Source of the DNA: Chitinophagales bacterium
GTDB lineage: Bacteria; Bacteroidota; Bacteroidia; Chitinophagales; JADIYW01
Direction: 5' to 3'
NCBI GenBank assembly: GCA_019694955.1
Contig: JAIBAX010000001.1
Coordinates: forward strand, 1-64,000
Length of the DNA: 64,000 nucleotides
Each line of letters starts with the position of its first letter. Position 1 is the stretch's first letter. Under the pieces are notes generated by a model that was not told the DNA's origin, ran no database searches, and saw nothing but the letters and a program-made list of their open reading frames with translations. A program made the translations under genes and the position numbers. Shown here piece by piece: positions 1 to 64,000 of the stretch.

Positions 1-1
1 C

Positions 2-3000
2 TGCGATGGAGAAATTGATGAGAATTCCGTCTATATAACGTATTATGCAGATCAAGATGGAGATGGCTATGGCAATCCTACGATTAGCCAAACAACCTGT
101 GATGGCGCACCCAATGGCTATGTTACGGGCAATACAGATTGTGACGACAATAACGCCAATATTAACCCGGGACAATCAGAAGTTCCTTGTAATGGTGTGG
201 ATGATAATTGTAATGGTACAATAGACGAAGGCAGTAATTCAGTGACGTATTATGCTGATCAAGATGGCGACGGTTATGGTAATCCTGCGATTAGCCAGAC
301 AACCTGTGACGGCGCACCCAATGGCTATGTTACGGGCAATACAGATTGTGACGACAATAACGCCAATATCAACCCGGGACAGTCAGAAGTTCCTTGCAAT
401 GGAATAGATGATAACTGTAACGGCACTATTGACGAAGGCAGTAATTCAGTGACGTATTATGCTGATCAAGATGGCGACGGTTATGGTAATCCTGCGATTA
501 GCCAAACAACCTGTGATGGCGCACCCAATGGCTATGTAACTGATAATACAGATTGTAACGACAATAACGCCAATATCAACCCGGGACAATCAGAAGTTCC
601 CTGTAATGGAGTGGATGATAATTGTAATGGTACAATAGACGAAGGCAGCAACTCAGTAACGTATTATGCAGATCAAGATGGTGACGGCTATGGCAATCCT
701 AATGAAAGTCAAACGACTTGCGATGGCGCACCGAATGGCTATGTAACGACTAGTACAGATTGTAACGACAATAACGCCAATGTCAACCCAGGACAAGCAG
801 AAGTTCCCTGTAATGGAATAGATGATAACTGTAACGGCCAATTTGATGAAAATGACCAACCGCAAACATATTATTTAGATAGTGATGGTGATGGGTTTGG
901 TAACCCTAATATGCCTGAAACGACCTGTGATGGTCCTCCTGTTGGTTATGTGGTCAATGATTTGGACTGTAATGATGCTAATGCGGCCATTAATCCCAAT
1001 GCATCAGAAATAGGATGCAATGGTTTGGATGATAATTGCAATGGTGAAATAGATGAAAATAATCAAAATATTGTCTATTATTTAGATTTTGATGGAGATG
1101 GTTTTGGAAATCCTTTAAACAGTATTGCTTCGTGTTCCGGTCCTCCTTCCGGTTATATAGACAACGATGATGATTGCAATGATAATGATTTTAATGTTTA
1201 TCCCGGAGCATTCGAAAATAACTGTAATGGTATCGATGATAACTGCAATGGGCAAATTGATGAGAATGGTAGTCTAAATACTTATTATATTGATGCGGAT
1301 GGAGATGGTTTCGGTAACCCTAATATTTTTATTTCCACCTGTGATACCTTACCTTCCGGTTATGTATTAAACAATACTGATTGTAAGGATAATGATGCAA
1401 ATATTTATCCACATGCAAAACCTTATAATACTTCTATTAGCAATGTTACCTCTACTGATGCACTATTTAAATGGAAAGATGGTTCTTGTGAAACGGGCGG
1501 TATGTATCAAACAAGAAGAAGACCCGTTGGCTCAAGTGATACCGCATGGGCATTGGCAAGTACTTACCCTCCTAATAAAGCAAGGAAATTAGTAAATCTT
1601 AGTGAAAATACAACATATGAAGTGCAAGTAAGAACATTCTTTGGCGTCGGAGATGCTTCGGAGTGGTCAACAGTTTTGTTGTTTACAACATTGGGGGCTT
1701 GTACATCTCCACAAACAGATACTGCGACCAATATTACAGAAAGTTCTGCAGTAGTATCTTGGAGTGGAGGCTCAAGTGGTAGCCATAATATACAGTATAG
1801 AAAATTTGGAACACAGCAATGGGCAAGCACCTCTGCAAATGCCTCACTTAGTCAAAAGACAGTACAAAACCTTGTTCCGGCAACTACTTATGAGTATAGG
1901 ATACGCACCGTTTGTTCTCCAACCGAAAAATCAGGCTTCTCAGAGATTAAGCAATTTACCACATTAACATCCGCAGAAATTTCCTGTAATGGCATCGATG
2001 ATAATGGCAACGGTGAAATTGATGAATATGATACCTTTATCAAGGTTTATGCAGATTTAGACGGTGATGGTTATGGAGATCCGTTTAATTCGTTGAACGC
2101 CTGCAATACTATTCCAAGTGGATATGTAAAAAATAAGCAGGATTGTAACGACACCCTAGCTAGTGTTCACCCGCAGGCTCAAGAAATTGCTTGCAATGGC
2201 ATAGACGATAACTGCAATGGTACAATAGATGAAAATAATGTTTATATTACCTATTATCAGGATAATGATCATGATGGCTATGGAACGCAAAACCTCAGTA
2301 TTACTACCTGTGATGGTGCACCTTTCGGCTTTGCTGATAATTCTGATGATTGCAATGACAACGATTCCACTATAAATCCTGCCGGGTTAGACACAATAGA
2401 TGGCATAGATAACGACTGTGATGGTCTTATTGATGAAGGAATTACTTATTATGTTGATATGGACAGAGATAGTTTTGGAAATATCAATGATCCCGGTACA
2501 CCTTTCTTGACAGACCCCGGAGTAGGGTATTCCAGAAATAATAAAGACTGTAACGACAATGATAGCATTATTTATCCCAATGCAAGGCCTTATGATACAA
2601 AAATTAGTGACATATCTTCTTCGGATGCGTTGTTTAAGTGGAAAGATGGCTCTTGCACTCCTGGAGTGATGTATCAGACAAGAAGGAAGCCAGTAGGAGC
2701 GCCGGAAACGGATTGGGCGTTGGCAAGTACTTATCCTCCTTCCAAAACGAGGCGATTGGTTAACTTAAATGAAGATACGTATTATGAAGTGCAGGTACGG
2801 ACATTCTTCTCGGATGGAACGACATCAGAATGGACAGCCTTAACGGTCTTCAAAACTTTGGCTGCATGTAATTCCGTAACATGGGATAGTGTAATCAAAA
2901 TAGAACCAACTTCAGTAACAGTCAAGTGGAGCGGTGGTTCGGATGCAAGACATGCAGTTTTCTATAGAAAAGTCGGCGTATCTAATTGGAACATTAAATC

Positions 3001-3433
3001 AACAGCAGCAAATTTTTCGGAAATTGAGCTAACCAATCTCACGCCTGGCGTAAGCTATGAATATAAGATTAGAACTATTTGTAATAAAAATGGAAATAGA
3101 TCCGGTTTTTCTCCTATTCATAATTTTTCAACACCACCAATGAGATTAATGCAACCAGATAATTTAAGTACATTGACAAATATTTCTAATGTTCAGGTTG
3201 TTCCTAATCCTAATAATGGTTCATTCTCACTTCGTGGAACTAGCAATGTTGAAACGGAAATTTTTATAACAATAACAAACCTTACAGGTCAGGTGGTTTA
3301 TCAAACAAACAATCCTTTAGTGAAGGGTGCGGTTGATATAAAAATTAGTTTTGATGCACAAGAAAAAGGTATGTATTACATCAATATACAAACTGAAACT
3401 TTCCGGCAAACTTTACCATTTGTGAAGATGTAA
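2..3433 (+). CDS. MopE-type metal-binding repeat protein with Fn3-like modules and T9SS sorting domain (5' truncated)
   Basis: Secreted repeat protein whose start lies before the window; the frame is open from base 2. The visible part holds ten copies of a ~69-residue module with an Asp-rich DxDGDG[YF]G loop, a DC[DN]DN loop and a CNG[IV]DDNCNG loop, the PF11617 'putative metal-binding motif' of MopE. The loops resemble EF-hand or thrombospondin type 3 calcium sites, so Ca2+ binding is likely but inferred. Seven copies run to about 1400, then two Fn3-like domains (~1413-1965), three more copies (~1975-2580), two more Fn3-like domains (~2580-3140), and a final ~80-residue domain with VVPNPNNGSFSL and KGMYYI, typical of T9SS type A sorting. 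Probably a surface or matrix protein. It ends in TAATG, sharing one base with the next gene. Confidence 0.88.
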   Translation, partial: CDGEIDENSVYITYYADQDGDGYGNPTISQTTCDGAPNGYVTGNTDCDDNNANINPGQSEVPCNGVDDNCNGTIDEGSNSVTYYADQDGDGYGNPAISQTTCDGAPNGYVTGNTDCDDNNANINPGQSEVPCNGIDDNCNGTIDEGSNSVTYYADQDGDGYGNPAISQTTCDGAPNGYVTDNTDCNDNNANINPGQSEVPCNGVDDNCNGTIDEGSNSVTYYADQDGDGYGNPNESQTTCDGAPNGYVTTSTDCNDNNANVNPGQAEVPCNGIDDNCNGQFDENDQPQTYYLDSDGDGFGNPNMPETTCDGPPVGYVVNDLDCNDANAAINPNASEIGCNGLDDNCNGEIDENNQNIVYYLDFDGDGFGNPLNSIASCSGPPSGYIDNDDDCNDNDFNVYPGAFENNCNGIDDNCNGQIDENGSLNTYYIDADGDGFGNPNIFISTCDTLPSGYVLNNTDCKDNDANIYPHAKPYNTSISNVTSTDALFKWKDGSCETGGMYQTRRRPVGSSDTAWALASTYPPNKARKLVNLSENTTYEVQVRTFFGVGDASEWSTVLLFTTLGACTSPQTDTATNITESSAVVSWSGGSSGSHNIQYRKFGTQQWASTSANASLSQKTVQNLVPATTYEYRIRTVCSPTEKSGFSEIKQFTTLTSAEISCNGIDDNGNGEIDEYDTFIKVYADLDGDGYGDPFNSLNACNTIPSGYVKNKQDCNDTLASVHPQAQEIACNGIDDNCNGTIDENNVYITYYQDNDHDGYGTQNLSITTCDGAPFGFADNSDDCNDNDSTINPAGLDTIDGIDNDCDGLIDEGITYYVDMDRDSFGNINDPGTPFLTDPGVGYSRNNKDCNDNDSIIYPNARPYDTKISDISSSDALFKWKDGSCTPGVMYQTRRKPVGAPETDWALASTYPPSKTRRLVNLNEDTYYEVQVRTFFSDGTTSEWTALTVFKTLAACNSVTWDSVIKIEPTSVTVKWSGGSDARHAVFYRKVGVSNWNIKSTAANFSEIELTNLTPGVSYEYKIRTICNKNGNRSGFSPIHNFSTPPMRLMQPDNLSTLTNISNVQVVPNPNNGSFSLRGTSNVETEIFITITNLTGQVVYQTNNPLVKGAVDIKISFDAQEKGMYYINIQTETFRQTLPFVKM
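35..862 (+). repeat. 207-bp in-frame tandem repeats
   Basis: Units begin at about 35, 242, 449 and 656; the exact 207-base spacing is visible from the recurring codons for [VI]TYYADQDGDGYG. The units at 242 and 449 are identical over roughly their first 75 bases and about 90% identical overall by eye. Later units (863 onward) keep the protein pattern but diverge in DNA. This suggests recent unequal recombination or conversion at the 5' side; the array continues upstream of the window. Confidence 0.9.
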
Positions 3434-3951
3434 TGTATCAGATGAGTACAGTAAGAAAAGTGGTGTTAAGTTTTGGCATAATAATGATAGGCGCAATTTG
3501 GTCTATTGAACTATGGCGAAAAATACATCTCGATCAACTATCAGTAACCGTTAGTGAGAAGCTTTCAAAGGATAAAATTAGAATTGATTTGGGTTTCTTT
3601 GATCCGGATGCAGCGTCTGATGAAGTGTTGATAAAACGCGGTCTCCCTATGGTTGTTTTTATAAACGGAAAAGCACGGGATTTTGAGGCCAATTCTATTG
3701 AGAACGATTTTCTTATTGTCTATGATAATAAGTATTATACAATTGTTCGCCATATTGTTCCTAGTGCTATGTTTGTTAGAACGGCGCATAGACATATGTA
3801 TAATGTTGATTTAAATGAAGTCGGAGGAAAAATACATTTAACATTCGATGTTGACGGAATAGAAGGTGTTATAATTGAGAAAGACTTGGAAAGTGTTGTC
3901 AATGCAAGTGACAATCTTTGGGGTGTAAGAAAGCAAAGAGATGTTTTTTAA
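3433..3951 (+). CDS. Hypothetical membrane-anchored protein
   Basis: 172 residues; not a family I recognise. One hydrophobic segment lies near the N terminus (about residues 10-26, VVLSFGIIMIGAIW), followed by a soluble, probably periplasmic domain rich in beta-strand-like stretches. The ATG overlaps the stop of the repeat protein upstream (TAATG), which implies translational coupling; a second in-frame ATG at 3445 is an alternative start. The coupling suggests it works with, or is only expressed with, the repeat protein. There is no lipobox and no obvious catalytic motif. Confidence 0.6.
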   Translation: MYQMSTVRKVVLSFGIIMIGAIWSIELWRKIHLDQLSVTVSEKLSKDKIRIDLGFFDPDAASDEVLIKRGLPMVVFINGKARDFEANSIENDFLIVYDNKYYTIVRHIVPSAMFVRTAHRHMYNVDLNEVGGKIHLTFDVDGIEGVIIEKDLESVVNASDNLWGVRKQRDVF

Positions 3952-3993
3952 TAGTTTGGTTATTGAATTAAAAATTAAAGCACTTAAAAAAGT

Positions 3994-4239
3994 ATGAATA
4001 AAGAAGAAATTATTAAAGAAATAAATAATGATTTATGGGATAATTATCAAGGCGCAATACCATTCATAAAGAGAAAGTTTGAGAGCCAAGAAGTTGTAAA
4101 CTATAACATTAATCGCTATACATTTTATTTTAATAGTGATTTTATTCTGATTTCAGATGATGTATATTTTAATGAGATTGGTTTTCTACTATTTGAGAAA
4201 AAGGAATTTATAAATAAAATATTAACACAGCGATTATAA
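3994..4239 (+). CDS. Small hypothetical protein
   Basis: 81 residues, charged and rich in Lys, Asn, Ile and Phe, with no signal peptide or membrane segment. It starts 42 bases after the previous gene on the same strand. No family is recognised. Its base composition is as AT-rich as that of the gene before it. It is called real because it fills an otherwise empty stretch in the same direction as its neighbours, but it could be a chance frame or a remnant. Confidence 0.4.
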   Translation: MNKEEIIKEINNDLWDNYQGAIPFIKRKFESQEVVNYNINRYTFYFNSDFILISDDVYFNEIGFLLFEKKEFINKILTQRL

Positions 4240-4357
4240 TGTGTCAAATTGTGTTCTAATACGCATTGTGAGACTGAAATGAAGGCGTTATAAATGCTAT
4301 TTAGTTAGTCCAATTTTTATATTGTAGTAGTTAATGCAATACTTTTAAAGGAGCAAA

Positions 4358-5323
4358 CTACCTAGGTACATAAACACTATAACTGCTCCCATATCCACCC
4401 CAAATGCCAATGCCGCCTTTGCCGTAAATATTTGAAAGTACTACAGTTGCAGAGCCAAAGGGACTTCCTTGATTAGCCCTTTCTGTTTCTAGTGTTCGCC
4501 AAAAATCATAATGTGGTTTGTCGATACTTGCTAGTCTAACGTAGCAAGTATCAGTTTTATTCCAAAAACCATAGGTTTCAGGATCAAAATCTACATCATC
4601 CTTTTCGGACAAGTCGGTGCCTTTCGGTATTTGGATGTCAAAGGATTGCCCATTGATGAAAGCATCGTCAAACACCGTTCCGAAATCTGTGAGCCATGAG
4701 CCGCTATTCGCTTTCGTAAAATATCTGTAGTAATTGCCGGGCAAATCAGGATCTTTGATCCGACCTTTTAACCTTACCAAGGTGTCATTATCGGGATTGG
4801 GATGAGGTACAACAAACAGCGAGTCGAAAAACACCAAAGGAGGAATGGTCGTGCTGGCCGTCAGTGTCTTTCCTTCTACTTTTACCCGCAGGGAATATGT
4901 TTTTCCCACTTCACCTAAAAATAATTTATTAAATGGAACAGAATATATAGCAATGTCAGGGAATTCTTCTACCGAATCGATGTCTAAACCAAACTCGGCA
5001 GCAATGGCAATAGCAACGCTATCCGGTAAAGCATATAAAATATCTCTGGTATATTCCACTAACTTCACAGAATCAGTGCCGTCAGATACCCAAATCCTTG
5101 CACCATGTATGAAGTAATCGCCAATATTATTTAAATCCAACCCACCGAAAAACGGCTGGTTTTTGGTGAGTATCACATAAGGTGGAAGACCATTTTCAAC
5201 ATGCCCTTCTACCACAATCTTTGGCTCAGGATCCGGTAAATCTACCGTTATCTCCGTTTCACAAGAAGTAAGTAAGAGTATTGAAATGGCAATGATAGAA
5301 AGCAGAAACAATATATTCCTCAT
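4358..5323 (-). CDS. DUF4249 family lipoprotein
   Basis: 321-residue outer-membrane-type lipoprotein: the hydrophobic leader ends in LLTSC, giving lipidated Cys21, followed by an acidic stretch (ETEITVDLPDPEP). The early VVEGHVENG and YVILTKNQPFF region and overall length match DUF4249, a family that in Bacteroidota typically follows a TonB-dependent receptor gene and is thought to assist it at the cell surface. It starts 3 bases after the stop of the receptor gene, so the two form one operon. The substrate cannot be told from sequence. Confidence 0.85.
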   Translation of the reverse strand: MRNILFLLSIIAISILLLTSCETEITVDLPDPEPKIVVEGHVENGLPPYVILTKNQPFFGGLDLNNIGDYFIHGARIWVSDGTDSVKLVEYTRDILYALPDSVAIAIAAEFGLDIDSVEEFPDIAIYSVPFNKLFLGEVGKTYSLRVKVEGKTLTASTTIPPLVFFDSLFVVPHPNPDNDTLVRLKGRIKDPDLPGNYYRYFTKANSGSWLTDFGTVFDDAFINGQSFDIQIPKGTDLSEKDDVDFDPETYGFWNKTDTCYVRLASIDKPHYDFWRTLETERANQGSPFGSATVVLSNIYGKGGIGIWGGYGSSYSVYVPR

Positions 5324-5326
5324 CTT

Positions 5327-7675
5327 TTAAAATTTAAAATTCCAGGTAATAGAAGGGATAATCGGAAAAATAGAAACCTTTATGGCTTTCGTATTTAAGT
5401 CTCCACTAACAGGGTCTCCTTCAATTTTATAGTAGATAAAATAGGTGTTTTTACGATTGTACACATTATAAATGCTAAAATTATAACTCGATTTAAAACG
5501 CTTTTCAGGTTTGCGGTTAGGTTTCCATGTGACAGAAAGATCCATGCGGTGATAGCTGGGAAGACGATAGGCATTGCGTTCGCCATAACCAGTTACAATA
5601 CCCAATTCGATAAAATACCTTTCCACGGGTAATGTAAAGGCATTTCCGGTAGCATATACCCAAGTGCCTCCGAATGACCAATGTTCATTTAGATCGTATG
5701 CAACATTTATGCTAATATCATGCGTGCGGTCATATTTTGCAGGGAAGGTTTTTCCATCATTTAAATCAGGGAATGTACGTTGCGTTTTTGACCAAGTATA
5801 ACCGATCCAACCATTCAGTTTGCCCTGACTTTTCTTAACAAAAAGTTCCAAGCCATAGGAGCGTCCTCTTCCAAATACATAACCGAGTTCAATGTCGGAA
5901 TTTAATTCTTGCACATAGCTTTCACCATACTCAATCTGATTCCACATTTCCTTATAGTATGCTTCTACGGAAGCTTCATACATATTGTCTTTAAAATTCC
6001 TGAAATATCCTATGGCGTACTGCAACCCTAACTGCGGTTTTACGCGTGCTGTACTGGGTACCCAAACATCTGTAGGTAAGGTGCTGTTACTACTGGAGAT
6101 TAAATGTACATATTGCGTATTGAAGGATAATCCGATTTTCACCGAGCTGACATCGTCAATGCCTATCCTTAAATTCATCCTTGGCTCGGGATAAATATAG
6201 GTTTTGAGTGGCTTTAAAGTCGGTGTTATAATCGTGTCAGGAGCAACTACACCACCGATGTATTCAGTATAAGGGCCAACATGTTGAAACAAACTTACCC
6301 TGACGCCATAGTCAAATCTGACACGGGTGGAAATATCCCATTCATGCTGAACAAACCATGCCATTTCATTAGCATGTTTAGGGATTTGGTTGGACTTAAA
6401 TTCTGTCTCACCGGAGCGGGCAGAAGCGGTTGTAGGTGTGAAAGTATGAAAGGTATAATCATAGCCGAACTTAAACTTGTTTTTAGGATTCAAGAAATAG
6501 TCCAAAGAAAACTTCAAGTTAAAATCTCGAACGCCGGAAAGTGCCTCAAATGAGAAATCCTCTTGTGTTCCCTGAAACTTAAATTTATAATTATTAAAAA
6601 TAAAAGAGGTGTTCATGAACAACTTGTCGTTGAATAAGTGATTCCATCTTACTGTAGTGGTGGCATTTCCCCAAGGAATTTTTACTTCTGTGGCAGATTT
6701 TTCGGAATTATATACAAAAACATCTCTGCCAAAATAACCGCTGACAAATAGCCGGTCTTTCCTGGAGAAGATATAATTCCACTTCAGATTTAAATCATAG
6801 AAATTATAATTGGTGCCTGCAAAATCTGTTTTTTTTATGAATGGCTGTGCCAAATCGAAAGCATACGTTCTTCTACCTGAAATCAAAAAGGAACTCTTAT
6901 CTTTTCTTATAGGACCTTCCAAGGTAAAGCGCGAAGAAATTAAACCAATGCCACCTTCAAAGGATAGTTTCTTATTATTTCCTTCCTTCATCGTTACATC
7001 AATCACGGAAGAAATCCTTCCACCATATGATGCCGGCATACCACCTTTAATTAAGGTAGTATTTTTTACGGCATCCGCATTAAAGACAGAGAAAAAACCA
7101 AATAAATGTCCCGTGTTGTACACAATGGCATCATCCAGTAAAACAAGATTCTGATCCGGACCACCACCTCGCACATAAATACCGCTATTTCCTTCACCTG
7201 CAGCTTGTACACCCGGAAGCAATTGTAACGCCTTTATGATGTCCACTTCGCCCATCAACGCAGGTATAGACTTAATCCTATCCGTCGGTAAGTCAACAGT
7301 ACCCATTTGTGTGGACTTAACATTTTCATCCGTTCTCGTACCGGTTATAACAACTTCTTCCAAAATGTCTGAGGCAGATACTAAGTCAATATTATATTGA
7401 ATGTCTTTATCTAAGGTCAGTTCAAATGCCGAATTTTGATAGCCAACATAATCAATTAGCATTTTATACGTACCGGCAGGCAGTGTTAAAGAATAAAAAC
7501 CATATACATTCGTCGTAGTACCCCTGCCCGAACTGTCTATTACGCCGATAGTGGCACCGACCAAAGTTTCACCACTGGCTTTATCTTTAATATATCCACT
7601 AATGGTAAACTTCTCCTGTGCAGTAGCATAAAGTGTAATAAAAAAAAGCAGGATTGTATAAAAAAATCTTTTCAT
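5327..7675 (-). CDS. TonB-dependent receptor with carboxypeptidase-like regulatory domain
   Basis: 782-residue outer-membrane beta-barrel receptor. Signal peptide ends near TLYATAQ; residues ~22-105 form a carboxypeptidase D regulatory-like beta-sandwich (ISGYIKDKASGETLVGATI); then a plug domain with the IYVRGGGPDQNLVLLDD motif and a C-terminal barrel ending in an aromatic residue (WNFKF). It imports a ligand using TonB energy. It is followed directly by its DUF4249 partner. It lacks the SusC-length barrel (~1000 residues) and has no SusD neighbour, so a SusCD glycan system is unlikely; a metal chelate or small molecule is as likely as a glycan. Confidence 0.9.
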   Translation of the reverse strand: MKRFFYTILLFFITLYATAQEKFTISGYIKDKASGETLVGATIGVIDSSGRGTTTNVYGFYSLTLPAGTYKMLIDYVGYQNSAFELTLDKDIQYNIDLVSASDILEEVVITGTRTDENVKSTQMGTVDLPTDRIKSIPALMGEVDIIKALQLLPGVQAAGEGNSGIYVRGGGPDQNLVLLDDAIVYNTGHLFGFFSVFNADAVKNTTLIKGGMPASYGGRISSVIDVTMKEGNNKKLSFEGGIGLISSRFTLEGPIRKDKSSFLISGRRTYAFDLAQPFIKKTDFAGTNYNFYDLNLKWNYIFSRKDRLFVSGYFGRDVFVYNSEKSATEVKIPWGNATTTVRWNHLFNDKLFMNTSFIFNNYKFKFQGTQEDFSFEALSGVRDFNLKFSLDYFLNPKNKFKFGYDYTFHTFTPTTASARSGETEFKSNQIPKHANEMAWFVQHEWDISTRVRFDYGVRVSLFQHVGPYTEYIGGVVAPDTIITPTLKPLKTYIYPEPRMNLRIGIDDVSSVKIGLSFNTQYVHLISSSNSTLPTDVWVPSTARVKPQLGLQYAIGYFRNFKDNMYEASVEAYYKEMWNQIEYGESYVQELNSDIELGYVFGRGRSYGLELFVKKSQGKLNGWIGYTWSKTQRTFPDLNDGKTFPAKYDRTHDISINVAYDLNEHWSFGGTWVYATGNAFTLPVERYFIELGIVTGYGERNAYRLPSYHRMDLSVTWKPNRKPEKRFKSSYNFSIYNVYNRKNTYFIYYKIEGDPVSGDLNTKAIKVSIFPIIPSITWNFKF

Positions 7676-7752
7676 GAGAAAATTTAATTAAATGTAGTTA
7701 CTCAACTAGACATATTATTGAAAACGGGTTTACTTATTTATTAATTTTTTGT

Positions 7753-7807
7753 GTCAACCCTCGAGGTTAGTGGATGCCAACCTCCGAGGTCAACCCTCGA
7801 GGTTAGT
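7753..7807. repeat. Two copies of a 19-bp repeat centred on CCTCGAGG
   Basis: GTCAACCCTCGAGGTTAGT occurs at 7753-7771 and 7789-7807, with a related CCAACCTCCGAGG inverted unit between them. The second copy supplies the stop codon of the S8 peptidase gene (minus strand, TAA at 7803-7805). A diverged copy lies at 25315-25344. The units can fold into overlapping short hairpins. They may act as a transcript end or be a small dispersed element. Confidence 0.75.
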
Positions 7808-9446
7808 TTTTAAACAATCTTTGAACTATAGTAGATTTCGCTCCTGATACCTTAATGAAGTAACTTCCAGTTTGCAACGCAGGGAGAAAGTCTCCTTCAA
7901 TAGATATAGTAAATTCCGCACCTGTACAATCTGATTCTTTTGATATGCACCTTCCCCAAGTATCAAAAAATGACACTTCTATGCAATCGTCTTGCATGTT
8001 CTCTGGTATCATCACTAATAATCTGTCACTAAAGTACTTAGGGTAAACAAAATATTCTGTCAGTGACAAGTCAACAGCACCATTTTTTAATGAAGAAAGT
8101 AGCCAAAAAGCATTTTCAAAATTCGGAATACCGTATCCATAGCTAAGGTTGGGTGTTCGATACAGTGAAGCAGATTTCTTAACGACATCCTTTATTTGAT
8201 AGGCTTTTAATGTAGGGTATGCACTCCACAGACATGCAATCAATCCTGTTGTAATGGGCGCAGCGTAAGAAGTACCATCATTCCTGCTAATCATGTTCAT
8301 GTCATCAACCGTGGCTACCCGTGTACCCATGGCGCAAATATCAGGCTTTATGGTTGTCATTTCCGGATAACCGAGTGAGCTAAATTCCGCCAGTTGCTTG
8401 TCTTCGTCTACCGCACCAACAGTTAAAGCACCCACAGCGTTTCCCGGAAATGCAATGTACTTCCAAGGCGTATCTCCATCGTTTCCGGCACTTACCACTA
8501 CCAGAATACCTTTTTCATCTGCAATGTTGATGCCACGTACTGCTATTGAGTGTTGACTTGTTAACTCTTGCCATTGATAGGATTGCTCCTCATTGTCATA
8601 ATCATTGTATCCTAAGGATATATTCACCAATTGTACACCAATGCTGTCGGCATATTCAAGTGCACGTACCAAATTAAATTCCTCAATCAATTGTTCCGAG
8701 TGGGTGTCCTCGGTTCTAAACAGGCAATAGGTCGCTTCGGGAGCTGTACCGATAAATTTACCTTCAATATTTGTTGCCATGGTTGAAAAGACTTCTGTGC
8801 CATGTGAGATAGTATGAAAAGGATATCGAGTATTTTCGACGAAATCATATACATCGCTTATCATACCTGTTTTAAAAAGGCTTTTGAATGTTTTTATAGT
8901 GTCTGCGCCGGAAAAACCTCCATCTATAATGGCAATTTTAATACCCTGCCCTTTGAAGCCTTTGTCATGAAGATAAATACCTTTTTCACAGTTTATTTGC
9001 TCATAACTATAACCATATTTGCTGCGAAAATGCTCGTTAGGCGTAGGAATACTTTCGCTGTGTTGTTCTTCCGAATTATCAGAAGTGGCATGGATACTCA
9101 AAAACTGAATTTCTTTGATGAAATCAAAATTGTCCAATATTTTTAATCGGCTAGTGTCTTCGGTTTTTACTGCGATGGCATTCAGCCACTTCGAGCGACC
9201 ATGAATGGTGAAACCTGCATGGACGATTGCTTTCACATATTCCTCATTTACAGGACAATCATATTGATTGAAAGCGCTTATGTTTTCTTTCCTTCTTTCA
9301 TATCCATCACGATTGAAAAGTATGGAATCTTTAACGGGAGAGCAGGTTGGCTTGTCTTGGAAATAAATCAGATAAGTAAAATCTTCCCTGCCATAAATAC
9401 TTGAAATAAGAAATAATAAACAAAAAGTAAGTTTATTCTTTGCCAT
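7803..9446 (-). CDS. S8 family subtilisin-like serine peptidase with T9SS sorting domain
   Basis: 547 residues. Signal peptide (to ~18), a propeptide-like region to ~150, then an S8 domain with the full triad: Asp175 in IAIIDGG, His215 in SHGTEV and Ser393 in GTSYAAP, plus the oxyanion Asn322 in SAGNDGD. The last ~80 residues (VYPKYFSDRLLV to VQRLFKN) look like a T9SS type A domain, so the enzyme is probably released or anchored at the surface. Its start overlaps the preceding lipoprotein gene by 14 bases, an operon. It probably degrades extracellular protein or processes surface proteins. Confidence 0.9.
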   Translation of the reverse strand: MAKNKLTFCLLFLISSIYGREDFTYLIYFQDKPTCSPVKDSILFNRDGYERRKENISAFNQYDCPVNEEYVKAIVHAGFTIHGRSKWLNAIAVKTEDTSRLKILDNFDFIKEIQFLSIHATSDNSEEQHSESIPTPNEHFRSKYGYSYEQINCEKGIYLHDKGFKGQGIKIAIIDGGFSGADTIKTFKSLFKTGMISDVYDFVENTRYPFHTISHGTEVFSTMATNIEGKFIGTAPEATYCLFRTEDTHSEQLIEEFNLVRALEYADSIGVQLVNISLGYNDYDNEEQSYQWQELTSQHSIAVRGINIADEKGILVVVSAGNDGDTPWKYIAFPGNAVGALTVGAVDEDKQLAEFSSLGYPEMTTIKPDICAMGTRVATVDDMNMISRNDGTSYAAPITTGLIACLWSAYPTLKAYQIKDVVKKSASLYRTPNLSYGYGIPNFENAFWLLSSLKNGAVDLSLTEYFVYPKYFSDRLLVMIPENMQDDCIEVSFFDTWGRCISKESDCTGAEFTISIEGDFLPALQTGSYFIKVSGAKSTIVQRLFKN

Positions 9447-10155
9447 ATTCTATTGCAGACATTCTAAGGATGAAACCTTGCTCGGCTCTTTGCTCCCAAG
9501 GTTGATCGAAATTATTTTGTGAGGTCAATACTTTAAGTTCTTTATATACTAATCCGGCGCCCTTTGCATAAACTTCCTTGGATGAGGTTAGGTTAATGGC
9601 TGAAGAATCATATTGTTGCAGTACTGTCAACGTTGAGTCGAAACTAAGCGCGGCATTGGAAAATGGTTCGTCGACGGCTTGCATCTGATATGTCCAATCT
9701 TCTAAATAGGATAAATTATCAGCAGGGTTGATAAAGATATTTCCTGACCATTCTTTCCCAGATTTAATGGGAAATACTAGTTTGATGTATCGTAGGTTTT
9801 CTTCAACCTTTTCAGCAGTATTTTTGTTGAGTGTTTGATAATAGACATCTGCAATATTCCAAGTGCTCGAAGCATTCTCTCTAGTATATCGGTATAATTT
9901 CTTACTGGGTCGACCACTTAAGTCTGTAAACGATTCGCCTATGACTTCTTTAAGCTGGAATGATTTTCTTGTAACTAGCACCGGATTGAAAAAATCATTG
10001 TAAGTGATACTGTCAACGTTATATATAACATAGTTTCCTTCTTCATCTGGGAAGTATTCATACCCATAACGAAGGATGAAATCTTCTGAGCTATCTTTTT
10101 GGCAAGACAGGACGAAAAGTGTAAGTACTATAAATATGATTGATAAATGCCTCAT
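9433..10155 (-). CDS. Hypothetical lipoprotein upstream of the S8 peptidase
   Basis: 240 residues with a lipobox (VLSCQKD, lipidated Cys18). The ATG at 10155 is chosen because the leader then begins MRHLSIIFIV and a TAATTTTG box lies 24 bases upstream; the longer frame from 10221 would put 22 charged residues before the leader. The soluble part is beta-rich with many aromatic residues. I do not recognise the family. It is first in a two-gene operon with the S8 peptidase, so a role at the cell surface linked to the protease is plausible but unproven. Confidence 0.75.
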   Translation of the reverse strand: MRHLSIIFIVLTLFVLSCQKDSSEDFILRYGYEYFPDEEGNYVIYNVDSITYNDFFNPVLVTRKSFQLKEVIGESFTDLSGRPSKKLYRYTRENASSTWNIADVYYQTLNKNTAEKVEENLRYIKLVFPIKSGKEWSGNIFINPADNLSYLEDWTYQMQAVDEPFSNAALSFDSTLTVLQQYDSSAINLTSSKEVYAKGAGLVYKELKVLTSQNNFDQPWEQRAEQGFILRMSAIEYGKE

Positions 10156-10178
10156 ATTTGAATTTTGAAATAAAACTA

Positions 10179-10186
10179 CAAAATTA
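10179..10186 (-). promoter_or_regulatory. Bacteroidota -7 box TAATTTTG
   Basis: Exact TAnnTTTG on the minus strand, 24 bases before the lipoprotein ATG at 10155. No clear -33 TTTG was seen. Confidence 0.5.
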
Positions 10187-10231
10187 TGACTAATATTGTG
10201 CCGTTTTGGTTGTTTTATCAACTTTTAAAAA

Positions 10232-10984
10232 ATGTGTTTATTATTAATCGGTTATAAGGTAAATACGATGTTTCCGCTCATCATTGCGGCAAATCGCGAT
10301 GAATTTTATGCGCGGCAGACAAAAAACTTACATTTTTGGGAAGATGAGCGGATTTTTGCAGGCAAGGATGTACAGGCTGGCGGCACTTGGTTGGCAGTAC
10401 ATCAAGACGGTAGGTTTGCTGCCATCACCAATATCCGCGACCCTAAGCGCATGAAATCTGATAAGCGCTCAAGAGGATTGATTATCATGGATTTCTTGAA
10501 TGGCGGTGCTGATAGTATGCATTTTATGGATGAGTTGGCAAGTCATTGTGCTGATTATCAGGGTTTTAATTTATTGATTGGGTCGGAAGAGGCATTGTAC
10601 TTTCTGAATAGTGACGAAGCGGTGGTTCAAAGGCTGCCATCTGGCGTCTATGGTATTAGCAATGCCAGTATTGATACGCCATGGCCAAAACTCATGCTGG
10701 CAAAAGAATTGTTTGCGAAGGAAGTAGTCGCTGAAACAGTTACTGCCGATAACCTTTTTGCCATTCTAAAGAATGAACAGCATTTTCCCGAACATTCATT
10801 GCCAAAGACTGGGGTGGGGGAGGATTTGGAAAAGCTCTTGAGTACGATATTTATAAAAAGTCATGCCTATGGCACACGTTCCAGTGCAGTTATTATGCAA
10901 CATGTGTCTGAGAAAATCATATTTGAAGAAAGGGATCACTTGAGTGGGCAACACCATATTTCCGAATTTCATATACTTAAATAG
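10232..10984 (+). CDS. NRDE (TANGO2-like) family protein
   Basis: 250 residues. It carries the defining Asn-Arg-Asp-Glu motif (IIAANRDEFYAR) and GGTWLAV, with TNIRDP further on, as in the NRDE/TANGO2 family. Met1 is followed by Cys2, conserved in the family and compatible with an N-terminal nucleophile-type fold after Met removal. The biochemical function of the bacterial members is not settled; the human relative TANGO2 affects lipid and haem homeostasis. It stands alone between a divergent operon and the SRPBCC pair. No membrane segment is present. Confidence 0.85.
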   Translation: MCLLLIGYKVNTMFPLIIAANRDEFYARQTKNLHFWEDERIFAGKDVQAGGTWLAVHQDGRFAAITNIRDPKRMKSDKRSRGLIIMDFLNGGADSMHFMDELASHCADYQGFNLLIGSEEALYFLNSDEAVVQRLPSGVYGISNASIDTPWPKLMLAKELFAKEVVAETVTADNLFAILKNEQHFPEHSLPKTGVGEDLEKLLSTIFIKSHAYGTRSSAVIMQHVSEKIIFEERDHLSGQHHISEFHILK

Positions 10985-11052
10985 TTAATAATCACGTAGG
11001 TTTTACATGATTTAACATGAAATTTTTATTAATATAGTCGAAAAAGTTTCGG

Positions 11053-11077
11053 ATTATCATAAAAAATGATAATTTTT
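11053..11077 (+). terminator. Possible weak intrinsic terminator
   Basis: ATTATCAT, a 5-base A loop, then ATGATAAT and a T run. It lies between the NRDE gene and the SRPBCC pair. The stem is purely A-T, so it is weak and may be inactive. Confidence 0.35.
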
Positions 11078-11094
11078 GATTAAAATTTCTTTAT

Positions 11095-11520
11095 ATGCAG
11101 GTAGTGAGTATTTATCAGGAATTCAATGCACCCGTTGAAGAAGTATTTAATTACTTGTCTGATCATGAGAAATTTGGAGATTTGTTGCCGGGAGATACCA
11201 GAAGAATTAAAGCAGGTTCTAATCCGGCAGAACCGAATGGGTTAGGAAGTGTGCGTTTAATAAAGATTTTTCCCGTCGAATTGGAAGAAACAATTACAGA
11301 CTTTGTTCCCAATAAGCTTATTGAGTATCGGATTTCAAATGAATCGTTGCTGCGCAATCATTTAGGTAAGATGGAGTTTGAAGAAAGGAATAATAAAACC
11401 ATTTTGAACTATACCATTGAGTTTGAATCAAAAATCAAATACTTAGGATCGGTGATTCGCTTTGGTTTGGAAGAAACATTACTTTTTGGATTAAAGAAAT
11501 TAGCAGAAAAGTACGAATGA
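11095..11520 (+). CDS. SRPBCC family protein (first of a tandem pair)
   Basis: 141 residues with the START/Bet v1-like helix-grip pattern of polyketide cyclase/SRPBCC proteins: N-terminal strand, FNAPVEEVFNYLSDHEKFGDLLP, GLGSVRLIK, EETITDFVPNKLIEYRI and a final helix. Such proteins bind hydrophobic ligands in a deep cavity; the ligand here is unknown. It overlaps the next gene by four bases (ATGA), and the two are clear paralogues sharing NGLGSVR, EETIT and the LDYTIEF-like strand. Confidence 0.85.
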   Translation: MQVVSIYQEFNAPVEEVFNYLSDHEKFGDLLPGDTRRIKAGSNPAEPNGLGSVRLIKIFPVELEETITDFVPNKLIEYRISNESLLRNHLGKMEFEERNNKTILNYTIEFESKIKYLGSVIRFGLEETLLFGLKKLAEKYE

Positions 11521-11984
11521 TATTTAATTCCAGAGTGAGGTTGCACTTTTTGCAAGATTTCGATGTTCCCCGGGAGCGTGTTTTCAATTTTTTTAGTGAG
11601 CATGAACGCTTGGCACACATTTATCCAGGCGCTTTCAAGCGTATTGTAAATAGTTCAGACCCTAGAAATGTAAATGGTTTGGGTAGTGTACGTCAAATTG
11701 TTAACCTACCCTTGGTGTTTGAAGAAACGATTACGGCCTTTCAAGAGCCTGAATATATAGAGTATAAAGTGACTGGTGGCCTTGTGCCGATAAAGAACCA
11801 TATTGGAAAAATGCGTTTTATCACACTTGAAGGTGGGCGGTCAAGATTAGACTATACCATAGAATTCGACCCGATTTATGATGTGCCAATGATGGGTTTT
11901 ATCATCAAAAACCTCAATGAAAAACTCGTCGGCAATGCCATCAGAGACCTGAGTTTTAAGTTTAAGGAAAATCCAAGGTTCTAA
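11517..11984 (+). CDS. SRPBCC family protein (second of a tandem pair)
   Basis: 155 residues, a paralogue of the gene before it: DVPRERVFNFFSEHERLAHIYPG, NGLGSVRQI, EETITAF, IEYKVTGG and YTIEFDP occupy matching places. It starts inside the stop of its partner (ATGA), so the two are translated together, possibly as a heterodimer or with different ligands. The C-terminal helix is longer than in the partner. No signal peptide, so cytoplasmic. It is convergent with the SulP gene, leaving six bases between the stops. Confidence 0.85.
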   Translation: MIFNSRVRLHFLQDFDVPRERVFNFFSEHERLAHIYPGAFKRIVNSSDPRNVNGLGSVRQIVNLPLVFEETITAFQEPEYIEYKVTGGLVPIKNHIGKMRFITLEGGRSRLDYTIEFDPIYDVPMMGFIIKNLNEKLVGNAIRDLSFKFKENPRF

Positions 11985-11990
11985 ACGATA

Positions 11991-13547
11991 TCAATGTAAG
12001 GCACTGATATTTACTTTTTTAATCCCCTTCAGTTGCATGACGATATGTCGTAAATGGGCTTTGTTTTCATATTCACTGATGATTTCAAGGATATCATGGT
12101 CAATGAAATTACACTCTGAACCATCGATGGTGACGATACTGTATTCAGGAATAGTATCCAGCGATTTCTTTAAATTTACTTTATTTAGAAAGGTTACGTT
12201 TGTATTTAGTTTAATATAAAAGACTTCTGTTTCATGCTGCTTGGTTTTGATGATTTTATATTCCGCCTTGAAATTGTTTTGGATAATAAAATAGATAGAA
12301 ATCAATAACCCAATACCTACACCTATTAATAAATCTGTAGAAAGGATGACAATAATGGTAATCACAAATGGCAGAAATTGGTTGAGTCCTAACGCCCACA
12401 TGCTTCTGAAAAGCTTGGGTTTTGCGAGATTATAACCGGTGGACAAAAGGATCGCCGCCAAACAAGCATATGGTATCGCACTTAGAACAAATGGGATGAG
12501 CAAAACAGAAAGTAATAAAAATAAGCCATGTGTGAAAGCGGATAATTTTGTTCTGGCGCCTGCATCAGCATTGGCAGCGCCCCTCACGACAACAGCAGTA
12601 ATAGGTATCGCTCCCAACATTCCGCAAAAGATATTGCCGATACCTTGCGCTATCAATTCACGGTTCACAGGTGTAATTCTATTTTGCTTATCGAGTTTAT
12701 CTACGGCTTCAATACACAAAAGTGTTTCAAGTGTTGCCAAAATGCATAACACCAATCCCTGCTGCCAAATGTCCGTGCGTTGAAACAAAATCTTTACATC
12801 CGGAAACACAATATTCTCAAAAATATTGGAAGGAATATTGACCAATTGTGATTTTTTTAATGAAAACCCCGGAATCCAATGTTCAAAAATCAGATTCGCT
12901 ATAATACCGAATACCACCACTAATAATGGAATAGGGACAATTTTATAGTTTTTTGCCCACGGTTGTTGCATTAGTATCAAAATTAATAAAGAAACAACCG
13001 AAATAAATACCGCCCCACGGGAGGTGTGCTCATATAGATTGCTAACGCTGCCTAATACATTCTTTGAAGAAAAAATATGCAAAAAACCACTTGTCCAAAA
13101 ATCTGGTTGGTCATACCCTAATGCCAGTGGGATTTGTTTGGAGATCAGAATAATGCCAATAGCTGCCAGCATACCTTTAATTACGGAAGAAGGGAAATAA
13201 CTGGCCAATGCACCCAGCCGTAAAATTCCCAGCAATAGTTGGAACAATCCGCCAATGATGACCGTTAAAAGAAAAAGACGATAATCGCCCAAACTTATGA
13301 TGGATGCCGCAACAATAGTAGATAATCCGGCTGCCGGTCCTGAAACACTTAACTTTGAACCACTGATGAACGAAACAACTAAACCACCAATGATTCCGGA
13401 CATTAATCCTGCATATAAGGGTGCTCCTGAAGCTAAGGCGATACCTAAACATAATGGGAGAGCAACAAAAAAAACGGACATGCCAGCTGGAAGGTCATGT
13501 TTTAGCCAAACCAATCTGTAGTATTTGATTTTCCTCTTAACAGCCAT
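11991..13547 (-). CDS. SulP/SLC26 family anion transporter with STAS domain
   Basis: 518 residues. An N-terminal membrane domain of many helices carries the SulP signature region (LPLCLGIALASGAPLYAGL ... GSKLSVSGPAAGLS); a C-terminal cytosolic STAS domain (~430-518) contains IVTIDGSECNFIDHDIL. SulP members move sulfate, bicarbonate, chloride or dicarboxylates, often with Na+ or H+; several marine and soil bacterial ones take up bicarbonate. Sequence alone does not settle the anion. It is transcribed alone, away from the lipoprotein gene to its right. Confidence 0.92.
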   Translation of the reverse strand: MAVKRKIKYYRLVWLKHDLPAGMSVFFVALPLCLGIALASGAPLYAGLMSGIIGGLVVSFISGSKLSVSGPAAGLSTIVAASIISLGDYRLFLLTVIIGGLFQLLLGILRLGALASYFPSSVIKGMLAAIGIILISKQIPLALGYDQPDFWTSGFLHIFSSKNVLGSVSNLYEHTSRGAVFISVVSLLILILMQQPWAKNYKIVPIPLLVVVFGIIANLIFEHWIPGFSLKKSQLVNIPSNIFENIVFPDVKILFQRTDIWQQGLVLCILATLETLLCIEAVDKLDKQNRITPVNRELIAQGIGNIFCGMLGAIPITAVVVRGAANADAGARTKLSAFTHGLFLLLSVLLIPFVLSAIPYACLAAILLSTGYNLAKPKLFRSMWALGLNQFLPFVITIIVILSTDLLIGVGIGLLISIYFIIQNNFKAEYKIIKTKQHETEVFYIKLNTNVTFLNKVNLKKSLDTIPEYSIVTIDGSECNFIDHDILEIISEYENKAHLRHIVMQLKGIKKVNISALH

Positions 13548-13635
13548 GGCGGTAAATGTACAAAAGATAAATCCTTAAATAGTCTAAAATCCTTTATTGA
13601 TTTATTAATTATGATATTTTAAAATACTATTTTGC

Positions 13636-14292
13636 ATGATGAAGAACTTACTTTTATTATGTATTTTATTGTTTTTCTTGTCTTGTAAGGGAAAAAGCGA
13701 ATTTGCAAATAGATATTTGGGTGGAAAATATTTGGATGAAATACCTTCGTTTGATTATCAACAGGTTAAGCAAAACGTTAAAGCACTAAAGATTTATTCT
13801 GAAAAGGAAAGAACTACTTTGCTGTATAGCTATGCTAAAGATACTATCTTCCCTGTATGGATGGGTACACCTTGGGATTTTAATGGCACGACGGAAATTC
13901 CTGGAAAAGGGCAGATTGCCTGCGGCTATTTTGTGACAACAGTTATTAGAGACCTCGGTTTTAAGATTGACCGCATAAAAATGGCGCAACAGGTATCTTC
14001 AGCGATAATAAAAAAGTATTGTACTGATGTCAAGCATTATGCTGAAATGGATAAGTTGATAGCAGATTGCTCAAAAAAAACCAATAGCCTTTTTATAGTA
14101 GGACTTGATTTTCATACAGGTTTTTTGCTTAATGAAAATGGTACACTATACTTTGTTCATGCCTCTTATGGCAATCCTAGGTGTGTGGTAAAAGAAAAGG
14201 CAAATGAGTCAGCGGTATTGGCTTCCAGTAAGACATTTATGACGGGAGACTTCCTCAATGAAAGCATCATTCATCAATATTGGGGGAAATAA
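13636..14292 (+). CDS. Lipoprotein, candidate papain-like/NlpC-type cysteine hydrolase
   Basis: 218 residues with lipobox FLSCKGK (Cys17). The middle carries WDFNGTTEIPGKGQIACGYFVTTVIRDLGF, whose Cys at the start of a helix looks like an NlpC/P60- or papain-fold nucleophile, and later FIVGLDFHTGFLL ... LYFVHAS, where a His before a strand could be the catalytic base. This is inference from motif geometry; I do not recognise a named family. If active it would face the periplasm or surface and might cut amide bonds. A second ATG directly follows the first, so the start is uncertain by one codon. Confidence 0.65.
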   Translation: MMKNLLLLCILLFFLSCKGKSEFANRYLGGKYLDEIPSFDYQQVKQNVKALKIYSEKERTTLLYSYAKDTIFPVWMGTPWDFNGTTEIPGKGQIACGYFVTTVIRDLGFKIDRIKMAQQVSSAIIKKYCTDVKHYAEMDKLIADCSKKTNSLFIVGLDFHTGFLLNENGTLYFVHASYGNPRCVVKEKANESAVLASSKTFMTGDFLNESIIHQYWGK

Positions 14293-14344
14293 GATATATG
14301 ACATTTTTTTTCTATATTTCTGAATAAGATTGCCAAATATTTGT

Positions 14345-14352
14345 TACTTTTG
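14345..14352 (+). promoter_or_regulatory. Bacteroidota -7 box TACTTTTG
   Basis: Exact TAnnTTTG 27 bases before the ATG at 14380. It supports 14380, rather than 14341, as the start of the next gene. Confidence 0.5.
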
Positions 14353-14379
14353 AATGTCTTTTTCCCTCAAATTACTAAT

Positions 14380-15999
14380 ATGAAGAGATATTTTCTAGTT
14401 GTAATGCTGATCATTCAAAGTTTATCGTACTTGAACGGACAAATACGGTTTCAAGATGACATATTTACAGATGCAGACATTAGATTTCGCGATATACTGT
14501 ATGCCAAGGTAGATAAATCGCTCTGTTGGAATCGTGGAGATACAAATGCGCTTCACCATTTTACTGCATTTAATTATACTATCGATAATAGCTACTTGAA
14601 AGATACCTTTAATTTGCACATGCGGTTCATAGATACAAAAAATGATACGATGACAGCCAGACCCGTCGTAATTTTTGTAAAAAGCGGCTACCTAATTCCT
14701 GTTAATGATGGACTTAGGAGTTATTTCGGATCAAAAGAGGATACACTCTTGCGGATATTTATTCGCAAAGGTTTTGCAGTAGTGGTGTTCGATTTTAGGA
14801 GGGGATGGGATGCGAAAGAATATTTTACGAAAGAATGTTTCGGCACAGAATATAAACGACGCTTTCCTTATGCATTTTGTGAACAAGCCGATGTTTGTAG
14901 TCAGTTTTCATTCATCGGAAGCATTTATAGGGTTTGTCAGGATCTGCGTGCGGTACATAGGAAATTGTTATCCATGCAAGATAGCTTGCGTATTGACCCC
15001 CAGAAGGTAATTTATTTCGGCAGTAGTACAGGCAGCTATGTTACCATGTTGGCAACATATGCCGCTCAACCGCAAGAGTTCCCTGCTTATCTTGAAGTGG
15101 CTGGAGATACTAACTCAATGACACTGGCTGAAAGATATGGCCCACTAGATATGATTGGATATCCATATCCCGTGGAGGCTTTGAAAGTAGCGGCATGCCT
15201 AAGCCTAACAGGGGCGATAAAAGATACCGCTTACTTAAATGCTGACGATAAAACACCTTTGATATTTTCTCAAGGTATTGAAGATCAGGATGTTTTCTTT
15301 TGTAAAGAATCGCTTACGAGTGGATATTATTCTGTACCTAGCGAAAAAGCCCATCTTACCTTCGATGGTTTTGGTGTTATAATGGAGAAAATTAATCAAA
15401 TTAGGTTGCATGATACCACATTTCAAGCCATCGGTAATGTATTTAAAGGCGTTGGACATGCTTACTATGAAGATAAGTGTGAACTTAAGGACCTTCGCAT
15501 GAAATGTGGAAATACGGGTGCAAGTGGATATGATTGCCCCTTAGGGAATAGTGCAGATAGGCTGTCCTTCATAGGTTTGTTTGTCAAACAAATATTTCCT
15601 TTAATGAATAACAACCGCATAGTGTCTACCCTAAATTATTTTGATAATGCAAATGCATGTGAAGCATGTGATGTTATCTCATGCGAACTTTCTGGATCTT
15701 ACTGTAAAACGGGTAGCTTCGACTGTCTTTCTACAGGAATCCGAAACCCCATTACAGCATTAGATGTTCAACTGTTTCCTACCATACTATCAAAATCAGC
15801 GCACTTAAATATTAATGCTCCTTCAGTGATTAAGGTAGTGAACATAGTGGATGCCTTAGGCGATTTGTTGGCAACTATTCAACCGAAACAGGTGGCAACA
15901 TCGTTTAGCTTTAAGCACTCCTTTCAAAATGCAGGTATTTATTTTATCCGCATTGAAACCGAGAATGGAATAAGTGTGAAAAAAATAATGGTAAACTGA
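14380..15999 (+). CDS. Secreted alpha/beta-hydrolase-fold protein with T9SS sorting domain
   Basis: 539 residues from ATG 14380, chosen because it starts a good signal peptide (MKRYFLVVMLIIQSLSYLNGQ) downstream of a -7 box. The body shows an alpha/beta hydrolase core: strand FAVVVFDFRRGWD, nucleophile elbow GSSTG (Ser216) after a helix with DLRAVHRKLL, and a late GVGHAYYE that may hold the catalytic His. Two Cys-rich stretches follow (CEACDVISCELSGSYCKTGSFDC region). The C-terminal ~80 residues (VQLFPTILSKSAHLNI to VKKIMVN) form a T9SS type A domain. Likely an extracellular esterase or peptidase; the substrate is unknown. Confidence 0.8.
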   Translation: MKRYFLVVMLIIQSLSYLNGQIRFQDDIFTDADIRFRDILYAKVDKSLCWNRGDTNALHHFTAFNYTIDNSYLKDTFNLHMRFIDTKNDTMTARPVVIFVKSGYLIPVNDGLRSYFGSKEDTLLRIFIRKGFAVVVFDFRRGWDAKEYFTKECFGTEYKRRFPYAFCEQADVCSQFSFIGSIYRVCQDLRAVHRKLLSMQDSLRIDPQKVIYFGSSTGSYVTMLATYAAQPQEFPAYLEVAGDTNSMTLAERYGPLDMIGYPYPVEALKVAACLSLTGAIKDTAYLNADDKTPLIFSQGIEDQDVFFCKESLTSGYYSVPSEKAHLTFDGFGVIMEKINQIRLHDTTFQAIGNVFKGVGHAYYEDKCELKDLRMKCGNTGASGYDCPLGNSADRLSFIGLFVKQIFPLMNNNRIVSTLNYFDNANACEACDVISCELSGSYCKTGSFDCLSTGIRNPITALDVQLFPTILSKSAHLNINAPSVIKVVNIVDALGDLLATIQPKQVATSFSFKHSFQNAGIYFIRIETENGISVKKIMVN

Positions 16000-16044
16000 T
16001 TACGTAAATAGAAATTATCCTTATATTAGGTAAAATTTTTATCT

Positions 16045-16485
16045 ATGACTGCAAAACAAATACTGGACAAAAAAGGAAGAAAGGTGTTCTTTGTTCATGA
16101 AAATGCTGTGATATACGAAGCTGTAAAGGCACTGGCTGAGCTGAGAATCGGTTTGCTTTTGATAAAAAATGACGAAAATACAACGGTAGGCGTACTATCA
16201 GAAAGAGATGTTGTCAATAAATGCGTGTACTTAAACAAAGACCCTCACACAGACTTGGTAAAGGATATTATGACGCCACGTGTAAATATAAAAATAGCGA
16301 AAGAAACCGATACCATTCACGAACTAATGTCGCTGATGAATGAAGCGAAAATCAGGCATCTTCCTATCGTAAAAAATGATGAACTGGAAGGGATTGTTTC
16401 TATTGGCGATGTATTAAAAGCGATGCTCGAACTCAAAGAATTTGAGATTAAAAGCCTGTCCGGATATATTTCAGGGCAGTACTGA
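16045..16485 (+). CDS. CBS-domain protein
   Basis: 146 residues made of a tandem CBS pair and little else: first repeat about residues 8-65 (AVKALAELRIGLLLI ... GVLSERDVVNKCV), second about 75-135 (DIMTPRVNIKIAKETDTIHELMSLM ... RHLPIV ... GIVSIGDVLKAM). Such stand-alone pairs (Bateman modules) bind adenine nucleotides or S-adenosyl compounds and regulate partner proteins. No partner domain is attached. Convergent with the GNAT gene. Confidence 0.92.
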   Translation: MTAKQILDKKGRKVFFVHENAVIYEAVKALAELRIGLLLIKNDENTTVGVLSERDVVNKCVYLNKDPHTDLVKDIMTPRVNIKIAKETDTIHELMSLMNEAKIRHLPIVKNDELEGIVSIGDVLKAMLELKEFEIKSLSGYISGQY

Positions 16486-16528
16486 TATGCAAATGCAAAT
16501 ATTTCGAAAGGTTGAAATCGGCGTGCGG

Positions 16529-16960
16529 TTATATTTTCAAACCAAAGACTTTTTGACTTTTTAGCTCAGTAAATCCACAGTTTTCATAGAATCTATGTGT
16601 ATCCATTCGAATAGTGTTCGTTCTAACCCTGAGTGATGATAATCCCAAATGTTTAGTCCACTGAACCGCTTGTTGTACCAGTAATCTACCAACACCTTTA
16701 ACTCTGTGGTGCGTGTCAACAACCAACCCACCAATTTCAGTAAATGCGCCGGACTCGATTCGGATGGTTTTGAAAATATGTATCCATCCTATTACAATGT
16801 CGTCATCAGTAGCAACAAGAACTATATTATTGATATCCCCTTCCAATATAGAAAGACGGTGTTGCGTATCTTCAACCGAAGCCTTGTATCCCAATTGTTC
16901 AGATAATTGACTGATAATAGCTACGTCTTCAATGGTAGCCTTCCTAATTGCAATCGCCAT
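16529..16960 (-). CDS. GNAT family N-acetyltransferase
   Basis: 143 residues with the GNAT fold: N-terminal IRKATIEDVAIISQL, central strand IGGLVVDTHHRVKGVGRLLV, where the R-x-K-G-V-G segment is the acetyl-CoA pyrophosphate loop (usually Q/RxxGxG/A), then a helix and the C-terminal FYENCGFTELK. It transfers an acetyl group from acetyl-CoA to an amine; the acceptor is unknown. Single gene, with its own -7 box. Confidence 0.9.
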   Translation of the reverse strand: MAIAIRKATIEDVAIISQLSEQLGYKASVEDTQHRLSILEGDINNIVLVATDDDIVIGWIHIFKTIRIESGAFTEIGGLVVDTHHRVKGVGRLLVQQAVQWTKHLGLSSLRVRTNTIRMDTHRFYENCGFTELKSQKVFGLKI

Positions 16961-16971
16961 CTATTTTCAGC

Positions 16972-16979
16972 CAAAATTA
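16972..16979 (-). promoter_or_regulatory. Bacteroidota -7 box TAATTTTG
   Basis: Exact TAnnTTTG on the minus strand, 12 bases before the GNAT start codon, implying a very short leader. Confidence 0.45.
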
Positions 16980-16991
16980 CATATTTTCAAC

Positions 16992-18083
16992 TTATGACTT
17001 CATCCAATTGTCAACAATTTCATCCGCCATTTGTCTATGTGCTTCTTTAACCTTTTTCCTCGATTCGGTTTGTGCTATGTCTTCGTTGATGTCAATGTTT
17101 TCAAGATATTCTATGACTTTTATTTTCTTACTGGCTTCTAGACTGCGGACAGCAATTTTTTCCATTTGCGCTAACTCGATTGCCCGTTCCACTTCTTTCA
17201 GATAGTCATCATAAGGGCCTTTTTGCGACATGAGTTTGGTAAAAATGGGTGCTGTTTCTATGCAAATAAACAAAAGCATGATAAATATACTAGGCATTTT
17301 AGGCAATTGGTTCATCGCATCCAACCGCGCCATCAGACCATCATAATCGTCAATATTCGACTGTTGTTCTGCCTTTTGAACCTTTTTTAATGAATCTAAA
17401 TCGGCAATCTTGGTTTGAATTTCTGTAATTTGTGCAAGATTGCGTTGCTTAATTTCTGCTAATTCTTGTTCTGACTTATCAAATTGTTCTCTTTTTTCCT
17501 TGTAAACGGGGCCTTTCCCGACTTTGTTTACAATGCTTCTGCCTTCAGCTTCCTCGATAATTTTCCCATATAAAGTATCTCTTTGCGCTTCCTTCAACAC
17601 AATTTCTCCTTTCAATGCCTCTATCTCATTTTTTAAGGAGTCCGTTTCCGTGAACTTTTTATCGGTAAGTTTAAATTGCTCCAATGCCAATTCTGCCTTC
17701 TTTTTGTCTAATGTTTGCTGGATTTCCTTTTCAAATACTTTTAGTTCCACAGGTTTTGAAATGACGATGGCAATGATTATTGCAAGGATAATTCGAGGTA
17801 AAGCCTGTTTGAATTCACTCCAAAAACTGCCATTTTTCTTCATGGAAGAAACGATAAACCTATCTAAATTAAAAATGCACAATCCCCAAATTAAACCAAA
17901 TGCGACCGAAGGAATGATTTGCTCGAATACTGTAAACAAGGCATATCCTCCTGATATGGAAGCCAATAGTGCTGTGAAAAAAACGGTAGCACCAACGCCA
18001 ACATATTTGGTATGTTCTGATTGAGGGCAATTTTCCAAAATATCTGTGTTCACTCCTGAACAGAATAAAAAGAAACGTTTCAT
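16992..18083 (-). CDS. DUF4407 family membrane protein
   Basis: 363 residues. Three hydrophobic segments near the N terminus (~30-110) and one near 270-290 flank a long Lys/Glu-rich coiled-coil region (~125-255, with repeated ELALEQFKL- and KIADLDSLKK-type heptads). This layout, the start MKRFFLFCSGVN and the FNLDRFIVSSM motif after the second segment match DUF4407, a Bacteroidota membrane family of unknown role. The coiled coil probably faces the periplasm. No operon partner is evident. Confidence 0.85.
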   Translation of the reverse strand: MKRFFLFCSGVNTDILENCPQSEHTKYVGVGATVFFTALLASISGGYALFTVFEQIIPSVAFGLIWGLCIFNLDRFIVSSMKKNGSFWSEFKQALPRIILAIIIAIVISKPVELKVFEKEIQQTLDKKKAELALEQFKLTDKKFTETDSLKNEIEALKGEIVLKEAQRDTLYGKIIEEAEGRSIVNKVGKGPVYKEKREQFDKSEQELAEIKQRNLAQITEIQTKIADLDSLKKVQKAEQQSNIDDYDGLMARLDAMNQLPKMPSIFIMLLFICIETAPIFTKLMSQKGPYDDYLKEVERAIELAQMEKIAVRSLEASKKIKVIEYLENIDINEDIAQTESRKKVKEAHRQMADEIVDNWMKS

Positions 18084-18260
18084 TGCCAGTTAAGTTTGTT
18101 TGATATTAATGGACAAATCAACGAAATAGTCACCCAACAAGTTTCTCCGCCTGCTTATTTTGACCTTTTTTAACAATGATTCAAGCGATTGAAGCACCTT
18201 GAAAAGCATTCTAGGCAATCGACTCAATGGCTGTGTTTTACAGAAATTATCATGAAGGTA

Positions 18261-18352
18261 ATAACAAGATGATTTATTAAGTAGTTTACTCGTGTTCACG
18301 TTTCAGGGAATTGAATTTTACTAATGGGCTATTTTATAATTACTTTTGTGAT
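18261..18352 (+). repeat. Dispersed intergenic element, copy A
   Basis: ~92 bases related to 34502-34602 (inverted) and 44811-44906. It starts ATAACAAGATGATTTAT and ends ATTACTTTTGTGAT. The outer inverted repeat is degenerate here (TAGTTTA/TGGGCTA) but still pairs fully if G-U pairs are allowed. The inner palindrome is reduced to CGTGTTCACG. The right end holds an exact TACTTTTG -7-like box (18341-18348). Confidence 0.8.
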
Positions 18353-18610
18353 GAGATGTTTTGCGCCAGTGGGTGAAGTGGTACCCCGCAGTGAGCGGTA
18401 GCGAGGGAGGAGTACAAACGGAACACACGCCAGGGTGCCATTTGTTTGAATGATAAATCATATTGCAATTTTTTTTGAGTACAGTTAATTACGGTTCTTA
18501 TATCGGATGGTTTGCTTCACCCATTTTTACTTTTGCAGTAAAATGCGTTCGTAAATCAGGAATTTTTATGTCTATCTATTTTAACTTATTTAGGATTAGC
18601 CTATGTGTTA
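18353..18610. other. Gene-free stretch with a GC-rich, structured segment
   Basis: No convincing gene. At 18364-18445 the DNA is much richer in GC than its surroundings and can fold around GTACCCCGC/GCGAGGG-type arms. TGGGTGAAG at 18370-18378 recurs inverted as CTTCACCCA at 18515-18523, bounding a ~150-base unit. It lies directly after element copy A. Possible small RNA, decayed gene or mobile-element remnant; nothing identifies it. Confidence 0.4.
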
Positions 18611-19018
18611 TTAATGTGCGCTTAACTTTATAAGTAAAAACAATATTGGTGTAAAACAAAAAGAAATTAGTATGCCTACATCAGGAATATAATCATTTCC
18701 AATGAAGCATATTTGCATAATAGCTAACAAAAAAACTAGCACTGACCATGAAAAAGTAGCGTAAAGCCATATGTTCTTTTTATAGGTATATAAATATATA
18801 GCCCAAAACAACAATAAGAGAATGTACAATAAAGCATCAAAAATATTGCTACAAAAGAAAACAGGTTTCCAGCGGTCTTCTTCCGGAACGAAATCTAATG
18901 GGAGGTAGGAATGACCCAATGGCAAGGACATTTGTAATATGCATAATACACAAACCGCTACAATGAGCAATGGTTCTGTATATCTACTTTGTCGTATCTT
19001 CTGAAATAAATGTCTCAA
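18611..19018 (-). CDS. Hypothetical membrane protein
   Basis: 135 residues with four predicted membrane helices (about 17-35, 56-77, 84-105 and 112-132) and short charged ends. The first loop (LPLGHSYLPLDFVPEEDRWKP) is the only long hydrophilic part. No family is recognised. It starts 16 bases after the stop of the SDR gene on the same strand, so the two are probably co-transcribed. Confidence 0.65.
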   Translation of the reverse strand: MRHLFQKIRQSRYTEPLLIVAVCVLCILQMSLPLGHSYLPLDFVPEEDRWKPVFFCSNIFDALLYILLLLFWAIYLYTYKKNIWLYATFSWSVLVFLLAIMQICFIGNDYIPDVGILISFCFTPILFLLIKLSAH

Positions 19019-19034
19019 AAAAAATTATTGCCTT

Positions 19035-19853
19035 TTACAAGGATTTTTTATTGATATCTTTTCTAACGGCGGGCAATGTTTTTTTCATCATATCGCCATT
19101 GAATTTTAAATTCGCATGTCGGCTAAACAAATGTCTGCTGATGCCAATCATGGCTTTGTTTACAAAACCAGGAACTACCGAAGAGGTTTTTCCCAAACCT
19201 TCTAATCCGGCTTTTACTACTGGTGCTACTTCCATCGTTAATATATTGGGTTTCATGCCTTTTGCCATCTCTGTGAGCGTTATTCCGGGACACAAGCAGG
19301 TAATGTCAACATTTTTATCTTTGAATTCGTAGTGCATGCCTTCTGAGAGTTGCAGGATGTATGCCTTTGTAGCCGCATAGTGCGTTAAGTAGGGATAGCT
19401 CTGAAACGAAGATATAGAACCAGTAAATAATATTCCACCCTTACCTTTTTCGGCAAAAACCTTTGCGAAGTGATATGCCAATATAAACGGTGCATGCATA
19501 TTGAGGTACATCATTTGTTGATTTCTTTCAAAACCACCACGATAGAAAGCACCTTCAATATTCATTCCTGCATTATTTATCAGCAAACCAATATCTAATC
19601 CTTCTACATTTTTTAATAAATCTACCTCAAATCCCGGCTTCGATAAATCACACTCGATGGATTTTACGGATATATGATGCTTTTCTTCTAGTTGCTGACC
19701 AAGCTTAATTAAGCGTTCTATTCTTCTGGCAACAAGTATGAGGTGAATACCCATCGCTGCCAATTGTTGCGCATATTCTTCGCCAATGCCACTGCTTGCC
19801 CCCGTTACTATTGCCCAAGCGCCATACTTTTCTTTAAATTTCTTCACATCCAT
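19035..19853 (-). CDS. Short-chain dehydrogenase/reductase (SDR)
   Basis: 272 residues, classical SDR: cofactor motif TGASSGIG (18-25), VARR after the second strand (Arg44 region favours NADPH), NNAG (93-96), Ser146 and the catalytic pair Tyr159-x3-Lys163 (YAATK). The length and hydrophobic C-terminal portion resemble the DltE/estradiol 17-beta-dehydrogenase 12-like group that reduces acyl or keto lipids, but the substrate cannot be fixed. It is followed by a small membrane protein gene. Confidence 0.92.
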   Translation of the reverse strand: MDVKKFKEKYGAWAIVTGASSGIGEEYAQQLAAMGIHLILVARRIERLIKLGQQLEEKHHISVKSIECDLSKPGFEVDLLKNVEGLDIGLLINNAGMNIEGAFYRGGFERNQQMMYLNMHAPFILAYHFAKVFAEKGKGGILFTGSISSFQSYPYLTHYAATKAYILQLSEGMHYEFKDKNVDITCLCPGITLTEMAKGMKPNILTMEVAPVVKAGLEGLGKTSSVVPGFVNKAMIGISRHLFSRHANLKFNGDMMKKTLPAVRKDINKKSL

Positions 19854-19928
19854 AGAAAATAAATTTCTCTAAGGTATAAAAAACATTGGTAATCTGCTTT
19901 AACCCAGAAAAAGCGTTAGAAATTTACT

Positions 19929-20030
19929 GCAAGAAAATTCTACTTCATATCTATTTCTGTACTCATTTTTCTGTCCTCAACGTAGTTATACTACGTCTGC
20001 GGGAGAAAAATTCCGTGCCTCATAGCTATT
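19929..20030. repeat. Hairpin flanked by imperfect direct repeats
   Basis: A hairpin at 19966-20010 has a perfect inner stem ACGTAGT-TAT-ACTACGT (19980-19996), an internal loop and an outer TTTTTCT/AGAAAAA stem. On both sides lies an imperfect ~27-base direct repeat (19929-19955 and 20002-20030; shared GAAAATTC and TCATA[TG]CTATT). It sits after the stop of the glycosidase-like gene and before the SDR start, so it may end the glycosidase transcript. Confidence 0.6.
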
Positions 20031-20075
20031 TTGTATAATTTCCTTTCGTCACAAAGTCCAACACTTATTCAGGGT

Positions 20076-22145
20076 TTAAGGAATAATCAGTTTTTTGATG
20101 GCATAGTCTTCATTGCTTTCCAATCGGATAAGATATACACCGGAAGCAAGATCTTTGAGATTTAAGGTATAAACGCCATTATTCATTTGGTCGGTAAGCA
20201 GTTGTTCGCCAAGGATATTGGTGAAGCTGACGGAAAATTGTTTGCTCTTTAGCGCAGGGTCGTCGAAATATATCCAGGCTTTCTCTTTTGCTGGATTTGG
20301 GAACAACTTTGCAGACACAGAAATATCGTTTAATTGCACCGCAGTAGGGTTCTTAAACTCAACCTTTATGAATCCGGTGGAATATTTGCCTATCTTAAAT
20401 TTCTTATCAGGAAAAGTGTCTTGCTTAAATTCAACATCATAATCATCGTTGTCATATCCAAATTGCGTTGCGCCACAACTGGAGTATAGGTGTGGTGCAG
20501 TGATATATTTGGCACTATATATTTTTAAAGCATTCGCATTGATGTTTTGGAATAGAAAATAAGTGAGGTCAATATCTAAATCATCGCCGGATTTATTAGA
20601 GAAATAGTAGTAGAAGGTGCCATAAGAACCTGTATTTTCCGGCTCCTTAAAGAACATTTTTGTAGCGAGCAGCTTTTCGTCATAAGGTTCTGTGAGGGTA
20701 TTCTCGATAGTAGAAATATTTTTCCCATACAATTCACCCATAAATTGCATGATATAGAAGGCGGTTCTTTTTAAGGCTTCTTTTTTTCCGGGCAATACAG
20801 AATACAAGGTATAATCGTATTCATTTTGCGACGTTGCCAAACCTTGATGGTAGCAATGTTTTACGATTGGGTTGGTAGCAATACCTGTTAACCACCTGAA
20901 GAGAAAATCTCCATGAAACATAGTGTTGTACCACCTCACCATTATGCCGTCTGCGTTATCGGCTTCAAATTCTGTTATCCATAGTTTTTTGCCATTATTA
21001 GCAAAGTCGTAGTAATTATAGTAGGTGTTGATGTTTTGGTTAAGATTGGCATTAAAGAAGTTGTAAACAGAGGTATTCAATTCATCCATTTCATCAGCAT
21101 TATTCGGAAATTCAGACTGTAATGGATTCAAGATGGCAGGGTCGAGCAGCTTGGCGTACCAATGATGAGAAAGGCCATTCACTAAACCGATTACGTCATT
21201 TTCCTTCATGGCTTCATTCCACAACTCCGCAACGTGCTGTGTTTCTCCACTGATTAACAAAAATGCCGTAGGAACGGAGTACTCAAAATCCGGTTTTATT
21301 GCAGAAAACAATTTTTTGTAGGTGATAATGAGTTTTTTGTATTTGGAGATATTATTATTGAGGTTGCTTTTTAAGGTTGGCTTTTGTGCTTGAAACTCGT
21401 TTTCAGAAAGCGCATTTATTTGAACATAGCTAAGTTCTGTAATTTTCTCATGGAAGTAAAACTCATTGCCAAACTCTATTCCTGCAATTTGTAAATAGGG
21501 ATCGTTTTCAATTTCATTCACCATTTCTAGGTTTTCTTTTATCCTGATAGCAAAGCTTTGCGAGATTTTTCCATTGCTGACCAATTCATCAATAGAGGCA
21601 AGGTTTTGAATGTTTTCCAATTGATCAATCTGCGCTTTATCATGAATAAAATGACCATAAATGTTTGTGAGATACATTATTTTCATAGGTTTGCCCGCAC
21701 GTTGGTAGTGCCATTTGCCCATATCTTTTAAGTCTTCCAGGAAATTTCTGGGCGCATCTTTGTCATTCCCTTTGCAATAATAGCCATTGTTATTATCGCA
21801 TTGAATTTTGTTATCTACTTGATTGATTTCCCATCTGCTAATACCATATCCCGTAACCGGAGCACCTGTAGAGTCATAAAGGTGATAGAAATTTGATATT
21901 TCGCCACCCGGATAGCGGAAGGTAATGTCTCCCAACTGATTGAAATCATCCATCATGAATCCGGGAATACTGTCGTTATTGTCAATAATGCGGTAGAATA
22001 CATAAGGAGAATTTACCCCTAAGAAATTGAAACTCGCATAGTCCTTTTTGGATAAGTCAACAAAACCTGCAATATCCGTTTGCGCCGAAATATTGAAAGA
22101 TAGCAATACAAATAGGATAAGAGGTAGTTTTACTAAATACTTCAT
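20076..22145 (-). CDS. Secreted clan GH-A-like glycoside hydrolase with T9SS sorting domain
   Basis: 689 residues. Signal peptide to about residue 21 (SFNISAQ). A TIM-barrel glycosidase is suggested by ITFRYPGGEISNFYHL after the first strand, GIEFGNEFYF with the Asn227-Glu228 pair typical of the clan GH-A acid/base, LSHHWY, and KLWITEFE with Glu392 as candidate nucleophile at a strand end. Family is uncertain (GH30-, GH39-, GH51- or GH79-like). A beta-sandwich domain follows, and the last ~75 residues (KLFPNPAKEKAWIYF to IKKLIIP) are a T9SS type A domain. It probably attacks an extracellular polysaccharide. Confidence 0.75.
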   Translation of the reverse strand: MKYLVKLPLILFVLLSFNISAQTDIAGFVDLSKKDYASFNFLGVNSPYVFYRIIDNNDSIPGFMMDDFNQLGDITFRYPGGEISNFYHLYDSTGAPVTGYGISRWEINQVDNKIQCDNNNGYYCKGNDKDAPRNFLEDLKDMGKWHYQRAGKPMKIMYLTNIYGHFIHDKAQIDQLENIQNLASIDELVSNGKISQSFAIRIKENLEMVNEIENDPYLQIAGIEFGNEFYFHEKITELSYVQINALSENEFQAQKPTLKSNLNNNISKYKKLIITYKKLFSAIKPDFEYSVPTAFLLISGETQHVAELWNEAMKENDVIGLVNGLSHHWYAKLLDPAILNPLQSEFPNNADEMDELNTSVYNFFNANLNQNINTYYNYYDFANNGKKLWITEFEADNADGIMVRWYNTMFHGDFLFRWLTGIATNPIVKHCYHQGLATSQNEYDYTLYSVLPGKKEALKRTAFYIMQFMGELYGKNISTIENTLTEPYDEKLLATKMFFKEPENTGSYGTFYYYFSNKSGDDLDIDLTYFLFQNINANALKIYSAKYITAPHLYSSCGATQFGYDNDDYDVEFKQDTFPDKKFKIGKYSTGFIKVEFKNPTAVQLNDISVSAKLFPNPAKEKAWIYFDDPALKSKQFSVSFTNILGEQLLTDQMNNGVYTLNLKDLASGVYLIRLESNEDYAIKKLIIP

Positions 22146-22188
22146 AATTTTTTGTTTTAAAATGACAATTACCCCTAATTACCCTTCG

Positions 22189-22196
22189 CAAAATTA
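22189..22196 (-). promoter_or_regulatory. Bacteroidota -7 box TAATTTTG
   Basis: Exact TAnnTTTG on the minus strand, 44 bases upstream of the glycosidase-like gene. Confidence 0.5.
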
Positions 22197-22225
22197 AGGA
22201 ATATCTTTGAAAACTAATGATTAAA

Positions 22226-25200
22226 TTATTGTATGCTAATTTTTAATGCATACGTCCCATTATTTATGTTTACTGTTACTAAATACATGCCGGCAGGAAG
22301 TGAAAATTCACCCAATGAAAATGTTTCCGTATGATTTCCGGATACCTTATTTGTTGGTGGCATCAATACGCCTATTTTTTTTCCTGATAAATCAAATAAA
22401 TCTATAGAAAGCGTAGATGCTTCATGGAGGGCGTAGGATACGTTTACTTCATCAGAAACTGGATTTGGAAAAATTTTGATAGCATAATTATTTAGTGGAG
22501 CAGTAATCACTTGTTTCGAGCTACTCGGAAATACCGTTATTCCATCGCTGGAACTAACCGTGGAAATTAAACCTGATAAATTCTTGCACTTGATGTTTAT
22601 ATAATACAAAGTGTTTGCATTTAAGTTTAGACCAGTTTTTGTAAAGGATGTTGCACTACCAATATATACCCAAGGTGAAACATTATTTACCCCGGGAGCA
22701 GTCCCAATGCCATAGTAATACCCTTTGATTCCAGAATTAACGTCAACAGCAGGTTGCCAATTTCCACTCAAAGTCGTCATATTTGTTTGGCTGTCAATAT
22801 CAATAGAGTCGGTACCATCATTTACGACAGCAGGAGGATTTGGAGCACTGAAATCTATATTTATATAGGTGCCTTTTCTTAAAGAAATATTATTACTATT
22901 GTCTGTTACTAAGGTAAGAATACGTCCACCCGGTCTATCAGGAGAGATATTGGAGTAACGTATGTCATTAGAACTTGCACTACCTACAGAAACAAGTTTA
23001 GTTGTATTCCTATTTTTATATACCGTCACATAGTCTACACTAAAATTACAGCCGCCACTTCTAAAAGAAATATAATTTCCCACTTGCAGAGGTGTGCTGT
23101 CTATCCATGAAGTAATGAGTTTGTCATTGACATATACTTCGATTTTACCGGAAAATCTATTGTACATGATTTTGTAATCATAATCAAAGTTTACCTGAAA
23201 AGGGAACACTACATCTTTTACTAAGTAAAATGTGTCGTTAATGGTTTCGTAGATTTGCAATTTGCCACCATTGTCAATCCTGGCATATACGAAATAAGAG
23301 TTGCCTCGATTTTCTAAGTTTGGAGAACTGCACATGAAATGTAAGCCCGCTCTTCTATTTGTTCCAGTACCGGATATTTTGGCGATATAGTGATAAAGAA
23401 AAATACTGTCGCTATTCTGGTTAACGAAAGCTGATAACCTAGTGTTTCCGTTTGACTCATCCGATTGAATCAGTCTGTTGCTTGCAGAAGTCCATATGCC
23501 ACTCGGTTCTATCCATTCAGGGTGGATGGTGGTTTTAGCAAAATCGTCATTGAAGAATCCGTTACCGCCATTCGCCCGCCAAGTATAGTTGCTATAATCG
23601 AGTACTGCATAAAACCGATTTTTAATGCCAGATAGTGCATCATTGTCAACAAAGCTAGCAGTAAATCCACTACTTACCCAACCGGGATTGCTCACTTGGG
23701 ATGTTGGACGTACTGAATCAATAGTGATTGGTGTGCATTGGTATACCGCCTTAAATCCCGGTTTAGTGGTTGCAACATCTGATTTAAATCGCAAAGTAAT
23801 CGAAGCACCGGAGGCATTCACCGTTCCTGGTCCGGTAAGTCCGGAGTAACTTCCTATCAATGGAGCATTAACGGATGGCCCATCATATAACCAGAGCGAA
23901 TCATATCCTGCTTCTAACTCAAATTGGGAAAAATTAAGCGTTGTCAGTACATTTCCGGGGGGAGTTATTGTATAAGTGAAATTTTCATTATCATAATGGT
24001 TTCGTTCTGGGCCACCCATATCAAAAATAGAATCTGAACAGGGCAATATCTTACAATCAGAGAACTTGTCTCTAATGGCATTCCAAAGTTCCGGATAACC
24101 ATCGTCATACCCCAATGTCCACATACCAATACCGCCAATACCTTGTTGATTGACGATGTCATATTTTTTGGCAAGACTCAAAGAATCATCAATCCAAAGT
24201 TGATTCCAATTGCCGGAAGTTTGATAGGTAAAATAGGGTGTGAAGCTGGCGTTGTTCCATTTCTTATTATTATACCAACCATTTACATTGTCGCGCATGG
24301 ATTTATAGGTAACCGAGGAAGAATTTGCCGATCCGCCGACAGTTGCGGAAGGAACAGCATCGCTGACAGTTTGCCATTTCCTTCCATAATACGGTACCGC
24401 CAATAATAACTTATTAGCAGGCACGCCCTGCTTTAAATAATAGGAAATACTGCGGGATTGCGAATAATTATAGCTTGTTTGAAAACTGTATAACGGTCCA
24501 TTCGGACCTGCTTGCGAACTACCACTGTAATAGTAGTCATATCCCATTATTATGAATAAATCTACATAGTTATTTAAATTGGAGATGTCAAAAACACTAT
24601 TCCAATCAACAGAATAAACAGCCATGGTAACTTCAGCTCCAGGAATTGCTGCTTTTAGCTGATTGGAAAAATCCTGAACAAAAGCGGTCATTGCAGCCTT
24701 GCTGGCGGAGGGAACACCTTCAAAGTCGAGGTTTACGCCATGTCCGCCCCTGCTTTGTAAAAGACTGATACAGTTGTTGATAAAAGTTTGCTTGGCAGTA
24801 GAACTAGCAAAGAAAGTAGCATGACTAGAAAATAGCGTTGCACAAAAACTTATTTTCTTGCCATTGTTTTTTGCAGCAGTAACTGCCGATGAACCGCTCC
24901 AATTAAAAGAAGCATTGGTGTTGTTGCCTGTGGTAGGGCTAATGGTATAATCAAAATAGCATAAATCTGATAGCAAATTCCATTGGTAATTGTTATGTAC
25001 CGTGCTGGATAGCCAGTAAGGATGCCAACCGAAAACGCGTTTGGTGCCTATGGAACAGGTGGTAGTTTTTTGTGTATTGGTTACTGGCGCAGAGAGCGGC
25101 GTTTTCCAGTAATCATCCCATTCTTTTTCTGTGGAAAATTTGAATTTTTGGTAGAACGTACTTTCTTCCTGTAAAATAGATGTATGTTCTTGCGAATAAA

Positions 25201-25249
25201 GATGGTTGCCGAAAACTAAAGCAAATAAAATGGGTAAATATCTTCTCAT
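22226..25249 (-). CDS. GH18 chitinase-like enzyme with CUB, LamG-like and T9SS domains
   Basis: 1007 residues. Signal peptide to ~20; GH18 barrel ~68-395 with HGVNLDFEG (171-178), where Asp175 and the catalytic Glu177 are kept, and WTLGYDDG at the end of the barrel. The first Asp of the usual DGxDxDxE motif is His170, as in diverged GH18 members. Then a CUB-like domain (~400-505), a linker, a LamG-like sandwich (~565-745; NGFFNDDFAKTTIH), an Fn3-like region and a T9SS domain (FPNPVSDEVNVSY to YALKISIQ). From about residue 510 on it closely matches the amidase gene at 55563-58628. It probably hydrolyses chitin or a related beta-1,4-GlcNAc polymer outside the cell. Confidence 0.9.
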   Translation of the reverse strand: MRRYLPILFALVFGNHLYSQEHTSILQEESTFYQKFKFSTEKEWDDYWKTPLSAPVTNTQKTTTCSIGTKRVFGWHPYWLSSTVHNNYQWNLLSDLCYFDYTISPTTGNNTNASFNWSGSSAVTAAKNNGKKISFCATLFSSHATFFASSTAKQTFINNCISLLQSRGGHGVNLDFEGVPSASKAAMTAFVQDFSNQLKAAIPGAEVTMAVYSVDWNSVFDISNLNNYVDLFIIMGYDYYYSGSSQAGPNGPLYSFQTSYNYSQSRSISYYLKQGVPANKLLLAVPYYGRKWQTVSDAVPSATVGGSANSSSVTYKSMRDNVNGWYNNKKWNNASFTPYFTYQTSGNWNQLWIDDSLSLAKKYDIVNQQGIGGIGMWTLGYDDGYPELWNAIRDKFSDCKILPCSDSIFDMGGPERNHYDNENFTYTITPPGNVLTTLNFSQFELEAGYDSLWLYDGPSVNAPLIGSYSGLTGPGTVNASGASITLRFKSDVATTKPGFKAVYQCTPITIDSVRPTSQVSNPGWVSSGFTASFVDNDALSGIKNRFYAVLDYSNYTWRANGGNGFFNDDFAKTTIHPEWIEPSGIWTSASNRLIQSDESNGNTRLSAFVNQNSDSIFLYHYIAKISGTGTNRRAGLHFMCSSPNLENRGNSYFVYARIDNGGKLQIYETINDTFYLVKDVVFPFQVNFDYDYKIMYNRFSGKIEVYVNDKLITSWIDSTPLQVGNYISFRSGGCNFSVDYVTVYKNRNTTKLVSVGSASSNDIRYSNISPDRPGGRILTLVTDNSNNISLRKGTYINIDFSAPNPPAVVNDGTDSIDIDSQTNMTTLSGNWQPAVDVNSGIKGYYYGIGTAPGVNNVSPWVYIGSATSFTKTGLNLNANTLYYINIKCKNLSGLISTVSSSDGITVFPSSSKQVITAPLNNYAIKIFPNPVSDEVNVSYALHEASTLSIDLFDLSGKKIGVLMPPTNKVSGNHTETFSLGEFSLPAGMYLVTVNINNGTYALKISIQ

Positions 25250-25262
25250 GCTATATTTTTTT

Positions 25263-25270
25263 CAAAGATA
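25263..25270 (-). promoter_or_regulatory. Bacteroidota -7 box TATCTTTG
   Basis: Exact TAnnTTTG on the minus strand, 13 bases before the GH18 start codon. Confidence 0.5.
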
Positions 25271-25314
25271 AAAAATATAGATGTTTTTAAATACACCATT
25301 AGTAAAATATCATA

Positions 25315-25344
25315 CTCACCTCGGTGGTTAACCCTTGAGGTTAC
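25315..25344. repeat. Diverged copy of the CCTCGAGG repeat
   Basis: GGTTAACCCTTGAGGTTACT differs from the unit at 7788-7807 at three of 20 bases, and the bases to its left also resemble the 7781-7788 stretch. As at 7.75 kb, it lies just past the stop of a minus-strand gene (25362). An ACCATTAGTAAAAT string immediately to the left (25295-25308) resembles one end of the dispersed element at 34.5 kb. Confidence 0.55.
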
Positions 25345-25361
25345 TTAAATAATAGGTTGAA

Positions 25362-25952
25362 CTACTGCTTCATCATTTCTACTAAACATTCTAAGGCTAT
25401 GTTGGTAATTTTGTCTTCTAATTTTTTACCGCCTTTATCGAAGTCTTCCAAAGGAACTTGTTCTTTTATTTTGTCGAAGGTACATGAGCAGTATTCTTCA
25501 GCATCAAGTGATTTGTTTAGCTTTTTATCTTTCTTTACGGCTTTTTCGCATTCTTCTTTAAAGGCAGCTTCTGCAATTACCCATTGAGCATCTTCATAAT
25601 CAGAAGAAGGTTCTCCATCGGGTGATTCGACACTTTCTGCTACGCAGTTCTCAATTTTTTCTTGAACCTCCGGATTCTCTAAAAATGCATCCTGTAATTT
25701 CTTCTTAGATTTTGTTGCAGCAGACAATATTTTTACCAATTCAGAAGTCTCCATTTCTTCGAATATTTTTTCATAAGCACACGTGCAGAAATTTTCCTGA
25801 TTAAAACCTTCAATGTTCATCTCTTTTTTCATGCATCCTGACGTAAACTCAGCTTTAAATGTGTTGAGATCTTCCGTAGTAATCTCTTGTGAATACGTTT
25901 GAAAACTAAGAAGTATAAAGATATTAATTGTGAATAATTTAAACATGTTCAT
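25362..25952 (-). CDS. Secreted protein with duplicated Cys motif
   Basis: 196 residues, signal peptide ending near SFQTYSQ. The mature part is acidic/basic and helical and holds two similar halves, each with a Cys, ~12-25 residues, then a CxC near a helix: EFTSGCMKKEM ... ENFCTCAYEKIFEEM and EECEKAVKKDK ... EEYCSCTFDKIKEQV. Six to seven Cys in two copies suggest disulfides or metal binding. No family name is recognised. It follows the next gene by 27 bases in one operon. ATG 25946 is an alternative start. Confidence 0.7.
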   Translation of the reverse strand: MNMFKLFTINIFILLSFQTYSQEITTEDLNTFKAEFTSGCMKKEMNIEGFNQENFCTCAYEKIFEEMETSELVKILSAATKSKKKLQDAFLENPEVQEKIENCVAESVESPDGEPSSDYEDAQWVIAEAAFKEECEKAVKKDKKLNKSLDAEEYCSCTFDKIKEQVPLEDFDKGGKKLEDKITNIALECLVEMMKQ

Positions 25953-25979
25953 TTTGCTAATTTTTATAGATAATTTATT

Positions 25980-26375
25980 TTATTTTTCTTCTTGAAAGGT
26001 GGGGATGAATCCAAGGATTTGGTTTTTGACATTTAAGGCTACTTTATAATAAATCCATTTCTTTTCATAATTGGCTTTCGTGTCACACATATACATGCCA
26101 TTTTCCTGATGTATGATGAATTCATCGACACTTATAAAAGCACCGGCATCTTTTACAAAGTCTAAATAAACATTCTTTAGCGCCGTAGAGTCAAATTTGG
26201 ATTGATATTCCTTGCTATACATTTTTCTTGCTGCTTCAAAGCTACCATTGTCAATTTTATTGAAAAACGCAACCACAGCTTCTTTTCTCAATGAATCTGC
26301 CTCCTGTGCTTTTACTCCCGTAAGGACGCCAATAAAAAACAAACATAGGAGCAATTTTCTTAAATATTTCACCAT
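25980..26375 (-). CDS. Secreted DUF3887/NTF2-like protein
   Basis: 131 residues with a signal peptide (cleavage near GVKAQ). The mature part begins with a helix (EAVVAFFNKIDNGSFEAARKMYS), then a pattern of helix and strands ending in YEKKWIYYKVALNVKNQILGFIPTF, which resembles small NTF2-like domains such as DUF3887 or DUF4019. Such domains bind small ligands or serve as assembly modules. First gene of an operon with the Cys-motif protein; it has an exact -7 box. Confidence 0.65.
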   Translation of the reverse strand: MVKYLRKLLLCLFFIGVLTGVKAQEADSLRKEAVVAFFNKIDNGSFEAARKMYSKEYQSKFDSTALKNVYLDFVKDAGAFISVDEFIIHQENGMYMCDTKANYEKKWIYYKVALNVKNQILGFIPTFQEEK

Positions 26376-26395
26376 TTAATTTTATTTGTTGATTG

Positions 26396-26403
26396 CAAAT
26401 CTA
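26396..26403 (-). promoter_or_regulatory. Bacteroidota -7 box TAGATTTG
   Basis: Exact TAnnTTTG on the minus strand, 20 bases before the start of the two-gene operon 25362-26375. Confidence 0.5.
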
Positions 26404-26531
26404 ATGCCAATAAAGCATTATTTTATCTATTTGAACGATATTAGGAAAAGAAATATATAAGACGTCAACTTGTCATACTTATAATAAGAAAATGAGCGGA
26501 TTTTTTTAGAATTAATGTCTATTTTAGCTAC

Positions 26532-27773
26532 ATGATAAAATATCTCGTAACAATGTTACTTTATGTCGTAAGTGTAACACTTAAAGGGCAGGATTATTTT
26601 GGTTTTCGTTTTACAACGGATATCAATAGTTATGAGATAAAGTATGAAAGTATCAATGACCTGATTATTATCCATCTCGCCTTAAACGATAGCAGCGACT
26701 TGAATTTTATCCTTGATTCGGGATCTAAGCATACTATCTTGTTTTATGACGATACGCTCCATTGCCCATTGAAAATGCTCAATAACAAGCCTTTTGAAAT
26801 TGCAGGTTGGGGGCAAATGGAACCGCATAAAGGAATTGCGACTTTTGGCAATACCATTCAGATTGGTGACGTCAAGGGAGAACAGTTACAAGTTATTGGA
26901 ATCGCTAAGTCTCAAATGGATGTCTCACCCTATTTTGGAAAGAAAATTGACGGCATCCTAGGTTCGGAAATATTTAAATATTTTAAAGTTGAACTAAACA
27001 ATCAAAAAGGAAAAGTTGTACTGTATCGCAATAGTTTTTTTCCGGATAATTACAGAAAAGCACCCTCAATCCCTTTGATTATCGATGGAGAAAAACCCTA
27101 TATTAAGGGTGTGGTACATTTTGAAGATGGAACGCAAGACTCCGTCACACTTCTAATAGATATCGGAGATACAAAAGCCCTGAACCTTATCATTGGTTCC
27201 TCCGAACAAATTAAGACTCCACAGAATTTTATTTATGCAAATTTGGGTGTCGGTTTAAATGGACTTATCACCGGATATTTGGGAAAGTCAGATAAATTTG
27301 TATTGGGTAATACCACTGTAAAGGGAATTTTGACAGCTTATCCGGATGAGCTATCGCTGGAACAATTTGTTATTAGGCCTGACAGAAATGGCAGTATTGG
27401 CATGGGATATTTTAGCAAATTCAATTGCTTGATAGATGTTGCCAACCAATTGATTTATTTGAAGAAAAATAGCCATTTTAAAGACCCGTTTCTATACAAT
27501 AGAACAGGTATCGAATTGCGTGCTGAAGGGGAAAATTTCCGCACTTATTTTGTGGGTGGAGTAGTGCCTTATACTCCTGCCTATATTTATGGATTGCGAG
27601 TAGGTGATCAAATCTTGGAAATTGACGGACATCGTGCAGCAGATTTTTCCTATGAACAAATCAACAGTATCCTCGAATCACATGAAAAAAATTTTGTTGC
27701 GTTAAAAATTAAAAGAGGAAATACTGAAAAGTATGTTATTTTGAATTTATTTTCACTCTTTAAAGACGAATAA
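26532..27773 (+). CDS. Retropepsin-like aspartyl protease with PDZ domain
   Basis: 413 residues, signal peptide to about residue 19. Two half-sites typical of clan AA aspartyl proteases: FILDSGSKHTIL near residue 60 and LLIDIGDTKALNL near 210; the second has Ile in place of Thr/Ser in D-[TS]-G. A C-terminal PDZ domain (~330-410) carries YGLRVGDQILEIDGHRA. This layout is common in Bacteroidota, where the role is mostly unknown; it is probably exported. It is followed with no gap by a chalcone isomerase-like gene, so the two are co-transcribed. Confidence 0.85.
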   Translation: MIKYLVTMLLYVVSVTLKGQDYFGFRFTTDINSYEIKYESINDLIIIHLALNDSSDLNFILDSGSKHTILFYDDTLHCPLKMLNNKPFEIAGWGQMEPHKGIATFGNTIQIGDVKGEQLQVIGIAKSQMDVSPYFGKKIDGILGSEIFKYFKVELNNQKGKVVLYRNSFFPDNYRKAPSIPLIIDGEKPYIKGVVHFEDGTQDSVTLLIDIGDTKALNLIIGSSEQIKTPQNFIYANLGVGLNGLITGYLGKSDKFVLGNTTVKGILTAYPDELSLEQFVIRPDRNGSIGMGYFSKFNCLIDVANQLIYLKKNSHFKDPFLYNRTGIELRAEGENFRTYFVGGVVPYTPAYIYGLRVGDQILEIDGHRAADFSYEQINSILESHEKNFVALKIKRGNTEKYVILNLFSLFKDE

Positions 27774-28283
27774 ATGAAAGTTTCAGGATATTGGGTAGAG
27801 GAGGAGATACATGCAGCAGGAAGCACACTTTATCTTTGTGGTGCAGGGGTAAGAAAGAAATTCCTCCTGCCAATATATATAGCCTCATTTTATATAGATG
27901 ATTTGAATGTCTCAAAGAAAGAAGTGCTTCTTGGACAAGCAGCGAAGCTTATAAGAATGCAACTGCTGTTGAGTGTCGGAAATGGAAGTGTTGTCACAAA
28001 AACGCTTAAAGAGAATACCCAAAGATATGGGATACACCATGAGCCGGAAATGATTCAGCTCATTCAGGATATTGAACCGATCTTGGAAAATGAAACAGCA
28101 GTGAGGAATGATTATTTCGATTTTTTGTTGAATAAAAAGGGTGCTTTTTGTGTATTCAAGAATGATAAAAAGCTGTATGAAGTTAAAAACGGCAATAAAA
28201 TAGCATCATTGGTATTAGGAATTTGGCTAAAACCTGAAAACAAACATCCGTTGATGAATGAGTTGTTGAAGAAATGCTTGTAA
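27774..28283 (+). CDS. Chalcone isomerase-like (Chalcone_3) protein
   Basis: 169 residues. The opening VSGYWVEEEIHAAGSTLYLCGAGVRKKFLLPIYIASFYIDD is characteristic of the chalcone isomerase-like fold family PF16036: G-x-G-V-R-x-K followed by an alternating strand. Bacterial members are not flavonoid enzymes; they may bind fatty acids. No signal peptide is visible, although many relatives have one. Its ATG follows the protease stop directly. Its stop abuts that of the convergent GT9 gene. Confidence 0.8.
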   Translation: MKVSGYWVEEEIHAAGSTLYLCGAGVRKKFLLPIYIASFYIDDLNVSKKEVLLGQAAKLIRMQLLLSVGNGSVVTKTLKENTQRYGIHHEPEMIQLIQDIEPILENETAVRNDYFDFLLNKKGAFCVFKNDKKLYEVKNGNKIASLVLGIWLKPENKHPLMNELLKKCL

Positions 28284-29258
28284 TCAATCAACAAAATCCA
28301 TGTGAAGATCTTGCATGCACTTGAAATGCCCTTTAGGACAATGGCTCTGTCCGTGTTTATGGCAGGGGCGACAAGGTAATGACGTGTTTTCTATGAATGT
28401 TGCGTGTGGTGCCTCCTTACCTAAATAGGGCGTAAAACCTAAGGAAGGCGTTGTGCTACCCCAGACGACGTATATTTTTTTGCTTAAAGCTGCTGCTATA
28501 TGCATCATACCAGTATCCGGTGTTATTACAAACATCGACTGTTGGATACAATATGCAGATTCCATTAAGCTCGTTTTTCCACACAACGAAATCACCCGCC
28601 CTGGAAAAGTATTTCTTAGTATCTCACCACATGCTTCCTCTTTTTTTCCACCTAAAAGTACCATCGGTTGGGCAACATTTTGAACAATTTCTTTCAATTT
28701 GTTTATAGGAATGGTTTTGGTAAAGTGGTTAGCGCCCAAGATCAATACCACGTAAGGTGGTTTAATTCCATTCGGCAGTTTCATGTCTTTCGGAATATAC
28801 AACCGACCATTGTTTCCATCATTCTCTATGCCAAGTGACGATACAGCACCAAAGTATCGATCGGTTATATGTCTTAATTGTATGTCGACTTTAAGATGAA
28901 CCAATAACCAACGTTTCCACCTCGATTTGTTATACGTTAGAAATATCGGTCTACGCTTGTTGGTTAAAAAATGCCAACGCAATAGTAAGGTTCTAAGATT
29001 CCCGTGTAAATCAACGACATACGCATAATTTTCTTGCATTAAGCGTTCTTTAACTTCGGAAAGCTGCTTATCTATGTAAATAACTTCATTTATACATGGA
29101 TTTTCATCCATGAGGCCTTTAAAAATTGCTTTTGTGAGAAAATGTATGACAGCATCTGGGAATTTCTTCCTAATGCCAGAAACTACCGGAGTGGTAAGCA
29201 CGATATCGCCGATAGAACTGAATCTTATTACCAATATCTTCTTGGCATCACTGCTCAA
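28284..29258 (-). CDS. Glycosyltransferase family 9 (heptosyltransferase-like)
   Basis: 324 residues. The N-terminal KILVIRFSSIGDIVLTTPVV is the GT9 signature; the C-terminal half has TPDTGMMHIAAAL, which contacts the nucleotide-sugar donor. The last 40 residues hold a Cys cluster (LPCRPCHKHGQSHCPKGHFKC) typical of Bacteroidota GT9 proteins. It probably adds a heptose or similar sugar to the lipopolysaccharide core on the cytosolic face of the inner membrane. It overlaps the carbonic anhydrase-like gene by four bases (ATGA). Confidence 0.92.
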   Translation of the reverse strand: MSSDAKKILVIRFSSIGDIVLTTPVVSGIRKKFPDAVIHFLTKAIFKGLMDENPCINEVIYIDKQLSEVKERLMQENYAYVVDLHGNLRTLLLRWHFLTNKRRPIFLTYNKSRWKRWLLVHLKVDIQLRHITDRYFGAVSSLGIENDGNNGRLYIPKDMKLPNGIKPPYVVLILGANHFTKTIPINKLKEIVQNVAQPMVLLGGKKEEACGEILRNTFPGRVISLCGKTSLMESAYCIQQSMFVITPDTGMMHIAAALSKKIYVVWGSTTPSLGFTPYLGKEAPHATFIENTSLPCRPCHKHGQSHCPKGHFKCMQDLHMDFVD

Positions 29259-29785
29259 AATGATTCGTTTTGCCCTGCCAAATATTTCTTTGCTTCATTC
29301 AAATACTCTTGAACACCCATGAGGATATGGTCCTTTACTTCCGGTGGCAGTTGTCGTACAATCTTTCCCGGCGTTCCTAATACCATCGAGTAATCCGGAA
29401 TTTCCATGTTCTCAGTAATCAAAGCATGTGCGCCAATAATACAGTAGTTACCGATTTTAGCACCATTTAAAATGGTAGCACCCATGCCCACTAAATTGCA
29501 ATTGCCGAATACAGAACCATGAACGATAGCACCATGACCAATGAGGTTGTCTTCACCCATGATTACAGGACTGCCATGGTCAACATGCATGATGACGTTT
29601 TCCTGGATATTTGTTCTTGCGCCAATGATAATGGCATCAAAATCGGCACGCAAAACTGCTCCATACCATACAGAAACATCTTCATGAAGGTGAACCTTTC
29701 CTAATACTCGCGCTGTATCGGCAATAAAAACACGTGCTTCCTTTTTTACTTCGCTTTCTAATTGCGCCTGATAATTATTTTTCAT
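29255..29785 (-). CDS. Gamma carbonic anhydrase family protein
   Basis: 176 residues from ATG 29785, the start just before the conserved VFIADTARVLGKVHL; the frame is open upstream but that part looks non-coding. A left-handed parallel beta-helix is shown by hexapeptide repeats (DVSVWYGAVLRADFDAIIIG, NVIMHVDHG, LIGHGAIVHGSV, VGMGATILNG, IIGAHALI). The His residues in MHVDHG and GHGAIVHG match the metal ligands of gamma-class enzymes (YrdA/CaiE/PaaY group). It may hydrate CO2 or be a structural relative. Overlaps the GT9 gene (ATGA). Confidence 0.9.
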   Translation of the reverse strand: MKNNYQAQLESEVKKEARVFIADTARVLGKVHLHEDVSVWYGAVLRADFDAIIIGARTNIQENVIMHVDHGSPVIMGEDNLIGHGAIVHGSVFGNCNLVGMGATILNGAKIGNYCIIGAHALITENMEIPDYSMVLGTPGKIVRQLPPEVKDHILMGVQEYLNEAKKYLAGQNESF

Positions 29786-29829
29786 GCAATAAAATAAAGG
29801 ATTTTTATTTTTACAAGCAAATAATAAAT

Positions 29830-30804
29830 ATGCAAGAGTTGAGATGGAATCCTTTGTTGGGGACATGGACAATCGTGGCAGCCAATCGGCAGAATCGACC
29901 GAATATGCCGAAAGATTGGTGTCCCTTCTGCATAGGCAGTGGAAAAGTACCCGATGAATATGATGTTTTATTGTACTCAAACGATTTTCCTGCTTTGTCT
30001 CAAACAGCTCCTGAGCCACGCTCTGAAAATAATGACTTGTATATGTCGGCCAAAGCACATGGCAAATGTGAGGTAATCCTCTACTCACCAAATCATGCCG
30101 CAAAAATATATCAGTTGACACCTGAACATATGCTTAAATTGGTAGAGTTGTGGACAAGTTGCTGTGCATCAATGGTAAAAGATACGCTGATTCAATACAT
30201 ATTTCCTTTTGAAAATAGAGGCGCTGCAGTAGGCGTAACCATGCCACATCCTCATGGACAAATATATGGCTATCCGTTTATTCCCTTGAAAATCAAAACA
30301 GAGTTAGCACAGTGTAAGCAATATTTTGAAAAAACAGGCGCAAACATGTTTGAAGAAATGATCTCTTTAGAACGGTCTGCCGGAGCTAGAATTATCTTTG
30401 AAAATGATTATTTCATTGCCTTTATTCCTTATTTTACAGATTATCCATATGGTGTATTTATTGTTGCAAAAAATAAAAGGTTACTACTAACCGATTTTAA
30501 TTTAGAGGAAAAAAAGGCGTTAGGTGTTGCAATACAAGATGTTGTAGGGGCTTTTGATACGCTCTTTGATAAAGAATTTCCTTACATGATGTGTTTCCAT
30601 CAAGCACCTGTGAATACGGAAGAAGTGTATCATGCCTATTACCGATTCCATATAGAGTTTTATCCACCATGGCGCAATGATGAAGTCATCAAGTTTTATG
30701 CGTCCTCAGAAACAGGCGCTTGGGCAGCGACCAACACACGTTCAGTAGAAGAAAGTGCGGAGGAATTAAGACAAGCATATAAAAAGTATAAACATGCACA
30801 GTAA
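29830..30804 (+). CDS. galT: Galactose-1-phosphate uridylyltransferase
   Basis: 324 residues from ATG 29830; the frame extends upstream, but MQELRWNPLLGTWTIVAANRQNRP is the conserved start. Contains CPFCIGSG (a zinc-type CxxC), MPHPHGQIYG, whose HPH includes the uridylylated His, and CFHQAPVN with RFHIEFYPP near the C terminus. It swaps UMP between UDP-glucose and galactose-1-phosphate in the Leloir pathway. It overlaps galK by 11 bases, so both are made from one message. galE and galM are not in this window. Confidence 0.93.
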   Translation: MQELRWNPLLGTWTIVAANRQNRPNMPKDWCPFCIGSGKVPDEYDVLLYSNDFPALSQTAPEPRSENNDLYMSAKAHGKCEVILYSPNHAAKIYQLTPEHMLKLVELWTSCCASMVKDTLIQYIFPFENRGAAVGVTMPHPHGQIYGYPFIPLKIKTELAQCKQYFEKTGANMFEEMISLERSAGARIIFENDYFIAFIPYFTDYPYGVFIVAKNKRLLLTDFNLEEKKALGVAIQDVVGAFDTLFDKEFPYMMCFHQAPVNTEEVYHAYYRFHIEFYPPWRNDEVIKFYASSETGAWAATNTRSVEESAEELRQAYKKYKHAQ

Positions 30805-31954
30805 AGAAAGTATACAACAGTTGTTCCAATCATATTACGGGGAAGAAGGAGTGGAGTGGTATTTCTCGCCGGGTAGGGTAAATGTTATTGGAGAACATAT
30901 TGATTATAATGGCGGTTATGTAATGCCAATAGCCATCAATTATGGTGTTTCTGCAATGGTGAAAAGAAATTCCGGAAACGTTATTCGCATTTATGCCCAT
31001 GATTTTCAAGAAGAATTGCATATACAGCGTTTTGATAAAATACCGATGTCAATACCCGGTTCATGGAAATCTTATGTTACTGGAATGCTGACGATTATGC
31101 AACGCAAAGGAATTGTCTTGGATGGGTTGGATATGTTGATGGCGAGTGATTTACCCATTGGAGCAGGCCTATCTTCTTCAGCAGCGCTTGAATGCTTGAT
31201 TGGATACGTATTTGCCGGAGATTATTATGACGAGGATCGCACAGAGTTGGCAAAAGATGCACAACAAGCAGAGCATGAATTTGCCGGAGTTATGTGTGGT
31301 ATCATGGATCAGTTTGCGGTTGCATGTGGTAAAATCAATAATGCCATGCTGCTGGATTGCCAAAAAATTAGTTGTCAATATATACCATTTGATTTGGGAA
31401 ATTACAGGCTGATGGTCATCAACAGCAATAAGCCCAGAGCCTTAGCCGATTCTAAGTATAATGAACGTCTGGCAGAATGTCGTAAGGCTATGGAACTACT
31501 GCGTTTTTTTCATCCTGTGAGCAATTTGGTGGATGTCAGCAGCCTATCTTTGGCGTATCTGGAAGACGATACATTGTATGCACGTGCTAAACATGTTATT
31601 TCCGAGAACAATCGTGTTAAACTTGCCTGTAACGCATTATTAGATGGAGATATTCTTACATTGGGGCAGTTGATGTTGCAGTCACATGAATCACTAGATG
31701 AAGATTATGAAGTTGCAGGAGACGAACTCAATACGCTGATCGAGTATGCTATGATGGTCAAGGAATGTATCGGTGCGAGAATGACGGGTGCAGGGTTTGG
31801 CGGTTGCTGCATTGCGCTGGTTGAAAGCGGCGCCGAAGAGAAATTCTCCCGTTACCTCCGTAAAAAATATAAAGAGAAAACCGGACTTCATTGCGAGGTA
31901 TTTGCCATCGAAGTTTGTGACGGCGTGGGAAGAATGGATGTGGGAATTTTTTGA
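30794..31954 (+). CDS. galK: Galactokinase
   Basis: 386 residues, GHMP kinase. Motif 1 GRVNVIGEHIDYNGGYV (the galactokinase signature with the sugar-binding Glu-His-x-Asp), motif 2 LPIGAGLSSSAALE (ATP loop), motif 3 MTGAGFGGCCIALV, and the catalytic Asp probably in GIMDQFAVACG. Phosphorylates galactose at C1 with ATP; the product is the substrate of GalT, whose gene overlaps the start of this one. Confidence 0.95.
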   Translation: MHSKESIQQLFQSYYGEEGVEWYFSPGRVNVIGEHIDYNGGYVMPIAINYGVSAMVKRNSGNVIRIYAHDFQEELHIQRFDKIPMSIPGSWKSYVTGMLTIMQRKGIVLDGLDMLMASDLPIGAGLSSSAALECLIGYVFAGDYYDEDRTELAKDAQQAEHEFAGVMCGIMDQFAVACGKINNAMLLDCQKISCQYIPFDLGNYRLMVINSNKPRALADSKYNERLAECRKAMELLRFFHPVSNLVDVSSLSLAYLEDDTLYARAKHVISENNRVKLACNALLDGDILTLGQLMLQSHESLDEDYEVAGDELNTLIEYAMMVKECIGARMTGAGFGGCCIALVESGAEEKFSRYLRKKYKEKTGLHCEVFAIEVCDGVGRMDVGIF

Positions 31955-31999
31955 TAGTAGCTTATCCAAAACCACATAATTTATCAATAAAATTGTTTT

Positions 32000-32527
32000 A
32001 TGAGAACTAAAAAGTATATTGGGAAGTTTCTCTCTATTAAGTATGCAGACCGTGAAACACCTTTCTGTGGCTTTGTTTTAGATTATAACGACCACTGGAC
32101 CTTGATGAAATATAGTCCATTTGATTATGAAATGGATGGTTATATCTTGCTTAGACATCATAATATTCAAGGCTTTCAAAGAACAGCAGAAGAAAGATTT
32201 AAAGAAAAACTCATTGTTCTAAAAGGAGAGAATAAACCTACCATTGACTTGTTTCCATTGGGAGATCTTCAACAAATACTTGAATATCTTAGTGCTACTT
32301 TTGGAGTTTTTTCGTTTGACTTAAGAGAAACAGAAGATGCATGTTATTTAGGTAAATTGCATTCCTTTGGCGAAAAGACTTTTACTATCAATTACTTGAA
32401 TCCGAAAGGCGTGTGGTTAAAAAGAATGAAGTTTAAGGAGAAGGATGTAAGAACAATTCAGTTTGATACAAATTATATTAATACCTTGCATCTGTATGCT
32501 TGCCATAGGGTGGACACAAAAAAATAA
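32000..32527 (+). CDS. Hypothetical protein with two Sm/SH3-like halves
   Basis: 175 residues, no signal peptide or membrane helix. Each half has a small beta-barrel-like pattern: GKFLSIKYADRETPFCGFVLDYNDHW ... GYILLRHHNIQGF and GKLHSFGEKTFTINYLNPKGVW ... KFKEKDVRTIQF. The internal similarity suggests a duplicated Sm- or SH3-like domain; this is inference. It lies three bases before an ATP-grasp gene and 45 bases after galK. The tight pairing suggests a joint function with the ATP-grasp protein. Confidence 0.7.
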   Translation: MRTKKYIGKFLSIKYADRETPFCGFVLDYNDHWTLMKYSPFDYEMDGYILLRHHNIQGFQRTAEERFKEKLIVLKGENKPTIDLFPLGDLQQILEYLSATFGVFSFDLRETEDACYLGKLHSFGEKTFTINYLNPKGVWLKRMKFKEKDVRTIQFDTNYINTLHLYACHRVDTKK

Positions 32528-32530
32528 AAA

Positions 32531-33343
32531 ATGAAAACAATATTAGTAGTAAATGGTGAAAACTACTGGCAGGAGTTTTTGCCTAATGATTTCGTTGTGC
32601 AGAAGAAAATTCAAACGACAGAATGGATATTGAAAAACAATAAGTTATATGTAATTGATCAGGATGGGGTATGCATGCCTGATAAAATTCTATGGAGAGT
32701 AGGTGCAATAAAACCTTCCCCTAAGCACAAGTCTGCGTTAGATATTATTCAACTATCCGATGTTCCTTGCGTTAATTCCGCAAAAGTGCTTATTCAAGGT
32801 TTTGACAGACTAAGTATGCTACAAGCATTACATTCATGTAAGCTTCCAGTCGTGCCATTTAATATTACTACATCTTCTTCGCAATTGAAGAATATTGAAA
32901 TGAAGTTCCCATTTGTGGTTAAGGCAGGCAATTATCATGGCGGCTTTGGAAAGGTGCTGGTAGAGAATGAGCAAAAATGGCAAGATATTAAAGATTTGCT
33001 CTTTATTACCAATGATTACATAACCATAGAACCCTATATTAATTATGACAAGGATATTCGCTACCTCGCAATAGGTGATAAAATATGGGCAATGGCACGT
33101 AAAGGTAAGTTTTGGAAGGCAAATGTTGAAACAACAGATTTTGTGTTGATAGAACCTGAAGAAGAATTGGCAGCGCAAACCCGATTGCTGAAGGATTACC
33201 TCAGCGCCGACATTATCGCTGTCGATGTATTAGAGGAACGAGATGGTCAACGATATTTTGTTGAATATAATGACATTCCCGGGCTATCAGGATTTCCAGA
33301 TGAAGTACGAACAACTTTGGCAAATTGCTTGAGTACTCTTTAA
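32531..33343 (+). CDS. ATP-grasp (RimK-like) ligase
   Basis: 270 residues. ATP-grasp features: FVVKAGNYHGGFGKVLV (ATP-binding strand plus glycine loop), ITIEPYINYDKDIRYLAIGDKIWAMARKG, and the Mg2+ site near the end, FVEYNDIPGLSGFP. It resembles RimK/glutathione synthetase-type carboxylate-amine ligases, which join an amino group to an acyl phosphate. The acceptor is unknown. The three-base gap to the previous gene suggests the two are translated together. Confidence 0.82.
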   Translation: MKTILVVNGENYWQEFLPNDFVVQKKIQTTEWILKNNKLYVIDQDGVCMPDKILWRVGAIKPSPKHKSALDIIQLSDVPCVNSAKVLIQGFDRLSMLQALHSCKLPVVPFNITTSSSQLKNIEMKFPFVVKAGNYHGGFGKVLVENEQKWQDIKDLLFITNDYITIEPYINYDKDIRYLAIGDKIWAMARKGKFWKANVETTDFVLIEPEEELAAQTRLLKDYLSADIIAVDVLEERDGQRYFVEYNDIPGLSGFPDEVRTTLANCLSTL

Positions 33344-33392
33344 TATTTAGCTAAGAAAGGCGTACAGACAAATATACCCGTTTATTTCAAAT

Positions 33393-34298
33393 CTAAAACC
33401 AATGTCGAGGTTGGAAAAAAGGCAAGGTGGCTGCTTCTTCGCTTCCTCCCTCGGGATGATAATCATAGACCCATTCTGCATGCGGTGGTAATGACATTAG
33501 TATCGACTCAATCCGACCATTGGTTTTTAGCCCAAAATGTGTTCCCCTGTCGTATACTAAATTAAATTCCGCATAGCGACCCCTTCTGATAAATTGCCAG
33601 TGCTTGTGTTGTTCCGTAAAGACCTTGTCCTTGTTTCGTATGACAATGGTTGAATAAGTTGGTATAAATGCGTTGCCCACAGATTGAATGAATGCAAATA
33701 GTTTATGCTGTTCATCTTCGTTCTCGAACCTTAAGTGGTCAAAGAATATTCCGGAAACACCGCGCATTTCTTTCCTATGTGGAATGGTGAAGTAGTCATC
33801 ACACCACTGCTTGAATCTTGGATAGTAACTGGCATCGTAAGTATCACATACCCCTTTCAATTGTGTGTGAAAAAAGTAGGCGTCTTCCTCATTCGGGTAA
33901 GCAGGAGAGAGGTCTATTCCTCCGCCAAACCAAGCATCAGTGATGGCACCATTTTCTTCTTCACTCATTTCAAAGTACCGCACATTCATATGAATAATAG
34001 GCACGTATGGGTTGCTTGGATGTATGACCAGGCTTACGCCTGTGGCATGAAACCAGGCAGCATTCCGACCTTCTTGTTTTAAAAATTCCGGCATTTTGCC
34101 ATGTACATGCGAGAAATTAACGCCTCCTTTTTCAAAAATATTACCGTCCTTTATTACACGGGTGTCACCACCACCACCTTCTTGCCGTTGCCAACAATCA
34201 CTCTGAAAAGTAGCCTCGCCATCCAATAGTTCTAAAGATTGTGTGATTTCCTTTTGTAGTTGAATAAAATATGCTTCGATTTCTTGCAAATTTGCCAT
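33393..34298 (-). CDS. hemF: Oxygen-dependent coproporphyrinogen III oxidase
   Basis: 301 residues from ATG 34298 (MANLQEIEAYF). Family motifs include GVNFSHVHGKMP, WFGGGIDLSPAYP, FNLVYDRGTHFGL and NGRIESILMSLPPHAEWVYD. It converts coproporphyrinogen III to protoporphyrinogen IX using O2 in haem synthesis, so aerobic haem synthesis is possible. It has its own -7 box 17 bases upstream, and copy B of the dispersed element lies ~200 bases upstream, pointing at the gene. Confidence 0.95.
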   Translation of the reverse strand: MANLQEIEAYFIQLQKEITQSLELLDGEATFQSDCWQRQEGGGGDTRVIKDGNIFEKGGVNFSHVHGKMPEFLKQEGRNAAWFHATGVSLVIHPSNPYVPIIHMNVRYFEMSEEENGAITDAWFGGGIDLSPAYPNEEDAYFFHTQLKGVCDTYDASYYPRFKQWCDDYFTIPHRKEMRGVSGIFFDHLRFENEDEQHKLFAFIQSVGNAFIPTYSTIVIRNKDKVFTEQHKHWQFIRRGRYAEFNLVYDRGTHFGLKTNGRIESILMSLPPHAEWVYDYHPEGGSEEAATLPFFQPRHWF

Positions 34299-34315
34299 AT
34301 ACCTGATTGTGGACA

Positions 34316-34323
34316 CAAAAATA
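34316..34323 (-). promoter_or_regulatory. Bacteroidota -7 box TATTTTTG (hemF)
   Basis: Exact TAnnTTTG on the minus strand, 17 bases before the hemF ATG at 34298. No matching -33 TTTG was seen at the usual distance. Confidence 0.5.
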
Positions 34324-34501
34324 ACATGTGTCATGCCAATTTATGTCCGAATATTGTAAAAAAAACGTGCACTCAGGAACGTAAAACACTTGCGTTTAAA
34401 AGATTTTCTCTGCTCGCGACGAATTGGTCGGGACTTGGCATATTCTTGGTGACTATGCGGCTAAGAAATAACCGAAACTAATTTTGCTAACATCATAAAT
34501 A

Positions 34502-34602
34502 ATGACAAAAGTAATTATTCAATAGTCCATTAGTAAAATCCAATTCCCTGTTCACATGGAGACACGTGAACAAGAGTGGACTATTTTATAAATCATTATG
34601 TA
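34502..34602 (-). repeat. Dispersed intergenic element, copy B (inverted)
   Basis: ~101 bases matching copies A (18261) and C (44811) in reverse. It has a perfect 9-base outer inverted repeat AATAGTCCA/TGGACTATT (34521-34529 and 34577-34585) and an inner 22-base arm GTTCAC...GTGAAC (34550-34571). On the minus strand it ends in an exact TACTTTTG (34506-34513), which faces hemF. Confidence 0.82.
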
Positions 34603-34670
34603 CGGTAAAAATAAAAAGGTTCGTTCCAAAATTTACGTTAAAAAGAGGCGTATGCCTACAAAAAGCATCC

Positions 34671-35252
34671 TCAATGAACCCGATCACCACGTAATTCTAG
34701 TGCTTGCATGATTTCGGCTTCTTTTTCTAACCAAAACATCCATCTGCTTTTTACTTTATTTGCATCGATATATGCTTCTGCTAGATCAAGGAACATCCGG
34801 TAATGAAATGCTTCCGCTTTCATAAGTTTATGATAAAAATCCCGTAAGGATATATCATTAATATCTATGGAAAGTAGCCGGAAACGCTCGCAGCTTCTCG
34901 CCTCAATTAATGCCGCCATTAACATCTTATCCAGGAACCTGTCTTCGGAAGAACCTCCCTTAATAGCTGCATCAGATAATCCGGAAACATATTCATCTTT
35001 TCTTTGAAATCCAAGCGTATAACCCCTGCTTTTTAATTCTTCAAGAACCATCCTAAAATGTTCCCACTCTTCCGTAATCACCGGGGCAAGTCGCTCTACT
35101 AATAAAGACTTGTCAGGATAAAGTTGGATGAGTGATATACAGGTGGTGGCTGCCTTCAATTCACAATAGGCATGGTCTGTTAAAATATCGGCAATGTTTT
35201 TTTCAGCAATCCTCACCCACCGAGGATCCGTTGGAAGTCTAAGCCCTAACAT
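34671..35252 (-). CDS. miaE: tRNA-(ms2io6A)-hydroxylase (MiaE-like)
   Basis: 193 residues, a ferritin-like four-helix di-iron protein: ligand-type motifs CELKAATT, EEWEHFRMVLEEL (ExxH), EARSCERFRLL and MKAEAFHYRMFLDLAE (ExxH). These match MiaE, which hydroxylates the isopentenyl group of ms2i6A37 in tRNAs reading UNN codons, using O2. With mnmA immediately to the right (divergent) and queG 3 kb away, the region is rich in tRNA-modification genes. Confidence 0.9.
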   Translation of the reverse strand: MLGLRLPTDPRWVRIAEKNIADILTDHAYCELKAATTCISLIQLYPDKSLLVERLAPVITEEWEHFRMVLEELKSRGYTLGFQRKDEYVSGLSDAAIKGGSSEDRFLDKMLMAALIEARSCERFRLLSIDINDISLRDFYHKLMKAEAFHYRMFLDLAEAYIDANKVKSRWMFWLEKEAEIMQALELRGDRVH

Positions 35253-35363
35253 TCAGTTTATTTAAAGCGTAAAGTTCAGAAAAATAAGAGATATTATCAA
35301 TTGTTACAATCAATTAAGTTTCATTCACATTCATATTAAGAGATAAAGTCGCATATTTGCATC

Positions 35364-36560
35364 ATGAAAAAACGGGTAGTTGTTGGCATGTCTGGAGGTG
35401 TAGATTCTAGTGTTGCTGCCTATTTGGCGCTACAAGCAGGGTATGAGGTGATTGGCATTTTTATGAAAAACTGGCATGACACCTCGGTTACCATCAGCGA
35501 AGAATGTCCCTGGCTGGAAGACAGCAATGATGCATTGATTGTCGCAGAGAAATTGGGAATACCCTTCCAAACTATTGATTTTTCCGAGCAATATCGGCAA
35601 AGAATTGTTGACTACATGTTTAAGGAGTATGAGGCTGGTAGAACGCCTAATCCTGATGTGTTATGTAATCGGGAAATAAAATTCGACATATTTTTGCAAG
35701 TAGCGATGAACTTAGGTGCCGATTTTGTCGCAACAGGACATTATTGTCAAAAGGAAACTTTAGAAAAGGATGGGAAAATAATCTATCGCCTTGTTGCTGG
35801 GGCAGATGCAAATAAAGACCAGAGTTATTTTTTATGTCAATTGAATCAAGAGCAATTGTCGAAGGCAATATTTCCTATTGGGCATTTACAAAAATCAGCT
35901 GTACGCGCTATTGCAAAAGAGCAAAACCTGATTACAGCAGAAAAGCGCGACTCACAAGGGCTGTGTTTTATTGGCAAGGTTCGCCTTCCTGATTTTCTCC
36001 AACAACAACTGAAACCAAAACAAGGTAATGTTATTGAAGTATCTAAAGATGCCGATATTTTTTTTAAACCCACCTATAGGTATGATGAGGCTTATTCCTC
36101 AGAAATGTTGCAACAGCTGACTAATCCTTATCCGTTTCATGCAACTTCCGGAAAAAAGGTAGGGGAGCATTCTGGGGCGCATTATTTTACTATCGGACAG
36201 AGACGTGGGTTGCGCATCGGTGGTTATACAGACCCTATTTTTGTTATTGGAACGGATACAAAAGAAAACCTTATATATGTAGGACAAGGCGAACACCACC
36301 CCGGATTATATAGACCCGGTTTATTTATTTCTAATGAAAATATTCATTGGGTAAGGGATGATTTGCGTTTGCAACCGGGACAAAGCTTACCTTGTCTCTG
36401 TAGAGTCAGGTATCGGGAGGAACTTCAAAAGGGATGTCTCCACCAACGAGAAGAAGGTTTGTATATACTCTTTGAAAAGGAAGAAAAAGCGATAACACCA
36501 GGGCAGTTTGCCGCTTGGTACTTGGATGACGAATTAGTGGGCTCCGGAGTAATTGATTAG
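35364..36560 (+). CDS. mnmA: tRNA-uridine 2-sulfurtransferase MnmA
   Basis: 398 residues. PP-loop SGGVDSSV (10-17); catalytic Cys in [11 protein letters not shown] and second Cys in [11 protein letters not shown]; the [15 protein letters not shown] segment and a C-terminal beta-barrel follow. It makes the 2-thio group of wobble U34 in tRNA-Lys, -Glu and -Gln. A short insertion after IGIFMKNW ([20 protein letters not shown]) is usual for the Bacteroidota type. Its stop overlaps that of the small convergent gene by four bases. Confidence 0.95.
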
Positions 36561-36781
36561 TGGTGGCTATTCAATTCCCTGTTTTTCCACAATAATCTGC
36601 CAAAAACAAAAGCTATAACGATGAACATGTATGGGAAAAATACCTTAGCCTCTGAAAGAGATAGCTTTTCTCCTGTATTGTAATCAAGGTATGCTGACGA
36701 GTTCATGTAAACAAATGTATTGATGAAAAATACCAATGTACTCACCAACATTAAAATACCGCCTAAAGGTCTGGTTAACAT
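36557..36781 (-). CDS. Small hypothetical membrane protein
   Basis: 74 residues with two hydrophobic segments (about 7-26 and 48-65) and a short polar loop ([15 protein letters not shown]). Its stop overlaps the end of mnmA on the other strand. No family is recognised. It is called from length, membrane pattern and the otherwise empty space. Confidence 0.5.
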
Positions 36782-36903
36782 ATAACTTTATTTTAAAGTC
36801 CAAAAATAAAGGTTTCTATATTAAAAACAATATTAAATTACCGTTTAGTGTTCTTATTTTACCAACATACTGTTAATGCCTTTGCTAACCTTGTATATCG
36901 TTT

Positions 36904-38148
36904 TCATTGTTTATTGTCTAAATGAGTAATTTCTTCTTCTTTTACTACTTTTGCACGGTAAGCAAAGAATAGGGTACTGAAACATATGGCGGTGGCCAAA
37001 TAACCGAGCCAATTGAAATGTTGAAACTTCCCATCACTAGTTTTTACCAATATCTGACCGCCAATAAAAGCAGCGACACCTTCACCTAATTCGATAAATA
37101 CACTTCTGATCGACATAAAACTTCCTCTGGTGACCTGACTGACGGAAGATGTGACGATTGTATTCGCCGGTATCATCCGTCCAGAACCTAAAATAAAGTA
37201 TGTCACCATAATGAAGAATATAAATACTACCGACATGTGCTGAACATTGGTGATAATAAGTACAGGAATGGCGGCCAAAAAAACCATGAGCACATATACC
37301 CGCTTTGCACCCATTCTGTCGGTTATTTTACCAATGAGTACCGCCGGAAGTATGGAGGCAAATCCACCCAGAAAATACATCAGCGGAATACGCTGCTCAG
37401 GAAACCCATGGTTATTGATAAATACAGGATTTAAAAACGGAATGATTAGAAAGTGACCTACAATTAGCAAAAATGTCCATAGAAGCGCATTTACCTGATT
37501 TTTATCGGTTATGATGCTGTTAATCAATACAAAAGGAGGTTTAAATCCTGCTCCTTTTACTACATGCCCCCTAACATTGGGAATCATAAACCAAGAAGTA
37601 ATAGTAGAAATGGTGCTGACGATGCCAAAAAAGATAAATGGCGCGTGCCAATCTCCTAAACGAGTGGCTAAAAATAGACCAAATGGCACACCTGCAATGG
37701 AAGCAATGCTAAATGCTCCGGAAATGATACCCATCGCCCGACCTCTGCGTTCAAAAGGAATAACATCGCTCACAATGGACATGATAACACCTCCCGTAAC
37801 GCCACCAAAAGCACCAGTAAAGCCTCTCGCAATGAGTAAACTTACGTAATTGTCTGCAAAACCACACCAAAAAGTACCCAACGTAAAGCCAGTCAATGTC
37901 ACCATCAATACATGCTTGCGGTCAAATTTATCCATGAACATGGCATTGATAAAACCACAAACAGCAGCCAGCAATGAATAAATAGAAACGACATAACTAA
38001 ATTGGTTCGGTTGGATGTCTAGTTTTTTCATCAAAGTATCTCCTAAAGGCATCATGATGACAAAATCCATCACATGCGCAAAGAATGCGAACGCTAACAG
38101 AAACAAAAGTCTATCCTCTTTTTTAGGGTCGTTGAACATATAGAACAC
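36904..38148 (-). CDS. Major facilitator superfamily transporter
   Basis: 414 residues with ~12 membrane helices and the MFS loop motif between helices 2 and 3 (MDKFDRKHVLM). RGFTGAFGGVTGGVIMSIVSDVIPFERRGRAMGI resembles the AraJ/drug:H+ antiporter group, and its second half has the matching IGKITDRMGAKRVY loop. It could export drugs or sugars; the substrate is undefined. Single gene. Confidence 0.9.
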   Translation of the reverse strand: MFYMFNDPKKEDRLLFLLAFAFFAHVMDFVIMMPLGDTLMKKLDIQPNQFSYVVSIYSLLAAVCGFINAMFMDKFDRKHVLMVTLTGFTLGTFWCGFADNYVSLLIARGFTGAFGGVTGGVIMSIVSDVIPFERRGRAMGIISGAFSIASIAGVPFGLFLATRLGDWHAPFIFFGIVSTISTITSWFMIPNVRGHVVKGAGFKPPFVLINSIITDKNQVNALLWTFLLIVGHFLIIPFLNPVFINNHGFPEQRIPLMYFLGGFASILPAVLIGKITDRMGAKRVYVLMVFLAAIPVLIITNVQHMSVVFIFFIMVTYFILGSGRMIPANTIVTSSVSQVTRGSFMSIRSVFIELGEGVAAFIGGQILVKTSDGKFQHFNWLGYLATAICFSTLFFAYRAKVVKEEEITHLDNKQ

Positions 38149-38269
38149 AAATTAAATATAATTTTCATAATACTTGATACATCAAATATTATTTTATCAT
38201 GTAATTAAAGATGAAATCCTTGTTAGAATAAGAATTTTATAATCGTTCCATTATAGAATAGTCGCTTTT

Positions 38270-38608
38270 TTATTGCGCAGATACATATACCCAAGCCTTT
38301 TTTCCGGAGTTGAGTGTGACGAGAATTCTTTGATAATCATCTACTTCATATCTGTCGGCTTCTTGCAATTCAGCATCTGTTAATTCGAATACAACGCCCT
38401 TTACAAAGTCGCTGCTATCAGAAGAAGGGATAGCTATGGGATGATAATCTTGTTGGCTTTGCAGGAGTACTTTTTCATCGGTTATTTTTAATGACACAAG
38501 TTTATAGCCACATAGAATGTCTGCTTCACCTTTTAACAGCCGCCCGAATGATTCCAATTGTACTTGCTCCAATTGAAGCGTTCCATAAGAAAATAGTAAT
38601 ACTGTCAT
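38270..38608 (-). CDS. Gamma-glutamylcyclotransferase (AIG2-like) family protein
   Basis: 112 residues from ATG 38608, which begins directly before the diagnostic LFSYGTLQ. Later VKGVVFELTDAELQEADRYEVDDYQRI includes the conserved Glu/Asp region, and KAWVYV ends the barrel. The family contains gamma-glutamylcyclotransferases and gamma-glutamylamine cyclotransferases; the substrate is unknown here. The ATG lies 23 bases past the queG stop, so the two are co-transcribed. Confidence 0.85.
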   Translation of the reverse strand: MTVLLFSYGTLQLEQVQLESFGRLLKGEADILCGYKLVSLKITDEKVLLQSQQDYHPIAIPSSDSSDFVKGVVFELTDAELQEADRYEVDDYQRILVTLNSGKKAWVYVSAQ

Positions 38609-38631
38609 GCTAATATAAATTTCGTTGTCAG

Positions 38632-39570
38632 TTATTTTTGATGGTTGACGGTAAAGAGAATGTTTCGCTTCATACCTGTCCATTTTGTTCGCTCAAGAGG
38701 GGTATTTTTTGTTATTACTTTAAAATGCTCCTCTTCCAAAGCAAGCCAGTCTTCTGTAGAAAAATCAATATAAGGTTGAGGTGTGAAGGCTGTTTCATTA
38801 TGCGGCTTTGCAAACCTATTCCATGGACAGACTTCTTGACATATATCGCAGCCAAATGCCCAGTGTTGGTTTTTTCCTTCAAATTCTTTGGGTATGAATT
38901 CGTCTTTAAGTTCTATGGTAAGATAGCTGATACATTTGGAAGCATCCAAAAGATACGGCTGCGCAAGCGCATCTGTGGGACAGGCATCTATACATCTTGT
39001 GCATTTTCCGCAGTAATCGCCAATAGGATCATCCGGAATGAGTTCTATATCGCAAATAATCTCTGCAAGGAAATAGTAAGAACCACGCTGTTTATGGATA
39101 AGCAGGGTATTTTTACCCAACCAACCCAGCCCGCTTTTTTGTGCCCATTGTCGCTCCATAACGGGAGCAGAATCAACAAAAATTCTCCCATTTATCTGCC
39201 CGAAATGTTGCGAAAATTGTTCTAGAAGCGCTTGTAATTTTGCTTTTATTACTGTATGATAATCTTTGCCATAGGCATATCGGGCAATTTTTATCGTATC
39301 GTTCTTTTGGGGTGTTTCCGGAAAGTAGTTATAGGATAAACTAATGATACTTTTTGCGCCATCCACCAATTTTCGCGGATCCAACCGCTTGTCAAAATGA
39401 TTTTCCATGTAGCTCATTTTCCCGTGGAAACCACGTTTCAGCCAGTTCTCCAACTTGGGTGCTTCGTCTTCTAAAAATGCTGCTTTTGAAATGCCTACGA
39501 AATCAAAACCTGCCTGATAGGCGAGATCTTTTAATTGCTTGGTACGTCGTTCAAGGGAAGTGCTTACCAC
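38632..39570 (-). CDS. queG: Epoxyqueuosine reductase QueG
   Basis: 312 residues. N-terminal cobalamin-binding domain (GFDFVGISKAAF ... SYNYFPE), GWLGKNTLLIH, then two [4Fe-4S] sites, CGKCTRCIDACPTDAL and CDICQEVCPWN. It reduces epoxyqueuosine to queuosine at tRNA position 34, the last step of Q synthesis, with a B12 cofactor. It overlaps the upstream quinone oxidoreductase gene by seven bases. Confidence 0.95.
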   Translation of the reverse strand: MVSTSLERRTKQLKDLAYQAGFDFVGISKAAFLEDEAPKLENWLKRGFHGKMSYMENHFDKRLDPRKLVDGAKSIISLSYNYFPETPQKNDTIKIARYAYGKDYHTVIKAKLQALLEQFSQHFGQINGRIFVDSAPVMERQWAQKSGLGWLGKNTLLIHKQRGSYYFLAEIICDIELIPDDPIGDYCGKCTRCIDACPTDALAQPYLLDASKCISYLTIELKDEFIPKEFEGKNQHWAFGCDICQEVCPWNRFAKPHNETAFTPQPYIDFSTEDWLALEEEHFKVITKNTPLERTKWTGMKRNILFTVNHQK

Positions 39571-40565
39571 TTAATGCCTAATTTGCCGATAGTTTTCCTT
39601 TTTTCTAAGTCTGAATGCGCTTTTCCAATGTCATCAATGCCATATAATCCGCCAACAGTCGGGTCAATTTTTCCGGCTTCTGCCAATGCAACAACCTGCT
39701 CCATGCAATATTGCAAAGTATTTGGCTTGTAATCTGCTATGCGCAACATGTTTACGCCAATAATGGCACGTGATTCCATTAATAGCTGCACAGGATGGTA
39801 AATGCCGAAGCCTATTCCCAATTTTAGCAACCCGAAAATATTTTGACCTTCCGTCTGAGATGCCGCACCATAACCAACCAATCTTCCGCCTTGATTGAGG
39901 AGATTGAATCCTTTCTTGAAATCGGCACCACCCAAGGAATCAAAGACGACATCCATCTTTTCAGGAATTTGATCGATGGATTTTTCATTATAATTAATAG
40001 GAAAGTCCACCCCTTGTTGTTTTAAGTACTCTATTTTAGACGGTGATCCGGCTGTGCCATAGATAATGGCGCCTTTCAGTTTACATAATTGTACCAATGC
40101 CGTACCAACACCGCCAGCTGCTGCCTGTACGAGTACTTTCTCTCCAGGTAGCACATTCGTTGCTACAGAGCAAGCATAAAAAGCAGTACAATATTGAGTG
40201 GCCAATGCTAAGGCTTTTACAACATCATAGTGTTCATCAATCTTCACAACAGCTTTTTCTTGGGTAATGACATACTGCGAGTACCCACCAAAGCGGGTAA
40301 ATGCTATTACCCGATCCCCTTCTTTTACATGTGTAATGTTTTTACCAATTTTTAAAACCCTGCCGACGGTTTCGTAGCCAATAATGGTTGGTAAAGGCGG
40401 ACAATCCTTATATAACCCCAACCTTGCCATGACATCTGCAAAATTTAATCCAAAGGCTTCTACCTCAACGCCAACTTCATTGTCGCCGGGTTCCGTTATT
40501 TTTATATCCCTCAATTCGAAGGCTTCTTCTGTTTTTCCATTTCTTACTAGAAATAATGCTTTCAT
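39564..40565 (-). CDS. Zinc-independent quinone oxidoreductase-like (MDR) protein
   Basis: 333 residues, medium-chain dehydrogenase/reductase fold: GroES-like N-terminal half (GLNFADVMARLGLY, PTIIGYETVGRV, GDRV) and a Rossmann half with AAAGGVGTALVQL. The structural zinc Cys cluster of alcohol dehydrogenases is missing, which points to the quinone oxidoreductase/VAT-1 group using NADPH. Its stop overlaps the start of queG, an operon running quinone oxidoreductase-queG-cyclotransferase. Confidence 0.9.
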   Translation of the reverse strand: MKALFLVRNGKTEEAFELRDIKITEPGDNEVGVEVEAFGLNFADVMARLGLYKDCPPLPTIIGYETVGRVLKIGKNITHVKEGDRVIAFTRFGGYSQYVITQEKAVVKIDEHYDVVKALALATQYCTAFYACSVATNVLPGEKVLVQAAAGGVGTALVQLCKLKGAIIYGTAGSPSKIEYLKQQGVDFPINYNEKSIDQIPEKMDVVFDSLGGADFKKGFNLLNQGGRLVGYGAASQTEGQNIFGLLKLGIGFGIYHPVQLLMESRAIIGVNMLRIADYKPNTLQYCMEQVVALAEAGKIDPTVGGLYGIDDIGKAHSDLEKRKTIGKLGIKW

Positions 40566-40566
40566 T

Positions 40567-40600
40567 TGGCTTATTTTTACTTAATTTAAATACTTTTGTG
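40567..40600 (+). promoter_or_regulatory. Bacteroidota promoter (TTTG-N22-TACTTTTG)
   Basis: TTTG at 40567-40570 and an exact TACTTTTG at 40593-40600, 22 bases apart, within the spacing tolerated for -33/-7 elements. The ABC-F ATG (40621) follows 20 bases later. This is the best full promoter in the window. Confidence 0.6.
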
Positions 40601-40620
40601 GCTAAATTACACAATTTTCA

Positions 40621-42477
40621 ATGAATATTCTTACAGTAAAGGGACTAACAAAATATTATGGCAGTAAATTACTGTTTGAGGATATTACATTTTTTGTCGA
40701 ACAAGGGCAGAAAGTAGCATTAATTGCCAAGAACGGCACAGGCAAAACCACGCTCCTGAAAATCATGAAAGGTGAAGAGCCTGCAGAAAGCGGTACTGTG
40801 GAGTTTAATAAAAACTTTCGGGTAGGATTCTTAGGGCAAAACCCTGAGTTTAATCCTGAAATGACGATCATGGAAGTGATTCTTTCTTCTAAAAATCCGT
40901 TGCTGGAAACTGTCATGCAATATGAAGATGCGCTGGAAGGAATAGGTTCGCTAGAGGATGCCATAGAAAAAATGGACTTCCAACAAGCTTGGGATTACGA
41001 AACAAAAGTAAAAACGATTCTTACACAGTTTAAACTAAGCGATTATCATAAGAAAACAAAGGTGCTTTCGGGTGGTGAAAAAAAGAGGCTCGCATTGTCT
41101 ATCCTTCTGTTGGATGAGCCGGATATGCTTATTTTGGATGAGCCTACCAATCATTTAGATTTAGATATGATAGAATGGTTGGAAGATTATCTTTCCGGAA
41201 GAAACCTCACCTTATTTTTAATAACGCACGACCGCTACTTCTTAGAGAATATTTGTAATGAAATCCTAGAGTTGGAAGGAGGGAAGCTTTACCGCCATAA
41301 AGGTAATTATTCAAATTTCTTAGAAAATAAGTCCATCAGAGAAGAAACGAGCAAGAGTTCTGTCGAAAAAGCACAAAACCTGCTTAGGAAGGAGTTGGAT
41401 TGGATACGTAGGCAACCCAAAGCAAGAACCACCAAAGCCAAGTCTAGGGTGGATGCGTTTGATGTTTTGCAGGAGAAGGCAACACAGAAAACAGGCGATG
41501 ATAAGCTAGAGTTACAATTGAGGATGAGCAGAATGGGCGGGAAGATTCTAGAGATGTACAATGTGCAAAAGGCTTATGACAAACAGGTTATTGTAAGGAA
41601 TTTCTCCTACAAGTTTAAAAGAGGCGAGCGTGTTGGTGTAGTGGGCAATAATGGAATGGGCAAATCTACTTTCCTGAATATGATTGCCGGATTGGAGAAG
41701 TATGATGCTGGAAATATCATCACCGGGGAAACGATTGTGTTTGGCTATTATACGCAGGAAGGGATGCAACTGAAAGGAGATAAGCGGGTGATAGAAGTGG
41801 TTAAAGATATTGCCGAAGTAATTCCTACCGAAAAAGGATTCATCACTGCCGCACAAATGCTGGAGCGTTTTCTGTTCCAAAGCGAGCATCAGTACGCTTA
41901 TGTATCAACATTAAGTGGTGGTGAGAAAAAAAGGCTGTATCTCCTGACTATTCTCATGAAAAATCCCAATTTTTTGATACTCGATGAGCCTACCAATGAT
42001 TTGGATATATTGACGTTAAATGCTTTGGAAGACTTTCTCGATGAATACAAAGGATGCTTGATGATTGTAACGCATGACAGGTATATGCTGGATAAAATGG
42101 CGGATCACCTGTTCGTGTTTGAAGGGAATGGAGAAATTAAAGACTTCAACGGTACGTATCGGGAGTATAGAACGGCCTTGGCGGAAGAGAAATCGAATAA
42201 ACGCAAGGAAGATAAACTGGAGAAACCTAAAGAAACCAAGCCAGCGCCTATTGAGGAAACAAAGAAGAAGCTGAGTTTCAAAGAACAAAAGGAGATGCAG
42301 GACATTGAGCAGGAGATCACAGCACTAGAACAAGAAAAGGCAAGTATTGAAACGGTGTTTCAGGATGCAAATATTTCTCATGAGGAAATACAAAGCAAAA
42401 GCAATAGATTGGGAGAAATCATTGCCTTATTGGAAGAAAAGGAACTGCGATGGCTGGAGCTTTCGGAACGTTCGTGA
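40621..42477 (+). CDS. ABC-F family ATPase (Uup-like)
   Basis: 618 residues: two ABC domains with no membrane part. Domain 1 has Walker A AKNGTGKTTLL, signature LSGGEKKRLALS and Walker B LILDEPTNHLD; domain 2 has GNNGMGKSTFL, LSGGEKKRLYLL and FLILDEPTNDLD. Between them lies the charged linker (~240-300) and the C terminus (~535-618) is a coiled coil rich in Lys/Glu. This matches the Uup group, which acts on ribosomes or DNA-related processes, rather than antibiotic-resistance ABC-F. Own promoter and a strong terminator after it. Confidence 0.92.
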   Translation: MNILTVKGLTKYYGSKLLFEDITFFVEQGQKVALIAKNGTGKTTLLKIMKGEEPAESGTVEFNKNFRVGFLGQNPEFNPEMTIMEVILSSKNPLLETVMQYEDALEGIGSLEDAIEKMDFQQAWDYETKVKTILTQFKLSDYHKKTKVLSGGEKKRLALSILLLDEPDMLILDEPTNHLDLDMIEWLEDYLSGRNLTLFLITHDRYFLENICNEILELEGGKLYRHKGNYSNFLENKSIREETSKSSVEKAQNLLRKELDWIRRQPKARTTKAKSRVDAFDVLQEKATQKTGDDKLELQLRMSRMGGKILEMYNVQKAYDKQVIVRNFSYKFKRGERVGVVGNNGMGKSTFLNMIAGLEKYDAGNIITGETIVFGYYTQEGMQLKGDKRVIEVVKDIAEVIPTEKGFITAAQMLERFLFQSEHQYAYVSTLSGGEKKRLYLLTILMKNPNFLILDEPTNDLDILTLNALEDFLDEYKGCLMIVTHDRYMLDKMADHLFVFEGNGEIKDFNGTYREYRTALAEEKSNKRKEDKLEKPKETKPAPIEETKKKLSFKEQKEMQDIEQEITALEQEKASIETVFQDANISHEEIQSKSNRLGEIIALLEEKELRWLELSERS

Positions 42478-42502
42478 GAAAAGCTAGTAATGTGTAGAAA
42501 TA

Positions 42503-42537
42503 AAAAGAGCCATAACGTGAATCGTTATGGCTCTTTT
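42503..42537. terminator. Bidirectional intrinsic terminator
   Basis: A perfect 15-base stem AAAAGAGCCATAACG / CGTTATGGCTCTTTT with a 5-base loop (42518-42522). It has A and T runs on both sides, so it works on both strands. It lies between the convergent ABC-F gene (stop 42477) and esterase gene (stop 42554). Confidence 0.92.
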
Positions 42538-42553
42538 CAATATAATTGTGTTC

Positions 42554-43732
42554 TTAATCAGTGATAATCAAGTTGCAATTTTGTCCCGGACATTTCGGCG
42601 TTTTTGCCTGTTGTGTCTCCGTTTTTCCTTTCTGTAACGTGTTGTTCATTACGTCGTAAGCGAACTGTGTAACCCTGTCTAAAACTTGTGTGAAGTTCCA
42701 TGTTGGTAAGTCGTGACCAGCATTGCAGATGTTTACGTATTGCACGGGTGCACCTTTTTTGTTGAGTTGGTCAAAAAGATATTTGCCTCCATAAGTCGTT
42801 GGATAAGTGCCTGTTTTTGCGCAACCGAACATGGTGCCTACTTCTGGGGCAACAAAATTATCGCAACTGCCATGGAAGAAAATGGTTGGAATATTGGTAT
42901 TGTCGACTGTTTCTGGCCAGATACTTCCACCTGCAAAGGTAAATACACCCGCTACCTTAGCATCATTGGAGGAATTGCTGCTGGCATCAATTGAACCATT
43001 TGTTCCAGACATTTTTGCGTTCACCTCATCCTGCTCCAAATATGCCGCACCAACGGAAATAAATCCACCTGCACTTTGACCTCCCAAGAATATTTTATTC
43101 TTGTCAATACCCAGTTTGTCGGCATTATCTTTTACATATCTTATGGCGGCTCTGATGTCTTGAATCGCTCTGTATACGGCCGGTTCAAATTCTTTGGGTG
43201 TGCCAATACATTTAGTCAGGTTAACTGTACCACCGGGGTATCCCATTCTATATTCTTCAATACATACGCCTACAAATCCTTTTTTGGCAAAACCTGTTCC
43301 CAGCTCATTCATGCCATCGGAAACTTTTGTAAAGAAACCACCACCATATACATAAATAATGCAAGGTCTATTTTTGGTGACATCGCCTTCCGGTTGGTAA
43401 ACGGTCATCTCCAAATTGTCTCTGGAACCATCTTGTTGAAGTGCAGATTCTTCATATACATACATTGTTTTGTTAACGCTGTTGTATATGGGATCTTTAT
43501 AGCGTGTACCGTTTGGTTTTACGGGTGTGTTATACGTTACATTGCCCGTTTTTAAACCTGTCGGATATTCTTTTGGACCTGTATTGGCGTTGTTATTGGT
43601 ATTAGTCGGTTGTTGGGTTTGCGGTTTTGGTCCCGGCTTGGGTCCTGGTTTTGGTTTTGTAGCCTGTTGCAGAGCGGTACAGCTTTGCAATAAAAAAGCA
43701 ATGGCGATTAGATAAAATGCTATTTTTCTCAC
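42554..43732 (-). CDS. Alpha/beta hydrolase (carboxylesterase) lipoprotein
   Basis: 392 residues. Lipobox LLQSCTA (Cys18), then a Pro/Lys/Gly and Gln/Thr/Asn-rich linker (~25-55), as for surface-exposed lipoproteins. Hydrolase core: oxyanion strand CIIYVYGGGFF, nucleophile elbow GGQSAGGF, acid in FFHGSCDNFVAP and catalytic His in CNAGHDLPTW, so a full Ser-Asp-His triad. Related to the BD-FAE/acetyl-esterase group that removes ester groups from polysaccharides; the substrate is unproven. It has a -7 box and ends at a strong bidirectional terminator. Confidence 0.88.
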   Translation of the reverse strand: MRKIAFYLIAIAFLLQSCTALQQATKPKPGPKPGPKPQTQQPTNTNNNANTGPKEYPTGLKTGNVTYNTPVKPNGTRYKDPIYNSVNKTMYVYEESALQQDGSRDNLEMTVYQPEGDVTKNRPCIIYVYGGGFFTKVSDGMNELGTGFAKKGFVGVCIEEYRMGYPGGTVNLTKCIGTPKEFEPAVYRAIQDIRAAIRYVKDNADKLGIDKNKIFLGGQSAGGFISVGAAYLEQDEVNAKMSGTNGSIDASSNSSNDAKVAGVFTFAGGSIWPETVDNTNIPTIFFHGSCDNFVAPEVGTMFGCAKTGTYPTTYGGKYLFDQLNKKGAPVQYVNICNAGHDLPTWNFTQVLDRVTQFAYDVMNNTLQKGKTETQQAKTPKCPGQNCNLIITD

Positions 43733-43749
43733 TGTTATATATTTTTATG

Positions 43750-43757
43750 CAAATATA
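43750..43757 (-). promoter_or_regulatory. Bacteroidota -7 box TATATTTG
   Basis: Exact TAnnTTTG on the minus strand, 17 bases before the esterase start codon at 43732. Confidence 0.5.
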
Positions 43758-43789
43758 ACCAAAAAAAATGCCAAAATGCTAAAAGCAGG

Positions 43790-44713
43790 TTATTCGTTTT
43801 CAACAGTAGATACTTCTTCCGTCCCAAAGAACCCTCTGTAATTTTCACTTCTAAAATAGAAATAAATGGCAATTATGGCGGTTGCATCAAATAAATGCCA
43901 CAATGCATGCCCTTGGAATACTGAAGTAGGAATGCATATTACATCGAACATATCCATAATCCATATCGTTGCACCCGTCAGAAAACTCACTATGCCCAGA
44001 TGTAAATATTTGCCAATAGGTCTAGAGTCTTTAACTACTTGTATACTGAGGATATTTATTGCAAAAAATACGATTACAAATGTCGGGAACAATATGTTTA
44101 TATTGATTTTCCATAAGAAGAAGTTGAAGATTAAATCAATGATAATCGCTACCACAATAATGGGCTTATGTGTGCTAAAAGTTTTTCCCCTAAAGGTGAT
44201 TTTTGGCATCATTCTATATACCACAAAGCCCAATAAAGCAGTCATAACAAAGTACATGCCTACTTGATCCATCTTTTGGAATACGCGTGTAAGGGAGGCA
44301 TGATAAAAGAAACTGCCAATGAACATATATAAAACGGAAAAGCCAAAGAGAAAAGAAAAACCTGGATAGTTTGCCAAATAATTAGAAACAGAAAGCCTGT
44401 CTTTATGTTGGTGGTCTTTAATGGCGATGCTTAAAATGATGAGTGCGGCAAATAAAAAACCTAAGTTAGACCAGGTATTTGACGGTTGGACAATCGCAAA
44501 ACCAAAGCGGTTGAGTTCACAGAAATGGGTGGCATTTCCGGTAGCTTGCTCCCAATTTATCCAAAGTGGGTTAAACCTGAATTCTATTGCCAATAGTGCA
44601 AGTAATGAAGAGCAAATCAACGTAATGGCAAAAGGTACCGAAATGATATTGCGCATCCTGTGGTTGTGGAAGAAAAAACTGTCTAAAAATTTTTGTCCCG
44701 GTCTTGCTTGCAT
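43790..44713 (-). CDS. CREST-superfamily ceramidase-like membrane hydrolase
   Basis: 307 residues, about seven membrane helices. It has the alkaline ceramidase (PF05875) pattern: CELNRFGFAIVQPSNTWSNLGF near the start, a Ser/His site in GSFFYHASL, Asp in DQVGMYFV, and the HxxxH of GHALWHLFDA. These would bind the catalytic zinc. It would hydrolyse the amide of ceramides or related lipids, which fits sphingolipid-making Bacteroidota. No sphingolipid-biosynthesis genes are in the window. Own -7 box. Confidence 0.83.
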   Translation of the reverse strand: MQARPGQKFLDSFFFHNHRMRNIISVPFAITLICSSLLALLAIEFRFNPLWINWEQATGNATHFCELNRFGFAIVQPSNTWSNLGFLFAALIILSIAIKDHQHKDRLSVSNYLANYPGFSFLFGFSVLYMFIGSFFYHASLTRVFQKMDQVGMYFVMTALLGFVVYRMMPKITFRGKTFSTHKPIIVVAIIIDLIFNFFLWKININILFPTFVIVFFAINILSIQVVKDSRPIGKYLHLGIVSFLTGATIWIMDMFDVICIPTSVFQGHALWHLFDATAIIAIYFYFRSENYRGFFGTEEVSTVENE

Positions 44714-44735
44714 AAAATTAAATTTTAGTTGTCAC

Positions 44736-44743
44736 CAAAAATA
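44736..44743 (-). promoter_or_regulatory. Bacteroidota -7 box TATTTTTG
   Basis: Exact TAnnTTTG on the minus strand, 22 bases before the ceramidase-like gene's ATG; it supports 44713 as the start. Confidence 0.5.
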
Positions 44744-44810
44744 ATGAGAAAGAATTTGATGAAAAAAACTTTAACATATAATTAGTTTTTTAGTGGTTAG
44801 TGGTGGGGTT

Positions 44811-44906
44811 ATAACAAGATGATTTATAAAGTAGTCCGCTCGTGTTTACGTGTCGACACGTGAACAGGGAATTGGGTTTTACTAATGGACTAATTACTTT
44901 TGTGAT
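44811..44906 (+). repeat. Dispersed intergenic element, copy C
   Basis: ~96 bases. Outer inverted repeat TAGTCC/GGACTA (44832-44837 and 44887-44892). Inner near-perfect 22-base palindrome around GTGTCGACAC (44844-44865). The right end has TTG, 20 bases, then an exact TACTTTTG, a complete promoter-like arrangement reading rightward. Copies A and B have 27 bases at that spacing. Confidence 0.83.
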
Positions 44907-44955
44907 TATAAGCCTTTTGAACGTATGGACAAATCTATCTGCTTTTTGTTTCTTT

Positions 44956-45002
44956 CTTTTGTCAATTAAACTGTTTGTCAAATATGGTTTAATTGACAAA
45001 AG
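44956..45002. terminator. Long hairpin downstream of the DUF4412 gene
   Basis: A perfect 16-base inverted repeat CTTTTGTCAATTAAAC / GTTTAATTGACAAAAG with a 15-base loop. It sits 38 bases past the stop of the DUF4412 gene (45041, minus strand). It lacks a clean T run on either strand, so it could be a terminator, an RNA-stability stem or part of an element. Confidence 0.5.
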
Positions 45003-45040
45003 CAGCTTGAGAAGCTATGTTGCTAACAAGAAGTTTTAGT

Positions 45041-45847
45041 TTATTGCCCAAAGAAATTCATATTAGAGAGGTCTTGTATTTGGTATCCTTCTGTGCTAAA
45101 AACCTTTTCTTCCGGCGTATTAAGGTTGATATTTTTAATTTTTATAGTAGTGATTTCTCCAGAAGTTTTATTGGTGCTGGTACTCTCAATCATGAATCCT
45201 TGAACTTTTGAAATTTGGTTGCTGATTTCTTGATTTTTTCCTTTGTTTTGAATGGAAACAAGATTCATGATGCCGCCCATGTTTCCTTTGATATCATTCG
45301 TTACCCAAGAAACGGTCGTCGTCTTTTCGTCTTCATAGATATATTTTTTACATAAATATCCATCTATTACCTGCGTTTCATTGGTTTCGGTAAAAGTGTA
45401 TTTCGTTGGCGTACTTTTGCCTTTATTTTGAACAGTTTCTGCATTGGTGACAATAATTTTTGGCATTTTCATCTTCATGCCCGTTTTTTGATTTTTTTTC
45501 TTGTCAAACATTAATGTAGTCATCGTCCCATCAGTATGATTAAATATAATAGTTGTTTCAGATTCTTTTGGATCGCTGAAGGAAGGTTTTAGAAGCGTTT
45601 TTTCCTCAGAAGAAATGATACTGATTTTTTCTACCGATGTATTTTTAGAGGATTCCATTTGCAAATCAAAACTGCCAACAAAAGAATTGGGTTGCAAATC
45701 GCTCGGCTTAGAAGTTGTGATTTCAATTTTATTGCCATTCTCTTCCGATATGATAACTTTTTGTTTGTCACTTTCAATATTGACATTTTGAGCGTATCCG
45801 TTTTGAAATAACGCCATTGCTAATGTAAGAAAAGCTAATTTTTTCAT
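45041..45847 (-). CDS. DUF4412 family secreted protein
   Basis: 268 residues, signal peptide to ~20 (FQNGYAQ). The mature part is rich in beta strands, Lys and Met (MKMKMPKIIV), with a conserved late block NETQVIDGYLCKKYIYEDEKTTTVSWVTNDI that fits DUF4412, found in many Bacteroidota. Function unknown; probably periplasmic. Alone, with its stop just before a long hairpin. Confidence 0.78.
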   Translation of the reverse strand: MKKLAFLTLAMALFQNGYAQNVNIESDKQKVIISEENGNKIEITTSKPSDLQPNSFVGSFDLQMESSKNTSVEKISIISSEEKTLLKPSFSDPKESETTIIFNHTDGTMTTLMFDKKKNQKTGMKMKMPKIIVTNAETVQNKGKSTPTKYTFTETNETQVIDGYLCKKYIYEDEKTTTVSWVTNDIKGNMGGIMNLVSIQNKGKNQEISNQISKVQGFMIESTSTNKTSGEITTIKIKNINLNTPEEKVFSTEGYQIQDLSNMNFFGQ

Positions 45848-45896
45848 ATCAAATCGTTTGTATTTGTATTAATCAATCAGTAAAAATAATCAAAAA

Positions 45897-46718
45897 TCAA
45901 TCATTGGTGAAATTTATGTCTCTAGATTTGATTAAGGTTACGCCAAGAATCAATAAGTCAAAATTCTGAATCCGCATAATCATAAAGGTTAATAACAAAA
46001 ATACACCCAGCAATAGCAATAATATTCTATCGTATTTTTTAGTAAAAAAGCCAACAATAAAACTGAGTTGCGTAATAAAAAGTACTAAAAAGAGTATGTA
46101 GGCAAGCCAATTATGATGAATCAAGAATTCCGAAAAGCCGAATATTAAACTCTTTGGTTCTAAAATCCTTAAGTCTAAATGTTGAAGAAATAAGATGTCT
46201 GAAAAGTGGTGAATATTGAATAAGGCGCCATTAAAAAGCTTAAAAAGAGCAGCTGATGCCATTACAAAAAGCAAGTAATACCGAACAGCATTCCATACAT
46301 AATCAAAACGTTGTATGGGTACGCAAAAGGGTAAAACAATAAAACATAAGGCCGCCGCAGTTTTGGTATGATTTGCTGTAAATGACTGTTGCGTTATAAT
46401 ATAAATGAACAAAACTATGACTAATAATATGGATGGAATTCTCTTTTTATAGATAACCATACAGGCAATGGTGAGCGTAAAAAGATAAATATCAATAAAT
46501 ATTTTCAAAGGCTCACTGCGCATAATGGTTTGTGGAATCTTCAAAGCATGCATTATCCAAAAGGTGTTGTCAATTCCCGGACTTATAAAAGCAGGTGCTC
46601 CGAGTTGGCTCAATAAATTGTTTCCCCACCACCTTGAAATCAACATCAACAGCAAAGAACCAAATGCCCAAAACCCCAAGAACCTAATCTCCCTATATTT
46701 TAATTCCTTATTTTCCAT
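45897..46718 (-). CDS. HTTM-like multi-pass membrane protein
   Basis: 273 residues with ~7 membrane helices. Layout and the RYYLLFVMASAALFKLFNGALFN block resemble HTTM (vitamin K-dependent carboxylase-like) domain proteins, but residues that would prove this are not clear, so the name is tentative. It overlaps the upstream gene by 11 bases; together with the two genes before it, it forms a four-gene run (45897-48491). Confidence 0.6.
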   Translation of the reverse strand: MENKELKYREIRFLGFWAFGSLLLMLISRWWGNNLLSQLGAPAFISPGIDNTFWIMHALKIPQTIMRSEPLKIFIDIYLFTLTIACMVIYKKRIPSILLVIVLFIYIITQQSFTANHTKTAAALCFIVLPFCVPIQRFDYVWNAVRYYLLFVMASAALFKLFNGALFNIHHFSDILFLQHLDLRILEPKSLIFGFSEFLIHHNWLAYILFLVLFITQLSFIVGFFTKKYDRILLLLLGVFLLLTFMIMRIQNFDLLILGVTLIKSRDINFTND

Positions 46719-47262
46719 TGTTTTCCAGTCTGAATAGCGATACTTGATTAATAGGTTTTAATTCGTAATTATCCACTTTGTAATATGCGTCTATAAATTC
46801 TATAGAATTGGACTTTGCCTCTGCACCTGTAATGTTGTCGATATAGTTGAAAATCCAAGAAGGGTATTTGTTGTACTGTGCAGAAGAGTTCGTAAGTGTA
46901 TTGTTCAGATAGACACCTAAAGAACTGGATGTTGAAAATCTGCCTCTAATTACCCTAGCCCAGTTATCTTCTTTTCTAAGTCGATAATCGCGATAAAGGT
47001 CAAAGGTGCCTAATACAGTTTGTTCTGACCAGTGTGGCAGCCTAGTGTAATCAAACTCCTGATCATCTAACATAATCATATTAAAATGTATAGTGTCCGG
47101 AATCGTTTCATGTCTGGAGTACATATCGTATATGAAAAATGGGAAATTCTGAACGCGTTTTATCATGAAAAACGCCTGTAATATGATAAAGACGACACAA
47201 ACCCAAAAGAAAACCTTGTACTCTCGGAAAAGCTTGACTAAAAATAGATTTTCTTTGTTCAT
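46708..47262 (-). CDS. Hypothetical protein with one N-terminal membrane helix
   Basis: 184 residues, hydrophobic segment ~17-35, then a soluble domain with many aromatic residues (MYSRHETIPDTIHFNMIMLDDQEFDYTRLPHW). No family recognised. It overlaps both neighbours (4 bases with DUF456, 11 bases with the HTTM-like gene). The combination of an HTTM-like membrane protein with a small membrane-anchored partner suggests a complex; this is inference. Confidence 0.6.
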   Translation of the reverse strand: MNKENLFLVKLFREYKVFFWVCVVFIILQAFFMIKRVQNFPFFIYDMYSRHETIPDTIHFNMIMLDDQEFDYTRLPHWSEQTVLGTFDLYRDYRLRKEDNWARVIRGRFSTSSSLGVYLNNTLTNSSAQYNKYPSWIFNYIDNITGAEAKSNSIEFIDAYYKVDNYELKPINQVSLFRLENNGK

Positions 47263-47768
47263 ACATTAAAAAACACCAGTTTAAAAAAATATATTCCTAT
47301 TAATAAGGTCACACCTATCTTAATACCCATGCCCATCAAAAAACCAATAAAAGAACCAATTCCACTATTAATGGCTTTGTTGATATCATTCCCTGCAATC
47401 ATTTCCCCAATAACAGCGCCTAAAAATGGTCCCAATAGTAAGGCTGTAAAAGGGCCTACAAAAGGTATCCAACCAGTAAAAAATACCGCAATAATCAAGC
47501 CAATAAAACTACCTCTAACGCCAGCCTTTGTTCCGCCAAATTTTTTTGTACCCCAAACAGCAGCTAAATTATCTAAATAGGTGGAAGCAACAGCTAGTAC
47601 GCCTATCAATATTAAAATCCATACAGGAATATCTTTCTTATCTGTTCCAAACTGATATATTAAGAGACTGAAAAAAGCAATCGGTGGACCGGGTAGGGGT
47701 GGTATTACAGCAAATATTAATCCTATAACGATTAAAATAATGCCTATTGTAGCTATTGCAATTTCCAT
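47259..47768 (-). CDS. DUF456 family membrane protein
   Basis: 169 residues, Gly-rich, with about five membrane segments. The start IIGIILIVIGLIFAVIPPLPGPPIAFF-type pattern, LDNLAAVWGTKKFGGTKAGVRGS, GPFLGAVIGEM and a C-terminal Gly-rich helix are typical of DUF456. Function unknown. It overlaps the 184-residue gene by four bases and follows the DUF4230 gene by three. Confidence 0.9.
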   Translation of the reverse strand: MEIAIATIGIILIVIGLIFAVIPPLPGPPIAFFSLLIYQFGTDKKDIPVWILILIGVLAVASTYLDNLAAVWGTKKFGGTKAGVRGSFIGLIIAVFFTGWIPFVGPFTALLLGPFLGAVIGEMIAGNDINKAINSGIGSFIGFLMGMGIKIGVTLLIGIYFFKLVFFNV

Positions 47769-47771
47769 AAT

Positions 47772-48491
47772 TTAATTTTTCTGGAGTGGTTGTATGGGTT
47801 TGTTGTAGGTAAGCTTCCAGCCCTTCTTTTCTGTGTAGGCATCTAAAATTTCGAGTATTTGATTTCCTTCTTGCTTTGCTTGCTCCCTTAAATGGGCTTC
47901 ATTTGCTTTCTGGATAAGGATATCCTTGGCTTTTTTATTCAATTTGTTGAGTTCGTCTTTAGAAAAGGTGTTGAAAATACCTTCAGAAATATCATAATAG
48001 GAAAGGTCACTTTCTACACTTAATATTTCAGGTTCCGGTAATTCCTTCAGCAGTATCGTATGATCTTCTTCATTGGTAGAGAGTTGTAGCTTTTTTAAAT
48101 CATAACCTACTAACACTTTGCCTTGTACCTTAATAATAGCTTTTTTTCTAAACCCCGGCAGATCTACATAGGCATAATCTTCATAATTCATGAGTTCAGA
48201 GAAATTCCCCTCTACTGTCACGAGTTTAAAGACTTTTTCCACTTCTTTTAAAATGACAGTACTGCTGACCGTTTCATGTGTCTGCTTTTTTAGGGCATTC
48301 GACAACGGTTGCAGAAGCGCAAAATGCAATAATATCGCTACTAAAACGACAATTAATATCTTATAAACAGTATCTTTCAATGTTGTACTACTTTCTATTC
48401 GAACATTTTCATGCAATATTAAGAAAAAAAAGGTATTTAAATTCCCTTCTATTAAAAATGATTTACCTTTGCGATATGAATGACAGACCAA
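47772..48491 (-). CDS. DUF4230 family protein, start uncertain
   Basis: Up to 239 residues. One N-terminal membrane helix (KILIVVLVAILLHFALLQPL), then a soluble domain (TVEGNFSELMNYEDYAYVDLPGFRKKAIIKVQGKVLVGYDL) that fits DUF4230. The only upstream ATG (48491) lies inside the surE coding region, and the ~30 residues before the helix look non-native. TTG starts at 48416 or 48380 would leave room for both promoters and are more likely. It is the first gene of the run 45897-48491. Confidence 0.75.
   Translation of the reverse strand: MVCHSYRKGKSFLIEGNLNTFFFLILHENVRIESSTTLKDTVYKILIVVLVAILLHFALLQPLSNALKKQTHETVSSTVILKEVEKVFKLVTVEGNFSELMNYEDYAYVDLPGFRKKAIIKVQGKVLVGYDLKKLQLSTNEEDHTILLKELPEPEILSVESDLSYYDISEGIFNTFSKDELNKLNKKAKDILIQKANEAHLREQAKQEGNQILEILDAYTEKKGWKLTYNKPIQPLQKN
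48464..48471 (+). promoter_or_regulatory. Bacteroidota -7 box TACCTTTG (surE)
   Basis: Exact TAnnTTTG only four bases before the surE ATG at 48476. If used, transcription would begin at or just inside the start codon, implying a leaderless mRNA; it may instead be a chance match. Confidence 0.4.
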
Positions 48492-49252
48492 TAATTTTAG
48501 TCACTAATGATGATGGAATTATTTCTCCCGGTATTCGTGCACTTGCCGAAGTTGCCAGTCAGTTCGGAGAAGTAGTTGTTGTAGCACCGGATAGTCCACA
48601 GTCGGGGATGGGACATGCCATTACCCTAGACAAGCCGTTAAGGGTAATAAAAGTAGATGCTATTGAAGGGGTGGATGCATGGCAGTGCAATGGTACTCCT
48701 GTAGATTGTGTGAAATTAGCCATCGATAAAATATTACATAGAAAGCCTGATTTATGCCTCAGTGGCATCAATCATGGCAGCAACTCTTCCATCAATATTA
48801 TTTACTCCGGCACCATGTCGGCAGCAATGGAAGCCGCCATAGATGGCATTCAGGCGGTCGGTTTCTCCTTGTTGGACTACCATTTTGACGCTGATTTCAC
48901 TGGAGCAAAAAAGTACGCTACACAAATCATCGAACAAATATTGAAACATCCTTTACCATCAGGAGCCTTGTTGAATGTAAATATCCCTAAATTGCCGGTA
49001 GAAGAAATCAAGGGCATCAAAATCGCTAGACAGGCGATTGCCAAGTGGGTAGAAGAGTTTGATGAACGCTTAGATCCAAGGGGAAATAGTTATTACTGGC
49101 TGACAGGAAAATTTGTTAACTTTGATCATGGAGAAGATACCGACGAATATGCACTTGCTAATGGATATGTTTCAGTAGTACCGGTACAGTTTGACCTTAC
49201 TAATCATCAGGTGATTAGACATATTAACGAAAATTGGGATTTGAATGGATAG
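48476..49252 (+). CDS. surE: 5'/3'-nucleotidase SurE
   Basis: 258 residues from ATG 48476 (MNDRPIILVTNDDG), the usual SurE start. Metal ligands: the Asp pair in TNDDGIISPGI, Ser in PDSPQSGMGHAIT and Asn in SGINHGSNSSINIIYSGT. It removes phosphate from nucleoside 5'- or 3'-monophosphates and short polyphosphate. It overlaps the next gene by eight bases, forming an operon with lpxB. Confidence 0.94.
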   Translation: MNDRPIILVTNDDGIISPGIRALAEVASQFGEVVVVAPDSPQSGMGHAITLDKPLRVIKVDAIEGVDAWQCNGTPVDCVKLAIDKILHRKPDLCLSGINHGSNSSINIIYSGTMSAAMEAAIDGIQAVGFSLLDYHFDADFTGAKKYATQIIEQILKHPLPSGALLNVNIPKLPVEEIKGIKIARQAIAKWVEEFDERLDPRGNSYYWLTGKFVNFDHGEDTDEYALANGYVSVVPVQFDLTNHQVIRHINENWDLNG

Positions 49253-49547
49253 AGATGCGTATTTCAAGCAAGCGTTATTAGGGTTGTTGGTTGGCTTATT
49301 GTTGCCACTGGTAGGATACCTTATTTATTATTTTATGTTGTTTAAAGTACGGATGACCTTGCCCGATTTCGTTACTTTCTCACTTTCATCTACTTATCTT
49401 CCTAAAATACTGGCGGTATGCCTCATGTTTGATATTCCGGTGTTTATGTTGATGTACCACTTCAAAAAAGATGCATTCCTAAAAGGAATGTTAAGTTCTT
49501 TGTATATTTATGCTGCCATTATTATTGGGGCTAAATTGTTGTCATGA
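49245..49547 (+). CDS. Small membrane protein between surE and lpxB
   Basis: 100 residues, three hydrophobic segments (about 9-31, 48-66 and 80-98). It overlaps surE by eight bases and lpxB by four (ATGA), so all three are translated as one unit. No known family. Bacteroidota often have a small membrane protein in this place; a link to lipid A synthesis is only suggested by position. Confidence 0.75.
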   Translation: MDRDAYFKQALLGLLVGLLLPLVGYLIYYFMLFKVRMTLPDFVTFSLSSTYLPKILAVCLMFDIPVFMLMYHFKKDAFLKGMLSSLYIYAAIIIGAKLLS

Positions 49548-50644
49548 GGTATTTTGTGTTATCTGGAGAGATTTCTGGAGATATTCATGCGGCTCGCTTG
49601 GTTCAGGCGTTGAAGCATCATGACACATCCGCAACATTTTATGGTTGGGGTGGTGATGAAATGGAGCAGGCTGGTGTTTCAGTATCTGTGCGCCTCGAGA
49701 AGCTAGCTTTCATGGGTTTTTGGGAAGTGTTGAAGAATATTTTTACCATATTGAATTTGTTCAAACAGGCAAAAAAATCTATTCAACAACTAAAACCGGA
49801 TGCCGTTATCTTAGTGGATTATCCCGGATTTAACTTGCGGATGGCAAAATGGGCAAAGAAAAATGGCTATACAGTTATTTACTATATATCGCCGCAAATA
49901 TGGGCATGGAAAACTTCGCGGGTGAAAATTATCAGAGATTATGTTGATAGCATGTTTTGTATCTTTCCGTTTGAGCAAGATTTCTATCGGCAACATGGGG
50001 TATCGGTGACATATATCGGTCATCCTTTGGCGGAAACACTGAAGGATAAAGCCGAAAGGAGGTCGGTTAGCACCAGTGAGCGCACAACAATTGCCCTCCT
50101 TCCGGGGAGTAGAAAACAAGAAATCATGCGGGGATTGCCGATTATGTTGGCATTTGCCGAGAAATTTCCGGAACATACTTTTGTCGTATCAGGGTTGAAA
50201 ATTTTTGGGGAAGCGTTTTACAGGAAAATGTGGCGCTCCAATAATGTAGAACTCCGCATGAATGATTCCGCCTCTATACTTGAACAGGCAGCGTTTGCTG
50301 TGGTAACGAGTGGCACGGCTACACTTGAGACAGCATTGATTGGTGTGCCACAAGTAGTCGTTTATAAAGCGAATCCCATTTCTTTTATGCTGGCAAGGTG
50401 GCTGATAAAAGTACCTTATATTTCTATTGTTAACCTCATATATGGCAAGCAAGTGGTAGAAGAACTGATTCAAGGTGCTTTTAATGTTGATAGGTTGTCG
50501 GCAACATTTCGTGCTTTTCTGGCAGAGGAAAAGCATGTTGACCCGTACCCGCATTTCTTTGAACGCTTGTATTTAGAAGATTCTACGAAAAAAGCAGCTA
50601 GCGAGATAATAAATTTACTTTTGCAGAAGAAAAAAAGCAAATAA
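49544..50644 (+). CDS. lpxB: Lipid-A-disaccharide synthase LpxB
   Basis: 366 residues, GT19. N-terminal VLSGEISGDIHAARLVQAL and FYGWGGDEMEQAGV, then GFWEVLKNI, VDYPGFNLRMA, YYISPQIWAWK, LLPGSRKQEI and TSGTATLETALIGVPQVVVYK. It joins UDP-2,3-diacylglucosamine with lipid X to make the lipid A disaccharide at the inner membrane. Overlaps the small membrane protein gene. Confidence 0.95.
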   Translation: MRYFVLSGEISGDIHAARLVQALKHHDTSATFYGWGGDEMEQAGVSVSVRLEKLAFMGFWEVLKNIFTILNLFKQAKKSIQQLKPDAVILVDYPGFNLRMAKWAKKNGYTVIYYISPQIWAWKTSRVKIIRDYVDSMFCIFPFEQDFYRQHGVSVTYIGHPLAETLKDKAERRSVSTSERTTIALLPGSRKQEIMRGLPIMLAFAEKFPEHTFVVSGLKIFGEAFYRKMWRSNNVELRMNDSASILEQAAFAVVTSGTATLETALIGVPQVVVYKANPISFMLARWLIKVPYISIVNLIYGKQVVEELIQGAFNVDRLSATFRAFLAEEKHVDPYPHFFERLYLEDSTKKAASEIINLLLQKKKSK

Positions 50645-50648
50645 AAAC

Positions 50649-50656
50649 TATATTTG
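50649..50656 (+). promoter_or_regulatory. Bacteroidota -7 box TATATTTG (tRNA)
   Basis: Exact TAnnTTTG directly after the lpxB stop and 40 bases before the tRNA gene. A TTTG lies 25 bases further upstream, longer than usual. Confidence 0.45.
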
Positions 50657-50696
50657 CACCGCTTTCAGCATATTGAACAGCGTTCTTATTTTTAAT

Positions 50697-50770
50697 GGGG
50701 GTTTAGCTCAGTTGGCTAGAGCGTTAGACTGGCAGTCTAAAGGTCAGGGGTTCGACTCCCCTAACCTCCA
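50697..50770 (+). tRNA. tRNA-Ala (anticodon GGC)
   Basis: 74 bases folding as a full cloverleaf: acceptor GGGGGTT/AACCTCC with the G3:U70 pair that identifies alanine tRNAs, D arm GCTC/GAGC, anticodon loop CTGGCAG with GGC at 34-36, T arm AGGGG/CCCCT and discriminator A. The CCA end is not encoded. A T8 run follows at once and may end transcription. Confidence 0.97.
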
Positions 50771-50790
50771 CTTTTTTTTCTCGCAATGCT

Positions 50791-51192
50791 TTAAGGTTCT
50801 CCTAAATATATTATTATAAAAATTGTTGTTAAATACAGCCAAAGTATAGAGAATAGGATATGAACAGCTGTCTCAAATTTCTTTCCTCTCCACAACGCTG
50901 AAGAATAGCCGAAAAACTGTATCAATAGCCGACATCCCCAGAAAATGGATAACCCCAATGAAATTTTCCTTCCTAGGTTCGTCTCTAGGATTTCTTTGAA
51001 AGATGTGAGGCAGAGTATACCCATAAGTAATACAATTAACCCAATGAAGAAAGTATGTACATACATGATTTCTTTATTGATTAAGCTTAATTGCTCAAAT
51101 TCTTGCCTCCAATTAAAGTATTTTGGAAATATAGTATGTATTAATGCTAATGTAATAAGTACGATTCCAATAATTTTAAGCTGTATTTCCAT
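50791..51192 (-). CDS. Hypothetical four-helix membrane protein
   Basis: 133 residues, four hydrophobic segments (about 5-22, 44-63, 76-94 and 108-128). The pattern resembles small DoxX-like or DUF-type membrane proteins, but nothing distinctive is seen. Last gene of a four-gene run with overlaps; its ATG lies 16 bases inside the methyltransferase gene. Convergent with the tRNA. Confidence 0.7.
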   Translation of the reverse strand: MEIQLKIIGIVLITLALIHTIFPKYFNWRQEFEQLSLINKEIMYVHTFFIGLIVLLMGILCLTSFKEILETNLGRKISLGLSIFWGCRLLIQFFGYSSALWRGKKFETAVHILFSILWLYLTTIFIIIYLGEP

Positions 51193-51964
51193 AAGTAGGC
51201 TGTAAGATAAAAAGAGAAATTAATGGGTTGATTTTTTCAACACGATATATGCTGAGGTTGGCTTTGCAAAACGTGTTTTTCCATGTTCTAGAAGAAAGAA
51301 AGTGCAAAAAACCAATATTATACGCAATGAAGTTGTTAAAATCCCTGAGATGTTCTAATACAAAAATGCTACCTTCCGGTTTTAATATCCGTTTAACTTC
51401 TTTAAAGAAAATAATTCTTTCGGCGTCATTTCTGATTTCATGTGCAGAAAAAATGATAAATACTTTGTCTATTGATCCGGAAGGGATGGGTATCGAGTTA
51501 GTGCGGATTCTCTTTGTTCCGGGATATGCAGGATATGCCTTCCTCGCAATTTTTATAGATAACTCTGTATGTAAGAGCGGGTCATAAAAATCTAATACTG
51601 CCAATGTGCTATTTGTGTATTTTTCGATAATAACCTCACTACTTTCATCAAAACCAGCATGAATATTTACGAGGTTTAAACGTTTATCTACATCTGTAAA
51701 CCAATCAAATTGATATAAGCCGGATAGATCATAGATGTATGTTGAAATCAATATGGATAGCATTGTTGCCAGAAAGGATCCAATGATGATATAAGAAACA
51801 ATTATTTTAAGGAGTTCAGGTAAAAAGGGTTTTACTAAAAAAAGTATTGCGATAAAGAGGAGAAAACTAATAAATGAGTATCGGTTAAAACTGATAATAT
51901 TCAATACCCCTTGAAATCGTTTTCTTGTCATAATACTTTTTCTTTTTTTCCTTTCTTCCACCAA
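51176..51964 (-). CDS. Membrane-anchored SAM-dependent methyltransferase-like protein
   Basis: 262 residues. Two hydrophobic segments at ~30-80, then a Rossmann-like methyltransferase domain: VNIHAGFDESSEVI (site of the usual ExGxGxG, poorly conserved), LAVLDFYDP, IPIPSGSIDKVFIIFSAHEI (the motif near the DPP/ALNL-type position) and VKRILKPEGSIFVLEHLRD. Weak motif I means the cofactor site may be altered. It overlaps the DUF2071 gene by 37 bases. Confidence 0.75.
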   Translation of the reverse strand: MVEERKKRKSIMTRKRFQGVLNIISFNRYSFISFLLFIAILFLVKPFLPELLKIIVSYIIIGSFLATMLSILISTYIYDLSGLYQFDWFTDVDKRLNLVNIHAGFDESSEVIIEKYTNSTLAVLDFYDPLLHTELSIKIARKAYPAYPGTKRIRTNSIPIPSGSIDKVFIIFSAHEIRNDAERIIFFKEVKRILKPEGSIFVLEHLRDFNNFIAYNIGFLHFLSSRTWKNTFCKANLSIYRVEKINPLISLFILQPTYGNTA

Positions 51965-52665
51965 TAGGGTATCTGGTTTATGATGAAGGCATTCGCTAAA
52001 ATAGGCTGCTTCAATTTTATCTCATCGAGAAGATTAAAATGATATTCCAACACCTCTACAGGTTTTGGCAACCAATGTTCCCTAACGCCTTCAATGATGA
52101 GGATTTCCTTTTTCTTTGAATCGTAAGAAAAGGTGAATGGTAAGGGGCCTGAAAATTTCCTCGCCTCTTTTAAATCTTTAAATGGAGAGTTATTGGGGAG
52201 TAAATAATTTTCGGAACTGAGATTGATTTTAAAAGAGAAGTTAGATTTCTTTGAAAAGAATTTTATGCTATCATTTTCAGAGATTTCGTTAATATCTGTA
52301 GTAGTGTATTTATAGTGTGTGAAGATATTGCCAAGTATTTCCATCTTTTTTTTATCCGTTTCAGATTTGATAATGTAAAGTCCACGCAACCTTTTTCCTT
52401 TATTATTTGTGTAGCGGACAAAAATTCTATAACCGATTAGAAAGAAATCATTTCCAAATATTGTGGGGAACCCTTTCGGTCGTAAACCTTTTGTTTTTAC
52501 CAATGCTACTGCCATGAATGCCCATTTGTCATTAAAAGTATCTAAGGTTAAACAATCTGGAAGAAATGAAGCTAATTGCTCTTTTTCTACAGCAAAAGTT
52601 AAAACAACAGAATAGTCAAAAAAAGCCTCCACATCAAATGGATGATTTTTTAAAGTAGTTGTCAT
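51928..52665 (-). CDS. DUF2071 family protein
   Basis: 245 residues, no signal peptide. The early FFDYSVVLTFAVEKEQLASFLPDCLTLDTFNDKWAFMAVALVKTKGLRP block and the later FIGYRIFVRYTN are typical of DUF2071 (YqjF-like, acetoacetate decarboxylase-like fold). Function unknown. Overlaps its neighbours by 37 and 4 bases in an operon with a DoxX-like gene upstream and the methyltransferase-like gene downstream. Confidence 0.82.
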   Translation of the reverse strand: MTTTLKNHPFDVEAFFDYSVVLTFAVEKEQLASFLPDCLTLDTFNDKWAFMAVALVKTKGLRPKGFPTIFGNDFFLIGYRIFVRYTNNKGKRLRGLYIIKSETDKKKMEILGNIFTHYKYTTTDINEISENDSIKFFSKKSNFSFKINLSSENYLLPNNSPFKDLKEARKFSGPLPFTFSYDSKKKEILIIEGVREHWLPKPVEVLEYHFNLLDEIKLKQPILANAFIINQIPYWWKKGKKEKVL

Positions 52666-53051
52666 CTGGTGTATTTGGATTTTGATGGTAAAATAAAGGT
52701 ACTATAATAGATAAGTAAAATGAATAGGCAGGCAAAAAGCAGATTAAATCTTCCCCATAGCAATAAATCCGGTGTTAGAAGGAACTCCAATATATTCATT
52801 ACACCTACAATTATCATTTGTAAAATTGCATTTAGTTTGCGTTTAAAATGACTCATTACCCAAAATGCCATTATTATTTCTGCAATGCCTATTAGTAAGG
52901 TTGTTTCAGTTGCATACTTTTCTCCTAAAATTCTGCTGACAATAGCCTCATGTCTCGGTACAAGATGTAAGACTTTACAAAATAGTCCATTAGCCAACCA
53001 GACAACTGCTATGAAATATGTAATGATTTTTTGAGTGGAAGGAGGCATCAT
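52662..53051 (-). CDS. DoxX-like membrane protein
   Basis: 129 residues, four membrane segments. KIITYFIAVVWLANGLFCKVLHLVPRHEAIVSRILG and the IGIAEIIMAFWVMSHFKRKLNAILQM stretch match the DoxX-like family. First gene of the four-gene cluster 50791-53051. DoxX-like proteins relate to quinone-linked redox enzymes, but the role here is unknown. Confidence 0.82.
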   Translation of the reverse strand: MMPPSTQKIITYFIAVVWLANGLFCKVLHLVPRHEAIVSRILGEKYATETTLLIGIAEIIMAFWVMSHFKRKLNAILQMIIVGVMNILEFLLTPDLLLWGRFNLLFACLFILLIYYSTFILPSKSKYTR

Positions 53052-53356
53052 GGTTGAAATTTGACAAATTTTATATTTTAAGTATTTAATTCATATTTTT
53101 AGTAATCAAATGTAGTTATTTTGTTTTTATCCCATAAAGATATTTATGTTTAAAACGGTTCTATTTTTTTAGTTGATGCTTTTGTATTACAATATTTATG
53201 ACCAATGTTTTATAGCAACTATTTTTTTGCCTAATAGTGTCTGGTCATGTTTAGTTTAGTAAGCATATTCTTTGTATGTTGTATATGATTTGATATTATT
53301 CGTCATAATAGGTGAAGCCTATTTGGCAAACGCACTCCAAAAACAAGGAGTTAAAA
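53052..53356. other. AT-rich gene-free stretch beside the restriction-modification genes
   Basis: 305 bases, very AT-rich, between the DoxX-like start and the restriction endonuclease stop (both minus strand). No tRNA, direct repeat or integrase site was seen. It presumably contains the promoter of the DoxX cluster, but no exact TAnnTTTG box was found. Confidence 0.5.
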
Positions 53357-54328
53357 CTAACTGATAAACAATTGATTTGTAAAAAGTGAATAAGGTGCTG
53401 ATACTAAATTAATGTCAAATTTCAAGGACGGTTCAATTCTAGAACTTGCATTGTGAATACGAAATGAAATTTGCCACCCTTCATTCAATATGACCAATAA
53501 TGTAGTTTTTGAATTTTCTTGATAGACAACTTCAACTAAACGGCTGGGCAATTTTAGTTTTGGGATTTTTGCTTTCGGCTTGATGCTTTCAAAAGGTAAA
53601 TTCAAGGTTCCATGTAAGTTGTATGCTTGTATTTCAACCTTGTTATGACCTTTTATGACTTTGTAAAAATCTCGGTTTCCAATTAAATATTCTATCAATC
53701 TTTCAGCAATAGTTCCAGGTTTTTCAGCATCAAGACGCAACAACTCTTTTTTAAACGCATCTAAAATTGGAACATATACGGACTTGTGATAATCCCCAAG
53801 TGTATCCCATTTTTGTGTTGCTTTACTTACAGTTCTTAGTTTTGCTAAATTGTCAAAAATAGGCTTAACTTCTTTAAAATATTCAACCGAACATGGAGTC
53901 CCCAACCACTTTTGACCAAAATCGATATCATTTGACAATCGAGAATGCTTTACAGCTCTGTGATTGTTTTTTGCCGAAATTCCTATTTCCCATTTCTGTA
54001 AAGACCTAATCGCTAAAACATCACGAACATCGCCGGTTTGACCTTCTTTATCCGACACGATTTCGAGCTGTAAAATATCTTTATCACTAATTCCATTTGA
54101 CAACCGTGGCTCAATATCCAGTAAAAAGTTGACTGCAAAACTAGCAACTAAGCTGTAATAACCTTTCTCTTTTTCACTAAAACTTAAAAAACATTTTAAG
54201 GCAGTTTTGTAAGGGTCGTTTTCAACAAAAGAAACGATTGTAACGGTCGAAAGTCGTTCGAAAAACTCTTTCAACAACGCATATTCAAAGGCTTTCCCAT
54301 TTATTGTTTGACTTGCAACTTTTGCCAT
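53357..54328 (-). CDS. HaeIII-like type II restriction endonuclease (predicted GGCC)
   Basis: 323 residues, recalled as the RE_HaeIII family (PF09556). The core has GDVRDVLAIRSLQKWEIGISAKNNHRAVKHSRLS: Asp100/Asp103, Glu114 and Lys120 fit a PD-(D/E)xK-type site, followed by FGQKWLGTPCSVEYF. It would cut GGCC. The ATG shares its A with the stop of the methyltransferase gene (TAATG), so the methylase is made first in the message. Complete, no frameshift. Confidence 0.88.
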   Translation of the reverse strand: MAKVASQTINGKAFEYALLKEFFERLSTVTIVSFVENDPYKTALKCFLSFSEKEKGYYSLVASFAVNFLLDIEPRLSNGISDKDILQLEIVSDKEGQTGDVRDVLAIRSLQKWEIGISAKNNHRAVKHSRLSNDIDFGQKWLGTPCSVEYFKEVKPIFDNLAKLRTVSKATQKWDTLGDYHKSVYVPILDAFKKELLRLDAEKPGTIAERLIEYLIGNRDFYKVIKGHNKVEIQAYNLHGTLNLPFESIKPKAKIPKLKLPSRLVEVVYQENSKTTLLVILNEGWQISFRIHNASSRIEPSLKFDINLVSAPYSLFTNQLFIS

Positions 54329-55419
54329 TATACTGTAATACTGTTTACCATTTCATTCATTTTTTCTAGAACAAGATTCCCATTAATAGTGTTCGTAAAT
54401 CCATTGTCAGTAGTGTTTTTAGATAGTTTCAGGTCTTTTAAATCTTCAAGTATCTTCTTTCCTAAAACTTCCGCTATCTTGACTGGGACAGCATTCCCAA
54501 TCATTTTATAACCAGCAACAACACTTTCATAATAAAATATAAAATCATCTGGAAACGTTTGTATTCTTGCACATTCGCGAACACTTAGCCTTCTATATAA
54601 ACTCTCTTTACCCTTAATAAATTCACGAACATTCTGCTCAATGAATTTCATCTTTGGGGCTTGTGGATGCAGCGGAGCGTGACGACCACCTGCCTGAATT
54701 GTAAATGAAACTTCATCCCAAGACCTAACTCTATTTCTTGACATAAAAATAGAAGAGAAGCCACCAATCATATATTCATGATTAACGACTTTACATTTAT
54801 CTCCATTAGTATAATTGCCTTCTTTGGCGGGTAGGACATTATCTTTCAAATCACCTATGACTTTTTCTAATGTTATTTTGTTTTCACGTGTTGTTGGTTT
54901 AGGAAACTTGAATTTTATACCTAAATCTTTTCTGTAACCTATGAAAAAAACCCGTTTTCTATCTTGCGGCACGCCATAGTCGGAGACATTCAACAACTCG
55001 AATGACAAATTATATCCAATGTCAGTGAACATTTGCTTTATGTTCGTCAATGCTTCTTTATGCGCTGGTAACAACATACCCGATACATTCTCGGCCAAGA
55101 AAAATTTTGGTTTTTTATCCGCAAGTATTCGCATAAACTCATAAAACAACTGACCTCTTTTATCAGCAATTCCACGTTTCGAACCTGCTTCTGACCAACT
55201 TTGACAAGGCGGACCTCCAATTATTCCATCGCAATCAGGAACATCACTTGACGGAATATCAACAATACTTCTTCTATCTAAGATTGTTTTTTTATGATTC
55301 TTTTCAAAGGTTTCCCAAATCTCTTTGTCGAATTCGTTTGCCCAAACGACATCAAATCCAACATTTTCAAAGCCTAAATCGAGACCACCAGCACCTGCAA
55401 AAAATGAGACTATCTTCAT
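54328..55419 (-). CDS. DNA (cytosine-5) methyltransferase, M.HaeIII-like (predicted GGCC)
   Basis: 363 residues with all 5mC motifs: I FAGAGGLDLGF (7-17), IV GGPPCQSWSE with nucleophile Cys72, VI AENV (109-112), VIII QDRKRVF (152-158), IX RRLSVRECARIQTFPDDF and X GYKMIGNAVPVKIAE. Motif spacing and the variable region (IFMSRNRVRSWDEVSFTIQAGGR) look very close to M.HaeIII from memory, so the target is likely the first C (or inner C) of GGCC. It protects the host from its own endonuclease. First gene of the R-M operon. Confidence 0.93.
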   Translation of the reverse strand: MKIVSFFAGAGGLDLGFENVGFDVVWANEFDKEIWETFEKNHKKTILDRRSIVDIPSSDVPDCDGIIGGPPCQSWSEAGSKRGIADKRGQLFYEFMRILADKKPKFFLAENVSGMLLPAHKEALTNIKQMFTDIGYNLSFELLNVSDYGVPQDRKRVFFIGYRKDLGIKFKFPKPTTRENKITLEKVIGDLKDNVLPAKEGNYTNGDKCKVVNHEYMIGGFSSIFMSRNRVRSWDEVSFTIQAGGRHAPLHPQAPKMKFIEQNVREFIKGKESLYRRLSVRECARIQTFPDDFIFYYESVVAGYKMIGNAVPVKIAEVLGKKILEDLKDLKLSKNTTDNGFTNTINGNLVLEKMNEMVNSITV

Positions 55420-55446
55420 TTATAATAGACCTTAGCGTTATACGTA

Positions 55447-55454
55447 CAAATTTA
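55447..55454 (-). promoter_or_regulatory. Bacteroidota -7 box TAAATTTG (R-M operon)
   Basis: Exact TAnnTTTG on the minus strand, 27 bases before the methyltransferase ATG. A TTTTG lies 26 bases upstream, longer than the usual spacing. Confidence 0.45.
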
Positions 55455-55562
55455 CTTAATTTTGCCTAACTTCTGACTAACAAAATGAATAATTATCAAC
55501 GAATAATTGTAAGATGTCAGTATCGAACTATTGCAACATGTTCAGTGTCTGTATTAATATCT

Positions 55563-58500
55563 CTAATGAACAATATTAAACAGGGCGGACATTGCTTGCT
55601 TTTCTGTTTGTATTATTAAAATGTAGTTTCCAGTCTCTAAATTTAACGGACGTACGTCTATATCAAATTCATGAGTACCTTGTTCGTAAAATCCCTGTTG
55701 AATATTTGAATAAACCACTTTTCCGGATATATCATATATATCCATTTTTATATCGTGTGCTTGGTTTAGGTTCAACGATAATGTAAATAAGCCCTTGTTG
55801 GGATTCGGACTTAAGCGCAAATGGTCAATATCACTTGCATTGTTCGCGAAAGATTCTTTCCCTGCCGAAGGCGTTATCAGTATTCCATCACTACTTCCTA
55901 CAGAGGATATTAACCCGGCATTGTTTTTGCATTTTACGTTAACAAAGTATACTGTATTCGGTGTTAAGTTTAATCCTGTTTTGGTGAAATTTTTAGCAGT
56001 TCCAACCCAAGTCCAAGTGGTAATGTTATTCATCCCCGGACTAGTACCGATAGAATAGTAATATCCCTTTATTCCTGATTGTATGTCTACCGCTTCCGAC
56101 CAATTGCCACTTAGCGAAGTTGTACTCGATTGACTATCCATGTCTATAATAGAATCAGTACCATCATTTATAATACTGGGTACGCCTGATGCTGTCCAGT
56201 CAACATTTATATAAACACCTTTTTTTAGCGAGATGAGGTTGTTTGCATCTGTTACTAAGCTCAAAATTTTCCCACCAGGTCGTGTAGTGTTGAGGTTTGT
56301 TGTCCTAATATCATTCGTAGTTGCTGCGCCAACATAAATAGGCATCATACTATTCCTATTCTTGTATACAGAGACAAAATCTATACTAAAATTGCACTCA
56401 CCGCTTCTGAAAGAAATATAATTTCCGGTGGTAATGGGTATGTCATCTGTCCAACTGGTAATAAGAACATCGTTTACATAAACATCTATTCTTCCATTGA
56501 TTTTATTATAAATGATTTTAAAATCGTAATCTACTCCTGCTAGAAAAGTGTATGGAATGTCTTTCTTTAAAGAAAATACATCATTGATGGTTTTATAGAC
56601 CTGAAGTTTTCCGCCATTGTCTAATCTTGCATAAATGAAATAGGAATTTCCGCGATTTGTTAAGCTGGGGGAACTACACATAAAATGTAAGCCAGCTCTG
56701 CGGTTTGTGCCTGTTCCTGTAATGATGGCTTTGTAATGGTATAAATAAGCGCTGTCCTCATTTTGATCAACGAAGGCAGATAATATCGTATTGCCATTTG
56801 TTTGGTCGGATTGTATGAGCCTATTGCTAGCGGATGTCCACGTTCCTGTTTGGTATTCCCAATCGGTATGGATAGTCGTTTTCGCAAAATCATCGTTAAA
56901 GAAGCCATTATTTTTGTTGCAGCGCCATGTATAGTTTATATATTCTTGTACCATGTAGAAGCGCTGATTAATGGAAGAATGAACATCATTGTCATAAAAT
57001 GAAGCGGTGAAATTTTCCTTCACCCAACCCAGGTTGGCGATACTGGTAGTCGGGCGAGTGGTGTCTGGGAAGGTCGATGTCCAACTGATAACAAAACCTG
57101 TGTCAACGGTGGCACAATCTGTCCTGAATTCCAAATAAACTTTACCGGAATTAGCAAGAATGCTGGTAGGGATATTTTTTCCTGTATATTTCCCTAGTAA
57201 AGGTGCTTGATTGTTGTTGCCATTAAAAATTAGCAAATAGTCCCAGTTTGTTTCTATATCGAAGATAGAAACATTTAATGTGACACTACTCGCGCCATTC
57301 GGAGCTATCAAAATACACTGGCGGATGTCATTTGCATAATTTCCATTTGCTCCTCCCGGATCTGTAACAGTACCTGTTGCAGTAGTATAATTAGTTATGG
57401 TAGGGTTATTGTTGACCAATGTATAAAAATACTCCCAATTCCAGTTGACACCCGGATCTACATGGGTTTGATTAGGAAAGTGTTGATGTCCTTTTATTTT
57501 TACACAACTTCCTAAGGTGTTTAATCCGGTAGTGCCGGGACCAAAATACGTCCTCAAGCCATTGATGCCATAACCGCTGTTGATAACGTCTCTAACGATG
57601 TCGGCAGAACTGGCATACATCGCCAACGTGTACCACGAAGCATCGTCTACAAATCCTTCGTGTTCGGTGCCGATAGTATAAGGATTTTCAGAACCTACGT
57701 GCCAAGCTTTATCGGATTCCAAAACCATTTGTGTTACCTGACCATCACTGGAGCGTACTACATAATGAGAGGATGCCTGTGCAGAGCAATTTTTAAACCA
57801 CGATATACAGCCGGAATAAGTGCCCTGAACGGTATGTACGGTATAGGCTGTAATAGCGGTACCATTTCTCGAACTGTAATTACAGGTGGTTGGATTCCAT
57901 AATGCCGGAGCGTAATCTGTTGATAGTACTTTCGATGTTATGGATCCTTCGGGATGGTAGAAATAATCCTCCGCAATGATACTTTCTTCAGAAAGTGTTA
58001 CTGACGTTGCACTCAGTACCTCATAATTAGTACCAAATGTCTTTCTTAAATCCATTTTATAATCCGGAAAACCAAATCTGCTCTGATTGTTTTTATCTTG
58101 AATGAACCTTAAAATGGTATATAGTTGGGCATCTAAGGCAAAATTATCTATGCCATTTTTTTCAAGTGGTAATTCACTGAGTTCTGCAAGGATGTTGAGT
58201 TGCTCCTGTGGTGTATAAGCGGTTATTCTTCTTGCAGAAAGTAGTGCCGAATAGGCAGCAGCATATGCCAAAATATTTGTTCTGGCATCAGATTTTATCA
58301 TTTGCACATCATAATGCCCCAAGGAGGCGATGGTCTTCAAGTTTTCTCTAAAAACACCTTTCCCTTCATCGAAAAGTCCCATAACACCATAGGGTAGGGG
58401 CATTCCTGTACAACTTTGTTGTTCTTTGTTTGGATCGATATGTCGTATGTGGGTTTGCGTGTAAGCAACCGCTTCCAAGATGCCTTTGGGAATGTTGGGG

Positions 58501-58628
58501 TATTTTTGATAGGCTTCCTTAAAGAAGGCATTGTATTGCGTGGATGGTTCTATATTTTCTACCAAGGGTTGAGCTTTTATGCTGCTGATGATACAAAATA
58601 AAAGAAATACATGTAGAATTCTTTTCAT
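55563..58628 (-). CDS. N-acetylmuramoyl-L-alanine amidase with SLT-like, CUB, LamG-like and T9SS domains
   Basis: 1021 residues. Signal peptide to ~19; ~35-140 a lysozyme-like helix region (IPKGILEAVAYTQTHI ... YGVMGLFD); amidase_2 domain ~255-400 with Zn-ligand His265 (YTVHTVQG), Glu in GTEHEG and the GHQHFPNQTHVDPG block; CUB-like domain ~415-530; linker, LamG-like sandwich ~585-765 (NGFFNDDFAKTTIH), Fn3-like region and T9SS domain (LSPNPNKGLFTLSL onward). From about residue 535 it parallels the GH18 enzyme at 22226-25249. It probably cleaves the amide between MurNAc and the stem peptide in peptidoglycan outside the cell. Confidence 0.9.
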   Translation of the reverse strand: MKRILHVFLLFCIISSIKAQPLVENIEPSTQYNAFFKEAYQKYPNIPKGILEAVAYTQTHIRHIDPNKEQQSCTGMPLPYGVMGLFDEGKGVFRENLKTIASLGHYDVQMIKSDARTNILAYAAAYSALLSARRITAYTPQEQLNILAELSELPLEKNGIDNFALDAQLYTILRFIQDKNNQSRFGFPDYKMDLRKTFGTNYEVLSATSVTLSEESIIAEDYFYHPEGSITSKVLSTDYAPALWNPTTCNYSSRNGTAITAYTVHTVQGTYSGCISWFKNCSAQASSHYVVRSSDGQVTQMVLESDKAWHVGSENPYTIGTEHEGFVDDASWYTLAMYASSADIVRDVINSGYGINGLRTYFGPGTTGLNTLGSCVKIKGHQHFPNQTHVDPGVNWNWEYFYTLVNNNPTITNYTTATGTVTDPGGANGNYANDIRQCILIAPNGASSVTLNVSIFDIETNWDYLLIFNGNNNQAPLLGKYTGKNIPTSILANSGKVYLEFRTDCATVDTGFVISWTSTFPDTTRPTTSIANLGWVKENFTASFYDNDVHSSINQRFYMVQEYINYTWRCNKNNGFFNDDFAKTTIHTDWEYQTGTWTSASNRLIQSDQTNGNTILSAFVDQNEDSAYLYHYKAIITGTGTNRRAGLHFMCSSPSLTNRGNSYFIYARLDNGGKLQVYKTINDVFSLKKDIPYTFLAGVDYDFKIIYNKINGRIDVYVNDVLITSWTDDIPITTGNYISFRSGECNFSIDFVSVYKNRNSMMPIYVGAATTNDIRTTNLNTTRPGGKILSLVTDANNLISLKKGVYINVDWTASGVPSIINDGTDSIIDMDSQSSTTSLSGNWSEAVDIQSGIKGYYYSIGTSPGMNNITTWTWVGTAKNFTKTGLNLTPNTVYFVNVKCKNNAGLISSVGSSDGILITPSAGKESFANNASDIDHLRLSPNPNKGLFTLSLNLNQAHDIKMDIYDISGKVVYSNIQQGFYEQGTHEFDIDVRPLNLETGNYILIIQTEKQAMSALFNIVH

Positions 58629-58647
58629 GCTGATGAAGTTAGTTGAA

Positions 58648-58655
58648 CAAAATTA
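58648..58655 (-). promoter_or_regulatory. Bacteroidota -7 box TAATTTTG
   Basis: Exact TAnnTTTG on the minus strand, 19 bases before the amidase start codon at 58628. Confidence 0.5.
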
Positions 58656-58866
58656 ATATTTTTTTTGAATTTTGAATTTTCTAATTATTCACATAAAACT
58701 ATCAATAATAATGTTTTATATAATCTTCAAATGTGTAGTTGTGTAATTTGCCTATTTTTAAATAATGTAATACTATTAAAGGATGCTAGCCCGGTAGGAA
58801 ACTTGTAACGAATTTTACATATCTTGCTAATTGGAACTTCTATTTCTGATTTAAATATATGCTGTT

Positions 58867-59742
58867 ATGAGAAATATTTTTTTTATCGCTTTGTTTTTTG
58901 TCGGTGTTTCAGAAAGTGTAGCGCAATTCAATGAAATAAAAATTTTGGGAATCACCACGATTGAAAAAGACTATTATGTGGAAGGAGCAAAGGGAATAAA
59001 CATCACTTATAAATACAACTTTTTGTCATTAGAGGAACAACATCATGAGGATACAATTTTGCGTGGTGCCACCTTTTATCTGACAACCCAAATATTAGAA
59101 GATGGAATGGCTGTAACACCTTCAAAGGGTTACGCTTCTTCTTCAGATGTGCTTGAATTTCAAATTCCGCTGACAGGCGTACAGATTGAAGCCTCAAAAT
59201 TCAGCAAAACTGTTGTGCAGTTTGTTCCTTACGCTTCTTTAAATATGAGCGAGGGGTCGCATAATATCCAAGTTTATACTACCGTAACGGGGAAAGATGC
59301 TTCAGGAAAGCAATGGAGAGATAGTGATACTAGTGGTAGGATATCTATTGTGAAACCGGCAAATAAATTGTTTCACTTGGATATTGATTATATAGAACTA
59401 AATACATTGAATGCTAAAGGCAACGCTTGGGACTATTCAATTTTTAAGACAGACGCTCCGGATGTTGGCGTTTCTGTAATGATTGGCAATACCGTTCTTT
59501 GGGAAAGTCAAGTAAATGATACCTATATGTTTTCAGTAGGTCCTAATTCAAGAAATATAGAGTTTGCAATTTCTGAAGGCGATAAGGTCGGTATCTTGAT
59601 TCAAGATATCGACGTAATGTACCATGATTTTGTAGCAAAGTGGCTGTTTTCTACTAACGATAAAAAAATAGGAACCGGATATACCTATGATAAGTCAAAG
59701 GGTAATATTAAATCTTGCAACCTGAAATTTTCTTTTCAATAA
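58867..59742 (+). CDS. Secreted hypothetical protein
   Basis: 291 residues, signal peptide to ~19 (VGVSESVAQ). Beta-rich; the C-terminal part (VSVMIGNTVLWESQVNDTYMFSVGP ... VGILIQDIDVMYHDFVAKW) recalls a C2-like sandwich, but without enough signature to claim it. No lipobox. The next gene follows after nine bases, so they are co-transcribed. Confidence 0.7.
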   Translation: MRNIFFIALFFVGVSESVAQFNEIKILGITTIEKDYYVEGAKGINITYKYNFLSLEEQHHEDTILRGATFYLTTQILEDGMAVTPSKGYASSSDVLEFQIPLTGVQIEASKFSKTVVQFVPYASLNMSEGSHNIQVYTTVTGKDASGKQWRDSDTSGRISIVKPANKLFHLDIDYIELNTLNAKGNAWDYSIFKTDAPDVGVSVMIGNTVLWESQVNDTYMFSVGPNSRNIEFAISEGDKVGILIQDIDVMYHDFVAKWLFSTNDKKIGTGYTYDKSKGNIKSCNLKFSFQ

Positions 59743-59751
59743 ACATACAAT

Positions 59752-60261
59752 ATGCATCCAATTAGAACTGTCGTAGAAGGGTTGATTAACAGCCCTATTG
59801 CTTTTCAGCAGAATGTGTCTGTGGAGAAGAAAAGCAAAATCGCTTTTGTTATTCTTGTTCTATTTTTTGTTCCGCTTGGTGTTATGGTTATTTCTGGTGG
59901 CATATCTTCAGATACCAATCGTGTTGCCTATATTCTTTTTGGTATACTTTTGTCTATATTTCCATTTTTATTGCAGATTTTTTTGAAGCGCATCAGGGAA
60001 AACCTAATCACGCTTGTTAGTCGTGAGGGGATACAGGTGCAAAAAGGAAAAATGTATACTTGGGAGACCCTCCATGCCATCAATTTTAATATATCTAAAG
60101 CAAAGTATGGTTCAGAAAAACAATGTTATCTCATCGACTTTCAGTTTAAAGAAGGCTATGCACGTGCTACCTACACGACTGATAAGTTTTCATATATTCT
60201 CTTTATTGCTGATCAGTTGCCAGTGAAGAAGAATAGAAAGGAAAATGCAGAACATATGTAG
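59752..60261 (+). CDS. Hypothetical two-helix membrane protein with PH-like domain
   Basis: 169 residues. Two membrane helices (~27-48 and 58-78) followed by a C-terminal domain with GIQVQKGKMYTWETLHAINF, a pattern like the bacterial PH/PrlF-type domains of membrane proteins. Function unknown; nine bases after the secreted protein gene. Confidence 0.7.
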   Translation: MHPIRTVVEGLINSPIAFQQNVSVEKKSKIAFVILVLFFVPLGVMVISGGISSDTNRVAYILFGILLSIFPFLLQIFLKRIRENLITLVSREGIQVQKGKMYTWETLHAINFNISKAKYGSEKQCYLIDFQFKEGYARATYTTDKFSYILFIADQLPVKKNRKENAEHM

Positions 60262-60330
60262 TTCAAACAATATTTTTCAAATCGATTAAACCCTTTGCAC
60301 CTTTAGCTGTCTAAAGAATAAAAGCTGCAT

Positions 60331-61236
60331 ATGAGGTGCGTAAAATTAGTGATGTTGATTTTTTCTATGGCATTTCTTACAGGATGTCCTGATTTTAACA
60401 ACTCTCCAAAGGTATTTCGATTTGAGAAAACCATCGTCATAGATGGTATACTAAGAAGTTATACAGTTGTTTTACCTCCTAGGTATTATGAATCAGATGG
60501 TTTCTCGTTAGTGATTGCTATGCATGGTGGAGGCGGTTCTTCTACACAATTTGAAACTACCAGTAAACTAACAGAAAAAGCTAATACCGCAGGATTTATT
60601 GTTGTATATCCCAACGGTACTGGAACAATACAAACATGGAACGCAGGACAATGTTGCGGTTATGCCATTAACAACAATGTAGACGACGTTAAGTTTATTG
60701 ATATGTTAATAGATAAGCTAACAACTGATTATAAAATAAATGAAAAGCGTATTTATGCCACCGGACATTCAAATGGTGGCATGATGTGTGATAGATTGGC
60801 GTGTGAATTATCAAATAAAATAGCGGCAATTGCGCCAAATGGTTGCACTATGGTAACAAGTACTCCCCGTAATCCCTCAAGACCTATACCTATTTTGCAT
60901 ATGCACTCGAAACTGGATGAACATGTGCCGTATCAGGGTGGGTACGGCAATGGCGTGACCGGGATTTACTGTACACCGATAGACTCTGTCTTGCAATATT
61001 GGTCTGAGATGAACGGATGTACAAAAGAAAAGCAACTGGAGGATAGTAATGCGTTATTCACATCTTATAAATGGTTCGGATGTAATAACAGTAGTATCAA
61101 CTATTATCTGACCAATGATGGTGGACATGGTTGGCCCGGAGGATTGCCCGGTGGACCTTTTTCAGATATACCCTCCAACGCAATCAATGCAAACGACCTG
61201 CTTTGGGACTTCTTTAGTCAATATCAGTTACCCTGA
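60331..61236 (+). CDS. PHB depolymerase-type esterase lipoprotein
   Basis: 301 residues. Lipobox FLTGCPDF (Cys19). Alpha/beta hydrolase of the poly(3-hydroxybutyrate) depolymerase/LpqC group: VIAMHGGGGSS (oxyanion), Ser in YATGHSNGGMMCDRLA, Asp in HSKLDEHVPYQG, His in NDGGHGWPGG. Members act on short polyesters or feruloyl/acetyl esters of plant polysaccharides. It abuts the convergent TlpA-like gene with no gap. Confidence 0.9.
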   Translation: MRCVKLVMLIFSMAFLTGCPDFNNSPKVFRFEKTIVIDGILRSYTVVLPPRYYESDGFSLVIAMHGGGGSSTQFETTSKLTEKANTAGFIVVYPNGTGTIQTWNAGQCCGYAINNNVDDVKFIDMLIDKLTTDYKINEKRIYATGHSNGGMMCDRLACELSNKIAAIAPNGCTMVTSTPRNPSRPIPILHMHSKLDEHVPYQGGYGNGVTGIYCTPIDSVLQYWSEMNGCTKEKQLEDSNALFTSYKWFGCNNSSINYYLTNDGGHGWPGGLPGGPFSDIPSNAINANDLLWDFFSQYQLP

Positions 61237-62397
61237 TTATTCAACAAAAGTAGAATCAATTCCCCTGCCTTGCATGAGTTCCTGAAGTTTTGCTTCCAGT
61301 TCTGATCCACGAAGATTGATGCCGACAATTTTTCCTTTATCATCCAAAAGATATGTCTTAGGGATGGCATCTACCTGATACAATCCGGCGACGTTACTGT
61401 CCCAGCCCCTTAGTTCGGAGACATGATTGGACCAAATCAATTTGTCTTTAGCAATGGCTTCCGTCCATTGTTCTTTTTTTGTATCCAACGAAACACTGTA
61501 CACTGTAAATCCATTCCTTTTATACTTGTTATATAATGCCACTACATGTGGATTGGCTTTTCTGCAAGGACCGCACCATGATGCCCAGAAATCCAGTAAT
61601 ACTACTTTGCCTTTTTGTGAAGATAAAGAAATCGTATCTCCATATTGTGATGGCAGTCGTATGTCGGGAGCAAAGCTGTTTAGTTTTAGGGAAGATGTTT
61701 CATCACCCAACATCGATTGCTTGTATCCTTTTAAGGCATCCATAAATGAAGCAACATACTTGCTTTCAGGCTTTAACTGATATAATTGGTCTAGTTTGTT
61801 AACCATATACCGGATCTCTTCAGGTTCATTCATGAGGAAATTCATGGCAAATACGGCTACTTCTGGTACGGCAGCATCGTCAATAAATGCCTTCATGCGT
61901 AGAATGTGGTGTTGTCGATTGCTTTCTAATAGCTGTTGGAGGCTGTCGATGTTAGTCCCTCTTATTGCAGAGTCGATAGCAGAAGATATTGTAAGGTATT
62001 TTTGTTCACTAGAGTCAGCTACTTGTAAAATAGCCAGTAATTGCTCGTTGGCTTTGTCGCCACTGATGCTGTATTTTTTAGGGTCTTTTGCATTTAGTTC
62101 AATTTTTATCTTAGTGTTTTTGCCTAAATAAACAGGGATATAGTAGATTTTGTCCACCTCATATGCCAATCGATAAATCCCATCCTCGGCATATCCTTTG
62201 AATTTGAATTTCCCGTCTTCAATCTTTGCTTCTTCCAATACTACTAAGTCAGGACTAAGGAAATCTTCAATACTGATGGTGCCATGTGTATCTTTTAGTA
62301 TCCCGGTAATTTGATAGCCATTGAATATGATGCTTTTACATGCTGATAATAAGATGAGACCTGCCAAACATATATACCATCCAATTCGTCTGTTCAT
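61237..62397 (-). CDS. TlpA-like thiol-disulfide oxidoreductase lipoprotein with DUF4369 domain
   Basis: 386 residues. Lipobox LLSACKS (Cys20); N-terminal DUF4369 (~27-125: GYQITGILKD ... KFKFKGYAEDG); helical middle; thioredoxin fold (~245-386) with active site WASWCGPCRKA and the cis-Pro region IPKTYLL. It would reduce periplasmic disulfides, for example in cytochrome c maturation or in secreted proteins. It starts two bases after gatB, so it is probably co-transcribed with alaS-gatB. Confidence 0.92.
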   Translation of the reverse strand: MNRRIGWYICLAGLILLSACKSIIFNGYQITGILKDTHGTISIEDFLSPDLVVLEEAKIEDGKFKFKGYAEDGIYRLAYEVDKIYYIPVYLGKNTKIKIELNAKDPKKYSISGDKANEQLLAILQVADSSEQKYLTISSAIDSAIRGTNIDSLQQLLESNRQHHILRMKAFIDDAAVPEVAVFAMNFLMNEPEEIRYMVNKLDQLYQLKPESKYVASFMDALKGYKQSMLGDETSSLKLNSFAPDIRLPSQYGDTISLSSQKGKVVLLDFWASWCGPCRKANPHVVALYNKYKRNGFTVYSVSLDTKKEQWTEAIAKDKLIWSNHVSELRGWDSNVAGLYQVDAIPKTYLLDDKGKIVGINLRGSELEAKLQELMQGRGIDSTFVE

Positions 62398-62398
62398 G

Positions 62399-63844
62399 TT
62401 ATTGATTTAAATATTCTTCCAATAATTTTGTTGTTATCTTAGGATCGGCCTTGCCTTTAGATAGGCGCATGATATCGCCCATAAAAAGTCCGATTACACC
62501 TTTTTTCCCTTTTTTGTACTCGGCAACTTTATCCGGATACTTGGTGAGTACCTCTTTAATATAGGTTGCCAACTCTCCTTCATCAGAACTCTGTATCAGA
62601 TTAAGTGTAATAGCGAGTTCTTCCGGTTGCTTTGACGGATTTTCTACTAAAGCATGGAACAAGGTCTTTGCACCGCTTGAATTTAATTTTCCGGTATCCA
62701 CCAACTCAATGAGTGTACAAAGTACCTTTGACGTTATTCCCAATGTTTGTAAGGAGCGATTTTTTTCATGCTGAATGGAGCGAACTTCCCCCATCATCCA
62801 GTTAGCTAAACTCTTATAGTTTTGTGTATGTTTGGTCGCTTCAAGGAAAAATAAAGCGGTTTCTTTTTCAGCAGTCAACACTTTGGCATCATATGCCGTT
62901 AGTTGAAAAGTATTCATGAATGTATCTGCTAACTCCCATGGCAATTGGGGCATTTTTTGGCGGATGCTTTCTAATCGTTCTTCTGTAATGACAACCGGAG
63001 GGAGGTCGGGCTCAGGGAAGTAACGGTAGTCATGTGCAAATTCTTTGCTGCGCAAGGGAAAGGAGGAGCCATCATTAGGGTCGAAACTGCGAGTTTGCTG
63101 TTCAATCACACCACCGGATTCCAGTAAGGCGATTTGTCGGGCAACTTCTCCATCGATAGCACGCTTGACATTTCTGATGGAATTCATATTTTTCACTTCT
63201 ACTTTCGTACCTAATTCGGTAGTGCCTTTTAAACGTATGGAAACATTGGCATCGCAACGCATGGAGCCTTCCTCCATGTTGCCATCACAAACATCCAAGT
63301 ATCTGACTAATTTGCGCATTTCCGTTAGATAGGCGTATGCCTCATCACTGGAGTGAATGCAGGGCTCAGAAACGATTTCTAATAATGGTACACCGGCTCG
63401 GTTGAGGTCAACCATCGAATAATGCTCGTCTAGCTCGTGGTTGTTCTTTCCGGCATCTTCTTCCATATGTATTCTGGTAAGATCCACTTGTTTGATGTTG
63501 CCATTGACCTCAACATTCATATATCCACCAACACAAATGGGTGTTTTATCTTGAGAAATCTGATATCCCTTCGGTAGATCGGCGTAGAAATAATTCTTTC
63601 TTTCAAACATATTAAATGGAGAAATCTGAGAATGGCATGCTAACCCAAGCTTGATGGCCATCTCAATTATTTCTTTATTTAGTTTCGGCAGCGTACCGGG
63701 AAGTGCTAGTGTTATCGCCGAGACTTGTGTGTTGGGCGGACTTCCAAAGGAAGTGTCATCTCCGGAAAATATCTTGCTTTTTGTCAATAATTGCGCATGA
63801 ACTTCCAGTCCAATAACGGCTTCATATTTATCATTTATGTTCAT
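62399..63844 (-). CDS. gatB: Aspartyl/glutamyl-tRNA amidotransferase subunit B
   Basis: 481 residues. GatB signature near the start (YEAVIGLEVHAQLLTKSKIFSGD), the metal/active-site region FNMFERKNYFYADLPKGYQISQ, SMRCDANVS, and the C-terminal helical tRNA-binding domain ending LLEEYLNQ. In the GatCAB complex it turns Glu-tRNA(Gln) or Asp-tRNA(Asn) into Gln- or Asn-tRNA. gatA and gatC are not in this window. Overlaps the alaS stop by four bases (ATGA). Confidence 0.96.
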   Translation of the reverse strand: MNINDKYEAVIGLEVHAQLLTKSKIFSGDDTSFGSPPNTQVSAITLALPGTLPKLNKEIIEMAIKLGLACHSQISPFNMFERKNYFYADLPKGYQISQDKTPICVGGYMNVEVNGNIKQVDLTRIHMEEDAGKNNHELDEHYSMVDLNRAGVPLLEIVSEPCIHSSDEAYAYLTEMRKLVRYLDVCDGNMEEGSMRCDANVSIRLKGTTELGTKVEVKNMNSIRNVKRAIDGEVARQIALLESGGVIEQQTRSFDPNDGSSFPLRSKEFAHDYRYFPEPDLPPVVITEERLESIRQKMPQLPWELADTFMNTFQLTAYDAKVLTAEKETALFFLEATKHTQNYKSLANWMMGEVRSIQHEKNRSLQTLGITSKVLCTLIELVDTGKLNSSGAKTLFHALVENPSKQPEELAITLNLIQSSDEGELATYIKEVLTKYPDKVAEYKKGKKGVIGLFMGDIMRLSKGKADPKITTKLLEEYLNQ

Positions 63845-64000
63845 GCGAGGTAGGATTTAGCTGCTTCTATTATGTTTTTCAATCCATTTACATCATTTCC
63901 TCCCGCAGTAGCGTAGAAAGGTTGACCGCCGCCACCGCCTTTTACCAATTTTGCCAACTCTTTTACAATGTTACCGGCATGAAATCCTTTTGATTTTACT
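63841..64000 (-). CDS. alaS: Alanyl-tRNA synthetase, C-terminal end (truncated by window)
   Basis: Last 52 codons on the minus strand. The translation has KGFHAGNIVKELAKLVKGGGGGQ, then ATAGGND, which is the C-Ala/oligomerisation end of AlaRS (the Gly-rich GGGGG and AGG motifs). The stop overlaps the gatB ATG. The rest lies past 64000. Confidence 0.9.
   Translation of the reverse strand, partial: VKSKGFHAGNIVKELAKLVKGGGGGQPFYATAGGNDVNGLKNIIEAAKSYLA

Follow-up and report, generated by a model that had tools for sequence, protein, structure and literature searches.

A MITE family with TWA target-site duplications in a Chitinophagales bacterium and its probable IS630-like mobiliser

The repeats and their family

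The window, a stretch of 64,000 nucleotides (C103:1-64000) from the 4.14 Mb draft genome of a Chitinophagales bacterium assembled in 103 contigs, contains three related repeats in its intergenic DNA (Table 1). Proteins with type IX secretion tails are also encoded in the window, from which the host can be placed in Bacteroidota. The first-pass annotation of this DNA had described the repeats as a family with an outer inverted repeat and an inner palindrome. They are real: every word said to be shared is present in all three places, and both the outer arms and the inner palindrome are found in the consensus, whose RNA fold has a predicted energy of -36.7 kcal/mol (z -6.4). Each copy bears its own damage. 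About half of the inner palindrome is deleted in copy A, the flanks of which, TAA and TGA, are one change apart. The left end of copy B is decayed (GTACATAATG) and the duplication on this side is lost, while a 7-bp deletion is present in the right arm of copy C.

Table 1. Coordinates of the repeat copies and their parts in the window
Feature	Position	Strand	Evidence and remarks
Copy A of MITE	18262..18351	+	90 bp; covariance model match 88.5 bits, E 3.9e-11; alignment
Copy A, left target-site duplication, TAA	18259..18261	+	direct reading
Copy A, right target-site duplication, decayed to TGA	18352..18354	+	direct reading
Copy B of MITE	34503..34603	-	full length, 101 bp; covariance model match 108.1 bits, E 1.5e-14
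Copy B, right-end TWA flank, TTA on the - strand	34500..34502	-	
Copy B, inner palindrome GTTCACGTGTCTCCATGTGAAC	34550..34571	-	direct reading
Copy C of MITE	44812..44905	+	94 bp; covariance model match 108.8 bits, E 1.1e-14
Copy C, left target-site duplication, TTA	44809..44811	+	same as right TTA
Copy C, right target-site duplication, TTA	44906..44908	+	same as left TTA
Copy C, left terminal inverted repeat TAACAAGATGATTTATAAAGTAGTCC	44812..44837	+	23/26 to the IS630-like IS end in relative G007
Copy C, inner palindrome GTTTACGTGTCGACACGTGAAC	44844..44865	+	direct reading; reverse-strand self hit

The whole-genome search proposed at the first pass gave many further copies. Using a covariance model, about 105 copies of this 101-bp family were found, mostly intergenic and dispersed over the genome (137 rows, reduced to ~105 distinct places after removal of opposite-strand repeats; 107 matches at E<0.001 in the genome stretches searched). 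BLAST with one copy against the whole genome recovered about 40 places with E from 1e-46 to 1e-16. The core pattern CAGGGAATTGNNTTTTACTAATGG had 39 hits in the genome versus 0 with the reversed control, and the left terminus together with TWA had 52 versus 0 in the control. The repeat family is thus far above chance expectation.

Between two TWA trinucleotides, the consensus reads TAACAAGATGATTTATAAAGTAGTCC ACTCGT GTTCTCGTGTCGACACGAGAAC AGGGAATTGGATTTTATTAAT GGACTATTTTATAATTACTTTTGTGA. Its terminal inverted repeats (TIRs) are imperfect, 26 bp long and identical at 20/26 positions, the inner palindrome takes up 22 bp, and a stretch of about 16 nt on the 3' side is unpaired. An element of 101 bp (<200 bp) that is non-coding and bounded by terminal inverted repeats has the form of a MITE. 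The copies fall into several groups; the median identity to the nearest neighbour is 0.85, rising to 0.98 for the best independent pairs, so that most of the amplification was not very recent. Two of the copies (L099 and L100, G000:C9:15313-15410 and 23934-24031), 8.6 kb apart, have identical flanks and belong to a segmental duplication; the identity of the flanks extends over 780 bp and reaches the edge of the sequence compared.

A search of related genomes had also been suggested. The family was absent from 60 relatives, a set with 12 genomes of the same taxonomic family and none of the same genus, and no real match to the element was found in the viral contigs, phages and plasmids searched. 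Scanning of named genomes with the pattern GATTTATAAAGTAGTCCA gave four loci; the three that were inspected or scored proved to be 18-bp chance matches, and the fourth had no match to the model.

Target sites and genomic context

Looking for target-site duplications and empty sites, as had been recommended, was productive in both respects. TWA stands on both sides of 56 scorable copies, and the two trinucleotides agree in 51 of them (29 TAA/TAA and 22 TTA/TTA, with 5 discordant; binomial p 6e-11), which gives a 3-bp TWA duplication. Two copies (L006 and L128) are inserted at TAA in the TIR of another copy, with duplication of TAA, and the interrupted host copies can therefore be read as the empty sites. 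In one nested example, TTTATAA-element-TAAATCATCC corresponds to TTTATAAATCATC of the intact arms.

These duplications help to decide between the two classes, MITE-like or REP-like, that the first-pass annotation had offered together. REP repeats are tied to RAYT proteins and are not known to make a target duplication. A family of REP/BIME type, mobilised as single-stranded hairpins by a RAYT (Y1 HUH) enzyme, would likewise be palindromic, intergenic and high in copy number, and there are three Y1_Tnp matches in the genome, two of them above the Pfam cut-off. They belong to three different RAYT/IS200-like genes (G000: L176:1402-1953, L177:1099-1545 and L178:1465-1938). However, none of these genes adjoins a copy, the nearest lying about 7 kb away, the element is bounded by a 3-bp TWA duplication at both ends, and these ends match those of an IS630-like IS (see below). 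Single-strand HUH/REP mobility is not known to produce target duplications. A REP-like origin is, in our opinion, highly improbable. The MITE half of the description stands, being based on the TIRs, the TWA duplications, the ~105 copies, the nested copies with their empty sites and the IS found in relatives.

The copies concentrate between convergent genes. Among 78 copies with clear neighbours, 38 are convergent, 32 tandem and 8 divergent, versus 654, 1846 and 920 control intergenic TWA sites (464 kb; p 3e-10); these counts are approximate, as gene calling followed a simple open-frame rule. Both kinds of orientation of the element relative to genes occur.

Eleven of the 39 scorable insertions (L009, L003, L010, L018, L019, L028, L011, L059, L136, L116 and L122) have their target site exactly at the TAA that ends a gene, and the stop is rebuilt by the duplication, so that the gene would be left unharmed by what may be called a safe landing. 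The number expected was 3.6 when intergenic TWA sites of like context were taken from the whole genome (P 5e-4), and 6.8 when the TWA sites in the copies' own gaps were used (P 0.02). The excess is strong against random or context sites and weaker against the own gaps, and it is therefore suggestive only.

Folding and the question of selection on RNA structure

The element folds well both as RNA and as DNA, which is expected anyway for a long inverted repeat. It had been proposed earlier that the changed outer arms of copy A, still paired through G-U, hint at selection on RNA structure. The pairs themselves were confirmed, since copy A has U-G at three positions that are T-A, C-G and C-G in the consensus, but their value as a sign of selection was not. 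Selection on RNA should favour G-U among rare changes, defined as changes at paired positions of the + strand that are found in no more than three copies. G-U and A-C were equal among them (25 versus 26), and the rare one-sided changes had no strand preference. Over all copies the ratios of G-U to A-C were 148/119 in the outer and 43/39 in the inner helix, counts that include shared ancestry.

The compensatory changes that a covariance model might have revealed were absent from the outer helix, where 0/24 pairs were changed on both sides. Taken together with the parity of G-U and A-C, this leaves ordinary decay as the explanation of the G-U pairs in copy A. In the inner helix, four pairs were changed on both sides, against a shuffle mean of 4.0. 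The number of doubly changed cells and the covariation score were above nearly all shuffles, an excess that relatedness alone can yield. The most common double change, T-A to A-T (8/29), is common to one group of copies and may therefore be a single event.

A structured RNA element (cis-regulator, sRNA or terminator) whose pairing is maintained under selection would account for the stable predicted hairpin, for the four inner pairs changed on both sides and for the enrichment near the 3' ends of genes. The + strand also folds better than the - strand in 83/103 copies, an advantage arising because the consensus already has G-U pairs. The results given above on rare changes, on the outer helix and on the shuffles speak against such a role, as does the occurrence of both orientations relative to genes. 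In addition, no structured-RNA match above the gathering score was obtained with Rfam 15, which found only a tRNA in the window. We consider conserved RNA function improbable here. No host function is needed to explain the element.

Transposases in the genome and the partner IS in relatives

It had been remarked at the first pass that no transposase is nearby. This is correct and, for the matching type (DDE_3), holds for the whole assembly: the 103 contigs yielded no DDE_3 gene, so that the family is probably orphaned in this genome. As the genome is a draft, an IS could also be unassembled. No IS interior was recognisable inside the MITE, its match to an IS being confined to the TIRs.

The match was found in a relative. 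Among 12 genomes of the same family, the left TIR had only three matches, all in G007 and all of them IS ends, with 0 in the reversed control. The IS end TACCAAAATGATTTATATAGTAGTCC is identical to the left end of the MITE at 23 of 26 positions and has the same register to the duplication; the right TIR is matched less well (17/26). The MITE shares its TIRs with an autonomous IS, though not with one in its own genome. It is about 1.16 kb long, begins with TACCAAAATGATTTATATAGTAGTCC, ends with GGGCTATTTATTATTTCACTTTGGTA and is flanked by TAA on both sides. It encodes an HTH protein together with a DDE_3 protein containing PPYSPELNPAEKMW (Pfam DDE_3 E 9e-19), the transposase being either split over two frames or frameshifted. 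The HTH_33 and HTH_23 domains exceed the Pfam cut-off, and the transposase combines HTH and DDE_3 as IS630/Tc1-mariner enzymes do.

The same transposase group occurs in 11/398 genomes of the order. IS copies of this group with TACCA ends were collected from G007 (L180, L184, L194/L204, L196 and L198), from three further loci (L207, L210 and L211) and from G287 (L205, L216, L219, L220, L222, L224, L226 and L228). The eight copies in G287, a genome in a single contig, form two groups with 98-99.9% identity within each and have different flanks, which indicates recent movement. A 3-bp duplication was found in 15/15 measured IS copies from five genomes of the order (14 TWA and one GTA/TAC). The 2-bp TA duplication that marks IS630/Tc1-mariner elements is thus not what the partner group makes, and it is therefore called "IS630-like" here rather than a typical member. 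A second IS630 type is present in G007 (L190, L191, L192, L197 and L199), with ends TATTAACCCG.../...GTTAATAA; read by eye, it appears to have the canonical TA only, with TAA at the right edge of every copy.

The classic makers of TWA/TNA duplications are the IS5/PIF-Harbinger transposases, and the 3-bp TWA duplication would fit a MITE moved by such an enzyme. In the own genome, however, there are no DDE_Tnp_1_2 and DDE_Tnp_4 genes, and the IS630-like IS whose end the TIR matches has TWA duplications of its own, which makes an IS5/PIF-Harbinger mobiliser a very remote prospect. DDE_Tnp_1 is represented by one fragment at a contig end (L095, G000:C56:1-414); the contig starts within the 3' part of the gene and does not contain the remainder of the IS.

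Proposed origin and comparison with known repeats

Summarizing these data, it may be concluded with a probability of about 0.9 that the repeats are ~101-bp non-autonomous MITEs moved in trans by an IS630-like DDE_3 transposase, most likely that of an IS since lost. The matching end and duplication in the IS of relatives, together with the lack of DDE_3 here, point to an IS630-like IS, lost or unassembled, as the likely mobiliser. The main gap in the case for this mobiliser is that the matching IS is missing from the own genome. Judging from the sequences, an IS630-like (Tc1/mariner-related, DDE_3) transposase would bind the TIRs in trans and excise the element in a cut-and-paste manner; its source would most likely have been an IS no longer present in this lineage. 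Insertion at TWA (TTA/TAA) sites would follow, with a stagger of 3 bp, and the trinucleotide would be duplicated by repair. Copies landing downstream of genes, chiefly between convergent ones, would be tolerated and retained and would now be decaying through ordinary mutation. A further-reaching proposal, that the IS630-like transposase group changed from a 2-bp TA to a 3-bp TWA cut and that TAA stop codons serve its MITE as safe places to land, appears rather unlikely as a whole.

The closest known counterpart is RUP of Streptococcus pneumoniae, a 107-bp element with 108-110 copies per genome and IS630-Spn1-like TIRs, which is AT-rich, tightly folded with paired TIRs and over-represented between convergent genes (PMC2229807, PMC3049150). 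The authors took the convergent bias to mean that insertions downstream of genes are tolerated (PMC3049150). The likeness concerns size, copy number, IS630-family TIRs, folding, AT-richness and convergent bias, and it is put forward as an analogy of kind only. RUP differs in targeting TA, whereas TWA is duplicated here, and in living in a host of another phylum; its partner IS is present in the same genome, whereas the likely partner of the MITE is known from relatives and is absent from the own genome. The family can thus be described as a RUP-like MITE belonging with an IS630-like group in which TWA, not TA, is duplicated.

The partner IS resembles IS630/Tc1-mariner elements such as ISY100 in its HTH, its DDE_3 domain with the PPYSPELNP motif, its TIRs and its length of ~1.16 kb. 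The IS630 and Tc1/mariner elements studied make a 2-bp TA duplication (PMC2170065), in contrast to the 3-bp duplications of the partner group. For Fot-type pogo elements, of the eukaryotic IS630-Tc1-mariner group, 3-bp TAA duplications are reported, and for Sailor TATA (PMC7386202, PMC8533490). Fot-type pogo is similar in having a 3-bp TAA duplication in an IS630-related group; it differs in being eukaryotic and in using other transposases, while the family described here has both TAA and TTA relative to the orientation of the element. Correia/NEMIS, ERIC and REP/BIME are also small palindromic intergenic repeats of bacteria, but as repeats they are distinct, and the ends of Correia and ERIC are TA (PMC2229807). 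In a partial literature search, no reports were found of TWA duplication in bacterial IS630 elements or of IS630-type MITEs in Bacteroidota.

The repeats are explained as a transposon family, and an RNA function is no longer needed to account for them. An IS630-type MITE family is thereby added to Bacteroidota, with its likely autonomous partner named. An IS630-like group that duplicates 3 bp, TWA, although its family is defined by TA, makes the change of the strand-transfer stagger in Tc1/mariner elements testable in bacteria.
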